Virus record (IMG/VR): IMGVR_UViG_3300006805_000048
Location: 1 to 46,433 of that record
DNA length: 46,433 bases
DNA from: a virus
Reading direction: 5' to 3' (one strand)
Position 1 is the stretch's first letter, and the number at the start of each line of letters is the position of its first letter. This document shows positions 1 through 46,433 of the stretch, piece after piece. The notes beneath the pieces are model-generated. The model was not told where the DNA came from. It ran no database searches and was given only the letters and a program-made list of their open reading frames with translations. Position numbers and translations under genes: made by a program.

Positions 1-222
1 CTTACCTACGGCGAAAACATTCCTGCTGATGTCATGTGGAAAACAATGTCGGGTGAGATGGTGTTAATGACGCCAACCCTATTACAAGCAATATTCCATG
101 CCGTTGCGGTGTTTGAAGCCACTGTCTTTGGCACTGGCGAATACCACAAGGCAGCGATGTTACAAGCAGCCGATCCCAACAGTTATGATTATACGGTTGG
201 ATGGCCTGCGCAGTATGAGTAG
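1..222 (+). CDS. DUF4376-like phage tail-associated protein, C-terminal part only
   Basis: The reading frame is open from the left edge to a TAG stop, so this is the last 73 codons of a gene that begins outside the window. The pattern is a VMWKT..GE...MT start, a helical middle, and a closing YDYTVGWP. This matches the DUF4376 domain found at the C terminus of many phage tail-fibre or tail-fibre-assembly proteins, where the domain closes with a similar 'GWP'. Internal ATG codons, the first at 34, are not likely starts because the frame continues upstream. A strong hairpin follows directly. The role in the tail is inferred from the family only. Confidence 0.6.
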   Translation, partial: LTYGENIPADVMWKTMSGEMVLMTPTLLQAIFHAVAVFEATVFGTGEYHKAAMLQAADPNSYDYTVGWPAQYE

Positions 223-235
223 TACAGTGACATAA

Positions 236-258
236 GCGCGTGGGAAATTCCCACGCGC
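236..258. terminator. Intergenic stem-loop, probable terminator
   Basis: Perfect 11-bp inverted repeat GCGCGTGGGAA / TTCCCACGCGC, flanked by CATA upstream and TATGCC downstream, with no T tract. It follows the stop at 222 and belongs to the recurrent hairpin family of this phage. Confidence 0.65.
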
Positions 259-331
259 TCTATGCCGTTAGTCGGTTTGCATTTTTGTTCACATACACAA
301 TACCCTTATGAATTAACATGAGGGCTACGTA

Positions 332-664
332 ATGAAAGTAATTAATATTTCCAAATGTAAGCTAAAGCAATCCGACTTCGATGAAGCACATATCTCACCT
401 TATGCGCGTCGTCGTTTAGAAACATTAATGCATCCAATTTTAATGACTGTCAACCCAGCCCGTCTCGAACAAGAACACATTGATCGATTGGTACATCTGG
501 CTCACTACGCAGATTGGCCTAAGGCGTCAAAGATTGTCATCTCTTATTCAATTATGCCAGTGGTCCGACATCGGATAGCTAAAGCATTTCTGAATAAAGG
601 ATATGATACTTACTATGCTACTTTGGATGGTAATGATTGTATCTGGATTGACCCACGCGATTAA
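332..664 (+). CDS. Hypothetical protein, 110 aa
   Basis: No family recognised. A small mixed alpha/beta protein with a basic N-terminal half containing a YARRR cluster near residue 25, a hydrophobic helix-like middle, and a C terminus rich in Tyr and Asp ending WIDPRD. The start follows an AGGG-type ribosome-binding site with suitable spacing. It stands alone between two hairpins, so it may be its own transcription unit. No membrane segment or metal-binding cluster is visible. Confidence 0.65.
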   Translation: MKVINISKCKLKQSDFDEAHISPYARRRLETLMHPILMTVNPARLEQEHIDRLVHLAHYADWPKASKIVISYSIMPVVRHRIAKAFLNKGYDTYYATLDGNDCIWIDPRD

Positions 665-672
665 AAGGTAAA

Positions 673-702
673 TTCCGTAGTGTGAGTTTCTCACCTACGG
701 AA
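673..702. terminator. Intergenic stem-loop, probable terminator
   Basis: Inverted repeat TTCCGTAG..GTGAG / CTCAC.CTACGGAA with a TTT loop and one bulged base, starting 9 nt after the stop of the 332-664 gene. No T tract. Confidence 0.65.
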
Positions 703-728
703 CCATCCACCTGCATGAGATACACGTT

Positions 729-893
729 ATGTCTATTACCAAAACCGGTATGGGGTTTGTGATAACTACCGCACGTGGCAGAACGCTGCCACCGCCAGGG
801 TGTTTCTGTCCTGGTGTATTTGATTTACATAGTGCTATGAATGTTTATAGCCTACAGGAAAACCTTTTCGATTTTACCAACCAACCAAAGTAA
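729..893 (+). CDS. Possible small protein, 54 aa
   Basis: ATG to TAA frame beginning MSITKTGMGF and ending FDFTNQPK. The ribosome-binding site is weak (a GAGAT upstream) and two hairpins lie inside the frame, so it may be noncoding leader. It is recorded because the preceding and following starts leave this gap otherwise empty. No similarity recognised. Confidence 0.25.
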   Translation: MSITKTGMGFVITTARGRTLPPPGCFCPGVFDLHSAMNVYSLQENLFDFTNQPK

Positions 894-966
894 GTGTTCC
901 ATCGTAAGTAGCATCACCCACCCCTCTCAGTTTGAGAGGATCATTAACGTTAAGAGATATACAAAA

Positions 967-1836
967 ATGGCTATTATCAAAACAGTACTAACTCCTGAAA
1001 ATCATGTTAAAATGGTTCAGGCAATTGCTGCCTACCTCGACCATGACGCCGAAAAAGCGACAGATTCCGCTATCTGTAAAGCCTTCCAGGCATTGCAGGA
1101 TAACGTACTTTCCGACGTGGATCTACTTACCAACGACGAGTACAAGTTGACACGCGGCTCTATTCAGCGCGGTGTACGCTGCAGCATCACAATGCATCAC
1201 CGTCGTCTGCTTGGTGTGACGCGTAGTCGTCTGCGTGGTGTGACGCGTAAACCTCGCGTTTCATCAACTCAAGCGGCAGCAGCCGCCGCTGCCGAACAAG
1301 TTCAAACCATGGAACCGTTACTCGCCGCTGCGATGGCGTTGGTACAGAGCATGGAGCAGGCGGTAGCGGCTACAATGCACTTAGCAAAGACATGTGATGC
1401 GGTTATTCAGCAGAGCAAGTCAAGTGCTACTCTTGGGCTGACGCCCGCCGCGAGCACTTCAAAACCCACCGTTGCAATAATGGGTGGGCCAATGGAGTTA
1501 CGTCAACAATTGATTAAACACTATGCCGGCACAGTGGAGTTTGTGTTTATCAATCCCAACTCGCATACCGCGACTACTACGCGACATGTTACAAACGCAC
1601 ACGTACTGTGTCACCATCAGTACGAAGGCCCCGTAGCGATAGTTGCAGCGGAAAAGACTGGTCTGTCGTTTCGCCATATGAAGAAAGTGGGTGTAGTCAG
1701 CTATATCGATTATATCGATTCACTGCTAGCTACGGCGGCATTGTCGCATGGTGCGATGTCCAAATTGGTTGACCGCTTTGTTGCTAGTCGGCAACATCCT
1801 CACTATGGGCTATTGCCTACTAACCTCAACATGTAA
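967..1836 (+). CDS. Hypothetical protein, paralog of the next gene (289 aa)
   Basis: The frame is open from 841, but the start at 967 (MAIIKTVLTP) is preferred. It lies after a hairpin, and its N terminus parallels the next gene, which starts MAVKVKVSDI. Residues about 80-100 contain an 8-aa tandem repeat (RRLLGVTR / SRLRGVTR) encoded by a 24-nt DNA duplication. An Ala-rich probable coiled coil follows. The C-terminal 100 residues (ELRQQLIKHYAG..EFVFINP) are clearly related to the same region of the 1902-2705 product. No enzyme motif is recognised. The C-terminal pattern of short strands alternating with helices suggests a small alpha/beta domain. Confidence 0.65.
   Translation: MAIIKTVLTPENHVKMVQAIAAYLDHDAEKATDSAICKAFQALQDNVLSDVDLLTNDEYKLTRGSIQRGVRCSITMHHRRLLGVTRSRLRGVTRKPRVSSTQAAAAAAAEQVQTMEPLLAAAMALVQSMEQAVAATMHLAKTCDAVIQQSKSSATLGLTPAASTSKPTVAIMGGPMELRQQLIKHYAGTVEFVFINPNSHTATTTRHVTNAHVLCHHQYEGPVAIVAAEKTGLSFRHMKKVGVVSYIDYIDSLLATAALSHGAMSKLVDRFVASRQHPHYGLLPTNLNM
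1202..1249 (+). repeat. 24-nt tandem duplication inside a gene
   Basis: Two adjacent 24-nt copies beginning GTCGTCTGC and ending GTGTGACGCGTA that differ at one base. They keep the frame and encode the 8-residue repeat in the 967-1836 product. Confidence 0.8.
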
Positions 1837-1844
1837 CTGTGTCA

Positions 1845-1868
1845 CGCTGGGAGGATGTCCTCCCAGCG
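1845..1868. terminator. Intergenic stem-loop, probable terminator
   Basis: Perfect 11-bp repeat CGCTGGGAGGA / TCCTCCCAGCG with a 2-nt spacer, between the two paralogous genes. A GTG-started reading of the next gene from 1839 would run through it, which argues for the ATG start at 1902. Confidence 0.65.
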
Positions 1869-1901
1869 ATTTATTCAACGTTTAAACAAGGACTATTAAT
1901 C

Positions 1902-2705
1902 ATGGCTGTCAAAGTTAAAGTATCCGATATAATTACCCCACGTGTACGCAGTAAGATCATTAACTTTCTCGCGGCACATTTCCTTTATGATCCAAACCCG
2001 ATCGCTCCCGAAACCATTCGCACCACCTTCCTGCTGTTGCAGCGTCGCATGCTACCACCTGGCGATCGCGTCATGGCACGTCAGTGGCCAATCATTGCTG
2101 ACAGCATCTGCACAGGTCTGCGCAAACACATTGACGCTGTCACTGCGGAAGTCCCACCTATGTTGACGCCCCATGCACCTGCACCAGGGGTAGCTACTAA
2201 CGCTGAGTTATCTGCACGCTTGGATAAATTAGCATCCGTGCTGGAGCGTTTTGTTAGTATTATGGAAAAGTTTCCAGTACCGACTAATACTACAGCATTG
2301 CCAGTAGTCCGCGCACCGATTCCAATCTATACCGACGAACTAATCCCAGTTACGTTCCTAGGTATATCCACGACATCAGACCTGCGTCGCATTTTGACAA
2401 ACCACTATGCTGGTGTAATCGATTTTGTTTTCGTTGCACCGTATCACTACGATGCCGATATCCCGACACTGTTAAATGGTCGACATGTGATTGCGCATGG
2501 CTTGTATCCAAACACTGGAGTTCTAGATGAAGCTAAAGAAAATGCACTATCGTTTAAACAGTTGACTAACAATATCAGTGACCTAGGCGTAAAGGCTGTC
2601 ATTGATGCATTGGTCGATTCAAACCGTCGCACGGTAACTACCGTTAACGAAGCGCTGCAGGGAAACCCTGCCGGACATCGCCGTATGCCTGGTGGAAATT
2701 TCTAA
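1902..2705 (+). CDS. Hypothetical protein, paralog of the preceding gene (267 aa)
   Basis: The ATG at 1902 follows AAGGA with good spacing, and the upstream in-frame GTG at 1839 is separated from it by a hairpin. It shares layout with the 967-1836 product: an N-terminal helical region, a central helical or coiled segment (LDKLASVLERFVSIMEKF), and a C-terminal domain with DLRRILTNHYAG..DFVFVAP and SFKQL. The conserved pattern is LR..L..HYAG...FVF..P, then a LSF...L motif. No known family was recognised. Being next to a diverged copy points to local gene duplication. A hairpin with a TTCG loop follows. Confidence 0.65.
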   Translation: MAVKVKVSDIITPRVRSKIINFLAAHFLYDPNPIAPETIRTTFLLLQRRMLPPGDRVMARQWPIIADSICTGLRKHIDAVTAEVPPMLTPHAPAPGVATNAELSARLDKLASVLERFVSIMEKFPVPTNTTALPVVRAPIPIYTDELIPVTFLGISTTSDLRRILTNHYAGVIDFVFVAPYHYDADIPTLLNGRHVIAHGLYPNTGVLDEAKENALSFKQLTNNISDLGVKAVIDALVDSNRRTVTTVNEALQGNPAGHRRMPGGNF

Positions 2706-2713
2706 CTAGTAGT

Positions 2714-2735
2714 GGAACGGGATTCGTCCCGTTCC
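2714..2735. terminator. Stem-loop with TTCG loop, probable terminator
   Basis: GGAACGGGA / TCCCGTTCC (9 bp) closed by TTCG, 8 nt after the stop at 2705. No T tract. Confidence 0.7.
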
Positions 2736-2751
2736 ATCATTGGAGTTGTGT

Positions 2752-3249
2752 ATGAAATGGAAACAAGATCTTACGGCTTTAGAGTCGAAGAATACCCATG
2801 GTATAAAAATTACTGAAGCCTTGCACGGTCAGCATCATTTCCCACCGGGTGGATATTTCATGATATCCTCACACTACGGAGATTTTGCAGATGATAATAG
2901 CTCCCCTCGATTATTCTTTTTGGGCAAATTGACCAAGGGTTTAACGATGGCACATTTTCAATCAGTCCTTAATAGCGAAACCTTTCGTTCGCCACAAGTG
3001 ATACGACATCTCTTGCGCAAAGCCGCTATTGCTGAAGGCATACTACCAGTAGTGGAGATTGCCGCCGGCAATGTCGTCTATGGTCTGCACGTTGCATTTC
3101 TTTTTAATTCATCCGATCTATTCCCTTACCGCACTAGGTTGTTTGGTGAGAAGATCTCCGCCTGGATGGGCAACGGTGAACTTATAAATGCTGAATTCAA
3201 TGAAATGGGAGCAAGCGATGCTGAACTTCTTGAAGCGACTAACCCCTGA
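2752..3249 (+). CDS. Hypothetical protein, 165 aa
   Basis: The start ATG at 2752 has GGAG upstream. An in-frame TTG at 2740 overlaps that ribosome-binding site and is less likely. The protein starts MKWKQDLTAL and is mixed alpha/beta with a HFPPGGYFMISSHYGDF segment near residue 30. No family recognised. It opens a four-gene overlapping or closely spaced set (2752-3992) that ends with the SspB-like gene, so co-expression is likely. The C terminus overlaps the next gene by 32 nt. Confidence 0.6.
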   Translation: MKWKQDLTALESKNTHGIKITEALHGQHHFPPGGYFMISSHYGDFADDNSSPRLFFLGKLTKGLTMAHFQSVLNSETFRSPQVIRHLLRKAAIAEGILPVVEIAAGNVVYGLHVAFLFNSSDLFPYRTRLFGEKISAWMGNGELINAEFNEMGASDAELLEATNP

Positions 3250-3598
3250 TTCATTGCTCTATCGGATACTCAGGGGAGATCCTGCTCGTGACATAGTAGT
3301 TGCTCGCCGTCGCTTATCAGGACACTTTTTCACCACAGTTAAGATCACCTCTAAAAATGGCATTCAGTATGAAATACTGGCCATGCAATACGCGTATCAA
3401 AATCCATACCGTCCATGGACGCGGTATCAGCGAGCAATGCAGGTGTTGGTATTGTCTGGTGCGGACTGGATGACAAAAACGTTATATGCCGAACCAATGC
3501 AGTCTGCTATAGGGGTGGTGTACAGTAGCGCTATTGCAATGGAATTCCTCCAACGTTATCGTGGGTCATTGAAAAATGGAAACAAAAGAACCTGTTAA
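3218..3598 (+). CDS. Hypothetical protein, 126 aa
   Basis: The start at 3218 (MLNFLKRLTP) has GGGAGC upstream. The longer frame from 3188 would overlap the previous gene further and lacks a ribosome-binding site. It is a basic protein (RILRGDPARD.VVARRRL) with a C-terminal region rich in Tyr, Met and small residues. No family recognised. It overlaps the previous gene by 32 nt and the SspB-like gene by 23 nt, so the three are probably translationally coupled. Confidence 0.55.
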   Translation: MLNFLKRLTPDSLLYRILRGDPARDIVVARRRLSGHFFTTVKITSKNGIQYEILAMQYAYQNPYRPWTRYQRAMQVLVLSGADWMTKTLYAEPMQSAIGVVYSSAIAMEFLQRYRGSLKNGNKRTC

Positions 3599-3992
3599 AT
3601 ATCCAGACATGAAACCGTACTACTTGCGCATGTTCTGGCAATTCATTAACGATCAGTTACAGATCCCGCATATTGCGGTAGACGTAACGTATCCGAACGT
3701 GCAAGTTCCAATGGAATTTGTTAAAGACGGACGTATCTTTCTAAGTATTTCGGAAGCTGCGTGTAAACACCTTTGTATTGATAATGATGCAATTGCGTTT
3801 GAAGGTCGCTTTGGTGGCAAGGTACAACAGTGCTATATACCAATGGATGCCATTGCAAGTATCTTTGCACGGGATGACATTGATCTATGTTGCATGTTTC
3901 AGCAACCGCCCCACGCAGAAACCGTGGATACCCCACCCGCTGAACCAGAACCAGTAAAACGCGACCGGTCACATCTAACCGTAGTTAAATAA
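3576..3992 (+). CDS. sspB: SspB-like ClpXP adaptor protein
   Basis: The 138-aa product matches the SspB fold along residues 14-108. Recognisable blocks are YYLRMFWQFINDQ, IPHIAVDVTYPNVQVPMEF, DGRIFLSIS, the FEGRFGGK strand pair and IFARDD..CMF. They correspond closely to the E. coli blocks for ssrA-tag binding (PHLVVDVTLPGVQVPMEYARDG, ARFGG, IYAREN). A Pro/Glu linker (109-128) leads to the C-terminal tail RSHLTVVK, which keeps the Leu, Val, Val and Lys of the E. coli ClpX-binding tail (RPALRVVK). In bacteria SspB is a dimer that hands ssrA-tagged substrates and RseA to ClpXP. Here the linker is shorter than in E. coli. I infer that the phage protein can dock on host ClpX and redirect proteolysis; its substrates are unknown. 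Family assignment is strong by eye. Confidence 0.88.
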   Translation: METKEPVKYPDMKPYYLRMFWQFINDQLQIPHIAVDVTYPNVQVPMEFVKDGRIFLSISEAACKHLCIDNDAIAFEGRFGGKVQQCYIPMDAIASIFARDDIDLCCMFQQPPHAETVDTPPAEPEPVKRDRSHLTVVK

Positions 3993-4003
3993 AGGAGATA
4001 GTC

Positions 4004-4330
4004 ATGCACCAGCACCGTTCCAGACTTTTGATCTATGCACTTACGGCCGGTGCAATATCTTCTGCTATTGCAAGCGCAAATGCCCCGGCGGTTATCCCTC
4101 GGGCGGCGGACAGGTATCCGACACCACACATCACACAGCCTAACGTTCGAGCGATCGTTTGCATCTCTGGCCCCAATGATCGTAAACCCCCATCAAAACG
4201 TGTGGTGCATGAATATAACCTCATTACCTTTCCGTATCGAAAGCTGCACCATCGTACAAAAAGACGAGCAGTGTTTTGTAATAACGGCCCTCATTTCAAT
4301 TGGAAAAAGGGCCGTACTAAAAAATGGTAA
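4004..4330 (+). CDS. Small basic protein with N-terminal signal-like segment (108 aa)
   Basis: A strong AAAGGAGATAG ribosome-binding site precedes the ATG. Residues 1-7 are basic, 8-27 are hydrophobic and small (LLIYALTAGAISSAIASANA), and an A-x-A site at about residues 25-27 would suit signal peptidase I. Cleavage would leave a basic, Pro-rich mature protein of about 80 aa with two Cys and a very basic C terminus (KKGRTKKW). It could be an exported or membrane-anchored protein, but no family was recognised. Overlapping frames on both strands here are shadows lacking ribosome-binding sites. Confidence 0.55.
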   Translation: MHQHRSRLLIYALTAGAISSAIASANAPAVIPRAADRYPTPHITQPNVRAIVCISGPNDRKPPSKRVVHEYNLITFPYRKLHHRTKRRAVFCNNGPHFNWKKGRTKKW

Positions 4331-4351
4331 TTCAAACAAGGAATCGCTGGC

Positions 4352-4891
4352 ATGATTAAAACATTTGAGTCGGTAGCAGAGTTTAATTTAAACCCGGGTG
4401 AGTCGGTGGTTATTACTGGCGACGTGGGGTGTGGTAAAACTGCGACAATCCTCACGACGATTAAATACGTGATTGAAAACAACGATCCAGCGGACATTTA
4501 CCCCATGACGATTATCATGGATGATCCAGTTGCGATTGAAAAGTTAGAGGCAATCTTAGCTAACGTCCCACCACAGTACCGTAGGCGCATTACCGTATTA
4601 AATCCAACGTTTAACCTGGATGTATTATTCAAAAACATTGGCATTCGCAGTAAGATTGTTTTTGTGGATGCAGCATTTTCGAACCAGTCAGTGACGAGCG
4701 CTGTCCAGCGTGCGAAGCTGCATGCGTTATTGCGCATCCAGTGTTTTGTTATAACAGAAACTTTGCAGGGCTTTGAGTCTAGCCGTACGCGCGAACCGCG
4801 TGAGCCGGGTTATCTGAAAGTTAATTGCACCAAGATAAACCGTACGTTAACGTATCTCGGTAACCACACCGACATTGAAAACATGGAATAA
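4352..4891 (+). CDS. P-loop NTPase, 179 aa
   Basis: A clear Walker A, GDVGCGKT, is at residues 23-30, preceded by a strand (GESVVI). A Walker B-like strand KIVFVDAA lies near 100-107. The size and order of strands suggest a compact RecA- or AAA-like ATPase core without additional domains. It ends 5 nt before the dihydrofolate reductase start, so the two are very likely co-translated. No specific family was recognised; a packaging, replication or secretion role cannot be chosen from sequence. An AAGGA ribosome-binding site supports the start. Confidence 0.7.
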   Translation: MIKTFESVAEFNLNPGESVVITGDVGCGKTATILTTIKYVIENNDPADIYPMTIIMDDPVAIEKLEAILANVPPQYRRRITVLNPTFNLDVLFKNIGIRSKIVFVDAAFSNQSVTSAVQRAKLHALLRIQCFVITETLQGFESSRTREPREPGYLKVNCTKINRTLTYLGNHTDIENME

Positions 4892-4896
4892 AAATA

Positions 4897-5514
4897 ATGA
4901 AAGTAACGTTGGTCGCTGCAGTTGCAGTAAATCGAGTTATTGGTAACCGTGATGAACTCCCGTGGCATATCCCAGAAGACATGCGTTTCTTCCGCACTGC
5001 GACAATGGGTAAAGCAATCATCATGGGTCGTAAGACATTTGATTCTATTGGTAAAGCATTGGATGGTCGTAAGAATATTGTACTCACGCGTGACGTTGAT
5101 TGGAAGCATCCAGGGGTCACCGTTGTCCATACGGTGCAGGATGCATTAGCAGAGGCCACCACGTGGATTCCTGCTGACCCGTATAACCCCTATGGCGCAG
5201 CCCATGAAGCCGTGGTTATTGGTGGCGCTGAGATCTATACGTTGTTCATGCCCCATGCAACCAATTTGACGCTGACTGAAGTCCATCTCAATCCAGTGGG
5301 TGATGCGTTTTTCCCCAAGCTGCGTTTAGGCGAATGGGATCGGGTAGAAACGGCGCGCGTCTTTGGAACACCTACTACGCCGTCTTATCGCCGTTCGGTA
5401 TCTCGTCGTCGAAAGCTTACGCCAATCGCTGTTAAAACATTGGAAAGTCCAACTGGTCGTATAAAGTTTCCACCACCGAAACACACGGATGCAACGTCTT
5501 ATCGTAACATCTGA
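4897..5514 (+). CDS. folA: Dihydrofolate reductase with C-terminal extension
   Basis: Reduces dihydrofolate to tetrahydrofolate with NADPH, supporting thymidylate synthesis during phage replication. Visible signatures are AVAVNRVIGN at the N terminus, LPWHIPEDMRFFR with the catalytic acidic residue, GKAIIMGRKTFDSIG, NIVLTR, VVIGGAEIY (the NADPH-binding Gly pair) and LTLTEV. The protein is 205 aa, against about 160 for the E. coli enzyme. The difference is partly a longer loop near 85-100 (TTWIPADPYNPYGAAH) and partly a basic tail after about residue 172 (RRRKLTPIAV...). The tail has no recognised function. It follows the P-loop gene by 5 nt and is followed by a hairpin. Confidence 0.93.
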   Translation: MKVTLVAAVAVNRVIGNRDELPWHIPEDMRFFRTATMGKAIIMGRKTFDSIGKALDGRKNIVLTRDVDWKHPGVTVVHTVQDALAEATTWIPADPYNPYGAAHEAVVIGGAEIYTLFMPHATNLTLTEVHLNPVGDAFFPKLRLGEWDRVETARVFGTPTTPSYRRSVSRRRKLTPIAVKTLESPTGRIKFPPPKHTDATSYRNI

Positions 5515-5520
5515 CATAAG

Positions 5521-5540
5521 CCCCTCCCTTACAGGAGGGG
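5521..5540. terminator. Stem-loop, probable terminator after folA
   Basis: CCCCTCC / GGAGGGG with a 6-nt loop, preceded by CATAAG, 6 nt after the folA stop. No T tract. Confidence 0.65.
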
Positions 5541-5560
5541 TCGTATTCCAGATTGATAGA

Positions 5561-5574
5561 GATACATATTCTCT
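5561..5574 (+). promoter_or_regulatory. Candidate early-type promoter
   Basis: GATACATATTCTCT lies between a terminator hairpin and the 5647 gene. It matches the ATACATATTA(C) motif seen upstream of other units here except for the last bases. The start codon is about 74 nt downstream. Confidence 0.35.
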
Positions 5575-5646
5575 AGGTGAGAAGCCCGCGCTGGTCTGAC
5601 TTGTTTCTTATCATGTGTTGCTATCTTTCACTTAAGGGGTTTTGCC

Positions 5647-6036
5647 ATGATTGCTATGCTTTATTTTCTCATCCTGACAGCCATGGCAATCGCCTCGGTG
5701 TTCTTTGTAGATTTACAGTTTCCAGTGCTGACATTTCTACTCTTGAACATTGCCGTGCTTTTTATTAAAAGTAATTCATGGCGAACTGCGTACCACACGC
5801 TACAGGAAAATACATTGGTTATAGAACCACCAATTCCACCAGTTGAAGTAGATGAACCGTTGCCAATGGCTCGGATTGTTTATGGAGATGGTGAGATAAT
5901 CGATGTATTTAATATGATAACCGATTACAAGATTAGTGCTGACATGCATCTCTATATCAAAGACCGCCGTTTAAACAAGTGGGTCTTACAAGATGATGTC
6001 ATTGCAGTTGAATTCTTTTTGCACGAGACCGATTAA
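5647..6036 (+). CDS. Small membrane protein with cytoplasmic or periplasmic domain (129 aa)
   Basis: An AAGGGG ribosome-binding site precedes the ATG. Residues 2-22 and 26-41 are strongly hydrophobic (LYFLILTAMAIASVFF and LTFLLLNIAVLFI), predicting two membrane helices with a short turn. A Pro/Glu linker (IEPPIPPVEVDEP) follows, then a soluble domain of about 65 aa with alternating strands (ARIVYGDGEIIDVF, MHLYIKDRRL). No family recognised. It is likely a phage inner-membrane protein of unknown role, sitting between two hairpin terminators as a single-gene unit. Confidence 0.6.
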   Translation: MIAMLYFLILTAMAIASVFFVDLQFPVLTFLLLNIAVLFIKSNSWRTAYHTLQENTLVIEPPIPPVEVDEPLPMARIVYGDGEIIDVFNMITDYKISADMHLYIKDRRLNKWVLQDDVIAVEFFLHETD

Positions 6037-6042
6037 CCATAT

Positions 6043-6063
6043 CCCCGGAGTCATACTCCGGGG
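6043..6063. terminator. Stem-loop, probable terminator
   Basis: CCCCGGAGT / ACTCCGGGG (9 bp, CAT loop) followed by GCTATGCCC and a short T-rich stretch. It follows the 5647-6036 gene. Confidence 0.65.
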
Positions 6064-6095
6064 GCTATGCCCTATTTTTAATTTAGGAGTCTAAA

Positions 6096-6623
6096 ATGAA
6101 TCCACCATTCAAAGTAGTAAACCGTCACACCCGCGATCCAAATCGCACGGTGCGGCGTGTGTACTGTGGACGTCCCTCTATCTGGGGAAATCCTTTTTCA
6201 ATAGGAGAGGGTCGCTTTACGCGCCAAGAAAGCATTTGGAAATACTTTTGGCATTTAGTAGCAACTCCACATAAGCTACGTCGTATCAATGATTTGCGTG
6301 GCTGTGACCTGGAATGCTTTTGCGCTCCACGGGAATGCCATTGCGATGTGTTGATTCAGTTGGCCAATGATGCGCACTTGCATTTTCAGTTTGTGCGGCT
6401 GCTCTCCAATCCGGGCGTAACTGAAGAAACGTTTAACCATAACCGCGATTCACTGTCTGCTGAACAAGTAGATTTAGTGCACGGGATTATGGCTAAGGTG
6501 TTTCCCTCAGCAATGCAACGAATGATAGCGGCCTGTCCGCCAGCTACTACCGTGTCCAGTGAAATCTTAACTACCATGCGTGCCAATGGCGACATGGGCA
6601 CCCCTGAACCAGCTGAGGACTGA
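6096..6623 (+). CDS. DUF4326 domain protein (175 aa)
   Basis: The N-terminal about 95 residues carry the DUF4326 signature: VYCGRPSIWGNPF, a R..S...Y..... helix, LRGCDLECFCAP..CHCDVL and a closing LA. The family is widespread in phages and has no established activity. The conserved Cys/His set (CFCAP.ECHC) suggests metal binding. The remaining about 75 residues (EETFNHNRDS...) are an extra helical tail not typical of the single-domain family. A well-placed AGGAG precedes the start. It is followed by a canonical terminator shared with the convergent gene on the other strand. Confidence 0.72.
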   Translation: MNPPFKVVNRHTRDPNRTVRRVYCGRPSIWGNPFSIGEGRFTRQESIWKYFWHLVATPHKLRRINDLRGCDLECFCAPRECHCDVLIQLANDAHLHFQFVRLLSNPGVTEETFNHNRDSLSAEQVDLVHGIMAKVFPSAMQRMIAACPPATTVSSEILTTMRANGDMGTPEPAED

Positions 6624-6630
6624 ACGGAAT

Positions 6631-6662
6631 AAAGCCCCTCCTTTCGGAGAGGCTTTTTTTTT
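6631..6662. terminator. Rho-independent terminator between convergent genes
   Basis: AGCCcCTCC TTTC GGAGaGGCT followed by a run of T. The opposite strand shows only a short A/T flank. It serves the rightward 6096-6623 gene and possibly the leftward gene ending at 6666. Confidence 0.8.
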
Positions 6663-6665
6663 AAC

Positions 6666-7478
6666 TTACCAGAGACCGCCCGTCAGTATCTTGACATGCC
6701 GTGAGGATGCAACTTGGTCATTGAGGATGGAGATCTTTCGCCACTTATCCATTAAGAACGTTTTATAGTTCTCGTTAGCATCTGAGTATCCATCGACGAT
6801 GTCTTTGAAACGCCCCAGCTCTCCACCCGATACAATGAACCCACGATCCATTAGCACCTGAGCATTAACGTAGATGTGTGCTTTGACAGCGTATACCACT
6901 AGTTCAGAAAATGCCATAAACGAAGTAGGCAGTAAATGGCTGAGTTGATCATCGTGCGTAACCCAACACCGCAAGAACACCCGGCCAGGCAATGCTGTAG
7001 AATCGAATACGTGAATTGTGTTATCACCTACTACGTGACAATACGCCGTGGATACCATTGGAATGCCAGCCTGTGAAGATAACACACCGGCAGCTGCATC
7101 CATGGCTTGACTGCCACCGTAGATGGCAGAGCCTAACATCGCATTGGCTTGAATCGCACCTTCCCCATACCCGACGCTAATGGCTCGAGTGATTGTAGCG
7201 CCTCCGGTCATTTTCTTTGGGATCTGATAGACGTAGTTAAACCGATCAATCATTTCATACGGCATGGCTTCGAGTGGAATAACCACCTCTTTACCACCCC
7301 AAAGATTAATGTCGCTCAATACACGTGCTTCAATAACCTTTTCCCGAATACGGCTGTCCAGCGATACCGGTACCCGAGGATTAATGTTATCTAACGAGAT
7401 AAAGATTTTAGATAGAATGTCGCGAGGGATCTCATACTGCACTTGTTTCAGTGCGTAGCTGATCGGATTAGTACTCAT
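6666..7478 (-). CDS. Unknown phage protein, possible virion component (270 aa)
   Basis: Leftward gene starting MSTNPISYALKQVQYEIPRDIL. The middle is rich in Gly and Ala (YGEGAIQANAMLGSAIYGGSQAMDAAAG), which could be a surface or membrane-interacting loop. Flanking regions are regular alpha/beta. No family recognised. A single gene facing the opposite way from its neighbours and convergent with an early-type unit resembles the placement of structural genes in phiKZ-like genomes, but that is inference. It diverges from the PhuZ gene across 189 nt. Confidence 0.6.
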   Translation of the reverse strand: MSTNPISYALKQVQYEIPRDILSKIFISLDNINPRVPVSLDSRIREKVIEARVLSDINLWGGKEVVIPLEAMPYEMIDRFNYVYQIPKKMTGGATITRAISVGYGEGAIQANAMLGSAIYGGSQAMDAAAGVLSSQAGIPMVSTAYCHVVGDNTIHVFDSTALPGRVFLRCWVTHDDQLSHLLPTSFMAFSELVVYAVKAHIYVNAQVLMDRGFIVSGGELGRFKDIVDGYSDANENYKTFLMDKWRKISILNDQVASSRHVKILTGGLW

Positions 7479-7667
7479 GTGCCTACCCTCTATTCAATGT
7501 TCAGTCAGGCGAACCATTGTATGGTTCCCCGCAAGTCATAATTTAACCCGCTAAACGAATGCAATATAAGTCAGTTACACATTACCTATAAGAACCGTTG
7601 GCTCTTGGTATTTGTATACTGGTCAAATAGGTTACCGTTTTACCCCAATACTTCATAGGAGAAAACT
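7479..7667. promoter_or_regulatory. Divergent intergenic region between a leftward gene and phuZ
   Basis: Contains the near-palindrome GCGAACCAT..ATGGTTC at about 7509-7527 and the AT-rich stretch CACATTACCTATAAG near 7584-7598. The latter is similar to the CATATTAC motif of other units. A long leader ends with TAGGAGAAAACT before the phuZ ATG. Both transcription start sites must lie here or upstream. Confidence 0.4.
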
Positions 7668-8651
7668 ATGAGCGATGTATCAAAAGCAGGACGCCTTCGC
7701 ATTTATGCATGTGGCGGTGGTGGTACTAATATTGTTGCTGGATTGTTGGAAAACACTGGCACTGAGGCACAGCCTAATTACGCGTCACTGCACCCTGTGT
7801 ACATCGACACCAGTCGCAGTAACTTGAAGGCTGGCATCGATGAAACAAACTCATACCTGCTCCAAGATTTGGATGGGTCTGGGATGTTGCGTCGTGAAAA
7901 CTACAGCGCCATTGACAACGTGGTAAAAGAAATCCTGCATCTGAATAAACCAATGGATTTCAACATCGTGGTCTTTATGGCCGCGGGTGGCTCGGGTTCA
8001 GTTATTGGACCACTGCTGATTGGGGAATTGTTGGCTCGTGATGAACCACTGATCGCAATCGTGATTGGTGGTGATGAATCTGAAATCGCTACTAAGAACT
8101 CGTTGAATACCCTCAAGTCACTGGATGGCATTTCGTCCAACCTCGGCAAGCCAGTTGTTACGTTCTATCGCCAGAACACACGCAATCAATCCCGCCGTCT
8201 GGTGGACGATGAAATTGCATTGGCAATCAGCGCACTCGCTATTTTGGTATCTCGCCACATCCAAGAGCTAGACTCTCAGGACATTTTCAACTTCATCAAC
8301 TATCACCGCGTTACCAATAGTGCACCAGCCGTAGCCGGTTTGGTATTGGTTGGTGATGAGCCAGGTGAAATGGATAAAGCTGCACCAGTGTCCGTCATTA
8401 CGATTCGTAAGGATCCCGATGAACCAACGATTGAACACATTCCTGGTTTCCTGAAATCAGCTTATGCTGACCTCTCAATGGGATCGGTGAAGAATCTGTT
8501 CTACGGTGTCGATACCAGCGAACCAACTAAGTGGGCTAAAGCACTACAGTCTACGTTGGATCGAATCACGCAAGCCAGTGAAGCCCGTCCTACGGCCAAT
8601 CGGTTAAGCGCTGATACTGACGTTAAGACCAACAAAGGCATGGTTCTTTAA
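7668..8651 (+). CDS. phuZ: PhuZ, phage tubulin-like GTPase
   Basis: The 327-aa product has the tubulin/FtsZ nucleotide-binding layout: ACGGGGTNIVAGL at residues 14-26, the GGSGS signature loop at 107-111 (FMAAGGSGSVIGPLL), then IVIGG.ES and a T..SL..I....KPVV block like known PhuZ proteins. The C terminus ends TDVKTNKGMVL, comparable to the DGMVV-type tail of Pseudomonas phage PhuZ that is needed for filament assembly. In phiKZ-like phages PhuZ forms a dynamic spindle that centres the phage nucleus and delivers capsids. A strong TAGGAG precedes the ATG. The signature has GGSGS in place of the FtsZ GGGTG, as in other PhuZ. Confidence 0.9.
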   Translation: MSDVSKAGRLRIYACGGGGTNIVAGLLENTGTEAQPNYASLHPVYIDTSRSNLKAGIDETNSYLLQDLDGSGMLRRENYSAIDNVVKEILHLNKPMDFNIVVFMAAGGSGSVIGPLLIGELLARDEPLIAIVIGGDESEIATKNSLNTLKSLDGISSNLGKPVVTFYRQNTRNQSRRLVDDEIALAISALAILVSRHIQELDSQDIFNFINYHRVTNSAPAVAGLVLVGDEPGEMDKAAPVSVITIRKDPDEPTIEHIPGFLKSAYADLSMGSVKNLFYGVDTSEPTKWAKALQSTLDRITQASEARPTANRLSADTDVKTNKGMVL

Positions 8652-8658
8652 GTATAAC

Positions 8659-8686
8659 AGCCCCTCACCCTCACAGGTGAGGGGCT
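8659..8686. terminator. Stem-loop, probable terminator after phuZ
   Basis: AGCCCCTCACC / GGTGAGGGGCT (11 bp) followed by TATGCC; no T tract immediately after. A second weaker GC-rich repeat (AAGGGC / GCCCTT) lies at about 8767-8795. Confidence 0.7.
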
Positions 8687-8732
8687 TATGCCCCCCCATG
8701 CCATCTGTTTTTTGTTTACAGCGTACTTAACA

Positions 8733-8747
8733 GTAAAACGATACAGA
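8733..8747 (+). promoter_or_regulatory. 15-nt repeated upstream motif GTAAAACGATACAGA (copy 1)
   Basis: An exact copy occurs at 13166-13180, both times after a terminator hairpin and ahead of a gene (here about 100 nt before 8846, there 43 nt before 13223). A promoter or regulator site is a reasonable guess. Confidence 0.4.
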
Positions 8748-8801
8748 TATGCGGGATGTATGTGGGAAGGGCTTATATGCGATCCTAGGCCCTTTTAGAA
8801 A

Positions 8802-8809
8802 CATATTAC
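8802..8809 (+). promoter_or_regulatory. Candidate early promoter CATATTAC
   Basis: AACATATTACC lies 37 nt before the start at 8846. It is close to the phiKZ early promoter consensus TATATTAC and to the same motif at 16680, 26848 and 31926. Confidence 0.5.
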
Positions 8810-8845
8810 CATTTAGATATCAACTCTCTCATTTAAGGGGAGATA

Positions 8846-9199
8846 ATGACAACACTGATCTTTGATCTAAACGATGTATTGCTTCCGTTGGAATACGAAG
8901 TGATAAAATCCCTGCTGGACATTGAAACATTCGTTACTTCACGCCAGACAGTAGAGTACCATAAAACCTGCTGGGTACGCTCACGCCTCTTCAAACTCAA
9001 ATGTGTTCCAGTAGCACCTGACTCACGATTTTTAATGTGCAATGAACAAGCCGGAAAGATTGAAAACTTGGCTCGCCACCTGGAGTCTGAGTTTTACCGC
9101 AGTGTACAAATTTGTCAAAAACACACTTGGGTGTATCAGCATGAATGGGTGGTAGAATTACTGTATAACAGTCTCTACCTAAAAACAATTAATAAATAG
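8846..9199 (+). CDS. Hypothetical protein with HAD-like N-terminal motif (117 aa)
   Basis: The N terminus TLIFDLNDVLLPLE looks like motif I of haloacid dehalogenase phosphatases (hhhDxDxxL), with Asn in place of the second Asp. At 117 aa it is too short for a complete HAD domain, and no later HAD motif is seen (a Lys followed by paired Asp). The rest is rich in aromatic residues and Lys/Glu. It may be a degenerate or repurposed HAD fragment, or the match may be chance. Good AAGGGGAG ribosome-binding site and candidate early promoter upstream. Confidence 0.55.
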   Translation: MTTLIFDLNDVLLPLEYEVIKSLLDIETFVTSRQTVEYHKTCWVRSRLFKLKCVPVAPDSRFLMCNEQAGKIENLARHLESEFYRSVQICQKHTWVYQHEWVVELLYNSLYLKTINK

Positions 9200-9210
9200 G
9201 GATTGTGCGA

Positions 9211-9816
9211 ATGGCCTTTGTATTAAACATTCAAGAAACGGCATTTGAATTAGAAGCCAATGCCAACCGATTCTTTCAGATGAATGTAACTACACCACCC
9301 GTTATTACATTCCTGCAAGCACATGAGATTATAATGGCATTGGTTGACGATGCCCTTAATGAACGCATGGCGTGGACAGATGGTGTTGCTAGTACGCACT
9401 GGGATGCATTGTTACGCGTATTCCCATGGCTAGACATGCCCGTTAATGAAGACCTAGCTGATCATTTCTACAGCGAAGTATTTGATGACGTCCTTACACG
9501 CACGACCGGCATGATTGATGAACTGATTCCTTACGGCACTTGGGACGTATGGGATTTAGCAAAACATGGCAAAGATGCAATCCTCACGCAAGGACGCGAT
9601 TATCGTGTTATGGAATGGGAAAGAATTACCGAGTACCGTAAGCCTAAGACGCGCAGCAGATTGATGGTACCATCGTCAATCAGTAAGCAACCGCTGTCTG
9701 CACCAAAGACTATCAAGCAACGGGTTGTTCCAAACAATGACACCACTCGGGGCACTGAAAAGTATAACTTATTTGATGACGTAAAGGCTCTCCATGGAGA
9801 AAACATATTTATTTGA
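9211..9816 (+). CDS. Hypothetical protein, first gene of a small-gene cluster (201 aa)
   Basis: Starts MAFVLNIQETAFELEANANRF. The ATG at 9211 lies behind TAGGGA; a GTG two codons upstream is also possible. It is acidic in the first two thirds and basic in the last (KPKTRSRLM...KTIKQRVVP). No family recognised. It overlaps the next gene by 23 nt and opens a run of small genes to 13099 that are probably co-transcribed. Confidence 0.6.
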   Translation: MAFVLNIQETAFELEANANRFFQMNVTTPPVITFLQAHEIIMALVDDALNERMAWTDGVASTHWDALLRVFPWLDMPVNEDLADHFYSEVFDDVLTRTTGMIDELIPYGTWDVWDLAKHGKDAILTQGRDYRVMEWERITEYRKPKTRSRLMVPSSISKQPLSAPKTIKQRVVPNNDTTRGTEKYNLFDDVKALHGENIFI

Positions 9817-10264
9817 TATCGCAGATTCCTTGTCTTTCATTCGAGAGCAAGTGCGACCTTACTTAGGACGTGGTGCTGACTTTATTAATGTCACAGACGC
9901 TCTAGGTGCTACGGTGGATATTGTAATTTACGATCGCCTGGTTAATCATCGCTCCTCACCAACGGTACAACTCACTGATCTGGGTGTTCCCACTGATGTC
10001 GCACGGAACACCATTGATGAGATTTGTTCGACACTGCATTTAATGTTTTGTCGATTCCTAGGACCCATCAATCCAGCTTTTATTTACGAGTATGATGTCA
10101 ATGAACTTACAGGGACACTCACACTCATGGAAAAAGAACGCCGGGTAGTTCCCATCCCAGCCCCGAACGTGGATGTCGTCACCCAGTACCGACTGCAGAT
10201 GCAGCAAGTGTTGGAGGACGGCGGGTGGGTTCCAGAAACCGTACGACGCAATCTAGGACTATAA
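9794..10264 (+). CDS. Hypothetical protein (156 aa) in the small-gene cluster
   Basis: Starts MEKTYLFDIADSLSFIREQV with AAAGG upstream, overlapping the previous gene by 23 nt. Residues 70-110 (NTIDEICSTLHLMFCRFL) form a helix with the spacing seen in later members of the cluster, but the C-terminal signature shared by those members is weak here. No family recognised. Confidence 0.55.
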   Translation: MEKTYLFDIADSLSFIREQVRPYLGRGADFINVTDALGATVDIVIYDRLVNHRSSPTVQLTDLGVPTDVARNTIDEICSTLHLMFCRFLGPINPAFIYEYDVNELTGTLTLMEKERRVVPIPAPNVDVVTQYRLQMQQVLEDGGWVPETVRRNLGL

Positions 10265-10266
10265 AG

Positions 10267-10728
10267 ATGTTTATCAAACAGCCCGGGGATCTAATTGTTA
10301 GTGCGGTTGTTCCCCTCGACGAGTTTTGCCGCCGCTGTGGTGAGGGTCGTATTCGATTCCTGCAGCAATATGGAATTGACGTGGAAGATATTCTGACCGA
10401 AGCTTTTCGGTACCGTCTCACCCACGTAATTGAAGTGGAGCGTGTGTGGTTTAATCAGTTTGCAGATACGAAACCCGCTACCAAACAATGGCATGTCATG
10501 CAAGGTAATCCTGCTTCTACTGCAGATCTACCAAACTTTCTGATCGTGTATCTCGATGTACTGTTCTTGATGTACAGCATTAATTTTCGATATTTCGAAT
10601 TGGTGTCTACGTACTTTGGAATTGAACCAGATGAACGAGTGCCACGGGTACAACTACTTACCTATTTACCACATGGTGAGGACTGTGTAGTTTGTTTTCG
10701 CATCGACTATGATAACAATAGCATTTAG
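10267..10728 (+). CDS. Hypothetical protein, weak member of the paralog array (153 aa)
   Basis: The start ATG at 10267 (MFIKQPGDLIVSAVVPL) has AGGA upstream and follows the previous stop by 2 nt; a longer frame from 10225 overlaps it without support. The order is: N-terminal strand, Y-G-I-D-V-E-D-I-L helix near 40, long helix, and a C-terminal HGEDCVVCFRIDYD. It resembles the YG(I)..L and HG.D(I)(I) anchors of the four clearer paralogs downstream. Function unknown. Confidence 0.6.
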   Translation: MFIKQPGDLIVSAVVPLDEFCRRCGEGRIRFLQQYGIDVEDILTEAFRYRLTHVIEVERVWFNQFADTKPATKQWHVMQGNPASTADLPNFLIVYLDVLFLMYSINFRYFELVSTYFGIEPDERVPRVQLLTYLPHGEDCVVCFRIDYDNNSI

Positions 10729-10746
10729 CATAAGGGGTATCGCACC

Positions 10747-11193
10747 GTGAGGCAATACATTATCCCAATGTCCCAAGCAGACCTAGACTTGCGCGAATGG
10801 CTTCCTGCATTATCGCCGTATGGAATTGGTACGCTGGAACTAGTGGCGTCTGTATTTCGAGCGGCGACTGAAGACGATAGACGATATCACTTGGATGTGG
10901 CAACGTATGTACGCAACGTCATTCATCAGCAATACTACGATCTAAAGCTGCACACCGGTGGAGCTGCTGCTGCACAAGCCATTTCAGATGAAGTAGATCG
11001 CGCCACCATGGCGGCGATTGAATTATGTGATCAAGTATATGAACACATTCATCGTTACCTAGAGATCATCGAAGCTCGAGAAAAAGAACTCATGGGTGAA
11101 GATCAACAGTATTATTACATCAGTGTCGAGGGATACCATGGAACAGATATTATTATCCGTGGTGATGACGAACCTGATTCGAGGTCGATATGA
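10747..11193 (+). CDS. Hypothetical protein, paralog array member (148 aa)
   Basis: GTG start with AAGGGG at the right distance. N terminus RQYIIPMSQADLDL, then SPYGIGTLELVASV, central helices, and the C-terminal signature YHGTDIIIRGD. The layout is closest to the 11190 product (VVPIAEHDLKL, GIYGIDRHLIVWHVV, RHGLDIIIETT). The stop overlaps the next start in a 4-nt ATGA arrangement, indicating coupled translation. Function unknown. Confidence 0.65.
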   Translation: MRQYIIPMSQADLDLREWLPALSPYGIGTLELVASVFRAATEDDRRYHLDVATYVRNVIHQQYYDLKLHTGGAAAAQAISDEVDRATMAAIELCDQVYEHIHRYLEIIEAREKELMGEDQQYYYISVEGYHGTDIIIRGDDEPDSRSI

Positions 11194-11627
11194 CAATGTA
11201 CGTGGTACCGATTGCGGAGCACGATCTTAAACTAAATGCCGAGCTAGAAATGCTCGGCATTTATGGCATTGATCGACATTTGATTGTGTGGCATGTGGTG
11301 GATTCGTTAGTTAACGGATACGATGCAAAAGATAATCTGGCCAGTGAGATCTTTGAGATGATCGAAGAAAATCAAACTGCAACCGGAAAACCCACATTAC
11401 AAACCGCAATGGAAATAGATATGGAGATGTCATACGCTGGCATCCAGATCGAAAATGCCATGAATAAGTTAGTTCCTTACATAGAACACTTTCTTTTGAC
11501 AATCACCGATTTGGAAACCCGTAAACATTCACAACCCATTCAATACACCGCTGAACGCAGACACGGTTTAGATATCATCATTGAAACAACTCCAGTAGAG
11601 GATTCCAATGGCAATAGTGATACTTGA
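11190..11627 (+). CDS. Hypothetical protein, paralog array member (145 aa)
   Basis: Clear relative of the 10747 product: MYVVPIAEHDLKL.AEL, GIYGIDRHLIVW, Glu/Met-rich helices, and the C-terminal RHGLDIIIETT. It overlaps its neighbours on both sides (4 and 20 nt). The conserved N-terminal strand and C-terminal strand pair probably make one sheet in a compact alpha/beta domain. No known family recognised. Confidence 0.65.
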   Translation: MTMYVVPIAEHDLKLNAELEMLGIYGIDRHLIVWHVVDSLVNGYDAKDNLASEIFEMIEENQTATGKPTLQTAMEIDMEMSYAGIQIENAMNKLVPYIEHFLLTITDLETRKHSQPIQYTAERRHGLDIIIETTPVEDSNGNSDT

Positions 11628-12018
11628 TACCAGCTCCATCCGTGGTGACGTGGAGCGCATATGGCCACTGGGTTCTAAAGAGTTAATCACTCCTGGTGAA
11701 CTAGTGTCCATTGTGATTGCATCTTGGATTGAGGGGAACTCGCTTTGCAGTTGCGAGCAGAACTCCACAATCCTGATTAACAATCTCACTGATCATTTTG
11801 GTGACGCTGTAATGTCTAACTGGCATCAGCTCGCACAGTCAATTTATTTGATTGTAGATCAATATATGGCCACCGTATGCAATTTGGCAAATGTAACTGA
11901 TGTAGTATACGCAGGACATGTACGCGACGGTATAAAAATAAAACTGCATGGGGAGAACGTGCTTAATGGTACAGCCAACGTTACACCGCGCCATTTTACC
12001 CACTGCGCCACTAATTGA
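11608..12018 (+). CDS. Hypothetical protein, paralog array member (136 aa)
   Basis: Begins MAIVILDTSSIRGDVERIW behind AGAGGA. It has ITPGELVSIVIASWI (the YGI..LV equivalent), a helical middle, and VYAGHVRDGIKIKLHGE at the position of the shared HG.DI.I signature, followed by an extra 20-residue tail that overlaps the next gene by 53 nt. Function unknown. Confidence 0.6.
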   Translation: MAIVILDTSSIRGDVERIWPLGSKELITPGELVSIVIASWIEGNSLCSCEQNSTILINNLTDHFGDAVMSNWHQLAQSIYLIVDQYMATVCNLANVTDVVYAGHVRDGIKIKLHGENVLNGTANVTPRHFTHCATN

Positions 12019-12343
12019 AGATATGATTACTAATCTGGCAGCTATGTCTATAGCGGACTATGATTTGGATGAACTAATCGTAAACACAATTAGTGCATTA
12101 ACAGTGGCAAGTGAAATAAAAACACGCTTTGCTCAATTTGTGGAAATGTATACACGTTGGGGTAGCGGCAGACCCTACTGCGAAACAGATGGCCAGTTGA
12201 TGGCGCGGGAGTGGCTACGTTTTGCCACTGCCGTTTACCACCTCTATCGTAGCTTTCAACTGTGGGATAGCACCGGCACATGTAACTACTATTTCGAAAA
12301 GATGCATGGTCGAGATATTGTACTGTGTCGATATCCAGACTAA
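11966..12343 (+). CDS. Hypothetical protein, paralog array member (125 aa)
   Basis: The start at 11966 (MVQPTLHRAIL) has GGGGAGAACG upstream; the frame is open from 11948 but that start overlaps the ribosome-binding site. Contains DYDLDELIVNTISALTV as the helix after the N-terminal strand, and ends YYFEKMHGRDIVLCRYPD with the shared HGRDIV signature. It overlaps the previous gene by 53 nt. Function unknown. Confidence 0.6.
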   Translation: MVQPTLHRAILPTAPLIEDMITNLAAMSIADYDLDELIVNTISALTVASEIKTRFAQFVEMYTRWGSGRPYCETDGQLMAREWLRFATAVYHLYRSFQLWDSTGTCNYYFEKMHGRDIVLCRYPD

Positions 12344-12358
12344 CCTTAAGGATCTACC

Positions 12359-12691
12359 ATGATTGTTCTCTTAGAGATAGACGAAGTAAAGAAAATGCTG
12401 CAGATCGTCGCCCCCATGGTGGACCCCGATAATCCGGATCCGTTTGCAGGGGCTGACACTCCAACCTGCCAAGCCTGCAGTAGTTTACTGCAAGCAATGC
12501 AACATCCGGATCAAATGGTACCCGATGAAATTGAGGTATTATTGCACGACGAAATAACAATGGAACTGGCAGCTTTTGTTATCCGACATTTATCTCGGGC
12601 ATTTAGTCCTTCTATCGTGTGTGGTAAAATTCATGACATTACCGTCTTTGATGGACGGGGAACGTTGGCCATCTACCTTTCATTGGAGTGA
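12359..12691 (+). CDS. Hypothetical protein, weak paralog array member (110 aa)
   Basis: AAGGA precedes the start. MIVLLEIDEVKKMLQ at the N terminus, a Cys pair (CQAC) near 38, and a C-terminal GKIHDITVFDGRGTLAIYL that may be a drifted form of the shared signature. It ends 6 nt before the next start. Function unknown. Confidence 0.55.
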   Translation: MIVLLEIDEVKKMLQIVAPMVDPDNPDPFAGADTPTCQACSSLLQAMQHPDQMVPDEIEVLLHDEITMELAAFVIRHLSRAFSPSIVCGKIHDITVFDGRGTLAIYLSLE

Positions 12692-12697
12692 TCTAGC

Positions 12698-13099
12698 ATG
12701 TTACTTACCTCCGCAAATATTGGCGACGTCGTCAATTTCTCCGTTTATCCCAGCAGCATTATTGGAACTAGTTTCCAACGCGTTAAAGTAAAAGCATTCC
12801 TGGATGCCGATTCTGCACGCGCTTACTTGGACCCTACCGCCATGCATTTGGCGGTATTTCCTACCTTACCACCCGGCGTACCTAACGATCCAGATAAATA
12901 CCCCTGGGTAAAGTTGGAGTTGGAAAATGGTAAGATTACGGTGGTGGGATTACCGTGGATTGACGAGATTACTGTGGAAGTTCAATCGAGCACCCAGCTT
13001 CAGATTGTAGTGAGTGAAATCACTGCTGCTGACGTTGCACGTGTTCGGCAGGCCTTGGTAGCCGCCGGCTTTAATAAGCTTGCATTCACCATGCTTTAA
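12698..13099 (+). CDS. Small beta-rich phage protein, possibly SH3-like (133 aa)
   Basis: MLLTSANIGDVVNFSVYPSS, then G.....VKV, a HLAVFPTLPPGVPND block, YPWVKLELENGKITVVGLPWI and a helical C terminus. The pattern GDvV.v.VYp, V.V.., and LE..nG....lG.PWI is typical of small phage proteins annotated as SH3 beta-barrel fold. That is recognition by pattern only. GGAG precedes the start. It is the last gene of the cluster and is followed by a strong TTCG hairpin. Confidence 0.6.
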   Translation: MLLTSANIGDVVNFSVYPSSIIGTSFQRVKVKAFLDADSARAYLDPTAMHLAVFPTLPPGVPNDPDKYPWVKLELENGKITVVGLPWIDEITVEVQSSTQLQIVVSEITAADVARVRQALVAAGFNKLAFTML

Positions 13100-13109
13100 G
13101 CGCATAAAC

Positions 13110-13133
13110 GGGAGAGACCTTCGGGTCTCTCCC
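13110..13133. terminator. Stem-loop with TTCG loop, probable terminator
   Basis: GGGAGAGACC / GGTCTCTCCC (10 bp) closed by TTCG, flanked by GCATAAAC and TATGCC. It ends the 9211-13099 gene cluster. Confidence 0.75.
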
Positions 13134-13165
13134 TATGCCGTCTATACCTATCCTTTTTTAATTCC

Positions 13166-13180
13166 GTAAAACGATACAGA
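13166..13180 (+). promoter_or_regulatory. 15-nt repeated upstream motif GTAAAACGATACAGA (copy 2)
   Basis: Exact match to 8733-8747, here 43 nt before the polymerase start and after a terminator. Probably a promoter or regulatory site; AT-rich TCCTTTTTTAATTCC lies just upstream. Confidence 0.45.
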
Positions 13181-13222
13181 GATGGCTCTGCTATGTAAGA
13201 GACCAAACCGTGAGTCTAGCCC

Positions 13223-15412
13223 ATGAATTACTTTGTAACTGAGCCTGAGCAATATACCCGCAAAATGGATATGAAAGGCGCGTATGTTGAAAACATTACT
13301 TTCTTTCTTTCTCGCACCACTGGTAAAGACATGGGGGCGTGCCGTAGTTACGTGCAGAAGAATATTGGCGATGATGGTAAGTTTCCATTTGTAGACCCGG
13401 CGGTTATTTACCTAGCCAGAGATAAGGTCACAGGTGATCGCAGCAGACAGATTACTACCTTTGGTCAGTATCTGCAAACTGCCTTAGAAAAGAATCAGAT
13501 AATTGTACCAACGCTGACCACGTACATGCACCCGAGTGAACGTAAGTCGTTGTTAGCAAACTACATTAACCGCAATTTGCAAAAGCGCAAAATGCACAAG
13601 AAACAAATGTTGGTTTCTAAGCAAGCCGGTGACTCCGTCCGAGCTGCATTTGAAAACAACTTACAAAACTCATGTAAGATTAAGAACAACTCGCTATCCG
13701 GAGCGCACTCATCTCCATTCACGATCCTCTATAATCGTTCATCGCATTCAACGCTGACCAGTACGTGTCGCATTACGACCAGTTATGGCAATGCTAACAA
13801 TGAAAAGTTCCTAGCAGGTAATCGACATTACTGGGCACCATTTATTGTGCTATCAGATATTCTAACGATTGTGCAAAACGCTGACTATCCAGCGTTACAG
13901 TTAGCAATGGATGCCTACAAATTAGCATACCCTACTCCAGAACAAGCAATGGAGTGCATTCGGTATTCCAGTGACCTGTATTGGATAGAGCCCACTCAAG
14001 ATCTGATCACCATGCGGTTACTGAATGGCCTCACGCCATTAGAGTTAGCTGCCTATGTGTACTCTGGCGATGCGTATCACCTGGCTAAATATAATCCAGA
14101 ACCCGTACGTGCGTTGTTGGATGACTTCACAACCGTCATTGAAACACCCGTTGATTCCCCTGCTACTTACATGGACAACTTGTCTGAAGATGAAGTAGCG
14201 TTGGTTAGTCAGCTATGTGCCAGATATACAGCCGGTATCGATTTGTATAAATTAAAATCGACCAACCCAGAACACTACGCTACCGTGGCAGCCAATGCCA
14301 AACACCTCACGGATACGCTGTCTAAACATCAGGTGCTAATCCGTGCCGTCATGCGTCCAACCACATTGCATGGTAGTGTGGCAAAGCTGCCATTCATTTT
14401 AAGACGTGCGGTGATTGCTTCAGATACCGACTCTACCATTTTCACTACTCAGAATTGGGTGGAGTGGTATTGTGGAAGAATCTGTTTTACACCCACCGCG
14501 TTCAACGTTGCCTACGTCATGTCTTTCCTAACCTCTCAAGTGGTAATCCATTTGTTGGCGATGATGTCTGCTAATCTAGGAGTTGAACGCGCTAAGCTAA
14601 ATGAACTGGCCATGAAGAACGAATACTTCTTCCCAATGTTTACGCTGACACCACGAGCCAAGCATTACTTTGCATCCAAGTCCTCACAGGAAGGGAAAGT
14701 CTTCTTGGAGTACGAGCAGGAAATTAAAGGAGTTGCGCTACGGTCTTCCAATGCCCCTCCTGAAATTAACGAACGGTTGCGCTTGTACATGATTGAGATT
14801 CAGGAATTAGTGATGCGTGACGGGAATGTTTCCATCCATGACCTCTTAGATCCAATCGCTGAGATTGAACATTCCATCATTGCAACCATTGCAAACGGTG
14901 AACATCGTTTCTTACGCAGCGTTCCCGTTAAAGATGCTACCTCTTATGTAGAGGGAAATAACGCACCAGCGCTAATACATCACCGCATGTGGGAAGAAGT
15001 CTTTGCTCCAAAGTACGGACATTCCATACCCCCACCCTATCAAGCTGTTAAAGTATCGGTGGAATTGGATAACCCCACTAAACTCAAACGCTGGTTAGAT
15101 GGTCTTGAAGATCGTGCATTAGCTGAGCGGTTGTCTACTTTCTTGATACAGAATCGACGTGACCGAGTAGCGGTAATGATGTTCCCTAAACCAATGGTAG
15201 AAATGATCGGTATTCCACCAGAAGTTCGTAACGTTATCACTATCCGTAAACTCATCCACGACATCATGTCACCTTACTACTTGGTGCTAGAAGCATTTGG
15301 TTTGTACATGATGAACGGCAACCATACCCGTCTGGTCAGTGACCATTGGGCTGTTAACAAAGCACCGATTGCAAACGATCCATCCATTGTAGCAACAGTT
15401 CCAGGTATTTGA
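13223..15412 (+). CDS. Family B DNA polymerase, polymerase part (729 aa)
   Basis: Replicative polymerase candidate. Residues about 117-160 form the fingers helix and motif B: NLQKRKMHKKQMLVSKQAG then CKIKNNSLSGA at 151-161 (family B consensus KxxxNSxYG). HSTLTSTCR (175-183) matches the ITTSGR-like block. Motif C is ASDTDSTIF at 399-407, with the two catalytic Asp. An insertion of about 170 residues separates motifs B and C compared with T4 gp43. I see no 3'-5' exonuclease motifs, and motif A (D..SLYP) is not obvious; the N-terminal MDMKGAYVEN is at best a drifted form. The missing part may be a separate gene. It is convergent with the next gene across a shared symmetric hairpin. Confidence 0.82.
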   Translation: MNYFVTEPEQYTRKMDMKGAYVENITFFLSRTTGKDMGACRSYVQKNIGDDGKFPFVDPAVIYLARDKVTGDRSRQITTFGQYLQTALEKNQIIVPTLTTYMHPSERKSLLANYINRNLQKRKMHKKQMLVSKQAGDSVRAAFENNLQNSCKIKNNSLSGAHSSPFTILYNRSSHSTLTSTCRITTSYGNANNEKFLAGNRHYWAPFIVLSDILTIVQNADYPALQLAMDAYKLAYPTPEQAMECIRYSSDLYWIEPTQDLITMRLLNGLTPLELAAYVYSGDAYHLAKYNPEPVRALLDDFTTVIETPVDSPATYMDNLSEDEVALVSQLCARYTAGIDLYKLKSTNPEHYATVAANAKHLTDTLSKHQVLIRAVMRPTTLHGSVAKLPFILRRAVIASDTDSTIFTTQNWVEWYCGRICFTPTAFNVAYVMSFLTSQVVIHLLAMMSANLGVERAKLNELAMKNEYFFPMFTLTPRAKHYFASKSSQEGKVFLEYEQEIKGVALRSSNAPPEINERLRLYMIEIQELVMRDGNVSIHDLLDPIAEIEHSIIATIANGEHRFLRSVPVKDATSYVEGNNAPALIHHRMWEEVFAPKYGHSIPPPYQAVKVSVELDNPTKLKRWLDGLEDRALAERLSTFLIQNRRDRVAVMMFPKPMVEMIGIPPEVRNVITIRKLIHDIMSPYYLVLEAFGLYMMNGNHTRLVSDHWAVNKAPIANDPSIVATVPGI

Positions 15413-15449
15413 CGGCATAGCGGGAGCCTTACGGCTCCCAATATGCCGT
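15412..15449. terminator. Symmetric two-part stem-loop between convergent genes
   Basis: ACGGCATA / TATGCCGT outer stem (8 bp) around GGGAGCC / GGCTCCC (7 bp) with a TTAC loop. Near-perfect symmetry would allow action in both directions. It overlaps the last codons of the leftward gene. Confidence 0.75.
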
Positions 15450-16538
15450 ACCCGGTACAATGTCTTCAGCAATACCCCGTTTGTACTCCGCATGGATATC
15501 TCGACTGATCAGACCTTCAATGGTTCGATCATTCTTAATTTCTCGTACGGCGTAACGGATTCGATTAATGGGTGCAGTGTTCAGCGGATTGTTAGTGTCG
15601 CGATTCAGCTTTACCAGAAACCGAATTAATGGAAGACGGGCCAATATCAGCGCCCACTTTACTTGACGCAGTTGCAAGACCTTTGGTAAGATCATTGCTT
15701 CTAGCATGGTATTGTTACAAAGCACTGGCATGTGTAGCAATAGTTGATCAAACGTTTCATGTCTACGACGTACCAGATTTAGGTAGTCTTCTAGCACATC
15801 GTCCATTCGACTGTGTTGATCGAATACTGAGATTGGATGCACGGTGCGAAAGGGCGCTACTGGTTCGCCACGATAGAGTGCGTTGATCCGATTAAACAGT
15901 GCAATGTCCACGTGACTGTAGATCATGTTAGTTAGCACGAACATCCGTACAAACTGATGTACGGTGCGTACCGGTACACCTTGAGCATTGTAATGTTCAT
16001 CGCGTTCCCACCCACGATACATGGCCATTAACAATGGTGCATTAATAACGATGACTGCCAGCCCTCCTTCGTTGCTACCATTGTAGGTGCCGTCGGGTAA
16101 GTCTAAACTGAAATCAGTAAATGGGTGACGCAGTACACGCACCGCTTGCAAGGTACGCCAATCGCTATCTTCAGTTAAGTCGGCTGGAATGCTGTCGTCC
16201 ATGATAAGAATTTCAGGAACACCGTCACCGTAGAAGTAGCCTTTAGTAAAGACTCTGCCAAAGAAGGTAGAGGACGTAAATCCCATCACACGTGCTACAT
16301 GCATTGCATTGTCGGACGTAACGTCCAGATAGTTTTCAAAGTCTCGTCTAAACGAAACATTCAAAGAAGTGATCAGTCGAACAAGAATGTGTTCATTCCG
16401 TACATTCAATGGTTGCTTGTGGTAATAGTCTACCACGCGATCAATGTTCTGGACTAGATTCTCTTTAACAAATGAGAATTGGGGAACTCTAATGATCCCC
16501 CGATCAATCCCGGGGAGTTCGGAAAACAGATCGATCAT
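15429..16538 (-). CDS. Unknown conserved-looking phage protein (369 aa)
   Basis: Leftward gene starting MIDLFSELPGIDRGIIRVPQ with GGGAG 6 nt upstream. A long globular protein with blocks EILIMDDSIPADL, GGLAVIVINAPLLMAMYRGW and HQFVRMFVLTNMIYSHVDIALF. No transmembrane helix is certain and no enzyme motif is recognised. Like the 6666-7478 gene it stands alone on the minus strand among rightward replication genes; a virion role is possible but not shown. Its last codons lie within the symmetric terminator. Confidence 0.6.
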   Translation of the reverse strand: MIDLFSELPGIDRGIIRVPQFSFVKENLVQNIDRVVDYYHKQPLNVRNEHILVRLITSLNVSFRRDFENYLDVTSDNAMHVARVMGFTSSTFFGRVFTKGYFYGDGVPEILIMDDSIPADLTEDSDWRTLQAVRVLRHPFTDFSLDLPDGTYNGSNEGGLAVIVINAPLLMAMYRGWERDEHYNAQGVPVRTVHQFVRMFVLTNMIYSHVDIALFNRINALYRGEPVAPFRTVHPISVFDQHSRMDDVLEDYLNLVRRRHETFDQLLLHMPVLCNNTMLEAMILPKVLQLRQVKWALILARLPLIRFLVKLNRDTNNPLNTAPINRIRYAVREIKNDRTIEGLISRDIHAEYKRGIAEDIVPGTAYWEP

Positions 16539-16765
16539 GTCAACTCCCTGGTGTCTAGTAAAAAATAACTACACAACATAACCTTATAGGACAGACGTAA
16601 GTCAATCCACTCTGAAGGTTTCCCCTTCAGCAATAACTGATATGCGCCCAGTTATTCTGATCCCAATGTTTTTCAGGCGTATATTACCTTAGTGACCCCC
16701 AGATTATCCGTCAATCAAAAGGGTTAAACATGTTCTTTCCCCATCTGCAATAAAGGAGTAACACC
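16539..16765. promoter_or_regulatory. Divergent region with two stem-loops and an early-type promoter
   Basis: CTGAAGG / CCTTCAG (about 16612-16630) and AATAACTG / CAGTTATT (about 16631-16655) form consecutive hairpins. TATATTAC at 16680-16687 exactly matches the phiKZ early promoter core, 79 nt before the candidate shell gene start. AAAGGAG before the ATG is a strong ribosome-binding site. Confidence 0.6.
16680..16687 (+). promoter_or_regulatory. Early promoter core TATATTAC
   Basis: Exact match to the conserved element of phiKZ early promoters recognised by the virion RNA polymerase, upstream of the candidate shell gene. Confidence 0.6.
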
Positions 16766-18607
16766 ATGGCCGTTAATCCCGGTCCCGATGCAAATAACAA
16801 CATCGCCGGCTCAACCCAACATGCCCCATCTCAGCAGCAGTATCAGCAACAGGCCCCACAGCCTGCCGCTGCACCGCAGCAGCCATTTGGTGGCAACCAG
16901 GGTTTTGCTTCGGCCCAGTCACGCCTAATGAACCCAATGGCGCGTGCGTCAGCGGGTGAAGCAGTGCATCGCTACATGGATGCATTTAAGAAGATCATCA
17001 CCGCTGAAGGCGGTTTGGGCGACAGCGTTCGTCTGTTGATCCTTGACGGCTCCATCCGTGGTTCCGCACTGAGCAGCATTCTGCTCTGCCGCCGCGCTGG
17101 CGACAGCGTAATGGTTCACAACATGATTATTGAGGCCAGCGCACAGCGGCTCAATAACACCGAAATCTCCATCGGTGCCCAGAAGGTCGAAATCCCTACT
17201 GTGGCTGGGGATGTGAACAACGAAGGCTTCTGGATGAAGATCCAGGCTGTCGTACGTGAAGCGTACGGTTCTATTACTCCAGTGTATGCTGGTGCTGTGG
17301 TAGTTCCGCGTGAATTGGAACCAGAAGATGCGTTCCATATCCGTACCGTGCTTTACTACGCTGACACAGCCGTGTGGACTACCATCCAGTCCAACACAGT
17401 GAATGCTCCAGAACCATTCAGCGTAACCTGGGCTACTCGCTCAGACAAGCTGGCTGCTCGTTTGGACTTCGCTCCACAGAACGTTGAAACTGCTGCTGGC
17501 CTTCCAGTGCGTTCAGACGTTTCCGTGATCCTGACAGCATCTAGCGGTGCTAGCAATGATCCACTACAGGCCAATAACCAGGACTTTAGCCGTGTCGATG
17601 GCTATATTGATCTGGTATACGCCCCACCTGCACCTCCAGCAATGGGCCAAGTGCAGCAGACCCAGCACTACGTTCCACGTTTCGTGATGACAGCTTGCGC
17701 ACCGCAACTGAATGCCATCACAATGGAATTGATGTTGCTGTCGATCTCCTCAGCTACGTTGCTGTATCGCAACATGCTTTGGGCTAACGTGTTCCGTCCA
17801 CGCTACGGCGCTGGCCTGAATCTGCGTGACATCGGGGCTATCGGCCTCGACGTCCCAATGCTTTCTGGCGAGCCTGCCGGTAAGAAGATTGATACACAGT
17901 CCCCGACCTTTGGTCCAGATGCCCTGTACAGTCTGGTTCGTGCCGCCGTTCGTTCCGACATGGTCTATTCTTTCGACGTGGAAGAGTGTGGCGATCAGAG
18001 CTGGTTGCAGTTGGCATTCGTGTCTTCTGCTAATGGTGACCAGGATGCACATCGCATGCTGATCCAAGCCGCCGATAACCTGACCGGTGGACAGTTCAGC
18101 CAGCATTTTGCTGGTGGTCCTCTGTTCGTTGACGACAACAACCGCATCCTGCTTGGTCATTACGTGGATGGTACTACCAACCAACGTGAAGACGTGCGCA
18201 AGATCGATTACCTGGCCATGCTGAACTACGTCGGTGGTACCGACATGCAGGCTGTAGTTGATTACGCCAACACGTTTGATCAGACCAACATCGATCTGCC
18301 GCTGCGCTTGGAAAAGCGTATCAAGATCCTGGAAAAGGTTTGCGGTGACACACTGCGCATTACTGGCTACGCTCGTCGCGTAACGCTGACACCAGCGTTC
18401 ATCGATGCATTGGCGAAGTCTGTAGTAGCAGCCGGTCTGAACATCCAGCCTCAGAACACGTTCGCCGATTTCGGCAACAACGTGCGCCGTGGCAACGAGT
18501 TCATCACCGACCTCGCTTACGGTGGTCAAGGTGCAATGCAGTTGTTCGCCCATTCACAGGGTGGTACACGTGCAGCATCAATGCCAGCGCAGGTAAAATG
18601 GCGTTAA
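16766..18607 (+). CDS. chmA: Candidate chimallin, phage nucleus shell protein (613 aa)
   Basis: No diagnostic motif is available by eye, so the call rests on several lines. Length (613 aa) is close to known chimallins (about 630). It lies directly before the RNA polymerase beta' N-half, the order I recall for phiKZ (gp54 then gp55). It has a perfect early promoter core and strong ribosome-binding site, and codon choice leans to C-ending optimal codons, suggesting very high expression. The N-terminal about 45 residues are Gln/Pro/Ala rich and probably disordered. A globular core starts at about 60, including LGDSVRLLILDGSIRGSALS. The C terminus is again flexible (GGTRAASMPAQVKWR). Chimallin assembles the protein shell around replicating phage DNA. 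A highly expressed structural protein is the main alternative. Confidence 0.6.
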   Translation: MAVNPGPDANNNIAGSTQHAPSQQQYQQQAPQPAAAPQQPFGGNQGFASAQSRLMNPMARASAGEAVHRYMDAFKKIITAEGGLGDSVRLLILDGSIRGSALSSILLCRRAGDSVMVHNMIIEASAQRLNNTEISIGAQKVEIPTVAGDVNNEGFWMKIQAVVREAYGSITPVYAGAVVVPRELEPEDAFHIRTVLYYADTAVWTTIQSNTVNAPEPFSVTWATRSDKLAARLDFAPQNVETAAGLPVRSDVSVILTASSGASNDPLQANNQDFSRVDGYIDLVYAPPAPPAMGQVQQTQHYVPRFVMTACAPQLNAITMELMLLSISSATLLYRNMLWANVFRPRYGAGLNLRDIGAIGLDVPMLSGEPAGKKIDTQSPTFGPDALYSLVRAAVRSDMVYSFDVEECGDQSWLQLAFVSSANGDQDAHRMLIQAADNLTGGQFSQHFAGGPLFVDDNNRILLGHYVDGTTNQREDVRKIDYLAMLNYVGGTDMQAVVDYANTFDQTNIDLPLRLEKRIKILEKVCGDTLRITGYARRVTLTPAFIDALAKSVVAAGLNIQPQNTFADFGNNVRRGNEFITDLAYGGQGAMQLFAHSQGGTRAASMPAQVKWR

Positions 18608-18641
18608 TACATCGCTAACACTGTTAGTGGTGTGATGCGAA

Positions 18642-18672
18642 ACAAGGGGCCTAACCGCCCCTTGTTTTTTTT
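18642..18672 (+). terminator. Rho-independent terminator after the candidate shell gene
   Basis: ACAAGGGGC / GCCCCTTGT with a 6-nt loop, followed by eight T. A small CTAAC/GTTAG repeat precedes it. One of the few canonical T-tract terminators here. Confidence 0.85.
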
Positions 18673-18695
18673 ATATGCCGGCATGAGGAGATAGG

Positions 18696-19932
18696 ATGTC
18701 AATTCATCTTCGCTTAATTGCACACGATGAAATATTCAAGCGACTATCTCGTCCAGCGGTTCTGGTCAATCATCTAGACCTAGAGACAACCGAAGGACGT
18801 TCCAAGTTACAGAGCCTGCTGTTTACACGATACGAAGGGGATTCCCTTAACGTATTGCCTAGCTGTGATTGTGGTGAGTTACATGACAACCATAACCTGG
18901 GTGTAATATGCGATGCATGCGGTACCGAATGCTTGTCCATTACGGATAGACGACTAGAGTCTACACTCTGGATGAAAACACCCGATGGCGTACGTTCACT
19001 GATTAATCCCGCGGCATGGACTGTACTGGCTAATTCGCTCACAACTAGTGGAACTAATGTTTTAGAATGGATTTGTAACCCACTGTATCGGCCTAACAAT
19101 CCAAACTCCCCTATCTTGAAAAAGGTAGAAGCGTTAAACCTAACGCGCGGTTATAATCATTTCATTGATAACTTTGAAACAGTGTTGCAAATACTGTTTC
19201 AGAACAAGATACCCAAAGGAACTGACCAAGACCGTGAAGATCTTTGGACATTCCTGCACGACTATCGCGATAAGATCTTTAGTGAGTACTTACCAATCCC
19301 ATCCAAGGTTGGATTTGTGCTAGAATCAAATTCAGTAATCTCGTATGCTGACACAACGATGACACTGGCTATTGATGCACTGAAAACAATTGCGTCGATT
19401 GAGAACTCTTCCACTCCGCTGACACAGAGGGGTAGAGAATCTCGAACATTGAAAGCAGTAATGCTGCTTGCACAGTACTATGTAAGTTTCGCTAGTAAGA
19501 CCATGGCAGGTAAACCAGGCGTGTTTCGTAAACATGTGTTTGGTGGCCGACCGCATTTTACAGGCCGAGCTGTTATTACGTCTATTACCGATAAACATGA
19601 TTACGAAGAATTACATCTGCCGTGGTCATTAGCAGTGAAACTGTTTAAGGTGCATTTGACCAATAAGCTATTACGTCGAGGATTCTCGCCAGTAGAGCTA
19701 ATTCGGTTCTTAGATACCTACACACTCCAATACCACCCGTTACTAGACGAACTGTTCCGTGAACTAATCGTTGAAGCACCGAAGGGTAGAGGAATTCCCT
19801 GCATTCTCCACAGAAATCCAACACTTGCCCGCGGGTCTGCACAGCGGTTATACATCCGCCTCATTAAAACTGATGTAGATGATAACACCATTAGCCTGTC
19901 AGCATTGTGTCTAAAAGCGCCGAATGCCGACT
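18696..19932 (+). CDS. RNA polymerase beta' N-terminal subunit, exon 1
   Basis: First 412 codons plus one base of the phage non-virion RNA polymerase beta' N-half (phiKZ gp55 type). Visible beta' blocks: a zinc-binding cluster CDCGELH..ICDACGTEC (Cys 57, 59, 72, 75, 79), FGGRPHFTGRAVITS (the GRxxxxGRxVI block), and PCILHRNPTLARGS (PVLLNRAPTLHR block). It then reads SLSALCLKAPNAD at residues 400-412, the start of the catalytic NADFDGD. The unspliced frame stops with TAA right after NAD. Splicing to 20597 gives NADFDGDEL, restoring all three metal-binding Asp. A GGAG precedes the ATG. Spliced length 472 aa. Confidence 0.9.
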
Positions 19933-20596
19933 AAACGTTTGCTAACGTTTCCATGAGTGGAGAATTATTATGGAAATGCTCGCGTACACCAATCAGAACC
20001 CTACTGATCAATTCAATCATTTGTTGAGGATTGGGATGTTGGGAATGTCAGAAGAACAAACTCAATTCTGTTTGCAGAACAATGCACTCAGAATACGATG
20101 TGCAAGCACTGGAAATGAGTTTGTCACGTACAGCATGGGTGAAGCAGGCCGCTTTTTTCGGGGTCACCGCCGCAGCCGTGCACTGGCAGTTGAATTGTAG
20201 GAAAAGCAAAGCTCCCTACAAAGGTTATTACGTGGAATATGCAGATATAGGTCCCCAATGAGGCAACTCCTTGGTGTACACTTCTTTAATTGCTGGAAAC
20301 CCCTAAAGCTGTCTCACCAAAACGGAATGCGAAAGCATAAACGGCCATGGTTTGAAAACGAGACGGATATTACAATGGGCAACCGTGGGTTCTAAGAACC
20401 CCTTTAGCAGCGAAGCCTCCCTGGTGTAAACCGAGAGGAACGTTCAACGACTATCCGGTTGCGCGGAGTACCCAACAGCGTTGGGGAAATAGGAAGCTAC
20501 CCACGTGGTAGAAGATATAGTCTGTTCTGCAAGGAAACTTGCAGCGTTGCAGGTAATGCTGCGGGGTTCACTTAGCGAGTGAATCTGAACAATAAG
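19933..20596 (+). ncRNA. Group I self-splicing intron in the RNA polymerase active-site codons
   Basis: The boundaries follow from the protein. Exon 1 ends ...GCCGACT and exon 2 begins TCGACGGCGATGAG, giving GAC TTC GAC GGC GAT (DFDGD). The base before the intron is T and its last base is G, the group I rules. Core elements are visible: AATTGCTGGAAACCCC (20288-20303, P3/P4 strand), CTAAAGC, GTTCAACGACTATCC (20442-20456, P7 5' strand with G-binding site) and AAGATATAGTC (20513-20523, P7 3' strand). The pattern resembles T4 td-type introns. A TTCACT/AGTGAA hairpin near the end would be P9. P1 pairing was not resolved. The 5' half carries a small broken ORF. Confidence 0.92.
19970..20261 (+). 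pseudogene. Intron ORF with NUMOD-like DNA-binding repeat, broken by a T-run frameshift
   Basis: The first frame (19970 onward, behind GTGGAG) reads MEMLAYTNQNP... to GNEFVTYSMGEAGRFF. After a run of six T (20153-20158) it becomes RGHRRSR and soon stops. The neighbouring frame continues the expected FFGVTAAAVHWQLN...YKGYYVEYADIGPQ. Removing one T joins them into about 96 aa. The SMGEAGRFFGV...V...L.....YKGY pattern is the helix-turn-helix repeat common at the end of intron homing endonucleases. No HNH, GIY-YIG or LAGLIDADG catalytic motif is visible. It may be a decayed endonuclease, a slippage-expressed protein or a sequencing error in the T run. Confidence 0.7.
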
Positions 20597-20778
20597 TCGA
20601 CGGCGATGAGCTTAACCTGTACTTAGCACTAGACAAACGAATGGCCGATCACTTGGATCGTTTGGCACCACACCTGGGGGCACTTGACTTAGATGCGCCA
20701 CGAACCATTTCGAATAATCTCAGTATACCAGCCCCCATTTTGGGTGCTACTGGCAACTGGCTTTATAACGGCAATTGA
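20597..20778 (+). CDS. RNA polymerase beta' N-terminal subunit, exon 2
   Basis: Last 60 codons of the beta' N-half after intron removal. It begins inside the Phe codon of NADFDGD and reads DGDELNLYLALDKRMADHL, the standard continuation after the catalytic loop, then SIPAPILGATGNWLYNGN before the TGA. It has no start codon of its own and no ribosome-binding site, so it depends on splicing. A hairpin follows within a few bases. Confidence 0.88.
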
Positions 20779-20782
20779 AAAC

Positions 20783-20815
20783 GCATAGTGGGGGCCATAT
20801 GGTCCCTGTTATGCC
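20783..20815. terminator. Stem-loop with GCATA/TATGC flanks, probable terminator
   Basis: GCATA...GGGGCC ATAT GGTCCC...TATGC, 4 nt after the beta' stop. The rest of the gap to 20903 carries a start-proximal AGGAGG and no other clear element. Confidence 0.6.
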
Positions 20816-20903
20816 CAAAGGAGGGCTGTAAATCCTAACAGTAATGCGTTCATTATGGGAAGCAAGCCTATGGTTTTCAACTCAACTCAGGAGGAATAAA
20901 TAG

Positions 20904-21524
20904 ATGGCACAAGTCATCTACGGTGACGAAACAGCGCTCTTTGATGCGCTGGCGTTTTCTGTTCCTCATCCGGGGACAGTTCAATTCATCGCCGATCAAT
21001 CCAACCGGTTCAGTGCAAACTTGAATCAGATGGGATCTGCATTTGCCCAAGCAGTTACAGGGGTATTCGAATGGGTAGACCAATCGAAAGCAATGCAGCT
21101 AGCTCGTCAGCTGGGTAAGAAAGTAGAATCAATGTGGAAAACTGATGACATCAGACCACTGACGATGATACAAGATATTCAAAATGCTACGATGTTAATG
21201 CAGCGCTGGATCATGGCCTGTCCAGAAGTTCGGACGCTGTATCACAATCAAGGCTGTGAAGGTTATACTGGTAGCTACGTCGATGTTGATCCTGGTTTAG
21301 TAGGAGACCAACATTACGACTATCGCCGTGCAATGGATGGACTGGTTGTCTTTGACGATCAGGGCGATTGGAGTGCTACAACGTATTTTGATGAGTTGCG
21401 TGATGGAGATCGTGATCTACTCCTAGACGAGCAAATCGATATACAAACTACATGGGAAGCAATGCGGTACCATGTTACTCGAAATAAAGATGATCCAACA
21501 TCGATGACAGGTGCAGCTCTCTAA
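20904..21524 (+). CDS. Unknown phage protein (206 aa)
   Basis: A strong AGGAGG ribosome-binding site precedes MAQVIYGDETALFDALAF. Helical in the first 110 residues (QFIADQSNRFSANLNQMGS, AMQLARQLGKKVESMW), then an acidic C-terminal half rich in Asp and Tyr (YVDVDPGLVGDQHYDYRRAMD). No family recognised. It opens a rightward set up to 26778 that includes recombination and ssDNA-binding candidates. Confidence 0.6.
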   Translation: MAQVIYGDETALFDALAFSVPHPGTVQFIADQSNRFSANLNQMGSAFAQAVTGVFEWVDQSKAMQLARQLGKKVESMWKTDDIRPLTMIQDIQNATMLMQRWIMACPEVRTLYHNQGCEGYTGSYVDVDPGLVGDQHYDYRRAMDGLVVFDDQGDWSATTYFDELRDGDRDLLLDEQIDIQTTWEAMRYHVTRNKDDPTSMTGAAL

Positions 21525-21534
21525 GTTATAATCT

Positions 21535-21558
21535 CGGCACCGGCTAACCCCGGTGTCG
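21535..21558. terminator. Stem-loop, probable terminator
   Basis: CGGCACCGG / CCGGTGTCG (9 bp with one G-T pair, 6-nt loop), 10 nt after the stop at 21524. The longer GTG-started frame of the next gene would overlap it. Confidence 0.6.
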
Positions 21559-21603
21559 GGAATACTAGGAGCACCTTATTTATCTTTGCACAGGAACAGC
21601 ATC

Positions 21604-22035
21604 ATGGCTTACGATCCAACCAGTCCAGTACCACCCGTACCCGCACTCGATGCGAAGGGTTGGGTGACTGATCCAGCACAGAAAGCAGATTTATTGCTTT
21701 GCTATTATTTACAGAGCGATAAATCCCAAAGCACATTAATGCCTGGAGCAATTAAATCGTTTCAGTACACGTTACAACAAAATCCAAAAGAGCCATTGGA
21801 ACTCCAAGCTGCCATTCGCAGTGAGCTATCGGACTATTTCGATAATTACTTTGAAATGATTATTGTGGATGTTCGCGTAGAAGTTCCCAAAGGTCCGCAG
21901 TTTGTATCCGATGCAATGTTAGATGTAAGCATTGATTTAACCATTGCAGATAAAGGTATTAACTACAGCGTTGGGAAACTCATCTCGACAATAGATAGTA
22001 AAATATCAAAGATTATTGATTTGCATATGGTGTAA
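21604..22035 (+). CDS. Unknown phage protein (143 aa)
   Basis: The ATG at 21604 (MAYDPTSPVPPVPALDAKG) is behind CAGGAAC. The upstream in-frame GTG at 21553 overlaps the hairpin. Features are WVTDPAQKADLLLCYYLQSD, a helix, then LSDYFDNYFEMIIVDVRVEV and a strand-rich C terminus with ISTIDSKISKI. The layout could suit a baseplate or neck component, but no family was recognised. Confidence 0.55.
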   Translation: MAYDPTSPVPPVPALDAKGWVTDPAQKADLLLCYYLQSDKSQSTLMPGAIKSFQYTLQQNPKEPLELQAAIRSELSDYFDNYFEMIIVDVRVEVPKGPQFVSDAMLDVSIDLTIADKGINYSVGKLISTIDSKISKIIDLHMV

Positions 22036-22070
22036 TACCACCCACCCATCGTTAATAAGGAATGCTGAAC

Positions 22071-23303
22071 ATGACCACTGAAGATAACCACATCACTCTG
22101 GGTGCCGCCAACGACGATACCGTCTCTGCGGTAACAGCGACTACTCTCGAGGTCGAATACAAAGACGATCATCCAGTGCGCGTCGCCCAACGTTTGACTG
22201 AATTGGAAAAAGCGTTTGTTAAACTGACCAACGCAGTCAGCGATATTGCTGAACAGCAAGCCAAGACAATCGAAACAATCAATGCCATGGCCTTGCACCT
22301 ACGTGAGCTGCCAAACAACCCAGCTTTCCTGGCTGCGATGATTACCCGCATGGATGAAATGCTGCGTGGTGTAGATGAGCGCAAAAACGCCACACCCGTT
22401 GCCAAAATGCTAAATCCCATTACGGTAGAAGAAGTTGCAACCATCGCTGCCGATTGTAAAGTCATTCGCATTCAGCGTAAGGATGATGTCAATGGCTTGC
22501 CGCAGATGGAACTCACCATCCGCTGGCCAAATAACGATGGCACCAAGTTTGGCTACATTGAAGCCGATGACGCTGACGTGCAAAACCTGGATTTGGATCA
22601 CAACACCGTGACCTATCTAATGGACACTACGGCAGACCTGGCAATTGGTGAATACCGCTTCTATGAAGTCATTGACGTAGTTAGTGCCGCAGACTACGAT
22701 GCCGATGGCACCTGGGTTGAAGTTGACCTTGCATCATTGACCGCGGTATCGGCAATTTACTCACTGGTAGTAGCTGCGAGTCGTAATGATAAAACCGGTG
22801 AGCTAGAGTTCCGTTTGGTTGATGAAGCGGGTATGGCTGATTTGGTAGAAGAAGTTACCGTTGAGCAAGTTCCAGAGTTGGAACTGCTCCTGCCGACAGT
22901 GGAAGGGGTACCATCAGACACGCTAGTTTACTACGCCTGGATGCCATCGGACATTGGTGTAGTTGCACCAGAGAGTTTCCAAACGCAGATTGATGTCAAC
23001 AGTGAAGCATCCTCCGTGATTACTGAACTGGATGTCGATATGGACGGTGGCATGGCTCATGCAAACATGGTGATGTCCACTGAACCATCCCCTGCTGATA
23101 CTGCCGCAGATACTGTTCGCGTGCAATGCAATTTTAATACAGGGCAGGTATTGGTTAGTCCACAATTGTCCCCTGAAGACATAGAAGCGCCGACTAATCC
23201 TGCATTGATTGAAATGTATCTGGATCTGGCAAAGCGTTCAGAGATTCCAGTAAAAGAAGATGGCGTTGCTGTCATTTACGTTGTAATGTCTGCAAATGCA
23301 TAA
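22071..23303 (+). CDS. Large acidic protein of unknown function (410 aa)
   Basis: The ATG at 22071 is 9 nt after AAGGA; the ATG at 22062 is too close to it. Residues about 30-80 form a probable coiled coil (RVAQRLTELEKAFVKLTNAV). The remainder is strand-rich and acidic, with regularly spaced Asp and Glu (ADYDADGTWVEVDL, DVDMDGG). No enzyme motif. It ends at a canonical terminator. It may be a scaffold or structural protein, but nothing in the sequence decides this. Confidence 0.6.
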   Translation: MTTEDNHITLGAANDDTVSAVTATTLEVEYKDDHPVRVAQRLTELEKAFVKLTNAVSDIAEQQAKTIETINAMALHLRELPNNPAFLAAMITRMDEMLRGVDERKNATPVAKMLNPITVEEVATIAADCKVIRIQRKDDVNGLPQMELTIRWPNNDGTKFGYIEADDADVQNLDLDHNTVTYLMDTTADLAIGEYRFYEVIDVVSAADYDADGTWVEVDLASLTAVSAIYSLVVAASRNDKTGELEFRLVDEAGMADLVEEVTVEQVPELELLLPTVEGVPSDTLVYYAWMPSDIGVVAPESFQTQIDVNSEASSVITELDVDMDGGMAHANMVMSTEPSPADTAADTVRVQCNFNTGQVLVSPQLSPEDIEAPTNPALIEMYLDLAKRSEIPVKEDGVAVIYVVMSANA

Positions 23304-23311
23304 CGACATAG

Positions 23312-23345
23312 AAGCCTACCTTAACCGGTAGGCTTTTTTCTTTTT
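23312..23345 (+). terminator. Rho-independent terminator
   Basis: AAGCCTACC / GGTAGGCTT with a short loop, followed by T-rich TTTTTCTTTTTG. It is 8 nt after the 23303 stop. Confidence 0.85.
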
Positions 23346-23361
23346 GTTATTAGTGAGGTCC

Positions 23362-23949
23362 ATGATGGCTGAGCCCGCCGATACCGTTCAAACCATGGAT
23401 CAATTTGATCCGGGTATTTCTGAAGCATTTGCGTCACTTGAGTCCATGGATTATCCATCGGTTCAAGAAGATCGTTTCATTCGCGAATACTTACCACTGT
23501 TTGTTGCACGTGGCAATAATCCAGTTAACTTAATTCCGTGGTTGGAAGTAGCAGGACATCCACATCTCGCTGTAAACGTGTTTCGCGGTAACAAGTTTCT
23601 ATTCCGTGTCCCACCAATGATGCGCGACGTGTCAATGATCCCTGGAGATCGCAGTAAAGGACATTCGTTGTACGAAGAGATAATGACTGCCGAACAGAAA
23701 CGATCAATCCTCCCACGGTTGGGTGACCTACACTTACAAGATGCAATTATATCTCGCGTAAAACATGAGATGGCATCGCTGGAATACATTCAGGCATGGA
23801 ACAGTATTTTCCGTGCGTATGGACATCCCGAAGTGGAACTGCCGGTGGAAGCAGCAGCAGTTATTGCTGAAGAAGAAACCAGCAGTGCACCAGACGAAGT
23901 AGTGGATACCGACGTAAACAACGAGTTTGACGGTTTCAGTGAAATGTAA
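23362..23949 (+). CDS. Unknown protein (195 aa), overlaps nuclease gene
   Basis: Starts MMAEPADTVQTMDQFDPG behind GTGAGG. A central EYLPLFVARGNN..NLIPWLEVAGHPHLAVNVFRG block and a helix at 130-160 precede an acidic tail (EEETSSAPDEVVDTD...FDGFSEM). The gene overlaps the Mre11-like nuclease by about 11 nt, suggesting coupled expression and a related role in DNA processing. No family recognised. Confidence 0.6.
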   Translation: MMAEPADTVQTMDQFDPGISEAFASLESMDYPSVQEDRFIREYLPLFVARGNNPVNLIPWLEVAGHPHLAVNVFRGNKFLFRVPPMMRDVSMIPGDRSKGHSLYEEIMTAEQKRSILPRLGDLHLQDAIISRVKHEMASLEYIQAWNSIFRAYGHPEVELPVEAAAVIAEEETSSAPDEVVDTDVNNEFDGFSEM

Positions 23950-25069
23950 ACAGCTGAACGTCGCAGCGACTCACGATATTCATTTTGGTCATCCCAATAC
24001 CCCTACCTCGCAGATTGTAAGTACGATGCGCGCGATGTTTCCGGATAATCCAACAACTGGTGACTTAGACATCATCTTCTTAGCTGGAGATGTGTTTGAT
24101 CGGTTGTTGAATTTACCAGATGACAATGTATCTTTAGTAAAATCCTGGTTCGTATCGTTCCTATGGATGTGTGCTAAGCGAGACATTGTAGTACGGGTAT
24201 TGGAAGGGACTCCGTCGCACGATTGGCGACAGGCACGAATGTTAGTGGAACTGGCTACGCTGGCAAATATTGCAGTGGATATAAAGTACGTTCCAGATCT
24301 ATCCATTGAATACATGGAGCGATTTGATATTCACGTGCTATACGTCCCAGATGAATGGCGCCCGCGCTGCGACGATACCTGGATGGAAGTACAAGCTTTA
24401 TTAAGCGAGCATCAGTTGGAACAGGTGGACTTTGCAGTGATGCACGGCGCCTTTCATTACCAGATGCCCAAGAACATCCATCATCAACTCGAACTACACG
24501 ACGCTGAGCGGTACTTGTCAATCGTCCGCTACAACATCTTTATTGGTCACGTACATCAATTTTCATCTTACGTGCGAATCCTTGCTGGCGGCTCTCCTGA
24601 GCGGCTTAATCATGGGGATGAAGGTAAGAAAGGACATTGGCGTTCTTGTGTGGATGCGGAAAATGGCCCTACGGCAACGTTCCACGTTAACAAGAACACT
24701 ATGCGATACGATACACTCGACTGCATGGGTTTAGCGGGAGAGGCATTGCATTCGATGGTGGAAGCACACGTCCGAACGATTCCGGTTGGATCACATATCC
24801 GACTCAAAGCACGCAAGAATGACTTTGCCATGCAGGCATTGGATCTGTATAAAGTAAAGTTCCCAGCAATACACTGGACGGTTAAAGAAGTCAAAAGTGA
24901 TAACACAATTGATAAACCAGTGCTACTGGATACCCGTGCTAAATTCAAAGGTATTAACATCACGCGTGAGAATGTCGTTGAATTACTAATCGACAGACTG
25001 CACACTAAACTTAGCCCCGAACAGCTAGAACGCTGCAAGGATAAATTAGCGGAAGTAATCGATGGATAA
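23939..25069 (+). CDS. SbcD/Mre11-like metallophosphoesterase nuclease
   Basis: Metal-dependent nuclease candidate of the SbcD/Mre11/T4 gp47 type. Motifs in order: ATHDIHFGH (Asp-x-His), LAGDVFDRL (GD.hD), EGTPSHDW (the GNHD-like His-Asp), VMHGAFHYQMP and FIGHVHQ (GH.H). All expected metal ligands are present. The C-terminal 120 residues are the capping and dimer region. Start: the frame opens at a TTG (23927); the GTG at 23939 gives MKCKQLNVAATHD, a natural N terminus for the first strand. No SbcC/Rad50-like partner lies within this window. It probably works in recombination-dependent replication. Confidence 0.82.
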   Translation: MKCKQLNVAATHDIHFGHPNTPTSQIVSTMRAMFPDNPTTGDLDIIFLAGDVFDRLLNLPDDNVSLVKSWFVSFLWMCAKRDIVVRVLEGTPSHDWRQARMLVELATLANIAVDIKYVPDLSIEYMERFDIHVLYVPDEWRPRCDDTWMEVQALLSEHQLEQVDFAVMHGAFHYQMPKNIHHQLELHDAERYLSIVRYNIFIGHVHQFSSYVRILAGGSPERLNHGDEGKKGHWRSCVDAENGPTATFHVNKNTMRYDTLDCMGLAGEALHSMVEAHVRTIPVGSHIRLKARKNDFAMQALDLYKVKFPAIHWTVKEVKSDNTIDKPVLLDTRAKFKGINITRENVVELLIDRLHTKLSPEQLERCKDKLAEVIDG

Positions 25070-25937
25070 ACGCTCCTTTGATATAATGGGCGAGCGTGAG
25101 AAGGGACAATTGTCCCTTTCCATTGCAACTAGTCTAGCACTCGAAGGTGCCTATGGCATTTTAGAGGAATCGACCCATCAACAAGATCCAATCAATCCAC
25201 CCATCAAAGCGTATCGTCAACTTTGGGTAAACGTGCGTACGCTATACCGTAATCTACATGGCTCAATGCCTCGAATAGTGGCTGACACACTGTCCGTGGA
25301 TGCTTTTGTAGAAACGGTGTACGATGAGATGCTCATTCTCAAAGGTGTAATTGCTGACCGTTCCAATGGCCGTATGAAAGTTGTTTTCTACGCCAACACG
25401 TACAAGACATTGCCTCGAAAATATCCGAATGCACATGGGCGAGAAAAACAAACACCCAATCAAGTAATATACGCAGCCTTTGAAAATGGTACTATCGAAG
25501 GATTGTTAAAAATGATGGCGGAGTCGGCGCATCAAATAGATTTCAAAACATTCGACATGGCAATCGTCGCTGAAGGTTCGCCTGAGAAAGTTTTGTTGAT
25601 GACGCATTACCCGGTGGATCTATTACACTTCAGTGGTGCCAGTGAACTTGTGTTACTGGAATCTCATACGGGTGTAATAAAACAACGGGCACAGTGGTAT
25701 ACCAAAATGAAAGACGGTAAGTCACTAATACGAATCCCCTTCAATCGTATCACGTTGCAAATGTTCGGCGATAGTTCAGGAATGTTTTATCCCTATCCAA
25801 TTGGATATCGGAAAGCATTTCTAGAGGTAGCCGAGAAAAACAAATGGACACAGGGCACAACTGCTGACAGAATTTTGCTCTGTGTTAAACTAGCTAGAAA
25901 CCCACATTTGGAAATCGCAGTGCGTGGATTGATGTAA
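25062..25937 (+). CDS. Unknown protein (291 aa) coupled to the nuclease gene
   Basis: The ATG overlaps the nuclease stop by 8 nt, so translation is coupled. Blocks include GQLSLSIATSLALEGAYGIL, a helical region, MKVVFYANTYKTLPRKYP, KVLLMTHYPVDLL and GMFYPYPIGYRKAFLEVA. No known motif; no Walker A, so it is not a Rad50 partner. The position points to DNA processing or recombination. Confidence 0.6.
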   Translation: MDKRSFDIMGEREKGQLSLSIATSLALEGAYGILEESTHQQDPINPPIKAYRQLWVNVRTLYRNLHGSMPRIVADTLSVDAFVETVYDEMLILKGVIADRSNGRMKVVFYANTYKTLPRKYPNAHGREKQTPNQVIYAAFENGTIEGLLKMMAESAHQIDFKTFDMAIVAEGSPEKVLLMTHYPVDLLHFSGASELVLLESHTGVIKQRAQWYTKMKDGKSLIRIPFNRITLQMFGDSSGMFYPYPIGYRKAFLEVAEKNKWTQGTTADRILLCVKLARNPHLEIAVRGLM

Positions 25938-25992
25938 GTAGATTCTTACACAAATGCGATATGACATGTAGGTTAACCGGAGAATGTAAACC

Positions 25993-26778
25993 ATGAGTTT
26001 CCCACAAAAGAAATGGGGTGGAGCAGGTGGCGGTCGCGGCAATTTCCCGCAGACGCCGTATATTGAAACCCTTTTGGACGATCGCAAACTGCGATTGAGT
26101 GCGCCGCCGGTTGGTGGTCGTGGTCGCCGTCCTGCACTGTTTGTAACGGTAGTGGGCGGCAATCCGCGCATTAACGTTTACACTGAAGTTGATACTGATA
26201 AAAATGGTGGGAAGATTGTAGCTAAGAAAGATGCGCTGGCCTTTTTTCAGTTGCTGGAAACCCTTCAACACATCATTGCAACACCGGAAGAATCTCGCTG
26301 GATCATGGTAAACAAATTGCCAGTTGAGCGTGAAGAGGGCGGTGGTGGCGGTGCACGTCGTGAACCAGAAATTGATACCAAGACTGTAGTGGGTCGTGAC
26401 AAAGACGGCGTCATTTATATCTCGGTACTTTCCGGTGACAACGAACGTCCAAAGATCATCTTTCAATTCGGTAACCAGTACTACCATCAACTGGCCCGAC
26501 GTGATGCTCCAGATGTGAAGTTGGAAAACCGCGTGATCTCTGAGCTGGCTGCTCGTGCATGGGTGCGTTTGATGCGTGCTGCTACTGCCAATATATTGGT
26601 GGACATGGCCGCAACGAAGGGCGCTGCTAAAGCTGCAAAGAAACTGGCTGAAGGTGGTCAGGGTGGACAAGGTGGCCAAAGCGGTGGTGGTAATTACCGT
26701 ATGCCAGACAATGTATATGCAAAATCTGCAGTCGCTGATACAACGTCATTTGATTTTGACGACGATATCCCCATGTAA
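25993..26778 (+). CDS. Candidate single-stranded DNA-binding protein
   Basis: 261 aa. Gly-rich basic N terminus (KKWGGAGGGRGNF), two strand-rich segments (RPALFVTVVGGNPRINVYTE and GVIYISVLSG...KIIFQFGNQYYHQ) that could form an OB-like sheet, a Gly/Gln-rich linker (GGQGGQGGQSGGG), and the C-terminal tip FDFDDDIPM. Bacterial SSB ends DFDDDIPF, the peptide that recruits partner proteins, and the match is almost exact. The role is inferred from that tip, the linker and the position after the nuclease genes. The core does not show a clear SSB family motif by eye. Confidence 0.65.
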   Translation: MSFPQKKWGGAGGGRGNFPQTPYIETLLDDRKLRLSAPPVGGRGRRPALFVTVVGGNPRINVYTEVDTDKNGGKIVAKKDALAFFQLLETLQHIIATPEESRWIMVNKLPVEREEGGGGGARREPEIDTKTVVGRDKDGVIYISVLSGDNERPKIIFQFGNQYYHQLARRDAPDVKLENRVISELAARAWVRLMRAATANILVDMAATKGAAKAAKKLAEGGQGGQGGQSGGGNYRMPDNVYAKSAVADTTSFDFDDDIPM

Positions 26779-26786
26779 CGTACATA

Positions 26787-26817
26787 GCCGTACCGTGAGT
26801 TTTGCTCACGGTACGGC
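26787..26817. terminator. Strong stem-loop, probable terminator
   Basis: Perfect 13-bp repeat GCCGTACCGTGAG / CTCACGGTACGGC with a TTTTG loop, followed by TTATGCCC. Confidence 0.75.
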
Positions 26818-26847
26818 TTATGCCCTTCTTGTAATTTCACTTAGATA

Positions 26848-26855
26848 CATATTAC
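26848..26855 (+). promoter_or_regulatory. Candidate early promoter CATATTAC
   Basis: TTAGATACATATTACTAATAAG lies between a terminator and the 26887 start, 31 nt downstream. Matches the shared ATACATATTAC motif. Confidence 0.5.
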
Positions 26856-26886
26856 TAATAAGAGTAAGTCTTCTAGGAGTATAACA

Positions 26887-28413
26887 ATGCGGCTATTCAT
26901 TGCCGAAGATGGTGCAGTGGTAACAGAACACAATGGTGCTGAAGTTAAATGGAATGCGACGATCTTTGATCGCACTGACTTTCGCAACATCCCTCACTTA
27001 TTTCGGGAGATCAATGGTTATTGGGCACACCTACCCGCTGATCGACAATATCGTATTTGGCTGGGATATAAAGCAATATCAGAACAGTTCGAGACCACCT
27101 CAGAACGGACTCGCCTGGCAATGAACATTGCTGGGTTATTGGATCAGATGTATGCTGACATGCCAATGGAAGAGTTAGACCGTTGGATTGGTTTCCATGG
27201 TGCTGTAAAGTTTCCACCCGATGGCAGTTTGCTATTAGAGCATGACCCCTACGATCCAAATCCAGGTCGCACGTATTTGAAGCGCGACTATAATGGGTTA
27301 GTAACAATTACAGCAGCCTTACGCCCGATGATTCCTATCTGGGGTGAGTACATGCGCCGCGTTAAAGATGAAGTGGGCAGCGAGTATAAAGAATACATTG
27401 CAATTCGACTATTGCGCAACACGCATGTGATGCGTTCTGAACCGATTGAACGTTTACGTCGTTACGTAGACGCGACACTAAGTGTCAGTGCAAATCAATC
27501 CAATGCGTACATCATTTCTGGCCTGGGCAGTGAAGAGACTATTGAATGGCTACTAGCCATGGTCTGTATTCGCCGTATCGCAGTAGGCGATATAGATGCT
27601 AGCGATACCCGTGGTAACATTATTACCAATGTATTTGGATTCATTTCCAATACGCTGCGCGATTTTGATAAACGATTTGGGGGTGGCGTTCGAGATAAGA
27701 ATCCTGACAAGGATACTGGCGAAGACGAAGGATCCATTCTAGAATCATTCAAGGTAAAGCAAGAAGTATCTCCAGGCGATATCATTCTGTATAACGTGTA
27801 TGCTGAAGATCCCAAAGCAATGGCAATAAAGATAGATCCAACGATTGATCTTAAACTGCTAGACCTGGCACTAAGTCGCGTAGATCGACTCCAAAACGCA
27901 TCATTAAGCAAACACCACATCACACTGTGTCAGTGGGTACTGCATCGGGTACTACCGCCATTGGCGATACCGCTGTTGCTAAAACCTGGACTACTGCGGT
28001 CACTCGCAGTAACACAAGCACTCATCTGGCACTGGGGTATCTACGACATTGCTGCACTGGTTACCGCTACTCGCCACTTCGCTGACGATGAGCTTGTACC
28101 CTTCGACAGTAAGGTTAGGATTACTCCATCTACCTTGGAGCAGTTACTGGCTCTCTTTCCACATTTGATGCCTGCTGATAAGAATCAAACGTCTGAGAAG
28201 AAAAGTAACTACGCTATCGCTGCAATCTCGTTACTCATTCGTGAGTTATCCGGGTGTATGTGGCAATACCATGCTCCACCTGAACTACTAAAGCACTGTA
28301 CGGGTGTTGATGGAGATCGCCGTGCTGCGCTGCAGCCGTCTACTCCAGAGCAGATCGGTCTATTGATCATTGCTACTCACCAAAAGAGAAACACTCCACA
28401 TCCATCCATTTAA
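26887..28413 (+). CDS. Unknown large protein (508 aa), positional candidate for RNA polymerase fifth subunit
   Basis: Starts MRLFIAEDGAVVTEHNGAEV behind TAGGAG and a candidate early promoter. Mostly helical; contains a charged loop at about 255-275 (RFGGGVRDKNPDKDTGEDEG) and Leu-rich helices in the second half (PPLAIPLLLKPGLLRSL). No homology by eye. In phiKZ the gp68 subunit of the non-virion polymerase is encoded between gp55 and gp71-73. This gene lies in the corresponding interval (beta' N-half at 18.7 kb, beta C-half at 32.0 kb), so it is a positional candidate, as are the next two genes. Confidence 0.55.
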   Translation: MRLFIAEDGAVVTEHNGAEVKWNATIFDRTDFRNIPHLFREINGYWAHLPADRQYRIWLGYKAISEQFETTSERTRLAMNIAGLLDQMYADMPMEELDRWIGFHGAVKFPPDGSLLLEHDPYDPNPGRTYLKRDYNGLVTITAALRPMIPIWGEYMRRVKDEVGSEYKEYIAIRLLRNTHVMRSEPIERLRRYVDATLSVSANQSNAYIISGLGSEETIEWLLAMVCIRRIAVGDIDASDTRGNIITNVFGFISNTLRDFDKRFGGGVRDKNPDKDTGEDEGSILESFKVKQEVSPGDIILYNVYAEDPKAMAIKIDPTIDLKLLDLALSRVDRLQNASLSKHHITLCQWVLHRVLPPLAIPLLLKPGLLRSLAVTQALIWHWGIYDIAALVTATRHFADDELVPFDSKVRITPSTLEQLLALFPHLMPADKNQTSEKKSNYAIAAISLLIRELSGCMWQYHAPPELLKHCTGVDGDRRAALQPSTPEQIGLLIIATHQKRNTPHPSI

Positions 28414-28428
28414 ACAAGGAACAACATC

Positions 28429-29961
28429 ATGGCTCAGATTCAAACCGGATTGAAGGTCGCGAAGTTTCTGATCGTTCAGAGTAATACATACAACGATCAA
28501 ATGGCCAGACCATTTACTACCAACGTCGATCAGATGATGGTAAACCAGTTCAAAGAAGCATCGCATGGCGGTAACTATACTGCCGGTGCTTTGGCTGGAG
28601 TAGCTGGCGCTATCATCCGCCCACAAGCCGAATCATCTACTAACATTGCTATCCCGAATGGTTGGGATCAACGCCGTTTCCGATTCAATATGGAAGTGGA
28701 GCTGATGAGTCAATTCGGTGCTAGCATTCGTCAAGTACTGACTGGCTATACTGACTATCCAGGCGCTACTAATGATGGACAAGGCATGGATCCCAACATG
28801 CGCGTGTACTTTAATAACTCCATCACATTACAATCCTCTGTTCAAATGTCACAGTTTGGCAACGTGGAAACAATGCGCGTAGCCGATGCGTCACACGTAT
28901 TGTTTCCTAATGCGGGTCGACGCTTTAGCGGTAGTGAAGTCAACATGCAGTCAATGCGTCCTGAAGACGTAATGGCCGCAATTTCCACACAAGCGTTGGC
29001 TGATCCTAACGTGGTGGATTTCCGCACCAGCATGGGCACCAGTGACATTAAGAAGTCTCGCCGTGGCAATGCATTGCCCGCGGAGTACATGGCTAAAACA
29101 ATTACTGCAATCGATCAGGCACATCGTCTATCGGAAAGCGTATCGGATCATGTATCGGTATATGAAAACGCTCGCAATGATGTACGCGAAAGTTTAGTAT
29201 CCCAAGACGTGTTCCTAGCTGTACTCAACCAGCATACGCAGTATCGCTACAATGGATTTGTAACGTACGGTGAACTGTGCACGCTGTTCCCTGAGATTGA
29301 ATCTGTACGCACCATGCTAATGCCTGGCAAAACGCAGCAAGCCGCAATGGTTCCAGGTCGAGGCGGTTCAGAGTTCTGGCACGTCCCAACCAACGAAACA
29401 GTTATTGCAACGATCCTCTCGCATTCCATTCCAGCCATCATGATGGATTGCATGCTGACAAAGATTGTGTTCCTGGCAACCAATCAAACGTTGAATGGTC
29501 AGCCGGATGTTCAAATCCGTGACGCGGGGAGTTTTACTACTGGCGTAGACATGGGTCCATATCTGGAACGTTTCCAGCGTCGACTCGTAACGGAAGTATT
29601 GTCTGACATTACGCGTAACAACATGTTTGGCATTAACATTGCCATGACTTGCAACATCCTGGGTGACACCATGGTGCAAGTAGCATTGAATGGTGGTCAT
29701 GCCGTGGACTATGTAACGCCGTCGTTCTGCGATAGCCTTACAGCACCCATCATTACCAGTGACCCACTTGGGTTGACCACGATTGCTCATGACGTGGAAT
29801 TGTTGTACAGTAATCTGACTGGCGGTGCGCCAATGAATCAGTATTCACCACAGGCAGGTCACCCGTTTAACGATATCAGCGGGCGGTTTGGCGGACACGC
29901 ATCAGCACAGACGCCAGCGGCACCTATCCAACCTAACAACACAATGCTAGTTGGTATCTAA
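28429..29961 (+). CDS. Unknown large protein (510 aa)
   Basis: Starts MAQIQTGLKVAKFLIVQSNT 15 nt after the previous stop, with AAGGAAC upstream. Evenly folded alpha/beta throughout, with many Asn, Met and Gln. The C-terminal 40 residues are Pro, Gln and Gly rich (MNQYSPQAGHPFNDISGRFG), ending QPNNTMLVGI, similar in style to the flexible ends of the candidate shell protein and the next gene. No known motif. Such composition fits an assembly or structural protein, possibly of the phage nucleus, but this is inference. Confidence 0.55.
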   Translation: MAQIQTGLKVAKFLIVQSNTYNDQMARPFTTNVDQMMVNQFKEASHGGNYTAGALAGVAGAIIRPQAESSTNIAIPNGWDQRRFRFNMEVELMSQFGASIRQVLTGYTDYPGATNDGQGMDPNMRVYFNNSITLQSSVQMSQFGNVETMRVADASHVLFPNAGRRFSGSEVNMQSMRPEDVMAAISTQALADPNVVDFRTSMGTSDIKKSRRGNALPAEYMAKTITAIDQAHRLSESVSDHVSVYENARNDVRESLVSQDVFLAVLNQHTQYRYNGFVTYGELCTLFPEIESVRTMLMPGKTQQAAMVPGRGGSEFWHVPTNETVIATILSHSIPAIMMDCMLTKIVFLATNQTLNGQPDVQIRDAGSFTTGVDMGPYLERFQRRLVTEVLSDITRNNMFGINIAMTCNILGDTMVQVALNGGHAVDYVTPSFCDSLTAPIITSDPLGLTTIAHDVELLYSNLTGGAPMNQYSPQAGHPFNDISGRFGGHASAQTPAAPIQPNNTMLVGI

Positions 29962-29994
29962 CAACTATCGCTAATAGCAATCAAGGAGCTATCA

Positions 29995-31416
29995 ATGAAA
30001 CAGTTGACCGAGTTGTATACGGCAATTATTACGTCGCTGGGGTTGCCGATCAGTGATACCGGTAATATCATGATGGAAGCGTTAGATGGTCCATCGCCGC
30101 TATTGATTGGTGGGCGCAAGGTAATTGTCCCAACGACTGAAACACTGCGCGCCTTTAACGCAGATCATCAGATGATATTCCATCCAATGTCCGAGTCAGT
30201 AGTTCGTAGTCAGTCACCCATGATTAAGAAGCTTCGCATGCTGACAATGTATCGACTGCAAGGAGCAATCTGTGTACTGTTACCAGAGTTGATGGCAATT
30301 GCTGCAGACTCATCGCTGCATGCTAAGCTACCACCTGCTGCAGCTGAAATGCTGCGAGCAGTTCCTGACGTAGATGCTAAAACCGTTCAGACAATGGAAG
30401 ACATCGCTGGCGCAGCTAACGGTGACGATAAGAAGATCATTAGTTTCTACCTGCGTCAAGGTGGTGTAATTAATGGCATGACCTGTCAGCGTGCTACAAT
30501 TGTTACGTTCCCTTTCCTGAAAGAATTCGATCGCACCGATGGCCTGATCTTTGGTGTATCGACTCGAAAGAAAGATCGCGTGGCAATTAAAGCTTTGTTC
30601 ATGATGATGTTCCCTAACTGCGAAGATACGGATACTTACAGTTTTGGTTCTAATTCGTCTACAGCTCCGTACTTCCATGCGTTGATTAATGCGTACGTGA
30701 AGATTGGCAAGCGGATAAATGAAGTCGCTAAGCCATATCGGAAGGTGTTGAAGAATGATGATGCCACTGTGGATCTGGACTTTGCATCGGATGTAGTTGA
30801 TCTGACGAAGTATCGTGATCTGCTACCGGCAATGTCGGGTAACGATGGTGAAATTGCTGACACTGGATCCACAGCCGGTTCACGGGCTCAGATTCATCAG
30901 CAGCCAATGGCGCCACCTCCTCCTCCAATGCCTACACAGCAACCGCAATATCAGCAACCGCAACCAACTACCTACGGCGTACTGCCAATCCCTGCAGCCA
31001 CCATGGTAAATGCTGGAGATCAATACTCCAACATTAAACCACTGGGTGCAACCGGTGAAGCAGCCAAAGTTGCGATTAGCGCTACCCATCCAGCCAGAGC
31101 GGATTTTAATCCGGAAGTAGCTGAGTGGGAACGTGCTGTAGCTGCCGCTAATGCACCACCGTTGCCGTTTGGATTCAATCCAAATGCACCAGCAATGGTA
31201 CCAATGGTACCAATGGGATATCCGCAGCCAGTAATGGCAATGCCGTGGTTACCAGCTTCTGCTCAACCACAGCAACTGCAGTATCCACAGCAGCAGTATC
31301 AGCAGTATCAGCAACCACAGCAGTTTCAGCAACCAGTGCAACCGTACCCTCAGCATCAGCAGTACCCACAGCAACATCCAGTCAATTACAGTAACCAACC
31401 TGTAAATGGCATCTAA
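29995..31416 (+). CDS. Unknown protein with Gln/Pro/Tyr-rich low-complexity tail (473 aa)
   Basis: Starts MKQLTELYTAIITSLGLP behind CAAGGAG. Residues 1-290 are a folded domain. From about 300 there is a long disordered tail: PPPPPMPTQQPQYQQPQ, a second short ordered part, MVPMVPMGYPQPVMAMP, then Gln/Tyr/Pro repeats (QQQYQQYQQPQQFQQ) to the end. The DNA under the tail is CAG/CAA rich. Such tails can mediate condensation or multivalent contacts. It is third in a probable operon starting at 26887 and is closed by a TTCG hairpin. Confidence 0.55.
   Translation: MKQLTELYTAIITSLGLPISDTGNIMMEALDGPSPLLIGGRKVIVPTTETLRAFNADHQMIFHPMSESVVRSQSPMIKKLRMLTMYRLQGAICVLLPELMAIAADSSLHAKLPPAAAEMLRAVPDVDAKTVQTMEDIAGAANGDDKKIISFYLRQGGVINGMTCQRATIVTFPFLKEFDRTDGLIFGVSTRKKDRVAIKALFMMMFPNCEDTDTYSFGSNSSTAPYFHALINAYVKIGKRINEVAKPYRKVLKNDDATVDLDFASDVVDLTKYRDLLPAMSGNDGEIADTGSTAGSRAQIHQQPMAPPPPPMPTQQPQYQQPQPTTYGVLPIPAATMVNAGDQYSNIKPLGATGEAAKVAISATHPARADFNPEVAEWERAVAAANAPPLPFGFNPNAPAMVPMVPMGYPQPVMAMPWLPASAQPQQLQYPQQQYQQYQQPQQFQQPVQPYPQHQQYPQQHPVNYSNQPVNGI
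31255..31380 (+). repeat. CAG/CAA-rich low-complexity tract
   Basis: Degenerate repeats of CAGCAGTAT and CAACCACAG units encode the Gln/Tyr/Pro tail of the 29995-31416 product. Mixed Gln codons argue for selection on the peptide rather than simple slippage. Confidence 0.7.
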
Positions 31417-31425
31417 AGGCATAGT

Positions 31426-31447
31426 GGAAGGGTCTTCGGACCCTTCC
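31426..31447. terminator. Stem-loop with TTCG loop, probable terminator
   Basis: GGAAGGGTC / GACCCTTCC (9 bp) closed by TTCG, 10 nt after the stop, with GGCATA upstream. A short T-rich stretch lies about 20 nt further. Confidence 0.75.
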
Positions 31448-31491
31448 GTTATTCCCCATTCCGTACGCTTTTTATTTTACTAGACATAAGC

Positions 31492-31509
31492 CCTTCCCCG
31501 CAGGGAAGG
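31492..31509. terminator. Stem-loop, probable terminator (second)
   Basis: CCTTCCC / GGGAAGG with CGCA loop, preceded by GACATAAG. It lies between convergent genes and may serve the leftward gene ending at 31547. Confidence 0.6.
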
Positions 31510-31546
31510 ACTCGTGTTTAGGTTGCTACAGTATTAATTAACGGTA

Positions 31547-31897
31547 TCAAGAAATCCTGTGTACCGTAGTGTAGGCACTGCGTATCCGCTCGATTTCATT
31601 GTAGTCTGGAATAGAGACTGCTAACATTTCGTCGGTATATTCAGTCGGAGAGGTCATTCCATTGACGCGCAGGGTAGGCCACCACATCTGAGGTGTCACA
31701 CCCATGTAGCGCAGGAGTCCATAGAAGTCTGTACGGTACTTGTGGGCGACATTAGGTTCCACTGTTAGGTCGTGGGCGTTGTAAAGAATAAGCTTTGGCA
31801 AGTGTTGTTCAATAACGTCGCGGAACGCTGAGCTATAATAGACAGCAGGTCCTTCGTTAGACATCTTCTTTGCCAGGGACGTGACTTTAATTCCCAT
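31547..31897 (-). CDS. Small leftward protein, possible baseplate wedge gp53-like (116 aa)
   Basis: MGIKVTSLAKKMSNEGPAVY start. The middle block YRTDFYGLLRYMGVTPQMWWPTLRVNGMTSP followed by a terminal PDYNEIERIRSAY recalls the gp53-type wedge of contractile-tail baseplates (D.Y..L...G.p...W..l..N). That is a weak pattern match; it may equally be unrelated. A lone leftward gene between the two halves of the polymerase locus fits an interspersed virion gene. Confidence 0.45.
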   Translation of the reverse strand: MGIKVTSLAKKMSNEGPAVYYSSAFRDVIEQHLPKLILYNAHDLTVEPNVAHKYRTDFYGLLRYMGVTPQMWWPTLRVNGMTSPTEYTDEMLAVSIPDYNEIERIRSAYTTVHRIS

Positions 31898-31925
31898 TGC
31901 AACCTCGTGGAATACTTTTCGAATA

Positions 31926-31933
31926 CATATTAT
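31926..31933 (+). promoter_or_regulatory. Candidate early promoter CATATTAT
   Basis: GAATACATATTATCC is 37 nt before the beta C-half start; one base off the CATATTAC motif. Confidence 0.45.
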
Positions 31934-31969
31934 CCAATAGATAACCCATCAAAACAAGGAGAATCATAA

Positions 31970-34012
31970 ATGGCTGGGAGAGTTAATGAGCTGAATCCAG
32001 AGCTTCTAGGCGTTGCCGCTCTCAATCCCTTTTTGATGCATGACAGTAGTTCCCGTCTGGCAATGTTTTGTTCACACATCAGCCAGTCGCTGGTGGTTAA
32101 TGGCGCAACTGTTAAACGTACACTGACAATGGTAGAGCGTGAGTATGCAAAGTACACGCATTCCATCAAAATGCCATGTAACGCAAACATCATTAAGGTT
32201 GTGGAAAAGTACTCTCGCACCTTGGGTACCGACAGCGTTGTTGAGAATCCAACTTACACGATCATTTACGAGAACACAGACCACCCGCTACGGGAAGTCG
32301 GTGTTCTACATCTAGACCGTCACCACTGTATCCATCAATACTTTGGTTTCAAGTATACATTCCGCCCTATCGTTCGTGAACTCCGTCCAGGTATGCACAT
32401 TGCAGCTGGTACTATCCTAGCAGATTCTCCATCTGTTACGGAAGAAGGTGATTACAAATACGGTGTAGGCGTTCAAGTGGCCCTTATGCCACTACCAGGC
32501 GTAATTGAAGATGGCGTGATTATATCACGACAAGCACTAAAACGTTTCACGACCATGGGATATGGTGTTCGTACTTTAAGCTGGGGTAAGAATCGCTATC
32601 CGCTTAATCTCTACGGCAATGAACAGCACTACAAACCTTTCCCAGACATTGGCGAGCGCATCCATAGCGATGGTTTATTAATCGCAACCAGACGATACGA
32701 TGAAATGCTAGCGGTCACTGACATGACACCTGAAGCATTGACTCGCCCCACCCAGTTTGATAAAACTATTTACGGCATTCCCAATGCTAAAGTAGTTGAT
32801 GTGATTGTGCGTAAAGGTTCTAATTTGCGTACGAGCATTCCAACTGGAATGTCTGAACAGTGTTTGAAGTATTTCCGCAAGACTCAGCAGTACCATGAGA
32901 ACTTGTTGCATGAGTACTATCAGCTTAAAGGTCGACGTAAAGAAAGTCTATCGCTATCGCCAGAGTTTAACCGATTGCTGGTTGAGTCTATGGCGATGAC
33001 TAATGCCGATCCTAAGTCACGGATTATCCACACGATGAACGGTGCCCCCATTGATGAATGGATGGTGGACATCATATTTGAATACGAGATTGTACCTACC
33101 ACGGGTTTTAAGTTTACCTGCTGTCATGGCGGTAAAGGAGTGGTTGTGCAAGTGCGTGATGAAGCAGACATGCCAGTAGATGCCGATGGAAATCGTGCAG
33201 AGATTGTGATGGATGCGGATTCCAACATCAAGCGTATGAACATTGGTCGTGTAGTGGAGCAGTTGATTAATGCATCTGCCCGTGCAACACAACTTCGCCT
33301 AAGTACCATGCTGGGCAATCGCACCGCTGCAGAAGTTACTGCCGCATGGGAATACCTGATGGGATTTTATAAAATCATCAGCCCACGCATGCATGAAGCA
33401 ATCATTGCATCAGGCACTGAAGCTAGACGATTGGAACACATGGAAGACGTTGTCGCTGACGGCATCTATCTGTACACACCAACTGATACTCCGGTGGAAT
33501 ACTCAGAAGCGTGTTGGGAATTAGCAAAACAATACCCACCGTGCTACAAGCCAGTTACTTACCGCGGTAACTCAGGTGACTTGGTTACTACCGAACAAGC
33601 TGTATTGATTGGTGAGATGTATTTCCTAATGCTAGAAAAGATTGGGAACACTTGGTCAGCCGTTGCATCGCCAAAGCTTCAACACTTTGGTATCCCTGCA
33701 AAGTTGACTAACGCCGATAAGTACTCTTCACCGGGTCGTGAGAATCCTGTCCGCATCATGGGCGAATCTGAAGTACGCCTGTTTGCATCTGTTATTGGCG
33801 GTGACGCAACATCCGAGATTCTGGATCAGACTAACAATCCAGAAGCACATCGATTCATTATCAACGCCATCTATCATGCCAACAAACCAACGGATATTCG
33901 ATCGGTCATTGACCGTAAGTTAGTACCCCGTGGGAATGGACGTGTTGTCAGTTATGTACGACACATCATGGAATGCTCTGGAATGGAATTTGTGGATGGG
34001 AGTAAGATTTAA
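31970..34012 (+). CDS. RNA polymerase beta C-terminal subunit (non-virion type)
   Basis: 680 aa. Beta-subunit blocks: VALMPLPGVIEDGVIISRQAL (the ALMPWxGYNFEDxIxxSE region), FKFTCCHGGKGVVVQ (HGxKGV, active-site Lys), DMPVDADG..AEIVMD and IKRMNIGRVVEQL (the PSRMNxGQxxE region). Near the C terminus it has NPVRIMGESEVRLFASV (GGxRFGExExWAL equivalent). It corresponds to phiKZ gp71-73. In phiKZ that gene carries an intron, while this copy is uninterrupted. It shares one base with the next start (TAATG), so the two halves are coupled. The beta N-half is not in the window. Confidence 0.88.
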   Translation: MAGRVNELNPELLGVAALNPFLMHDSSSRLAMFCSHISQSLVVNGATVKRTLTMVEREYAKYTHSIKMPCNANIIKVVEKYSRTLGTDSVVENPTYTIIYENTDHPLREVGVLHLDRHHCIHQYFGFKYTFRPIVRELRPGMHIAAGTILADSPSVTEEGDYKYGVGVQVALMPLPGVIEDGVIISRQALKRFTTMGYGVRTLSWGKNRYPLNLYGNEQHYKPFPDIGERIHSDGLLIATRRYDEMLAVTDMTPEALTRPTQFDKTIYGIPNAKVVDVIVRKGSNLRTSIPTGMSEQCLKYFRKTQQYHENLLHEYYQLKGRRKESLSLSPEFNRLLVESMAMTNADPKSRIIHTMNGAPIDEWMVDIIFEYEIVPTTGFKFTCCHGGKGVVVQVRDEADMPVDADGNRAEIVMDADSNIKRMNIGRVVEQLINASARATQLRLSTMLGNRTAAEVTAAWEYLMGFYKIISPRMHEAIIASGTEARRLEHMEDVVADGIYLYTPTDTPVEYSEACWELAKQYPPCYKPVTYRGNSGDLVTTEQAVLIGEMYFLMLEKIGNTWSAVASPKLQHFGIPAKLTNADKYSSPGRENPVRIMGESEVRLFASVIGGDATSEILDQTNNPEAHRFIINAIYHANKPTDIRSVIDRKLVPRGNGRVVSYVRHIMECSGMEFVDGSKI

Positions 34013-35946
34013 TGCTGAAAGCTCGTGCCATATTGGCAATGTCTATCGATGAGGTTTGGGAATTACCCGATGGACCAATGAAACTCGAGTTTGATGACGG
34101 CGTTATTGAGACTACCATGCGTGCGACGATATTCTCGCGCTACATTTGGGAGTTTCATCGTCGCTATCCAGATACACCGCTCTTGAAAGCACATCACATT
34201 GGTAATGCTCGCCTGGGCGGATCCACGCATCTGAACTTGATCGCTAATGCATTGTGGGACAGTTATGATTCCAGCCCTACTCCGGTAGGGCATGCAGGCA
34301 TGGAAGAACGTTCTAAGCTTGCATACGAAGTCACTAACATGTTGTACAATGACATGTCTCGTAAACTGGAGCGTTGGGTATCTGGAATCAGTTACTTAGA
34401 TTTCCTGGAGATCATCAACCATCCGGAAATCATTAAGATCAATCAAGAAGTTCGACCCAATGACGATGTCAGCGGTAACACGATTGACATGGCCTACGCC
34501 AAGATCACAGCAATGCTTAAAGACCCCAGCATCTTTAAAGGTAATGGGGTTGCTAAAGCGGCGCGCTCCGGCATGGTATCCATGACACAAATCCTACAAT
34601 GCATTGGTCCACGTGGCTATGTAACTGACATCGATTCCACCATCTTCCGTAATCCAATCATGACAGGCTTTGCCAATGGGTTATTGACGTTGGAGGATTC
34701 CATCAAAGAGTCGCGTTCTGCTGCTAAAGCATTGTTCTATGCTAAAGATCAGATGGCTCGGTCAGAGTATTTCAACCGTAACTTGCAACTCTCGGCTGCA
34801 ACACTCTCGAATTTGCACATGGTCGATTGTGGTACTACGACGACATGCCCTTTCCCAGTAAGTGCTGGCGATCTAAAGGACTTACGTGGGATGTGGCATT
34901 ACGTGGATGCTGAGAAGACATTCAAAGCAATTCGCATTGGCGATAAACATTTGATTGGTAAAACAATCAACTTGCGCACAGTGTTCAACTGTATCCATCC
35001 GGATATCTACGGCGTGTGTGTGAAATGTTTTGGGGAGTTAGGACTATCTTTCCCTAAGAACACTAACATCGGCCATCACTGTGCATCTGCGTTGCAGAGT
35101 AAAGTGGGACAACGAATTCTCTCGACTAAGCATGAAGAGAGTAACGCTACCGTTGACAACATTGTGTTCAATGCAATGGAAGCACAGATCGTTAAGATTG
35201 GTGCAGATCCATCCAAGGTCTATTTGCAGCCTAGCATGCAAGGCAAGCAGTTGACGATTACGATTGCCGAGCGTGAAGCACCTAATCTCCATGACTTAAT
35301 ATTTGTGGAAGATACGAATGTGCTGGTGCCTGGTCGATACTCCGAACTACGACGTGTAAAGTTTACGATTGTGGAGCGTGGTAAAACAGACGTGGCTCTC
35401 GTGCAGATGTATATTGGTACTCGCTACGGTTTCATATCGCAGGAGTTATTGACGTACATCAAGCAAGTTAATTGGACGATGGATGACCTGGGTAACTACG
35501 TGGTGGATCTATCATCGTTTGATACACGTCAGCCGATGTTTGTGATTCCTAAGAAGCATTACTCAACGGTTGACCACATGCAAGCCATTGAAGCAATGGT
35601 AAAGGGTAAATCGCGTAACGGTGTACCCTCCATTCTGGATTATGACTCCCCAGGGAAAGCACTGGTTGAGTTACACGATCTAGTGGCATCAAAACTCTCA
35701 GTGTCAATCTCACATCTACAGACAATTATATTGTCCACGATGGTAGAGAATAAACAAACACGTAACTTCAATCTACCGAAGGATAGACTCCATGCCAAAT
35801 CAGAAACATACCGCAGTCTGATGAACCTACGTTCATTAGCACCTACGATGGCATTTGAGGGTCAGGTGAATGCACTCTATGCATCTACCTCCTACGTTGT
35901 GAAGAACCGCCCACGCCATCCGTTGGATGCGTTGCTGATGGGTTAA
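34012..35946 (+). CDS. RNA polymerase beta' C-terminal subunit (non-virion type)
   Basis: 644 aa. FANGLLTLEDSIKESRSAAKA...ARSEYFNRNLQLSA...HMVDCGTT matches the beta' bridge-helix and trigger-loop stretch (G...L.......AR.GL.....TA.SGYL.R.L......DCGT). YGVCVKCFGELG....TNIGHHCASALQSKVGQRIL matches GVCAKCYG...[22 protein letters not shown]. Only one CxxC pair is obvious in the zinc site. It corresponds to phiKZ gp74 and pairs with the beta' N-half 14 kb upstream. It is directly coupled to the beta C-half and 5 nt before the helicase start. Confidence 0.88.
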   Translation: MLKARAILAMSIDEVWELPDGPMKLEFDDGVIETTMRATIFSRYIWEFHRRYPDTPLLKAHHIGNARLGGSTHLNLIANALWDSYDSSPTPVGHAGMEERSKLAYEVTNMLYNDMSRKLERWVSGISYLDFLEIINHPEIIKINQEVRPNDDVSGNTIDMAYAKITAMLKDPSIFKGNGVAKAARSGMVSMTQILQCIGPRGYVTDIDSTIFRNPIMTGFANGLLTLEDSIKESRSAAKALFYAKDQMARSEYFNRNLQLSAATLSNLHMVDCGTTTTCPFPVSAGDLKDLRGMWHYVDAEKTFKAIRIGDKHLIGKTINLRTVFNCIHPDIYGVCVKCFGELGLSFPKNTNIGHHCASALQSKVGQRILSTKHEESNATVDNIVFNAMEAQIVKIGADPSKVYLQPSMQGKQLTITIAEREAPNLHDLIFVEDTNVLVPGRYSELRRVKFTIVERGKTDVALVQMYIGTRYGFISQELLTYIKQVNWTMDDLGNYVVDLSSFDTRQPMFVIPKKHYSTVDHMQAIEAMVKGKSRNGVPSILDYDSPGKALVELHDLVASKLSVSISHLQTIILSTMVENKQTRNFNLPKDRLHAKSETYRSLMNLRSLAPTMAFEGQVNALYASTSYVVKNRPRHPLDALLMG

Positions 35947-35951
35947 CGAGC

Positions 35952-37511
35952 GTGGCGCCCTTTACGATCCATTCTTACTCACATTACTTTAAGGTATCCG
36001 GATACAGTGCCCAAGGAAAGTACCACCTTGTGGATTACTGCATTCGGCGCCTGGGTCAAGTGGGTGTCCATCGGAAATACGACGGTTCCTTTGAACGCAA
36101 GTTACTCCGTATCTACGCTGCTTCTCGTAAAGATCGCCAAGAGTATCGTTTTCACATTAACTGTCTGAACGACTTTAAAGCATTTATGAAGAATCGTGGG
36201 TACAGTGATCGAGACTTTGATATTACCGAAGTCCCACTTTACACACCTGCCCTCGCCCAGTTGAAAGATGTCAGTGGAATGACGCCGTTGCACTATCAAC
36301 CGCCGATCATTGACTATATTGCTGATAATGCCGCACCCTCTAAAATGGTTGTGGTACAGATGGGTAAGGGTAAGTCTTATATGTCCCTGATGGCTGCTAT
36401 CAAAATGCAGCAACGGGGGCTAATCGTGTTAAAGGGAATGTACGTGGAACGTTGGATGGGTGACTTGCGTGCCGCTAAGAAAGCAGGCGAGTCTTCTATC
36501 CTGGGTCTAAAGCCTGGCGAGTTGTTACTGGTGCGTGGATCGGCTGACTTGAAAAAGTTATTGACCATGACCATGAACAACGAACTCCATGCCAGGATAA
36601 TCGTTATCACAAATAAAACCCTCTACAACTACATCGATCATTACGAAACATTCAATGGGGTGGAAGGGGCGTATCCATTCCCCCCCAGCGAACTGTGTGA
36701 GCGGTTGCGAATCGGTTGGAGGCTAATAGATGAGGTGCATCAAGACTTCCATCTAAACTTCCGATTAGACCTGTACACACACTGTCCCAAAGTGATCGCA
36801 CTGTCTGCAACGATGAAAGCCGATAACCCTTTCATTAATAAGATGTACGACATTGCCTATCCTAAAGATCAGCGGTTTGGAGGATTAGCCTACGACCGTT
36901 ACGTGGATGTAATTGAGTTAGTCTATCACTTACGCCACCCCACTAAGTTGAAGTGGTTACAGCGCGGCATGCGGTCGTACTCGCATGTGATGTATGAAGA
37001 GTCGATTATGAAAAATAAAGACTCGCTGCATCAATACTTGGGCATGTTGTCACGAATTATAAAAGATTCGTTTCTAGCAAAAATAGAACCTGGGCAGAAG
37101 TTGTTGATTTATGTAGCAACCGTTGCCTTTGCAGAGGTTCTCACCAAGCATCTGCGTGCCACCATCTTCGACAGTGATCTGAAGATTAATAAGTACACCG
37201 CTGAAGACGAGTACATTCAATTGATGTCCTCGGATATATCGGTTTCCACCCTGCTCTCTGCAGGTACTGCGGTTGACATCCCTGGGCTACGTGTGGTGTT
37301 AATGACCACGGCGTTAAGTTCTACCCAGGCTAATCTGCAAGCCTTTGGTCGTTTACGTCAACTCAAGCGATGGCCTGATATTACACCAGAGTTTATTTAT
37401 CTCACGTGTTTAGGGGTAGATAAGCATCGCGATTACTCAGAAAAGAAAAAGGAAATCTTGAAAGAGGTTGCCTTGACACAACGGACGCTCGTCTTAGACG
37501 ATTCCATATAG
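35952..37511 (+). CDS. SF2 helicase, UvsW-like
   Basis: 519 aa, GTG start. VVVQMGKGKSYMS (Walker A at 137-142), WRLIDEVHQDF (DEVH box at about 260), KVIALSATMKAD (motif III at about 284), and the C-terminal STLLSAGTAVDIPGLRVVLM...QANLQAFGRLRQL (motifs V and VI with Q..GR.R). The N-terminal 110 residues are a separate domain. Family members anneal or unwind branched DNA or displace protein; T4 UvsW acts in recombination-dependent replication. It sits in the polymerase operon, so a link to transcription or replication is plausible. Confidence 0.85.
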   Translation: MAPFTIHSYSHYFKVSGYSAQGKYHLVDYCIRRLGQVGVHRKYDGSFERKLLRIYAASRKDRQEYRFHINCLNDFKAFMKNRGYSDRDFDITEVPLYTPALAQLKDVSGMTPLHYQPPIIDYIADNAAPSKMVVVQMGKGKSYMSLMAAIKMQQRGLIVLKGMYVERWMGDLRAAKKAGESSILGLKPGELLLVRGSADLKKLLTMTMNNELHARIIVITNKTLYNYIDHYETFNGVEGAYPFPPSELCERLRIGWRLIDEVHQDFHLNFRLDLYTHCPKVIALSATMKADNPFINKMYDIAYPKDQRFGGLAYDRYVDVIELVYHLRHPTKLKWLQRGMRSYSHVMYEESIMKNKDSLHQYLGMLSRIIKDSFLAKIEPGQKLLIYVATVAFAEVLTKHLRATIFDSDLKINKYTAEDEYIQLMSSDISVSTLLSAGTAVDIPGLRVVLMTTALSSTQANLQAFGRLRQLKRWPDITPEFIYLTCLGVDKHRDYSEKKKEILKEVALTQRTLVLDDSI

Positions 37512-37519
37512 ACCATCCA

Positions 37520-37555
37520 CCCACTACAATGCTATAGAACCGGCATTGTAGTGGG
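37520..37555. terminator. Strong stem-loop, probable terminator
   Basis: Perfect 13-bp repeat CCCACTACAATGC / GCATTGTAGTGGG with a 10-nt loop, followed by TTTATGCC. It ends the polymerase-helicase unit. Confidence 0.75.
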
Positions 37556-37592
37556 TTTATGCCAACCTTAAATAATCGTAAGGGCGATTGAA

Positions 37593-38219
37593 ATGGATAC
37601 ACCAGTTTTTGTGAAGATGCCAAAGAAAATATTGCGCGCCCTCAATAATGATAGTCGCACTGTAATTGCACACAACTACGAACCTGAAGACATTCAGTTC
37701 ATAGGCGACAACTTCCTCTTTCTTTGGGATGAGTGTATAAAACGCTCACCACTTTATCAACAGGCCTTGGATTTAGTAATGGGTCTGCCAGAGGTAAAAG
37801 AAATGGCATTGGATTTATTTGAATCGTATTATCGATCAAATGATCCAACCGTCGAATTTAACGATGACGATATATACGCAGCAACGATCCGATGTGCGCT
37901 CACCACCATGACGTTTGTGTTTGGTAGAGGGCCACTGCTATACATTCTAAGCAAAGAGCTTGAGAACGTCATTGTAGGCGGCTTTAGGGCACTTGGTGAC
38001 GTACTGCACGTGTATAAAAGCAATGATGTATCAGATTTCCAAATAAATGGCATATGTAGTTCAATTTCATATGCCAGTCACGAGATATTTCCCACACGAC
38101 CAATGCACGGCTGTGTGATATTCCTAACCTTTCTGGAGTTTCCAGAAGAGATCCTAGCGCCGTTGGTACATGCGCTAGTTAGTAGGGGGGCGACAATATC
38201 GCCACCCATCACGCACTAA
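37593..38219 (+). CDS. Unknown protein (208 aa)
   Basis: Starts MDTPVFVKMPKKILRALNND behind AAGGGCG. Mostly helical (YQQALDLVMGLPEVKEMALDLFESYY), a short hydrophobic stretch at 120-130 (FVFGRGPLLYIL), and CVIFLTFLEFPEEILAPLVHAL near the end. No family recognised. It is followed 15 nt later by the acidic protein gene, so the two are likely co-expressed. Confidence 0.6.
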   Translation: MDTPVFVKMPKKILRALNNDSRTVIAHNYEPEDIQFIGDNFLFLWDECIKRSPLYQQALDLVMGLPEVKEMALDLFESYYRSNDPTVEFNDDDIYAATIRCALTTMTFVFGRGPLLYILSKELENVIVGGFRALGDVLHVYKSNDVSDFQINGICSSISYASHEIFPTRPMHGCVIFLTFLEFPEEILAPLVHALVSRGATISPPITH

Positions 38220-38234
38220 TGTTGGAGCACTGCT

Positions 38235-38486
38235 ATGAACATAGAACATCCAGACTACGTAGAAGATCATCCAGTCGACCCTACGCTTGAAACATTGTTG
38301 TCAAAACCAGTTGCTGCAGAGCACGAGAGTGTTGTGGTAACGGTGGATGATGACGATGTTGATCCAGATGCGGTGGATGATGATGTGATTGAAGTGATTG
38401 TCGAAGAAATGTTCGGTGATGATGACGATGACGACATTCCAGAATCCACACAACTGGAAGACCCGCCTGCAGTAATCTTTGTTTAA
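38235..38486 (+). CDS. Small highly acidic protein (83 aa)
   Basis: TTGGAG precedes the ATG. About 40 percent Asp and Glu, with runs VTVDDDDVDPDAVDDDV and GDDDDDDIPE, almost no basic residues, and a hydrophobic end (PPAVIFV). Very low predicted pI. Acidic small phage proteins are often DNA mimics or inhibitors of DNA-binding host enzymes, but nothing here identifies a target. Minus-strand frames in the same place are shadows of the GAT repeats. Confidence 0.6.
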   Translation: MNIEHPDYVEDHPVDPTLETLLSKPVAAEHESVVVTVDDDDVDPDAVDDDVIEVIVEEMFGDDDDDDIPESTQLEDPPAVIFV

Positions 38487-38546
38487 TTAATCCAGCCGTG
38501 GAAGACGCCGACGCTACACGTTTCTTTCTAACCAAGTAACGGCATA

Positions 38547-38571
38547 AGCCCCTCTCCACTGGAGAGGGGCT
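38547..38571. terminator. Strong stem-loop between convergent genes
   Basis: AGCCCCTCTCC / GGAGAGGGGCT (11 bp, ACT loop) with GGCATA before and TGTATG after. It lies between the rightward acidic protein gene and the leftward macro-domain gene. Confidence 0.75.
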
Positions 38572-38600
38572 GTATGTTTGCTCAGCATCTTTTCTTTTGC

Positions 38601-39068
38601 TTACTCAGCAGTATCCACCGTAGGATCAGGACCAATGATGATTACTGGAATAGGCAAATGTCCAAGACTTTTAACTATCAGTGGGCACACATCTTTCCAA
38701 TCCAATCCGCCTTTTCCACAACCAATCATGGGGAAGACAATTGACTTGATACCCAGTGTGCGCCAGTTCTTAGCGACGTACGTTAATCCAGTTTGAATCC
38801 AAGGCAGTTCAGATGGGTTGCGCCAATCTTCTTTTGTTGGAAAACAAAGGATCTGTTGATACGAGTTATGTTGATATGTCCAGACGTTACCAATGGCCAA
38901 GGTGCTATTACGACACGCCTTTCGGTAATTGAATAACAGTCCTTTATAGCGATTGGCCATGGCTAATGCTAGCCCACTGCCCATCACGCCTTCCGTGTTA
39001 ACGGGACACACCAATGTCTGATGAACACTGTTAAGTATATCACCTTCTGGTTCAAAAATGATGGCCAT
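38601..39068 (-). CDS. DarG-like macro domain, ADP-ribosylglycohydrolase candidate
   Basis: 155 aa, a single macro domain. GDILN near residue 9, CPVNTEGVMGSGLALAM at 21-37 (ADP-ribose cradle), ILCFPTKEDWRNPS at 73-86 (with Lys79), and FPMIGCGKGGLDW at 112-124 (phosphate loop). The NT.GVMG.G.A and FPTK..W..PS..pwI..GL blocks are those of DarG, the antitoxin that removes ADP-ribose from thymidine in DNA after DarT modification. I infer that the phage protein may cleave ADP-ribose from phage DNA or protein and so blunt DarTG-type or other ADP-ribosylating defence. Antitoxin helper domain of DarG is absent. Start codon ATG has only a weak GAG upstream. Confidence 0.82.
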   Translation of the reverse strand: MAIIFEPEGDILNSVHQTLVCPVNTEGVMGSGLALAMANRYKGLLFNYRKACRNSTLAIGNVWTYQHNSYQQILCFPTKEDWRNPSELPWIQTGLTYVAKNWRTLGIKSIVFPMIGCGKGGLDWKDVCPLIVKSLGHLPIPVIIIGPDPTVDTAE

Positions 39069-39083
39069 GGTATTTCTCGATGG

Positions 39084-39617
39084 TTACAGTTTACTAGGGT
39101 CCATACCGAACCGGCTAGTAAGATCTTGATTGCGTTGCTTGGCTTCTTCTTTAGCACGTATTGTATTAACGCGTTCAAGCTGAGCCCGTCGTTCAGTGAT
39201 TAAGAACTCTACCCACTGACGTGGCATTGATAGGAACTGTTCTAAGGTGACCCCACCATGCTCTGGTTTCCCTAACTCATAGTCCATGTACTGCCGAATA
39301 CGATTGGCAGCGGGCCACAGACCGAAGTTACCTTCGACTGGATTAGTAGAAATCAATGCCAGTGGTTGATTCGGGTCATCAAGGTTGGCAAGTCGGTGGG
39401 AATCAATGGCTGCTTCTCGGGTAACCAATACCGAGTTGAAACCTTTGATCCCCTCCGGCCTGGCCTCGCCGATGCGTTCTGCCATATCGATTAGATGCGC
39501 CAGTGCATCGGATTGGCCGCCAAAATCTGGGCTGGTAACGTGACCCCAACACGGGTCGTCGCTGAGGAGCTGATTTAGCTCGTCTTTGCCCGGATGATTC
39601 GATGGCCCATGAGGGCG
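39084..39617 (-). CDS. Frameshift-encoded C-terminal extension of the 39575-41242 gene (about 177 aa)
   Basis: This frame lies -1 to the upstream gene and is open back across that gene's stop to the slippery site at 39617-39623. The first in-frame ATG (39485) has no ribosome-binding site, and the 44 codons before it read as normal protein (DELNQLLSDDPCWGHVTSPDFG is split here by notation). The end contains GGVTLEQFLSMPRQWVEFLI followed by a charged helix, a pattern common in tail assembly chaperones. It is best read as the second half of a fusion made by -1 frameshifting. Independent initiation at 39485 is the alternative. Confidence 0.65.
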   Translation of the reverse strand, partial: RPHGPSNHPGKDELNQLLSDDPCWGHVTSPDFGGQSDALAHLIDMAERIGEARPEGIKGFNSVLVTREAAIDSHRLANLDDPNQPLALISTNPVEGNFGLWPAANRIRQYMDYELGKPEHGGVTLEQFLSMPRQWVEFLITERRAQLERVNTIRAKEEAKQRNQDLTSRFGMDPSKL

Positions 39618-41242
39618 AAAAAAAGCTTGATAGGATCGAGTGGAATGATCTCCGGGTGTTCAGCTTCTGCAGATGTCATTGGCGTTTCACAGCTAGGACA
39701 TGCAAAGGTAGGCACTGCAATCATGGCCACCACAGACTCATCGATAAACTTCTTAATGCCATCAAAGAAAGTATTAGCCACTTCAAAGTCAGCAGACATC
39801 ATGGACAGAATTGGATCGATCGACTCAGAGCCTTCGTATTCCTCTTCTAGGTAAACAACCTTTTCAACCCAGTGTGCATACTGACGCAAGTTGGTCAGCA
39901 CCGCCTGCTGGTTAATGAACTGATTCTTTTCCTTCAACGATACACTGGCACCCAATGATTTCTCAATCATGGTCTCCATACCGTCAATCCATGCAAAGCC
40001 AGACTGGATGTGCTCTTCTAGCGTTGGTGACTTCAGTACGATCTGTAGATCATCGTTGACGCGTACGGTACGCCCATCGGCCAGCAGACCTTGACGTTGA
40101 TATGCCTTTACTTCATCAACGGTGTACTGTGCCTTACGGTTAACCATGTGCTTAATCTGGTCACGAGTTAGAGCACTGCGATCTACCATGAATGTACGCG
40201 CCAAATGAATGTGCGCTTCGGTTACGTGTTGGCATTTCTTAGGATCAGAGATGCACGGTACACGTAGATGGTAACCGGTTGGGTAAATGGTCAGTGCCAA
40301 ACCCATCGCAATCGTAAACAGATCTGTTAACTTAATGACAGACTTGAGGGCATCTGGAGTAGAGACGTTTAGCGTGGTTTGATAGATGCGGTTCAAGGCA
40401 AAGTTAATCAGGTGATTGTGAATGTACACCCCTTCATTAGCGTAAGCCAGTCCACCTGTTTTAGAACCTGTCTCAATCTTTTCTTCAGCCAACATCTGAT
40501 CCAACATTAGGAGTTCAGATTCTTGTGGTGCCAGAATACTGATCCAGATGCCAGAGTGCCAAAGTGGGATTTGAACAGTAGCGCCCAGACCCATCATCCC
40601 TTGCAGTTTCATGGCGGCTTTCTCACCCACCAACTTCTTACCAGTACCACCAAACTCAGGCATGCCTGGTGCCAAACGCGCACCTTCATGTTCTACGAAC
40701 TGGCCCCATTCGGCCGTTTCACGTTTCAGTGGATTTTCGTAGATGCTGCTTTCCAGAATGTTGCTTTCAGCCAAGCTGGCCGATACCAACCACGCTTTAC
40801 CGGCGTCATCTGTAATGGATTCATCTACGTTGCCTAACCGTTCACGCATTTTGTAATACGCTTCATTAGTACGGGCGTACAGATCTAAATAGCCATGTAC
40901 GTTACGCAGTGTCTTGGTATCTTCAACTACGGGACGTACAATTGTCACATGGGGATTACTGCGGTCACGCAATTCTTCCGGAACAGCGACATCGTTGTCA
41001 GATTGATCTGGGCTGGATTCAAAAGCATCAGCGGTAGCTTCAGCGGCTGGTGCAATTGCAGCCATTGCAGTTTCCACTGCAGCAGTGACTGGATCCGGTT
41101 GAGCTGTTGGATCCTCTGCTGCGCCGGTTTCTGGTACAGAAGTTTCCACTGGGGACACTTCCACTTCAGTCTCCGACTCAACAGCAGTAGTTACCACCGA
41201 TTCTTCAGTTACTTCAGTGGATGGTTCATTCGGCGACGTCAT
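39575..41242 (-). CDS. Probable tail/baseplate assembly protein with programmed -1 frameshift (555 aa)
   Basis: The start at 41242 (MTSPNEPSTEVTEES) has GGAGAAAAC upstream; the longer frame to 41347 lacks this. Residues 1-95 are an acidic, Pro/Ala/Thr/Glu-rich disordered region. The rest is folded, with a C-terminal FACPSCETPM (one CxxC) and PLDPIKLFFALMGHRI. The codons CTT TTT TTC at 39625-39617 form the slippery heptamer T_TTT_TTC in the reading frame, 14 codons before the stop. A shift of -1 there adds 177 residues. A short plus long product from one gene just before tail genes is the hallmark of lambda G/GT-type tail chaperones. Family membership itself was not recognised. Confidence 0.65.
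   Translation of the reverse strand: MTSPNEPSTEVTEESVVTTAVESETEVEVSPVETSVPETGAAEDPTAQPDPVTAAVETAMAAIAPAAEATADAFESSPDQSDNDVAVPEELRDRSNPHVTIVRPVVEDTKTLRNVHGYLDLYARTNEAYYKMRERLGNVDESITDDAGKAWLVSASLAESNILESSIYENPLKRETAEWGQFVEHEGARLAPGMPEFGGTGKKLVGEKAAMKLQGMMGLGATVQIPLWHSGIWISILAPQESELLMLDQMLAEEKIETGSKTGGLAYANEGVYIHNHLINFALNRIYQTTLNVSTPDALKSVIKLTDLFTIAMGLALTIYPTGYHLRVPCISDPKKCQHVTEAHIHLARTFMVDRSALTRDQIKHMVNRKAQYTVDEVKAYQRQGLLADGRTVRVNDDLQIVLKSPTLEEHIQSGFAWIDGMETMIEKSLGASVSLKEKNQFINQQAVLTNLRQYAHWVEKVVYLEEEYEGSESIDPILSMMSADFEVANTFFDGIKKFIDESVVAMIAVPTFACPSCETPMTSAEAEHPEIIPLDPIKLFFALMGHRIIRAKTS
39617..39623 (-). promoter_or_regulatory. Slippery heptamer T_TTT_TTC for -1 frameshifting
   Basis: On the minus strand the zero-frame codons are CTT TTT TTC, so T TTT TTC is an ideal X XXY YYZ site. 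It is followed by a small GCCC/GGGC hairpin and the zero-frame stop at 39577-39575. The -1 frame stays open for 178 codons to its stop at 39084. Confidence 0.65.
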
Positions 41243-41696
41243 TGTTTTCTCCAAGCAGTTTAAGGTTATTGATTTCCGGAACGCGTTCTTCTTCCGGCAG
41301 ACAGCTATTAACCAGATCCAAGCAGGTAGCAATACCTGGCAACACACTCATCTGGTAACGCATGAGCCAATCTTGATACTGCGACCCTTGAGCCAGCAGT
41401 TGCATGTTTTCCATCTCCCGATCTGGATCTTCGGGAGGCGCCACGCTAATGGGGCGCATTGCAATGAGTTCAGTAGTCAGGCGTACTTGTTCAGCCTTCA
41501 AGGACTGTACGTCATTTAACAAATTCTTTGATGCCAGTGCCAACTCGGTTTTTACTTCCGGAGTCATTTTCGCGAGCACCAGAGGGTCACCAATAATTTT
41601 GGACACTGGAAGGATGCTAGCCAACGCATCATTATTGGCATTGTGCATGCCAGCTACAACGTTCCATGTGTCGCACACGCGATCATAAGTACTCAT
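41226..41696 (-). CDS. Unknown protein (156 aa) upstream of the frameshift gene
   Basis: MSTYDRVCDTWNVV start at 41696 has GAGG at good distance. The frame extends to an ATG at 41798 that would add 34 basic residues (KKHNSGGNRPNARRK) but has no clear ribosome-binding site. Both are possible. Helical, with a coiled-coil segment (LLNDVQSLKAEQVRLTTEL), and an acidic C terminus. It overlaps the next leftward gene by 17 nt, so the two are coupled. No family recognised. Confidence 0.55.
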   Translation of the reverse strand: MSTYDRVCDTWNVVAGMHNANNDALASILPVSKIIGDPLVLAKMTPEVKTELALASKNLLNDVQSLKAEQVRLTTELIAMRPISVAPPEDPDREMENMQLLAQGSQYQDWLMRYQMSVLPGIATCLDLVNSCLPEEERVPEINNLKLLGENNDVAE

Positions 41697-41798
41697 ACGT
41701 TCCTCATTCTCCCGTGATTTGTTATTGTTACGAATGTGTTCTTGGGTTGGCTTACGCCGTGCATTTGGACGGTTACCGCCACTGTTATGCTTTTTCAT

Positions 41799-41892
41799 GT
41801 TATCAGTCCACGTGCCGGGGCAGTAAATAAAGATGAATAACGCCTGTCTTATGATAGCGTTATATAGTAAATTTTAGCTAGGAGCCGATCGG
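41799..41892. promoter_or_regulatory. Short divergent intergenic region
   Basis: Contains AACGC/GCGTT (about 41840-41860, in ATAACGCC..ATAGCGTTAT) and the AT-rich ATATAGTAAATTTTAG before TAGGAG. Promoters for both directions are expected here, but no clear CATATTAC motif is seen. Confidence 0.35.
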
Positions 41893-42756
41893 ATGTTTGA
41901 TAAACTTCAAAATTACCTGTCTAAGTGGGTAGATGAAAGTAAGGCCGACTATTACCTGTCAGCGTTAGAGTGTTTAGATCGTTACGGCTTTGTAGCCGCA
42001 TGGTCAGACATTAGCGCAATGTTGGAAGGTGAGGTTAACGTTCCAGTTAGCATGTTGCTAGACGCCATGGATGAGATCCTGCAAGCAGGGATGGATCGTG
42101 TACTGGGCGAGCACTCAATTAGCGCACACGAAGCGCCACTGCGCAGTAAAACGGCTATATTGAACGGCCTTAAGTATTTAGTAGACGACAGTCAACATGA
42201 ACTGATCGTTGCTATTTGTGATAACGGCGAGGACACCTTGGAACAGATGGCAGAGCTATTAGCCATTGTAGATCCAGAAGCCTCTGCTTCATGGGTAGAC
42301 TACATCGATACAATGACATTCGTTTCGGATGGATTGATCACTCGCTTAAAAGATATTCACGAACAGGCCATTGCTAATCGCATGCCTACTGAAGCAGATA
42401 GCCTGCCTATCACTCCAGAAAAACAACAACGTTTCCAAAAGATTCGTACCTTCATTGGTAAGTATAAAGAGTCATTGGCGACGCAAGCAATCATCTCAGA
42501 CGGCTCTCCTTTGGGACTTCCATTGGAGATGGTTTTAGAAACATACGCAGAAACAATGAAATCCTATGACAACAAGCTTCCATTGACGGCGGCAGTTGAC
42601 ATCGTTGGCATTGTTTTGATCTCAGATACGCCATTAGATAAACTTGCGTTACGCGCTAAAGATCTGATCGACGAGATTTATGCCGACATCGACTATATTG
42701 GATTGGTGGCCAAAGCCATGGAATCCATATTGAACGAGGTTCTCTTGAATGACTAA
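41893..42756 (+). CDS. Unknown helical protein (287 aa)
   Basis: TAGGAG precedes MFDKLQNYLSKWVDESKADYY. Almost entirely helical with repeated acidic and hydrophobic patterns. The C-terminal 90 residues (LPLTAAVDIVGIVLISDTP, LALRAKDLIDEIYADIDYI) are compact. No motif recognised. It overlaps the virion polymerase candidate by 8 nt, so the two are translationally coupled. It may be a partner or chaperone for that subunit, which is inference from position. Confidence 0.6.
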   Translation: MFDKLQNYLSKWVDESKADYYLSALECLDRYGFVAAWSDISAMLEGEVNVPVSMLLDAMDEILQAGMDRVLGEHSISAHEAPLRSKTAILNGLKYLVDDSQHELIVAICDNGEDTLEQMAELLAIVDPEASASWVDYIDTMTFVSDGLITRLKDIHEQAIANRMPTEADSLPITPEKQQRFQKIRTFIGKYKESLATQAIISDGSPLGLPLEMVLETYAETMKSYDNKLPLTAAVDIVGIVLISDTPLDKLALRAKDLIDEIYADIDYIGLVAKAMESILNEVLLND

Positions 42757-44032
42757 GCGCGATTTCTTCATCGCCGCCATGCAAGCCGAGATGTACATTT
42801 TTAGAAAATGGGTTATCTCATGCTTTGCAATGACCAAAGACGATGTAACGGAGGCCGGTTATTCGAAACAATATTGGCTTACCACTCCAACCGATAGTAA
42901 ACAACGGTATTTCTACAGTCCTGATACGGATGGGGAGACGGTTGTAATTGACGACTCTAATACCTCTCAGCGACTGTTTGATTTTAAAGAACGAATTACG
43001 TTACAGCCAGGCGATCTACCCAATGTAAAGGAAGTCATTGATACGACTTACGGTAACGTGCTATTCAATGCCATGGTTCTGTGTTGGGCATTTGGCGATA
43101 ACATTCCATTTGTTAAAGGTCGGGTTAAACCCAGTTCAATCGAAGGTACCATCGCTGCACTACTGTCCAAGGGTATTATCACCACGGCACAGTACGTAAA
43201 GTTCATGTCCGCCATCGGTGCCTTGGCAGGCTTTACCCAACTATGCGCACCAGCAGCTTCATTGAAAACAATGACAGTAGATCCGGCTATTCTAAAACGG
43301 CGAGACGAGTTGTTCTTGGAGCACGCTGATCGTCTAGGCGATCCTGCTATATTGGCAGCAATTGATAAAGAACTGTCTGAAATGGACAAAGCTTCTTTTG
43401 TAGGCGATAGTGCAGAAGACTTCTTTATTAAAGGCAAAGCTTTCGATGTGTTACGTAAGAAAGCCTATGTGTCCTATGGTGAAGAAAAAGGGTTTGGTGA
43501 ATCTACGGGTAAGCAGACAATCATTAAGAAGTCACTCCGTGAAGGATTGGATTTTAGTGAAATGCCTGCCATTGCAGACAGCGCCCGAGCCGCTTCGTTT
43601 GCCCGTGGTAATCAAACTGCACTTGGTGGGGAATCGGTTAAATACTTTTACCGTATTTTCCAAAACACTAACATTGCCGAACCGGACTGCGATACTAAGT
43701 CAGGACTCTGGTGGGACATTGATGAAGGTAATTGGCGTACGTTTGTTGGACGGTACATGATTGTAACTGACAACGCGGCTTTACCAATCGATGAGACCAT
43801 TGCCAGAGGGGCAATCGGTAAGCGGGTGCATGTGCGCTCGCCGTATCTTTGTAAAACAGAGGAGCCATCATTCTGTGCTAAATGCGCAGGTGACTCACTT
43901 TCGCTTAATCCCACTGGGGTTCATGTTGCTATTTCTGACGTGGGGTCTACGTTCATGCTCGTTGCAATGAAACAAATGCATGGTGTGGCGTTGACTACCG
44001 TACCCTACCAAATGAAAAAAGCAATCACTTAA
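42749..44032 (+). CDS. Second RNA polymerase beta' C-terminal-type subunit, probably of the virion polymerase
   Basis: 427 aa. FARGNQTALGGESVKYFYRIFQNTNIAEPDCDT resembles the beta' stretch that ends in DCGT. RVHVRSPYLCKTEEPSFCAKCAGDSL then GVHVAISDVGSTFMLVAMKQMHG matches the R.P..C....GICAKCYG...VNxG.AVG..A.QSIGEP...TMRTFH region. It is shorter and more drifted than the beta' C-half at 34012-35946. Since that copy completes the non-virion set, this one is assigned to the virion polymerase, consistent with phiKZ gp80 lying shortly after gp74. Role: subunit of the injected polymerase that transcribes early genes. Confidence 0.75.
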   Translation: MTKRDFFIAAMQAEMYIFRKWVISCFAMTKDDVTEAGYSKQYWLTTPTDSKQRYFYSPDTDGETVVIDDSNTSQRLFDFKERITLQPGDLPNVKEVIDTTYGNVLFNAMVLCWAFGDNIPFVKGRVKPSSIEGTIAALLSKGIITTAQYVKFMSAIGALAGFTQLCAPAASLKTMTVDPAILKRRDELFLEHADRLGDPAILAAIDKELSEMDKASFVGDSAEDFFIKGKAFDVLRKKAYVSYGEEKGFGESTGKQTIIKKSLREGLDFSEMPAIADSARAASFARGNQTALGGESVKYFYRIFQNTNIAEPDCDTKSGLWWDIDEGNWRTFVGRYMIVTDNAALPIDETIARGAIGKRVHVRSPYLCKTEEPSFCAKCAGDSLSLNPTGVHVAISDVGSTFMLVAMKQMHGVALTTVPYQMKKAIT

Positions 44033-44044
44033 GGAGTTCTAACC

Positions 44045-44866
44045 GTGTCAAAAAACAACCGTAACAAACCATCCCAGGCCCCAACGGCCGAAACCCCAGT
44101 ACAGGAACCGGAAATGGAAAGCAAACAAACCGACCAGTCTACAGCCGATGAACCAATCGTAGATGCAGCTCCACCGGTAGTGGACGGCGATGAGCCAACA
44201 GGCACTGGGGATGAAACTCCAGTTATTGCGGAAGAAACACCAGCGGTTGTGGTTGATGAGCCAGCTGCAGAAGCACCACCGGCGACCCCTGAACCAGTGG
44301 TTGAACCGGTAGTAACTCCGGCCCCTGAAGTCATTGCAGTAGCGCCTCCCGCTCCTGCAGCGCCTGTTGTTGAATCGACTCCAGTCGATACCACTGGCGA
44401 TGTGTATGACCATCTGCGTGCCACCTTCCCAGGTGTAACTGAATATCCACCAGTGGTTACCAATGCCATTAAGTTCTTGGATGAGTACGTTAAGCTGATG
44501 GCCCCTAACACTGTCATGAATAAAGACCGTGGTACCCAGCAGCAGCGTGCACTTTACTCCACCGTGATGAATGCGCTGGAAGTTGGTGCACATAACGAGT
44601 TGGTGTTGGAAGCCGTACTGTATTACTTCCACAAGCATCGTGCTGGTGCGTTTGGCGTGCGTCTGCTATTCCGTTACCTGCCAGAGCTGCGTGTTAGCGC
44701 ATTGGCCATGAAGGGTTTCCAGGCAGTGCTGCATGTATTCCAAACTGCTGGCGAACGTGCGGGTCGTGACGCTCGTTTGAAAACCATTGACTTTAACAAA
44801 GTCATCCCAATGCTAACCGGTACACAGGCTGAGCGACTGCTGTCGTTCTTCCGCGTAAAGGGTTAA
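44045..44866 (+). CDS. Unknown protein with long Pro/Glu/Ala-rich N terminus (273 aa)
   Basis: GTG start with AAGGAG at the right distance, 12 nt after the previous stop. Residues 1-115 are disordered and acidic (PVVEPVVTPAPEVIAVAPP). Residues 120-273 form a helical domain (YDHLRATFPGVTEYPPV...LSFFRVKG). The two-part layout resembles the acidic-disordered start of the frameshift gene product, but the domains differ. Minus-strand ORFs here are shadows of the Pro/Ala codons. No family recognised. Confidence 0.6.
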   Translation: MSKNNRNKPSQAPTAETPVQEPEMESKQTDQSTADEPIVDAAPPVVDGDEPTGTGDETPVIAEETPAVVVDEPAAEAPPATPEPVVEPVVTPAPEVIAVAPPAPAAPVVESTPVDTTGDVYDHLRATFPGVTEYPPVVTNAIKFLDEYVKLMAPNTVMNKDRGTQQQRALYSTVMNALEVGAHNELVLEAVLYYFHKHRAGAFGVRLLFRYLPELRVSALAMKGFQAVLHVFQTAGERAGRDARLKTIDFNKVIPMLTGTQAERLLSFFRVKG

Positions 44867-44877
44867 GCGGACACAAT

Positions 44878-44897
44878 CCCCTCCCTTCGGGGAGGGG
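44878..44897. terminator. Stem-loop with TTCG loop, probable terminator
   Basis: CCCCTCCC / GGGGAGGG-type repeat (8 bp) closed by TTCG, followed by TTTATGCC. Nearly the same sequence recurs at 45181-45202. Confidence 0.75.
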
Positions 44898-45034
44898 TTT
44901 ATGCCTGAGTTCTATTTAATTTCAGATATATAAAACCTTAGTGATATGGGAACGTTATCCCGTATAGTAAGAGTATCGTTGTCTTCCTATGGAAGCAATT
45001 GCTCTTTCATAAAATCAAAAAAAGGACGTTACGT
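44898..45034 (+). promoter_or_regulatory. Leader/promoter region before the 46-aa gene
   Basis: TTCAGATATATAAAACCTTAG (about 44920-44940) is promoter-like and AT-rich. ATATGGGA / TATCCCGTAT forms a hairpin at about 44944-44965. AAAAAAAGGACG provides the ribosome-binding site for 45035. Confidence 0.45.
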
Positions 45035-45175
45035 ATGTACATGCGCCAAGAAGTTAAGACCAGCACCGCCATTAAGACCGTGCCAGTAGTATTCAAAAAT
45101 CGCCACGGCGCTAGTCGTCGAGCGGTTGCTTTTTCAGATGCGTCTAAGTACGCCTCATCTACCATTAAACGTTAA
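45035..45175 (+). CDS. Small basic protein (46 aa)
   Basis: MYMRQEVKTSTAIKTVPVVF, then a basic RHGASRRAV stretch and SSTIKR at the end. AAAGGA upstream, its own leader, and a 14-bp hairpin right after the stop make it a convincing single-gene unit despite its size. Function unknown; the positive charge could suit nucleic-acid or acidic-protein binding. Confidence 0.6.
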   Translation: MYMRQEVKTSTAIKTVPVVFKNRHGASRRAVAFSDASKYASSTIKR

Positions 45176-45176
45176 G

Positions 45177-45208
45177 CATAAACCCCTCCCTTCGGGGAGG
45201 GGTTTATG
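45177..45208. terminator. Very strong stem-loop with TTCG loop
   Basis: Perfect 14-bp stem CATAAACCCCTCCC / GGGAGGGGTTTATG with TTCG loop, 1 nt after the stop of the 46-aa gene. The best example of the hairpin family, including the CATA/TATG flanks. Confidence 0.8.
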
Positions 45209-45239
45209 TCCACCATGCCATAAAGGCTAGGAGCTTTAA

Positions 45240-45611
45240 ATGAATTGGATCACCCGTAAACCTTCCAAGGTTGTGACTGCCTTGATGGATCACTGCGACC
45301 ATTTGAAAACTGGCGACACCGCGCATTGCGTGACAAGTGAACACGATAGCTTTGGCATCGTTGGATCGTGGGCAGACTGTAAAGTCTGTAGCGAGGCTGC
45401 TGATGCGCAGCACGCAAACGTCCTGACATACTGCCACGACTGCAACCAGCAATTCCCAGCATCTGAAATGACTGTCTGGACACCCTACGACTACTATCCC
45501 CCACAAGGAGACATTGCTACAGAGATCTGTGCAACGTGCGTGAAAGATGAGCGACACAGTCAGCGGGTGGAGCGCGATAGAGCTAATTACCAATCCGAGT
45601 TTGATGACTAA
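45240..45611 (+). CDS. Probable zinc-binding small protein (123 aa)
   Basis: CTAGGAGCTTTAA precedes the ATG. Three CxxC pairs (CKVC near 47, CHDC near 65, CATC near 96) plus further Cys and His (MDHCDHL, HCVTSEHD) suggest one or two zinc sites of the ribbon or knuckle type. Acidic tail. No specific family recognised; roles in transcription or translation control are common for such phage proteins but unproven here. A hairpin closes the unit. Confidence 0.6.
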   Translation: MNWITRKPSKVVTALMDHCDHLKTGDTAHCVTSEHDSFGIVGSWADCKVCSEAADAQHANVLTYCHDCNQQFPASEMTVWTPYDYYPPQGDIATEICATCVKDERHSQRVERDRANYQSEFDD

Positions 45612-45617
45612 TGGCAT

Positions 45618-45648
45618 AGAGTCCTCTCCTATTAAGGGAGAGGACTCT
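45618..45648. terminator. Stem-loop, probable terminator
   Basis: AGAGTCCTCTCC / GGAGAGGACTCT (12 bp) with GGCAT before it. T-rich TATTTTTTTATAAATACATAC follows about 20 nt later and may be the next promoter. Confidence 0.7.
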
Positions 45649-45755
45649 AGTCGCTATTGTTGCGATTCTATTTTTTTATAAATACATACAACTACCGTGA
45701 ATAGATAAAGGAATCCCTTTATCTTCACTTACGCCCACAGGGCTAGGAGCTTCAA

Positions 45756-45836
45756 ATGGATATGCATGCACGTGTAGAAAACGCGATGAACATCGCCATT
45801 GGCGACTGGCGTCGCCGCGTGTCTGCCTTCGCCTGA
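45756..45836 (+). CDS. Possible 26-aa peptide
   Basis: MDMHARVENAMNIAIGDWRR and a short VSAFA-type end, preceded by GGCTAGGAGCTTCAA, nearly identical to the leader of the 45240 gene, and followed by a strong hairpin. The signals argue for translation; the size argues for caution. No function known. Confidence 0.45.
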   Translation: MDMHARVENAMNIAIGDWRRRVSAFA

Positions 45837-45850
45837 ACATGTTCCTCCAG

Positions 45851-45872
45851 CCCCTCCCAGAAATGGGAGGGG
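45851..45872. terminator. Stem-loop with GAAA loop, probable terminator
   Basis: CCCCTCCCA / TGGGAGGGG (9 bp) closed by a GAAA tetraloop, 14 nt after the 26-aa ORF. Confidence 0.7.
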
Positions 45873-46096
45873 TGTTGTGCCGTTGAGTCATAACTCAACA
45901 ACCATCTCGCATATGGAATTGCGAGATTAATTCGGTAGGGAACCGAGGGAGTACCAAACCCAGTTCAAGCAACGTGCCGGGTCGGCGCATAGCGTTGTGG
46001 GAGACTGGCAATGTACTTCTTTAAGTGTATTCATTCCGAGTGCACTTAAAGAAGTAAACACACACAAACAACGCTCGTTGAGCGAGGAGAAAAGCA
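45873..46096 (+). other. Structured noncoding stretch, possible RNA or leader
   Basis: Five inverted repeats in 224 nt: GTTGAGT/ACTCAAC (45882-45899), ATCTCGC/GCGAGAT (45904-45927), TCGGT/ACCGA (45932-45946), a 13-bp ACTTCTTTAAGTG/CACTTAAAGAAGT (46015-46055) and CGCTC/GAGCG (46072-46084). No ORF of note. It precedes the gene starting at 46097 and could be a regulatory leader or separate small RNA. Confidence 0.5.
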
Positions 46097-46433
46097 ATGA
46101 GAACCAAGCAAGAAATCATGGCGGACGCTGGCGGACATTTCGCTGAGCTCAACCAGATTCTGGTAACTGCCGACCTGCCAGCCTTTCCTTTCGAGACGGT
46201 CTATGCGGATGTAAAAGATGTCCTGAATTTCGATGAGGGCATCGTCGATAGATGGTTCAACGTGTGTATGAAGAAGACCGAGGAGTTGGGTGCAGCAATC
46301 CCAACTGGAGAAGGTTTCCACCCGTTGATGTTGCAGTTCAAGCTGCAACTTCAGTTCATCGAGACTGTCTGCGAGATTCATACTCGCCTTTTAAAGCTGT
46401 TGAGCATCACTGAAGCGTCGGCACACACGGTAC
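46097..46433 (+). CDS. Unknown protein, N-terminal part (112 codons, runs off the window)
   Basis: GAGGAGAAAAGCA before the ATG is a strong ribosome-binding site. The frame is open to the right edge. It starts MRTKQEIMADAGGHFAELNQ and is helical with a Gln/Leu/Phe-rich stretch (LMLQFKLQLQFIETVCEIHT). Codon choice is G/C-rich at third positions, unlike many neighbours, hinting at high expression or a different origin. No family recognised. Opposite-strand ORFs here are shadows. Confidence 0.6.
   Translation, partial: MRTKQEIMADAGGHFAELNQILVTADLPAFPFETVYADVKDVLNFDEGIVDRWFNVCMKKTEELGAAIPTGEGFHPLMLQFKLQLQFIETVCEIHTRLLKLLSITEASAHTV

Follow-up and report, generated by a model that had tools for sequence, protein, structure and literature searches.

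On the minus strand of a 46 kb virus record from a phiKZ-like phage (46,433 nucleotides, hereafter called the window), a long gene runs through a short run of T residues just before its stop codon, and the frame offset by -1 is open from that run onward. The locus raises the question of whether it holds two ordinary overlapping genes or one gene read in two ways, and what its products might do. A sequence-only reading had proposed programmed -1 frameshifting and pointed to the G/GT tail chaperone switch of long-tailed phages. Here, that proposal is examined by comparison with related genes, by substitution patterns and by predicted fold.

Slip site and reading frames in the window

Features of the locus are listed in Table 1. 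The slippery heptamer had been placed exactly in register, 14 codons before the stop, and this is what the sequence holds: T_TTT_TTC lies within the 0-frame codons CTT-TTT-TTC (39625..39617, minus strand) and is followed by 13 sense codons and then TAA. The 555 aa protein ends in ...LDPIKLFFALMGHRIIRAKTS. The claimed 177 open codons of the -1 frame are likewise present; the extension begins with the residues RPHGPSNHPG and closes with a stop codon at 39086..39084 (minus strand), giving a predicted fusion product of 719 aa (542 + 177). As described earlier, 44 codons precede the first in-frame ATG (codon 45), which lacks a ribosome-binding site. Indeed, no start of any kind in the window's first 45 -1 codons has a Shine-Dalgarno match of at least 4 nt.

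Table 1. Coordinates of the frameshift locus and its overlapping reading frames in the window.
Feature	Position	Strand	Basis or remark
Upstream gene, 190 aa	41226..41798	-	Codirectional; 17 nt of its end overlap the start of the frameshift gene
0-frame gene, 555 aa, ATG start	41242..39575	-	Translation; phrog_4585, E 2.3e-118
Slippery heptamer T_TTT_TTC	39623..39617	-	0-frame register; codons L540-F541-F542
0-frame tail, 13 codons overlapping the -1 frame (putative dual coding)	39578..39616	-	Reduced substitution in both frames among relatives
0-frame stop TAA, end of predicted short product	39577..39575	-	Sequence
-1 extension, 177 aa plus stop	39617..39084	-	Translation; phrog_12109, E 1.5e-7
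133 aa ORF, ATG start without Shine-Dalgarno	39485..39084	-	Call expected from a conventional gene finder; relatives annotated likewise

Under the proposed mechanism, a single gene would yield two proteins with their first 542 residues in common. The majority of ribosomes would reach TAA and release the 555 aa protein, while a minority would step back by one base at T_TTT_TTC and read on through 177 codons to complete the 719 aa fusion. In the -1 frame, U-rich codons would let both Phe tRNAs pair again. Among the other window ORFs of at least 60 aa, none combines an in-register X_XXY_YYZ near its end with a -1 extension of more than 32 codons past the stop. When the same DNA was shuffled crudely in dinucleotide blocks, 177 open codons arose by chance in 10 of 20,000 trials; we consider the conservation described below far stronger evidence than this shuffle result.

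By synteny, the upstream gene is the positional counterpart of phiKZ gp78. Its copies in several relatives belong to phrog_14050; for the window's copy, no phrog was matched. The frameshift gene is directly followed by a gene for a macro-domain protein (38601-39068, minus strand; PF01661, E 1e-10; phrog_335), and phage Goslar carries a macro-domain gene at the equivalent place. A small ORF at 38235-38486 (plus strand), rich in Asp, Glu and Val with DDDD stretches, may be coding.

Conservation of the site and evidence for translation of the -1 frame

A tblastn search found homologues in 212 phage records, among them phiKZ gp77 and 201phi2-1 gp136. The comparison set comprised 100 distinct homologous genes, namely that of the window, those of 26 named phages and 73 from IMG/VR that were located using sub-alignments. 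These genes fall into 21 clusters at 40% identity. In all 100 the -1 frame is open for about 149-180 codons beyond the aligned site, and the relative frame of the extension is constant throughout.

Conservation of the heptamer in relatives had been suggested as a check. At the aligned codons the Phe pair reads TTT TTY in 93 of the 100 genes and TTT TTG in one. Automatic reading gave TTT TTT in 57 and TTT TTC in 35; the count of 93 is reached with L066, where TTT TTC stands one codon upstream within an FFF stretch. In the remaining six the T-run is shorter, at five or six residues, and its setting less classical (CTT TTT ATT in four genes, GTT TTT TCC in another, and CTT TTT ACG in that of Vibrio phage pVp-JHP1101). 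In these relatives (L049, L050, L055, L056, L093 and L021) the -1 frame is equally open. The base preceding the Phe pair is T in most genes and A or G in 14. This codon choice is confined to the slip site: none of 41 FF pairs elsewhere in the 100 genes starts with TTT, all starting with TTC, and TTT makes up 34% of all their Phe codons. A tandem -1 slip on T_TTT_TTY would account for most cases, and where the first base is A or G or the T-run is shorter, one Phe tRNA could still re-pair with TTT.

Additional elements that might promote slippage were sought around the site. No conserved or general stimulatory RNA structure was found downstream (folding z of -0.62 versus -0.65 for the control), and Shine-Dalgarno-like elements upstream showed no enrichment among the relatives. 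In 46 of 100 genes the five nucleotides following the slip site are ACCCT, read as Thr-Leu in frame 0 and mostly as Tyr-Pro in frame -1; they might also contribute to slippage.

Substitutions between close relatives indicate which frame is under selection along the gene. Upstream of the site they follow the 0 frame, with 435, 251 and 1097 at codon positions 1, 2 and 3, respectively. Over the first 45 nt past the 0-frame stop, the third position of the -1 frame carries 370 substitutions versus 132 and 153 at the other two. Ahead of the first ATG or GTG, 86 of 160 changes fall at the -1 third position versus 37 and 37 (p = 9e-8, 17 chosen pairs), a p value that is only indicative because some of the pairs share a clade. 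This excess agrees with the earlier description of the pre-ATG codons as coding-like. From site to stop, where the frames overlap, third positions change less often (0.17 per site, down from 0.42), the pattern expected if both frames are read. The -1 residues just after the site are conserved (YP.RPE, YVGGPES and similar) ahead of any start. The first -1 ATG stands anywhere from codon 2 to codon 157 and, in several phages, comes only once most of the domain has been passed. Computationally, the -1 frame is thus shown to be translated before any start codon, with both frames constrained in the overlap.

These patterns bear directly on other accounts of the locus. Annotators of the relatives have called a separate downstream gene, which in the window would begin at its own ATG (39485) next to or overlapping the first gene, the open stretch before it having arisen by chance. 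In 10 of 100 genes, a start with a 4-nt Shine-Dalgarno match does occur within the first 45 -1 codons; in the other 90 there is none. We reject a separate downstream gene, and consider it exceedingly improbable, on the basis of open-frame conservation, the Shine-Dalgarno scan and the substitution patterns: every gene has an open -1 frame across the site, in an invariant relation, third-position changes are in excess before any start, the first ATG wanders and in several phages falls beyond most of the domain, and Phe pairs are written TTT TTY at the slip site only. The layout that would have counted against frameshifting, a pair of genes each with a good start of its own and lacking any slippery sequence, was found in 0 of 100 genes. 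A sequencing error joining two frames was ruled out because the identical frame relation recurs in 100 distinct genes from both isolates and metagenomes.

Slippage might instead take place during transcription, with the phage RNA polymerase generating a -1 mRNA on the T-run. The run comprises at least seven T residues in 68 of 100 genes and at least eight in 31, and in these 31 genes transcriptional slippage is possible. However, bacterial transcriptional slippage normally requires about 8-9 or more identical bases, and the run is 5-6 long in 32 genes and, across the 100 genes, is kept in codon register in nearly all. As a general mechanism, slippage by the polymerase is therefore very unlikely. 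Ribosomal -1 frameshifting at the T-run is supported by conservation of the slip site, of the -1 frame and of the -1 peptide encoded before any start, and on this comparative evidence we hold it to be very nearly certain. The arrangement is common to 100 of 100 related genes, that of phiKZ among them, and characterizes phiKZ-type giant phages as a family; the locus almost certainly represents a real two-product gene.

Families, predicted fold and probable role

The family of the gene had gone unrecognized in the sequence-only reading; its shared part belongs to phrog_4585, the family of phiKZ gp77. Across the relatives the N-terminal part falls into PHROGs 4585 and 8054 and the extension into PHROGs 12109, 7580, 13274 and 34704, with phrog_12109 matched by 24 of 27 extensions. 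The PHROGs of the two halves are listed separately as of unknown function, and the descriptions shown carry no frameshift link. Similarly, the records examined annotate the halves as separate, mostly unknown proteins. In Erwinia phage RAY (L005:3616-4164) the downstream gene is annotated from a start that lies within the 0-frame gene, ahead of the slip site; its annotators saw the -1 frame but assigned an internal start.

Shared part and extension were modeled as separate halves. The AlphaFold2 model of the shared part (window protein, 61 sequences) has a pTM of 0.88, and the AlphaFold model of the extension a pLDDT of 80.8. In Foldseek, the shared-part model (m49613eecd834) matched several T4-like baseplate hub assembly proteins with a probability of 1.00, E values of 3e-5 to 1e-3 and target TM scores of 0.45-0.56. 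Among the matches were T4-like baseplate hub assembly proteins (E 3.1e-5 and 6.0e-4), a baseplate hub assembly chaperone of an Acidovorax phage (E 6.2e-5), baseplate hub subunits of Vibrio and Bacillus phages (E 1.3e-4 and 9.3e-4) and, more weakly, Aeromonas gp26 (E 0.037, target TM 0.59). Matches outside the gene's own family had probabilities of 0.99-1.00 at about 10% identity. By fold, the extension matched mainly short uncharacterized phiKZ-type proteins. Neither sequence nor fold gave a match among solved structures in the PDB.

Sequence profiles were less informative. T4 gp26 and gp51 are both members of PF12322 (T4_baseplate), a family also represented by phrog_150, and 0 of 27 members of the giant-phage family matched this Pfam entry at E values up to 1. 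Profile comparison with T4 gp26/gp51 by hhalign gave probabilities of 15-35%, which are not significant and derive largely from a zinc ribbon. The extension aligned with the gp51 tail in the expected register, also without significance (P = 0.13, reversed control 0.38). In one record the homologue of the shared part is labeled T4 gp26-like. We infer that the shared part is a gp26/gp51-type baseplate-hub assembly protein, a link that rests on the predicted fold and this depositor's annotation because sequence profiles give no confirmation.

A chaperone role for the products is probable in light of these models. The short form, made in excess, and the minority long form would together fold or hold a hub or tape-measure protein, with slippage setting the short:long ratio and the tail of the long form recruiting a partner. 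In the record of phage 201phi2-1, gp136 carries no mass-spectrometry flag and its neighbors gp138 and gp139 do, which is weakly consistent with an assembly factor. Frameshifting might also be real and its product a head structural protein, an injected virion protein or some other giant-phage-specific protein. The genomic setting fits such a product, the neighbors being RNA polymerase beta, an opposite-strand 'structural head protein', a helicase and the macro-domain gene, as does the failure of sequence profiles to reach T4 gp26/gp51. The fold matches to T4-like baseplate-hub assembly proteins and the unflagged gp136 argue against it, and we judge it rather unlikely. In the window, the genes nearby encode the RNA polymerase beta subunit (phrog_2962), a helicase (phrog_16) and the macro-domain protein; annotated neighbors in relatives are RNA polymerase beta', the structural head protein, a helicase and unknown genes. 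In most relatives the gene order is retained: the upstream gene is conserved, and structural and polymerase genes lie divergently. No tail-tube or tape-measure gene is annotated adjoining the frameshift gene. Taken as a whole, one frameshifting gene whose two proteins serve as a chaperone of the hub or tape-measure protein is, in our view, quite likely the best explanation.

Phages of the phiKZ type have been studied intensively, yet annotation splits this family, which occurs in 212 phage records, and truncates its second half. If frameshifting occurs as proposed, annotations and mass-spectrometry databases miss the long product and misplace the start of the C-terminal part. Frameshifted tail chaperones are of a known kind. 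One with a T4 hub-like fold in phiKZ-type giant phages may be new: no description of a frameshift in the phiKZ-type gene was found in the literature searched, which covered subscription papers only in part.

Comparison with lambda G/GT and T4 gp26/gp51

Phage lambda provides the reference layout of a frameshifted tail assembly chaperone gene, G/GT (PMC5009743). The giant-phage gene shares with it a slippery heptamer near the end of the upstream frame, an overlapping -1 frame without its own start and, in gene architecture, a short and a long product with a common N-terminus. A role in tail assembly is probable in the giant phages, and the slip site is retained across distant relatives. In contrast, their shared part is far larger, spanning about 540 aa and carrying zinc-binding motifs. 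No neighbor of the gene is annotated as a tail-tube or tape-measure gene, and the predicted fold points to gp26/gp51. The resemblance to G/GT that had been proposed thus holds for layout and probable role; it stops short of showing family membership, given that fold and the absence of an adjoining tail-tube or tape-measure gene. The slip sites differ as well. That of lambda is G_GGA_AAG, whereas the giant phages use T_TTT_TTY.

T4 gp26 and gp51 are described in a review as hub assembly chaperones (PMC3004832), and the predicted fold of the giant-phage shared part matches this group. The C-terminus of T4 gp26 reads CPEC...EFFELL, and that of the phiKZ-type short form CPxC...FFTL followed by a short tail; gp51 extends about 45 residues past VFKLL, as the giant-phage long form does past FF. 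Most T4-type gp26 proteins (L130-L167, T4-like loci) have KEFF just two or three residues before the C-terminus, and this aromatic pair is the same pair that bears the giant-phage slip site. Unlike the giant phages, T4 has two separate paralogous genes, and the -1 frame after the FF of gp26 closes at once. Furthermore, the giant-phage protein is about twice as long as T4 gp26 or gp51, and sequence homology was not significant with the profiles built. In T4 both lengths may come from the paralogous genes 26 and 51. In lambda the T part of GT recruits the partner, as the tail of the giant-phage long form would. Because the lengths of gp26 and gp51 parallel those of the short and long forms, we tentatively propose that the T4 pair might be the duplicated equivalent of an ancestral frameshifting chaperone gene that phiKZ-type phages have retained, with the short/long principle of G/GT reached through duplication in one lineage and through recoding in the other.
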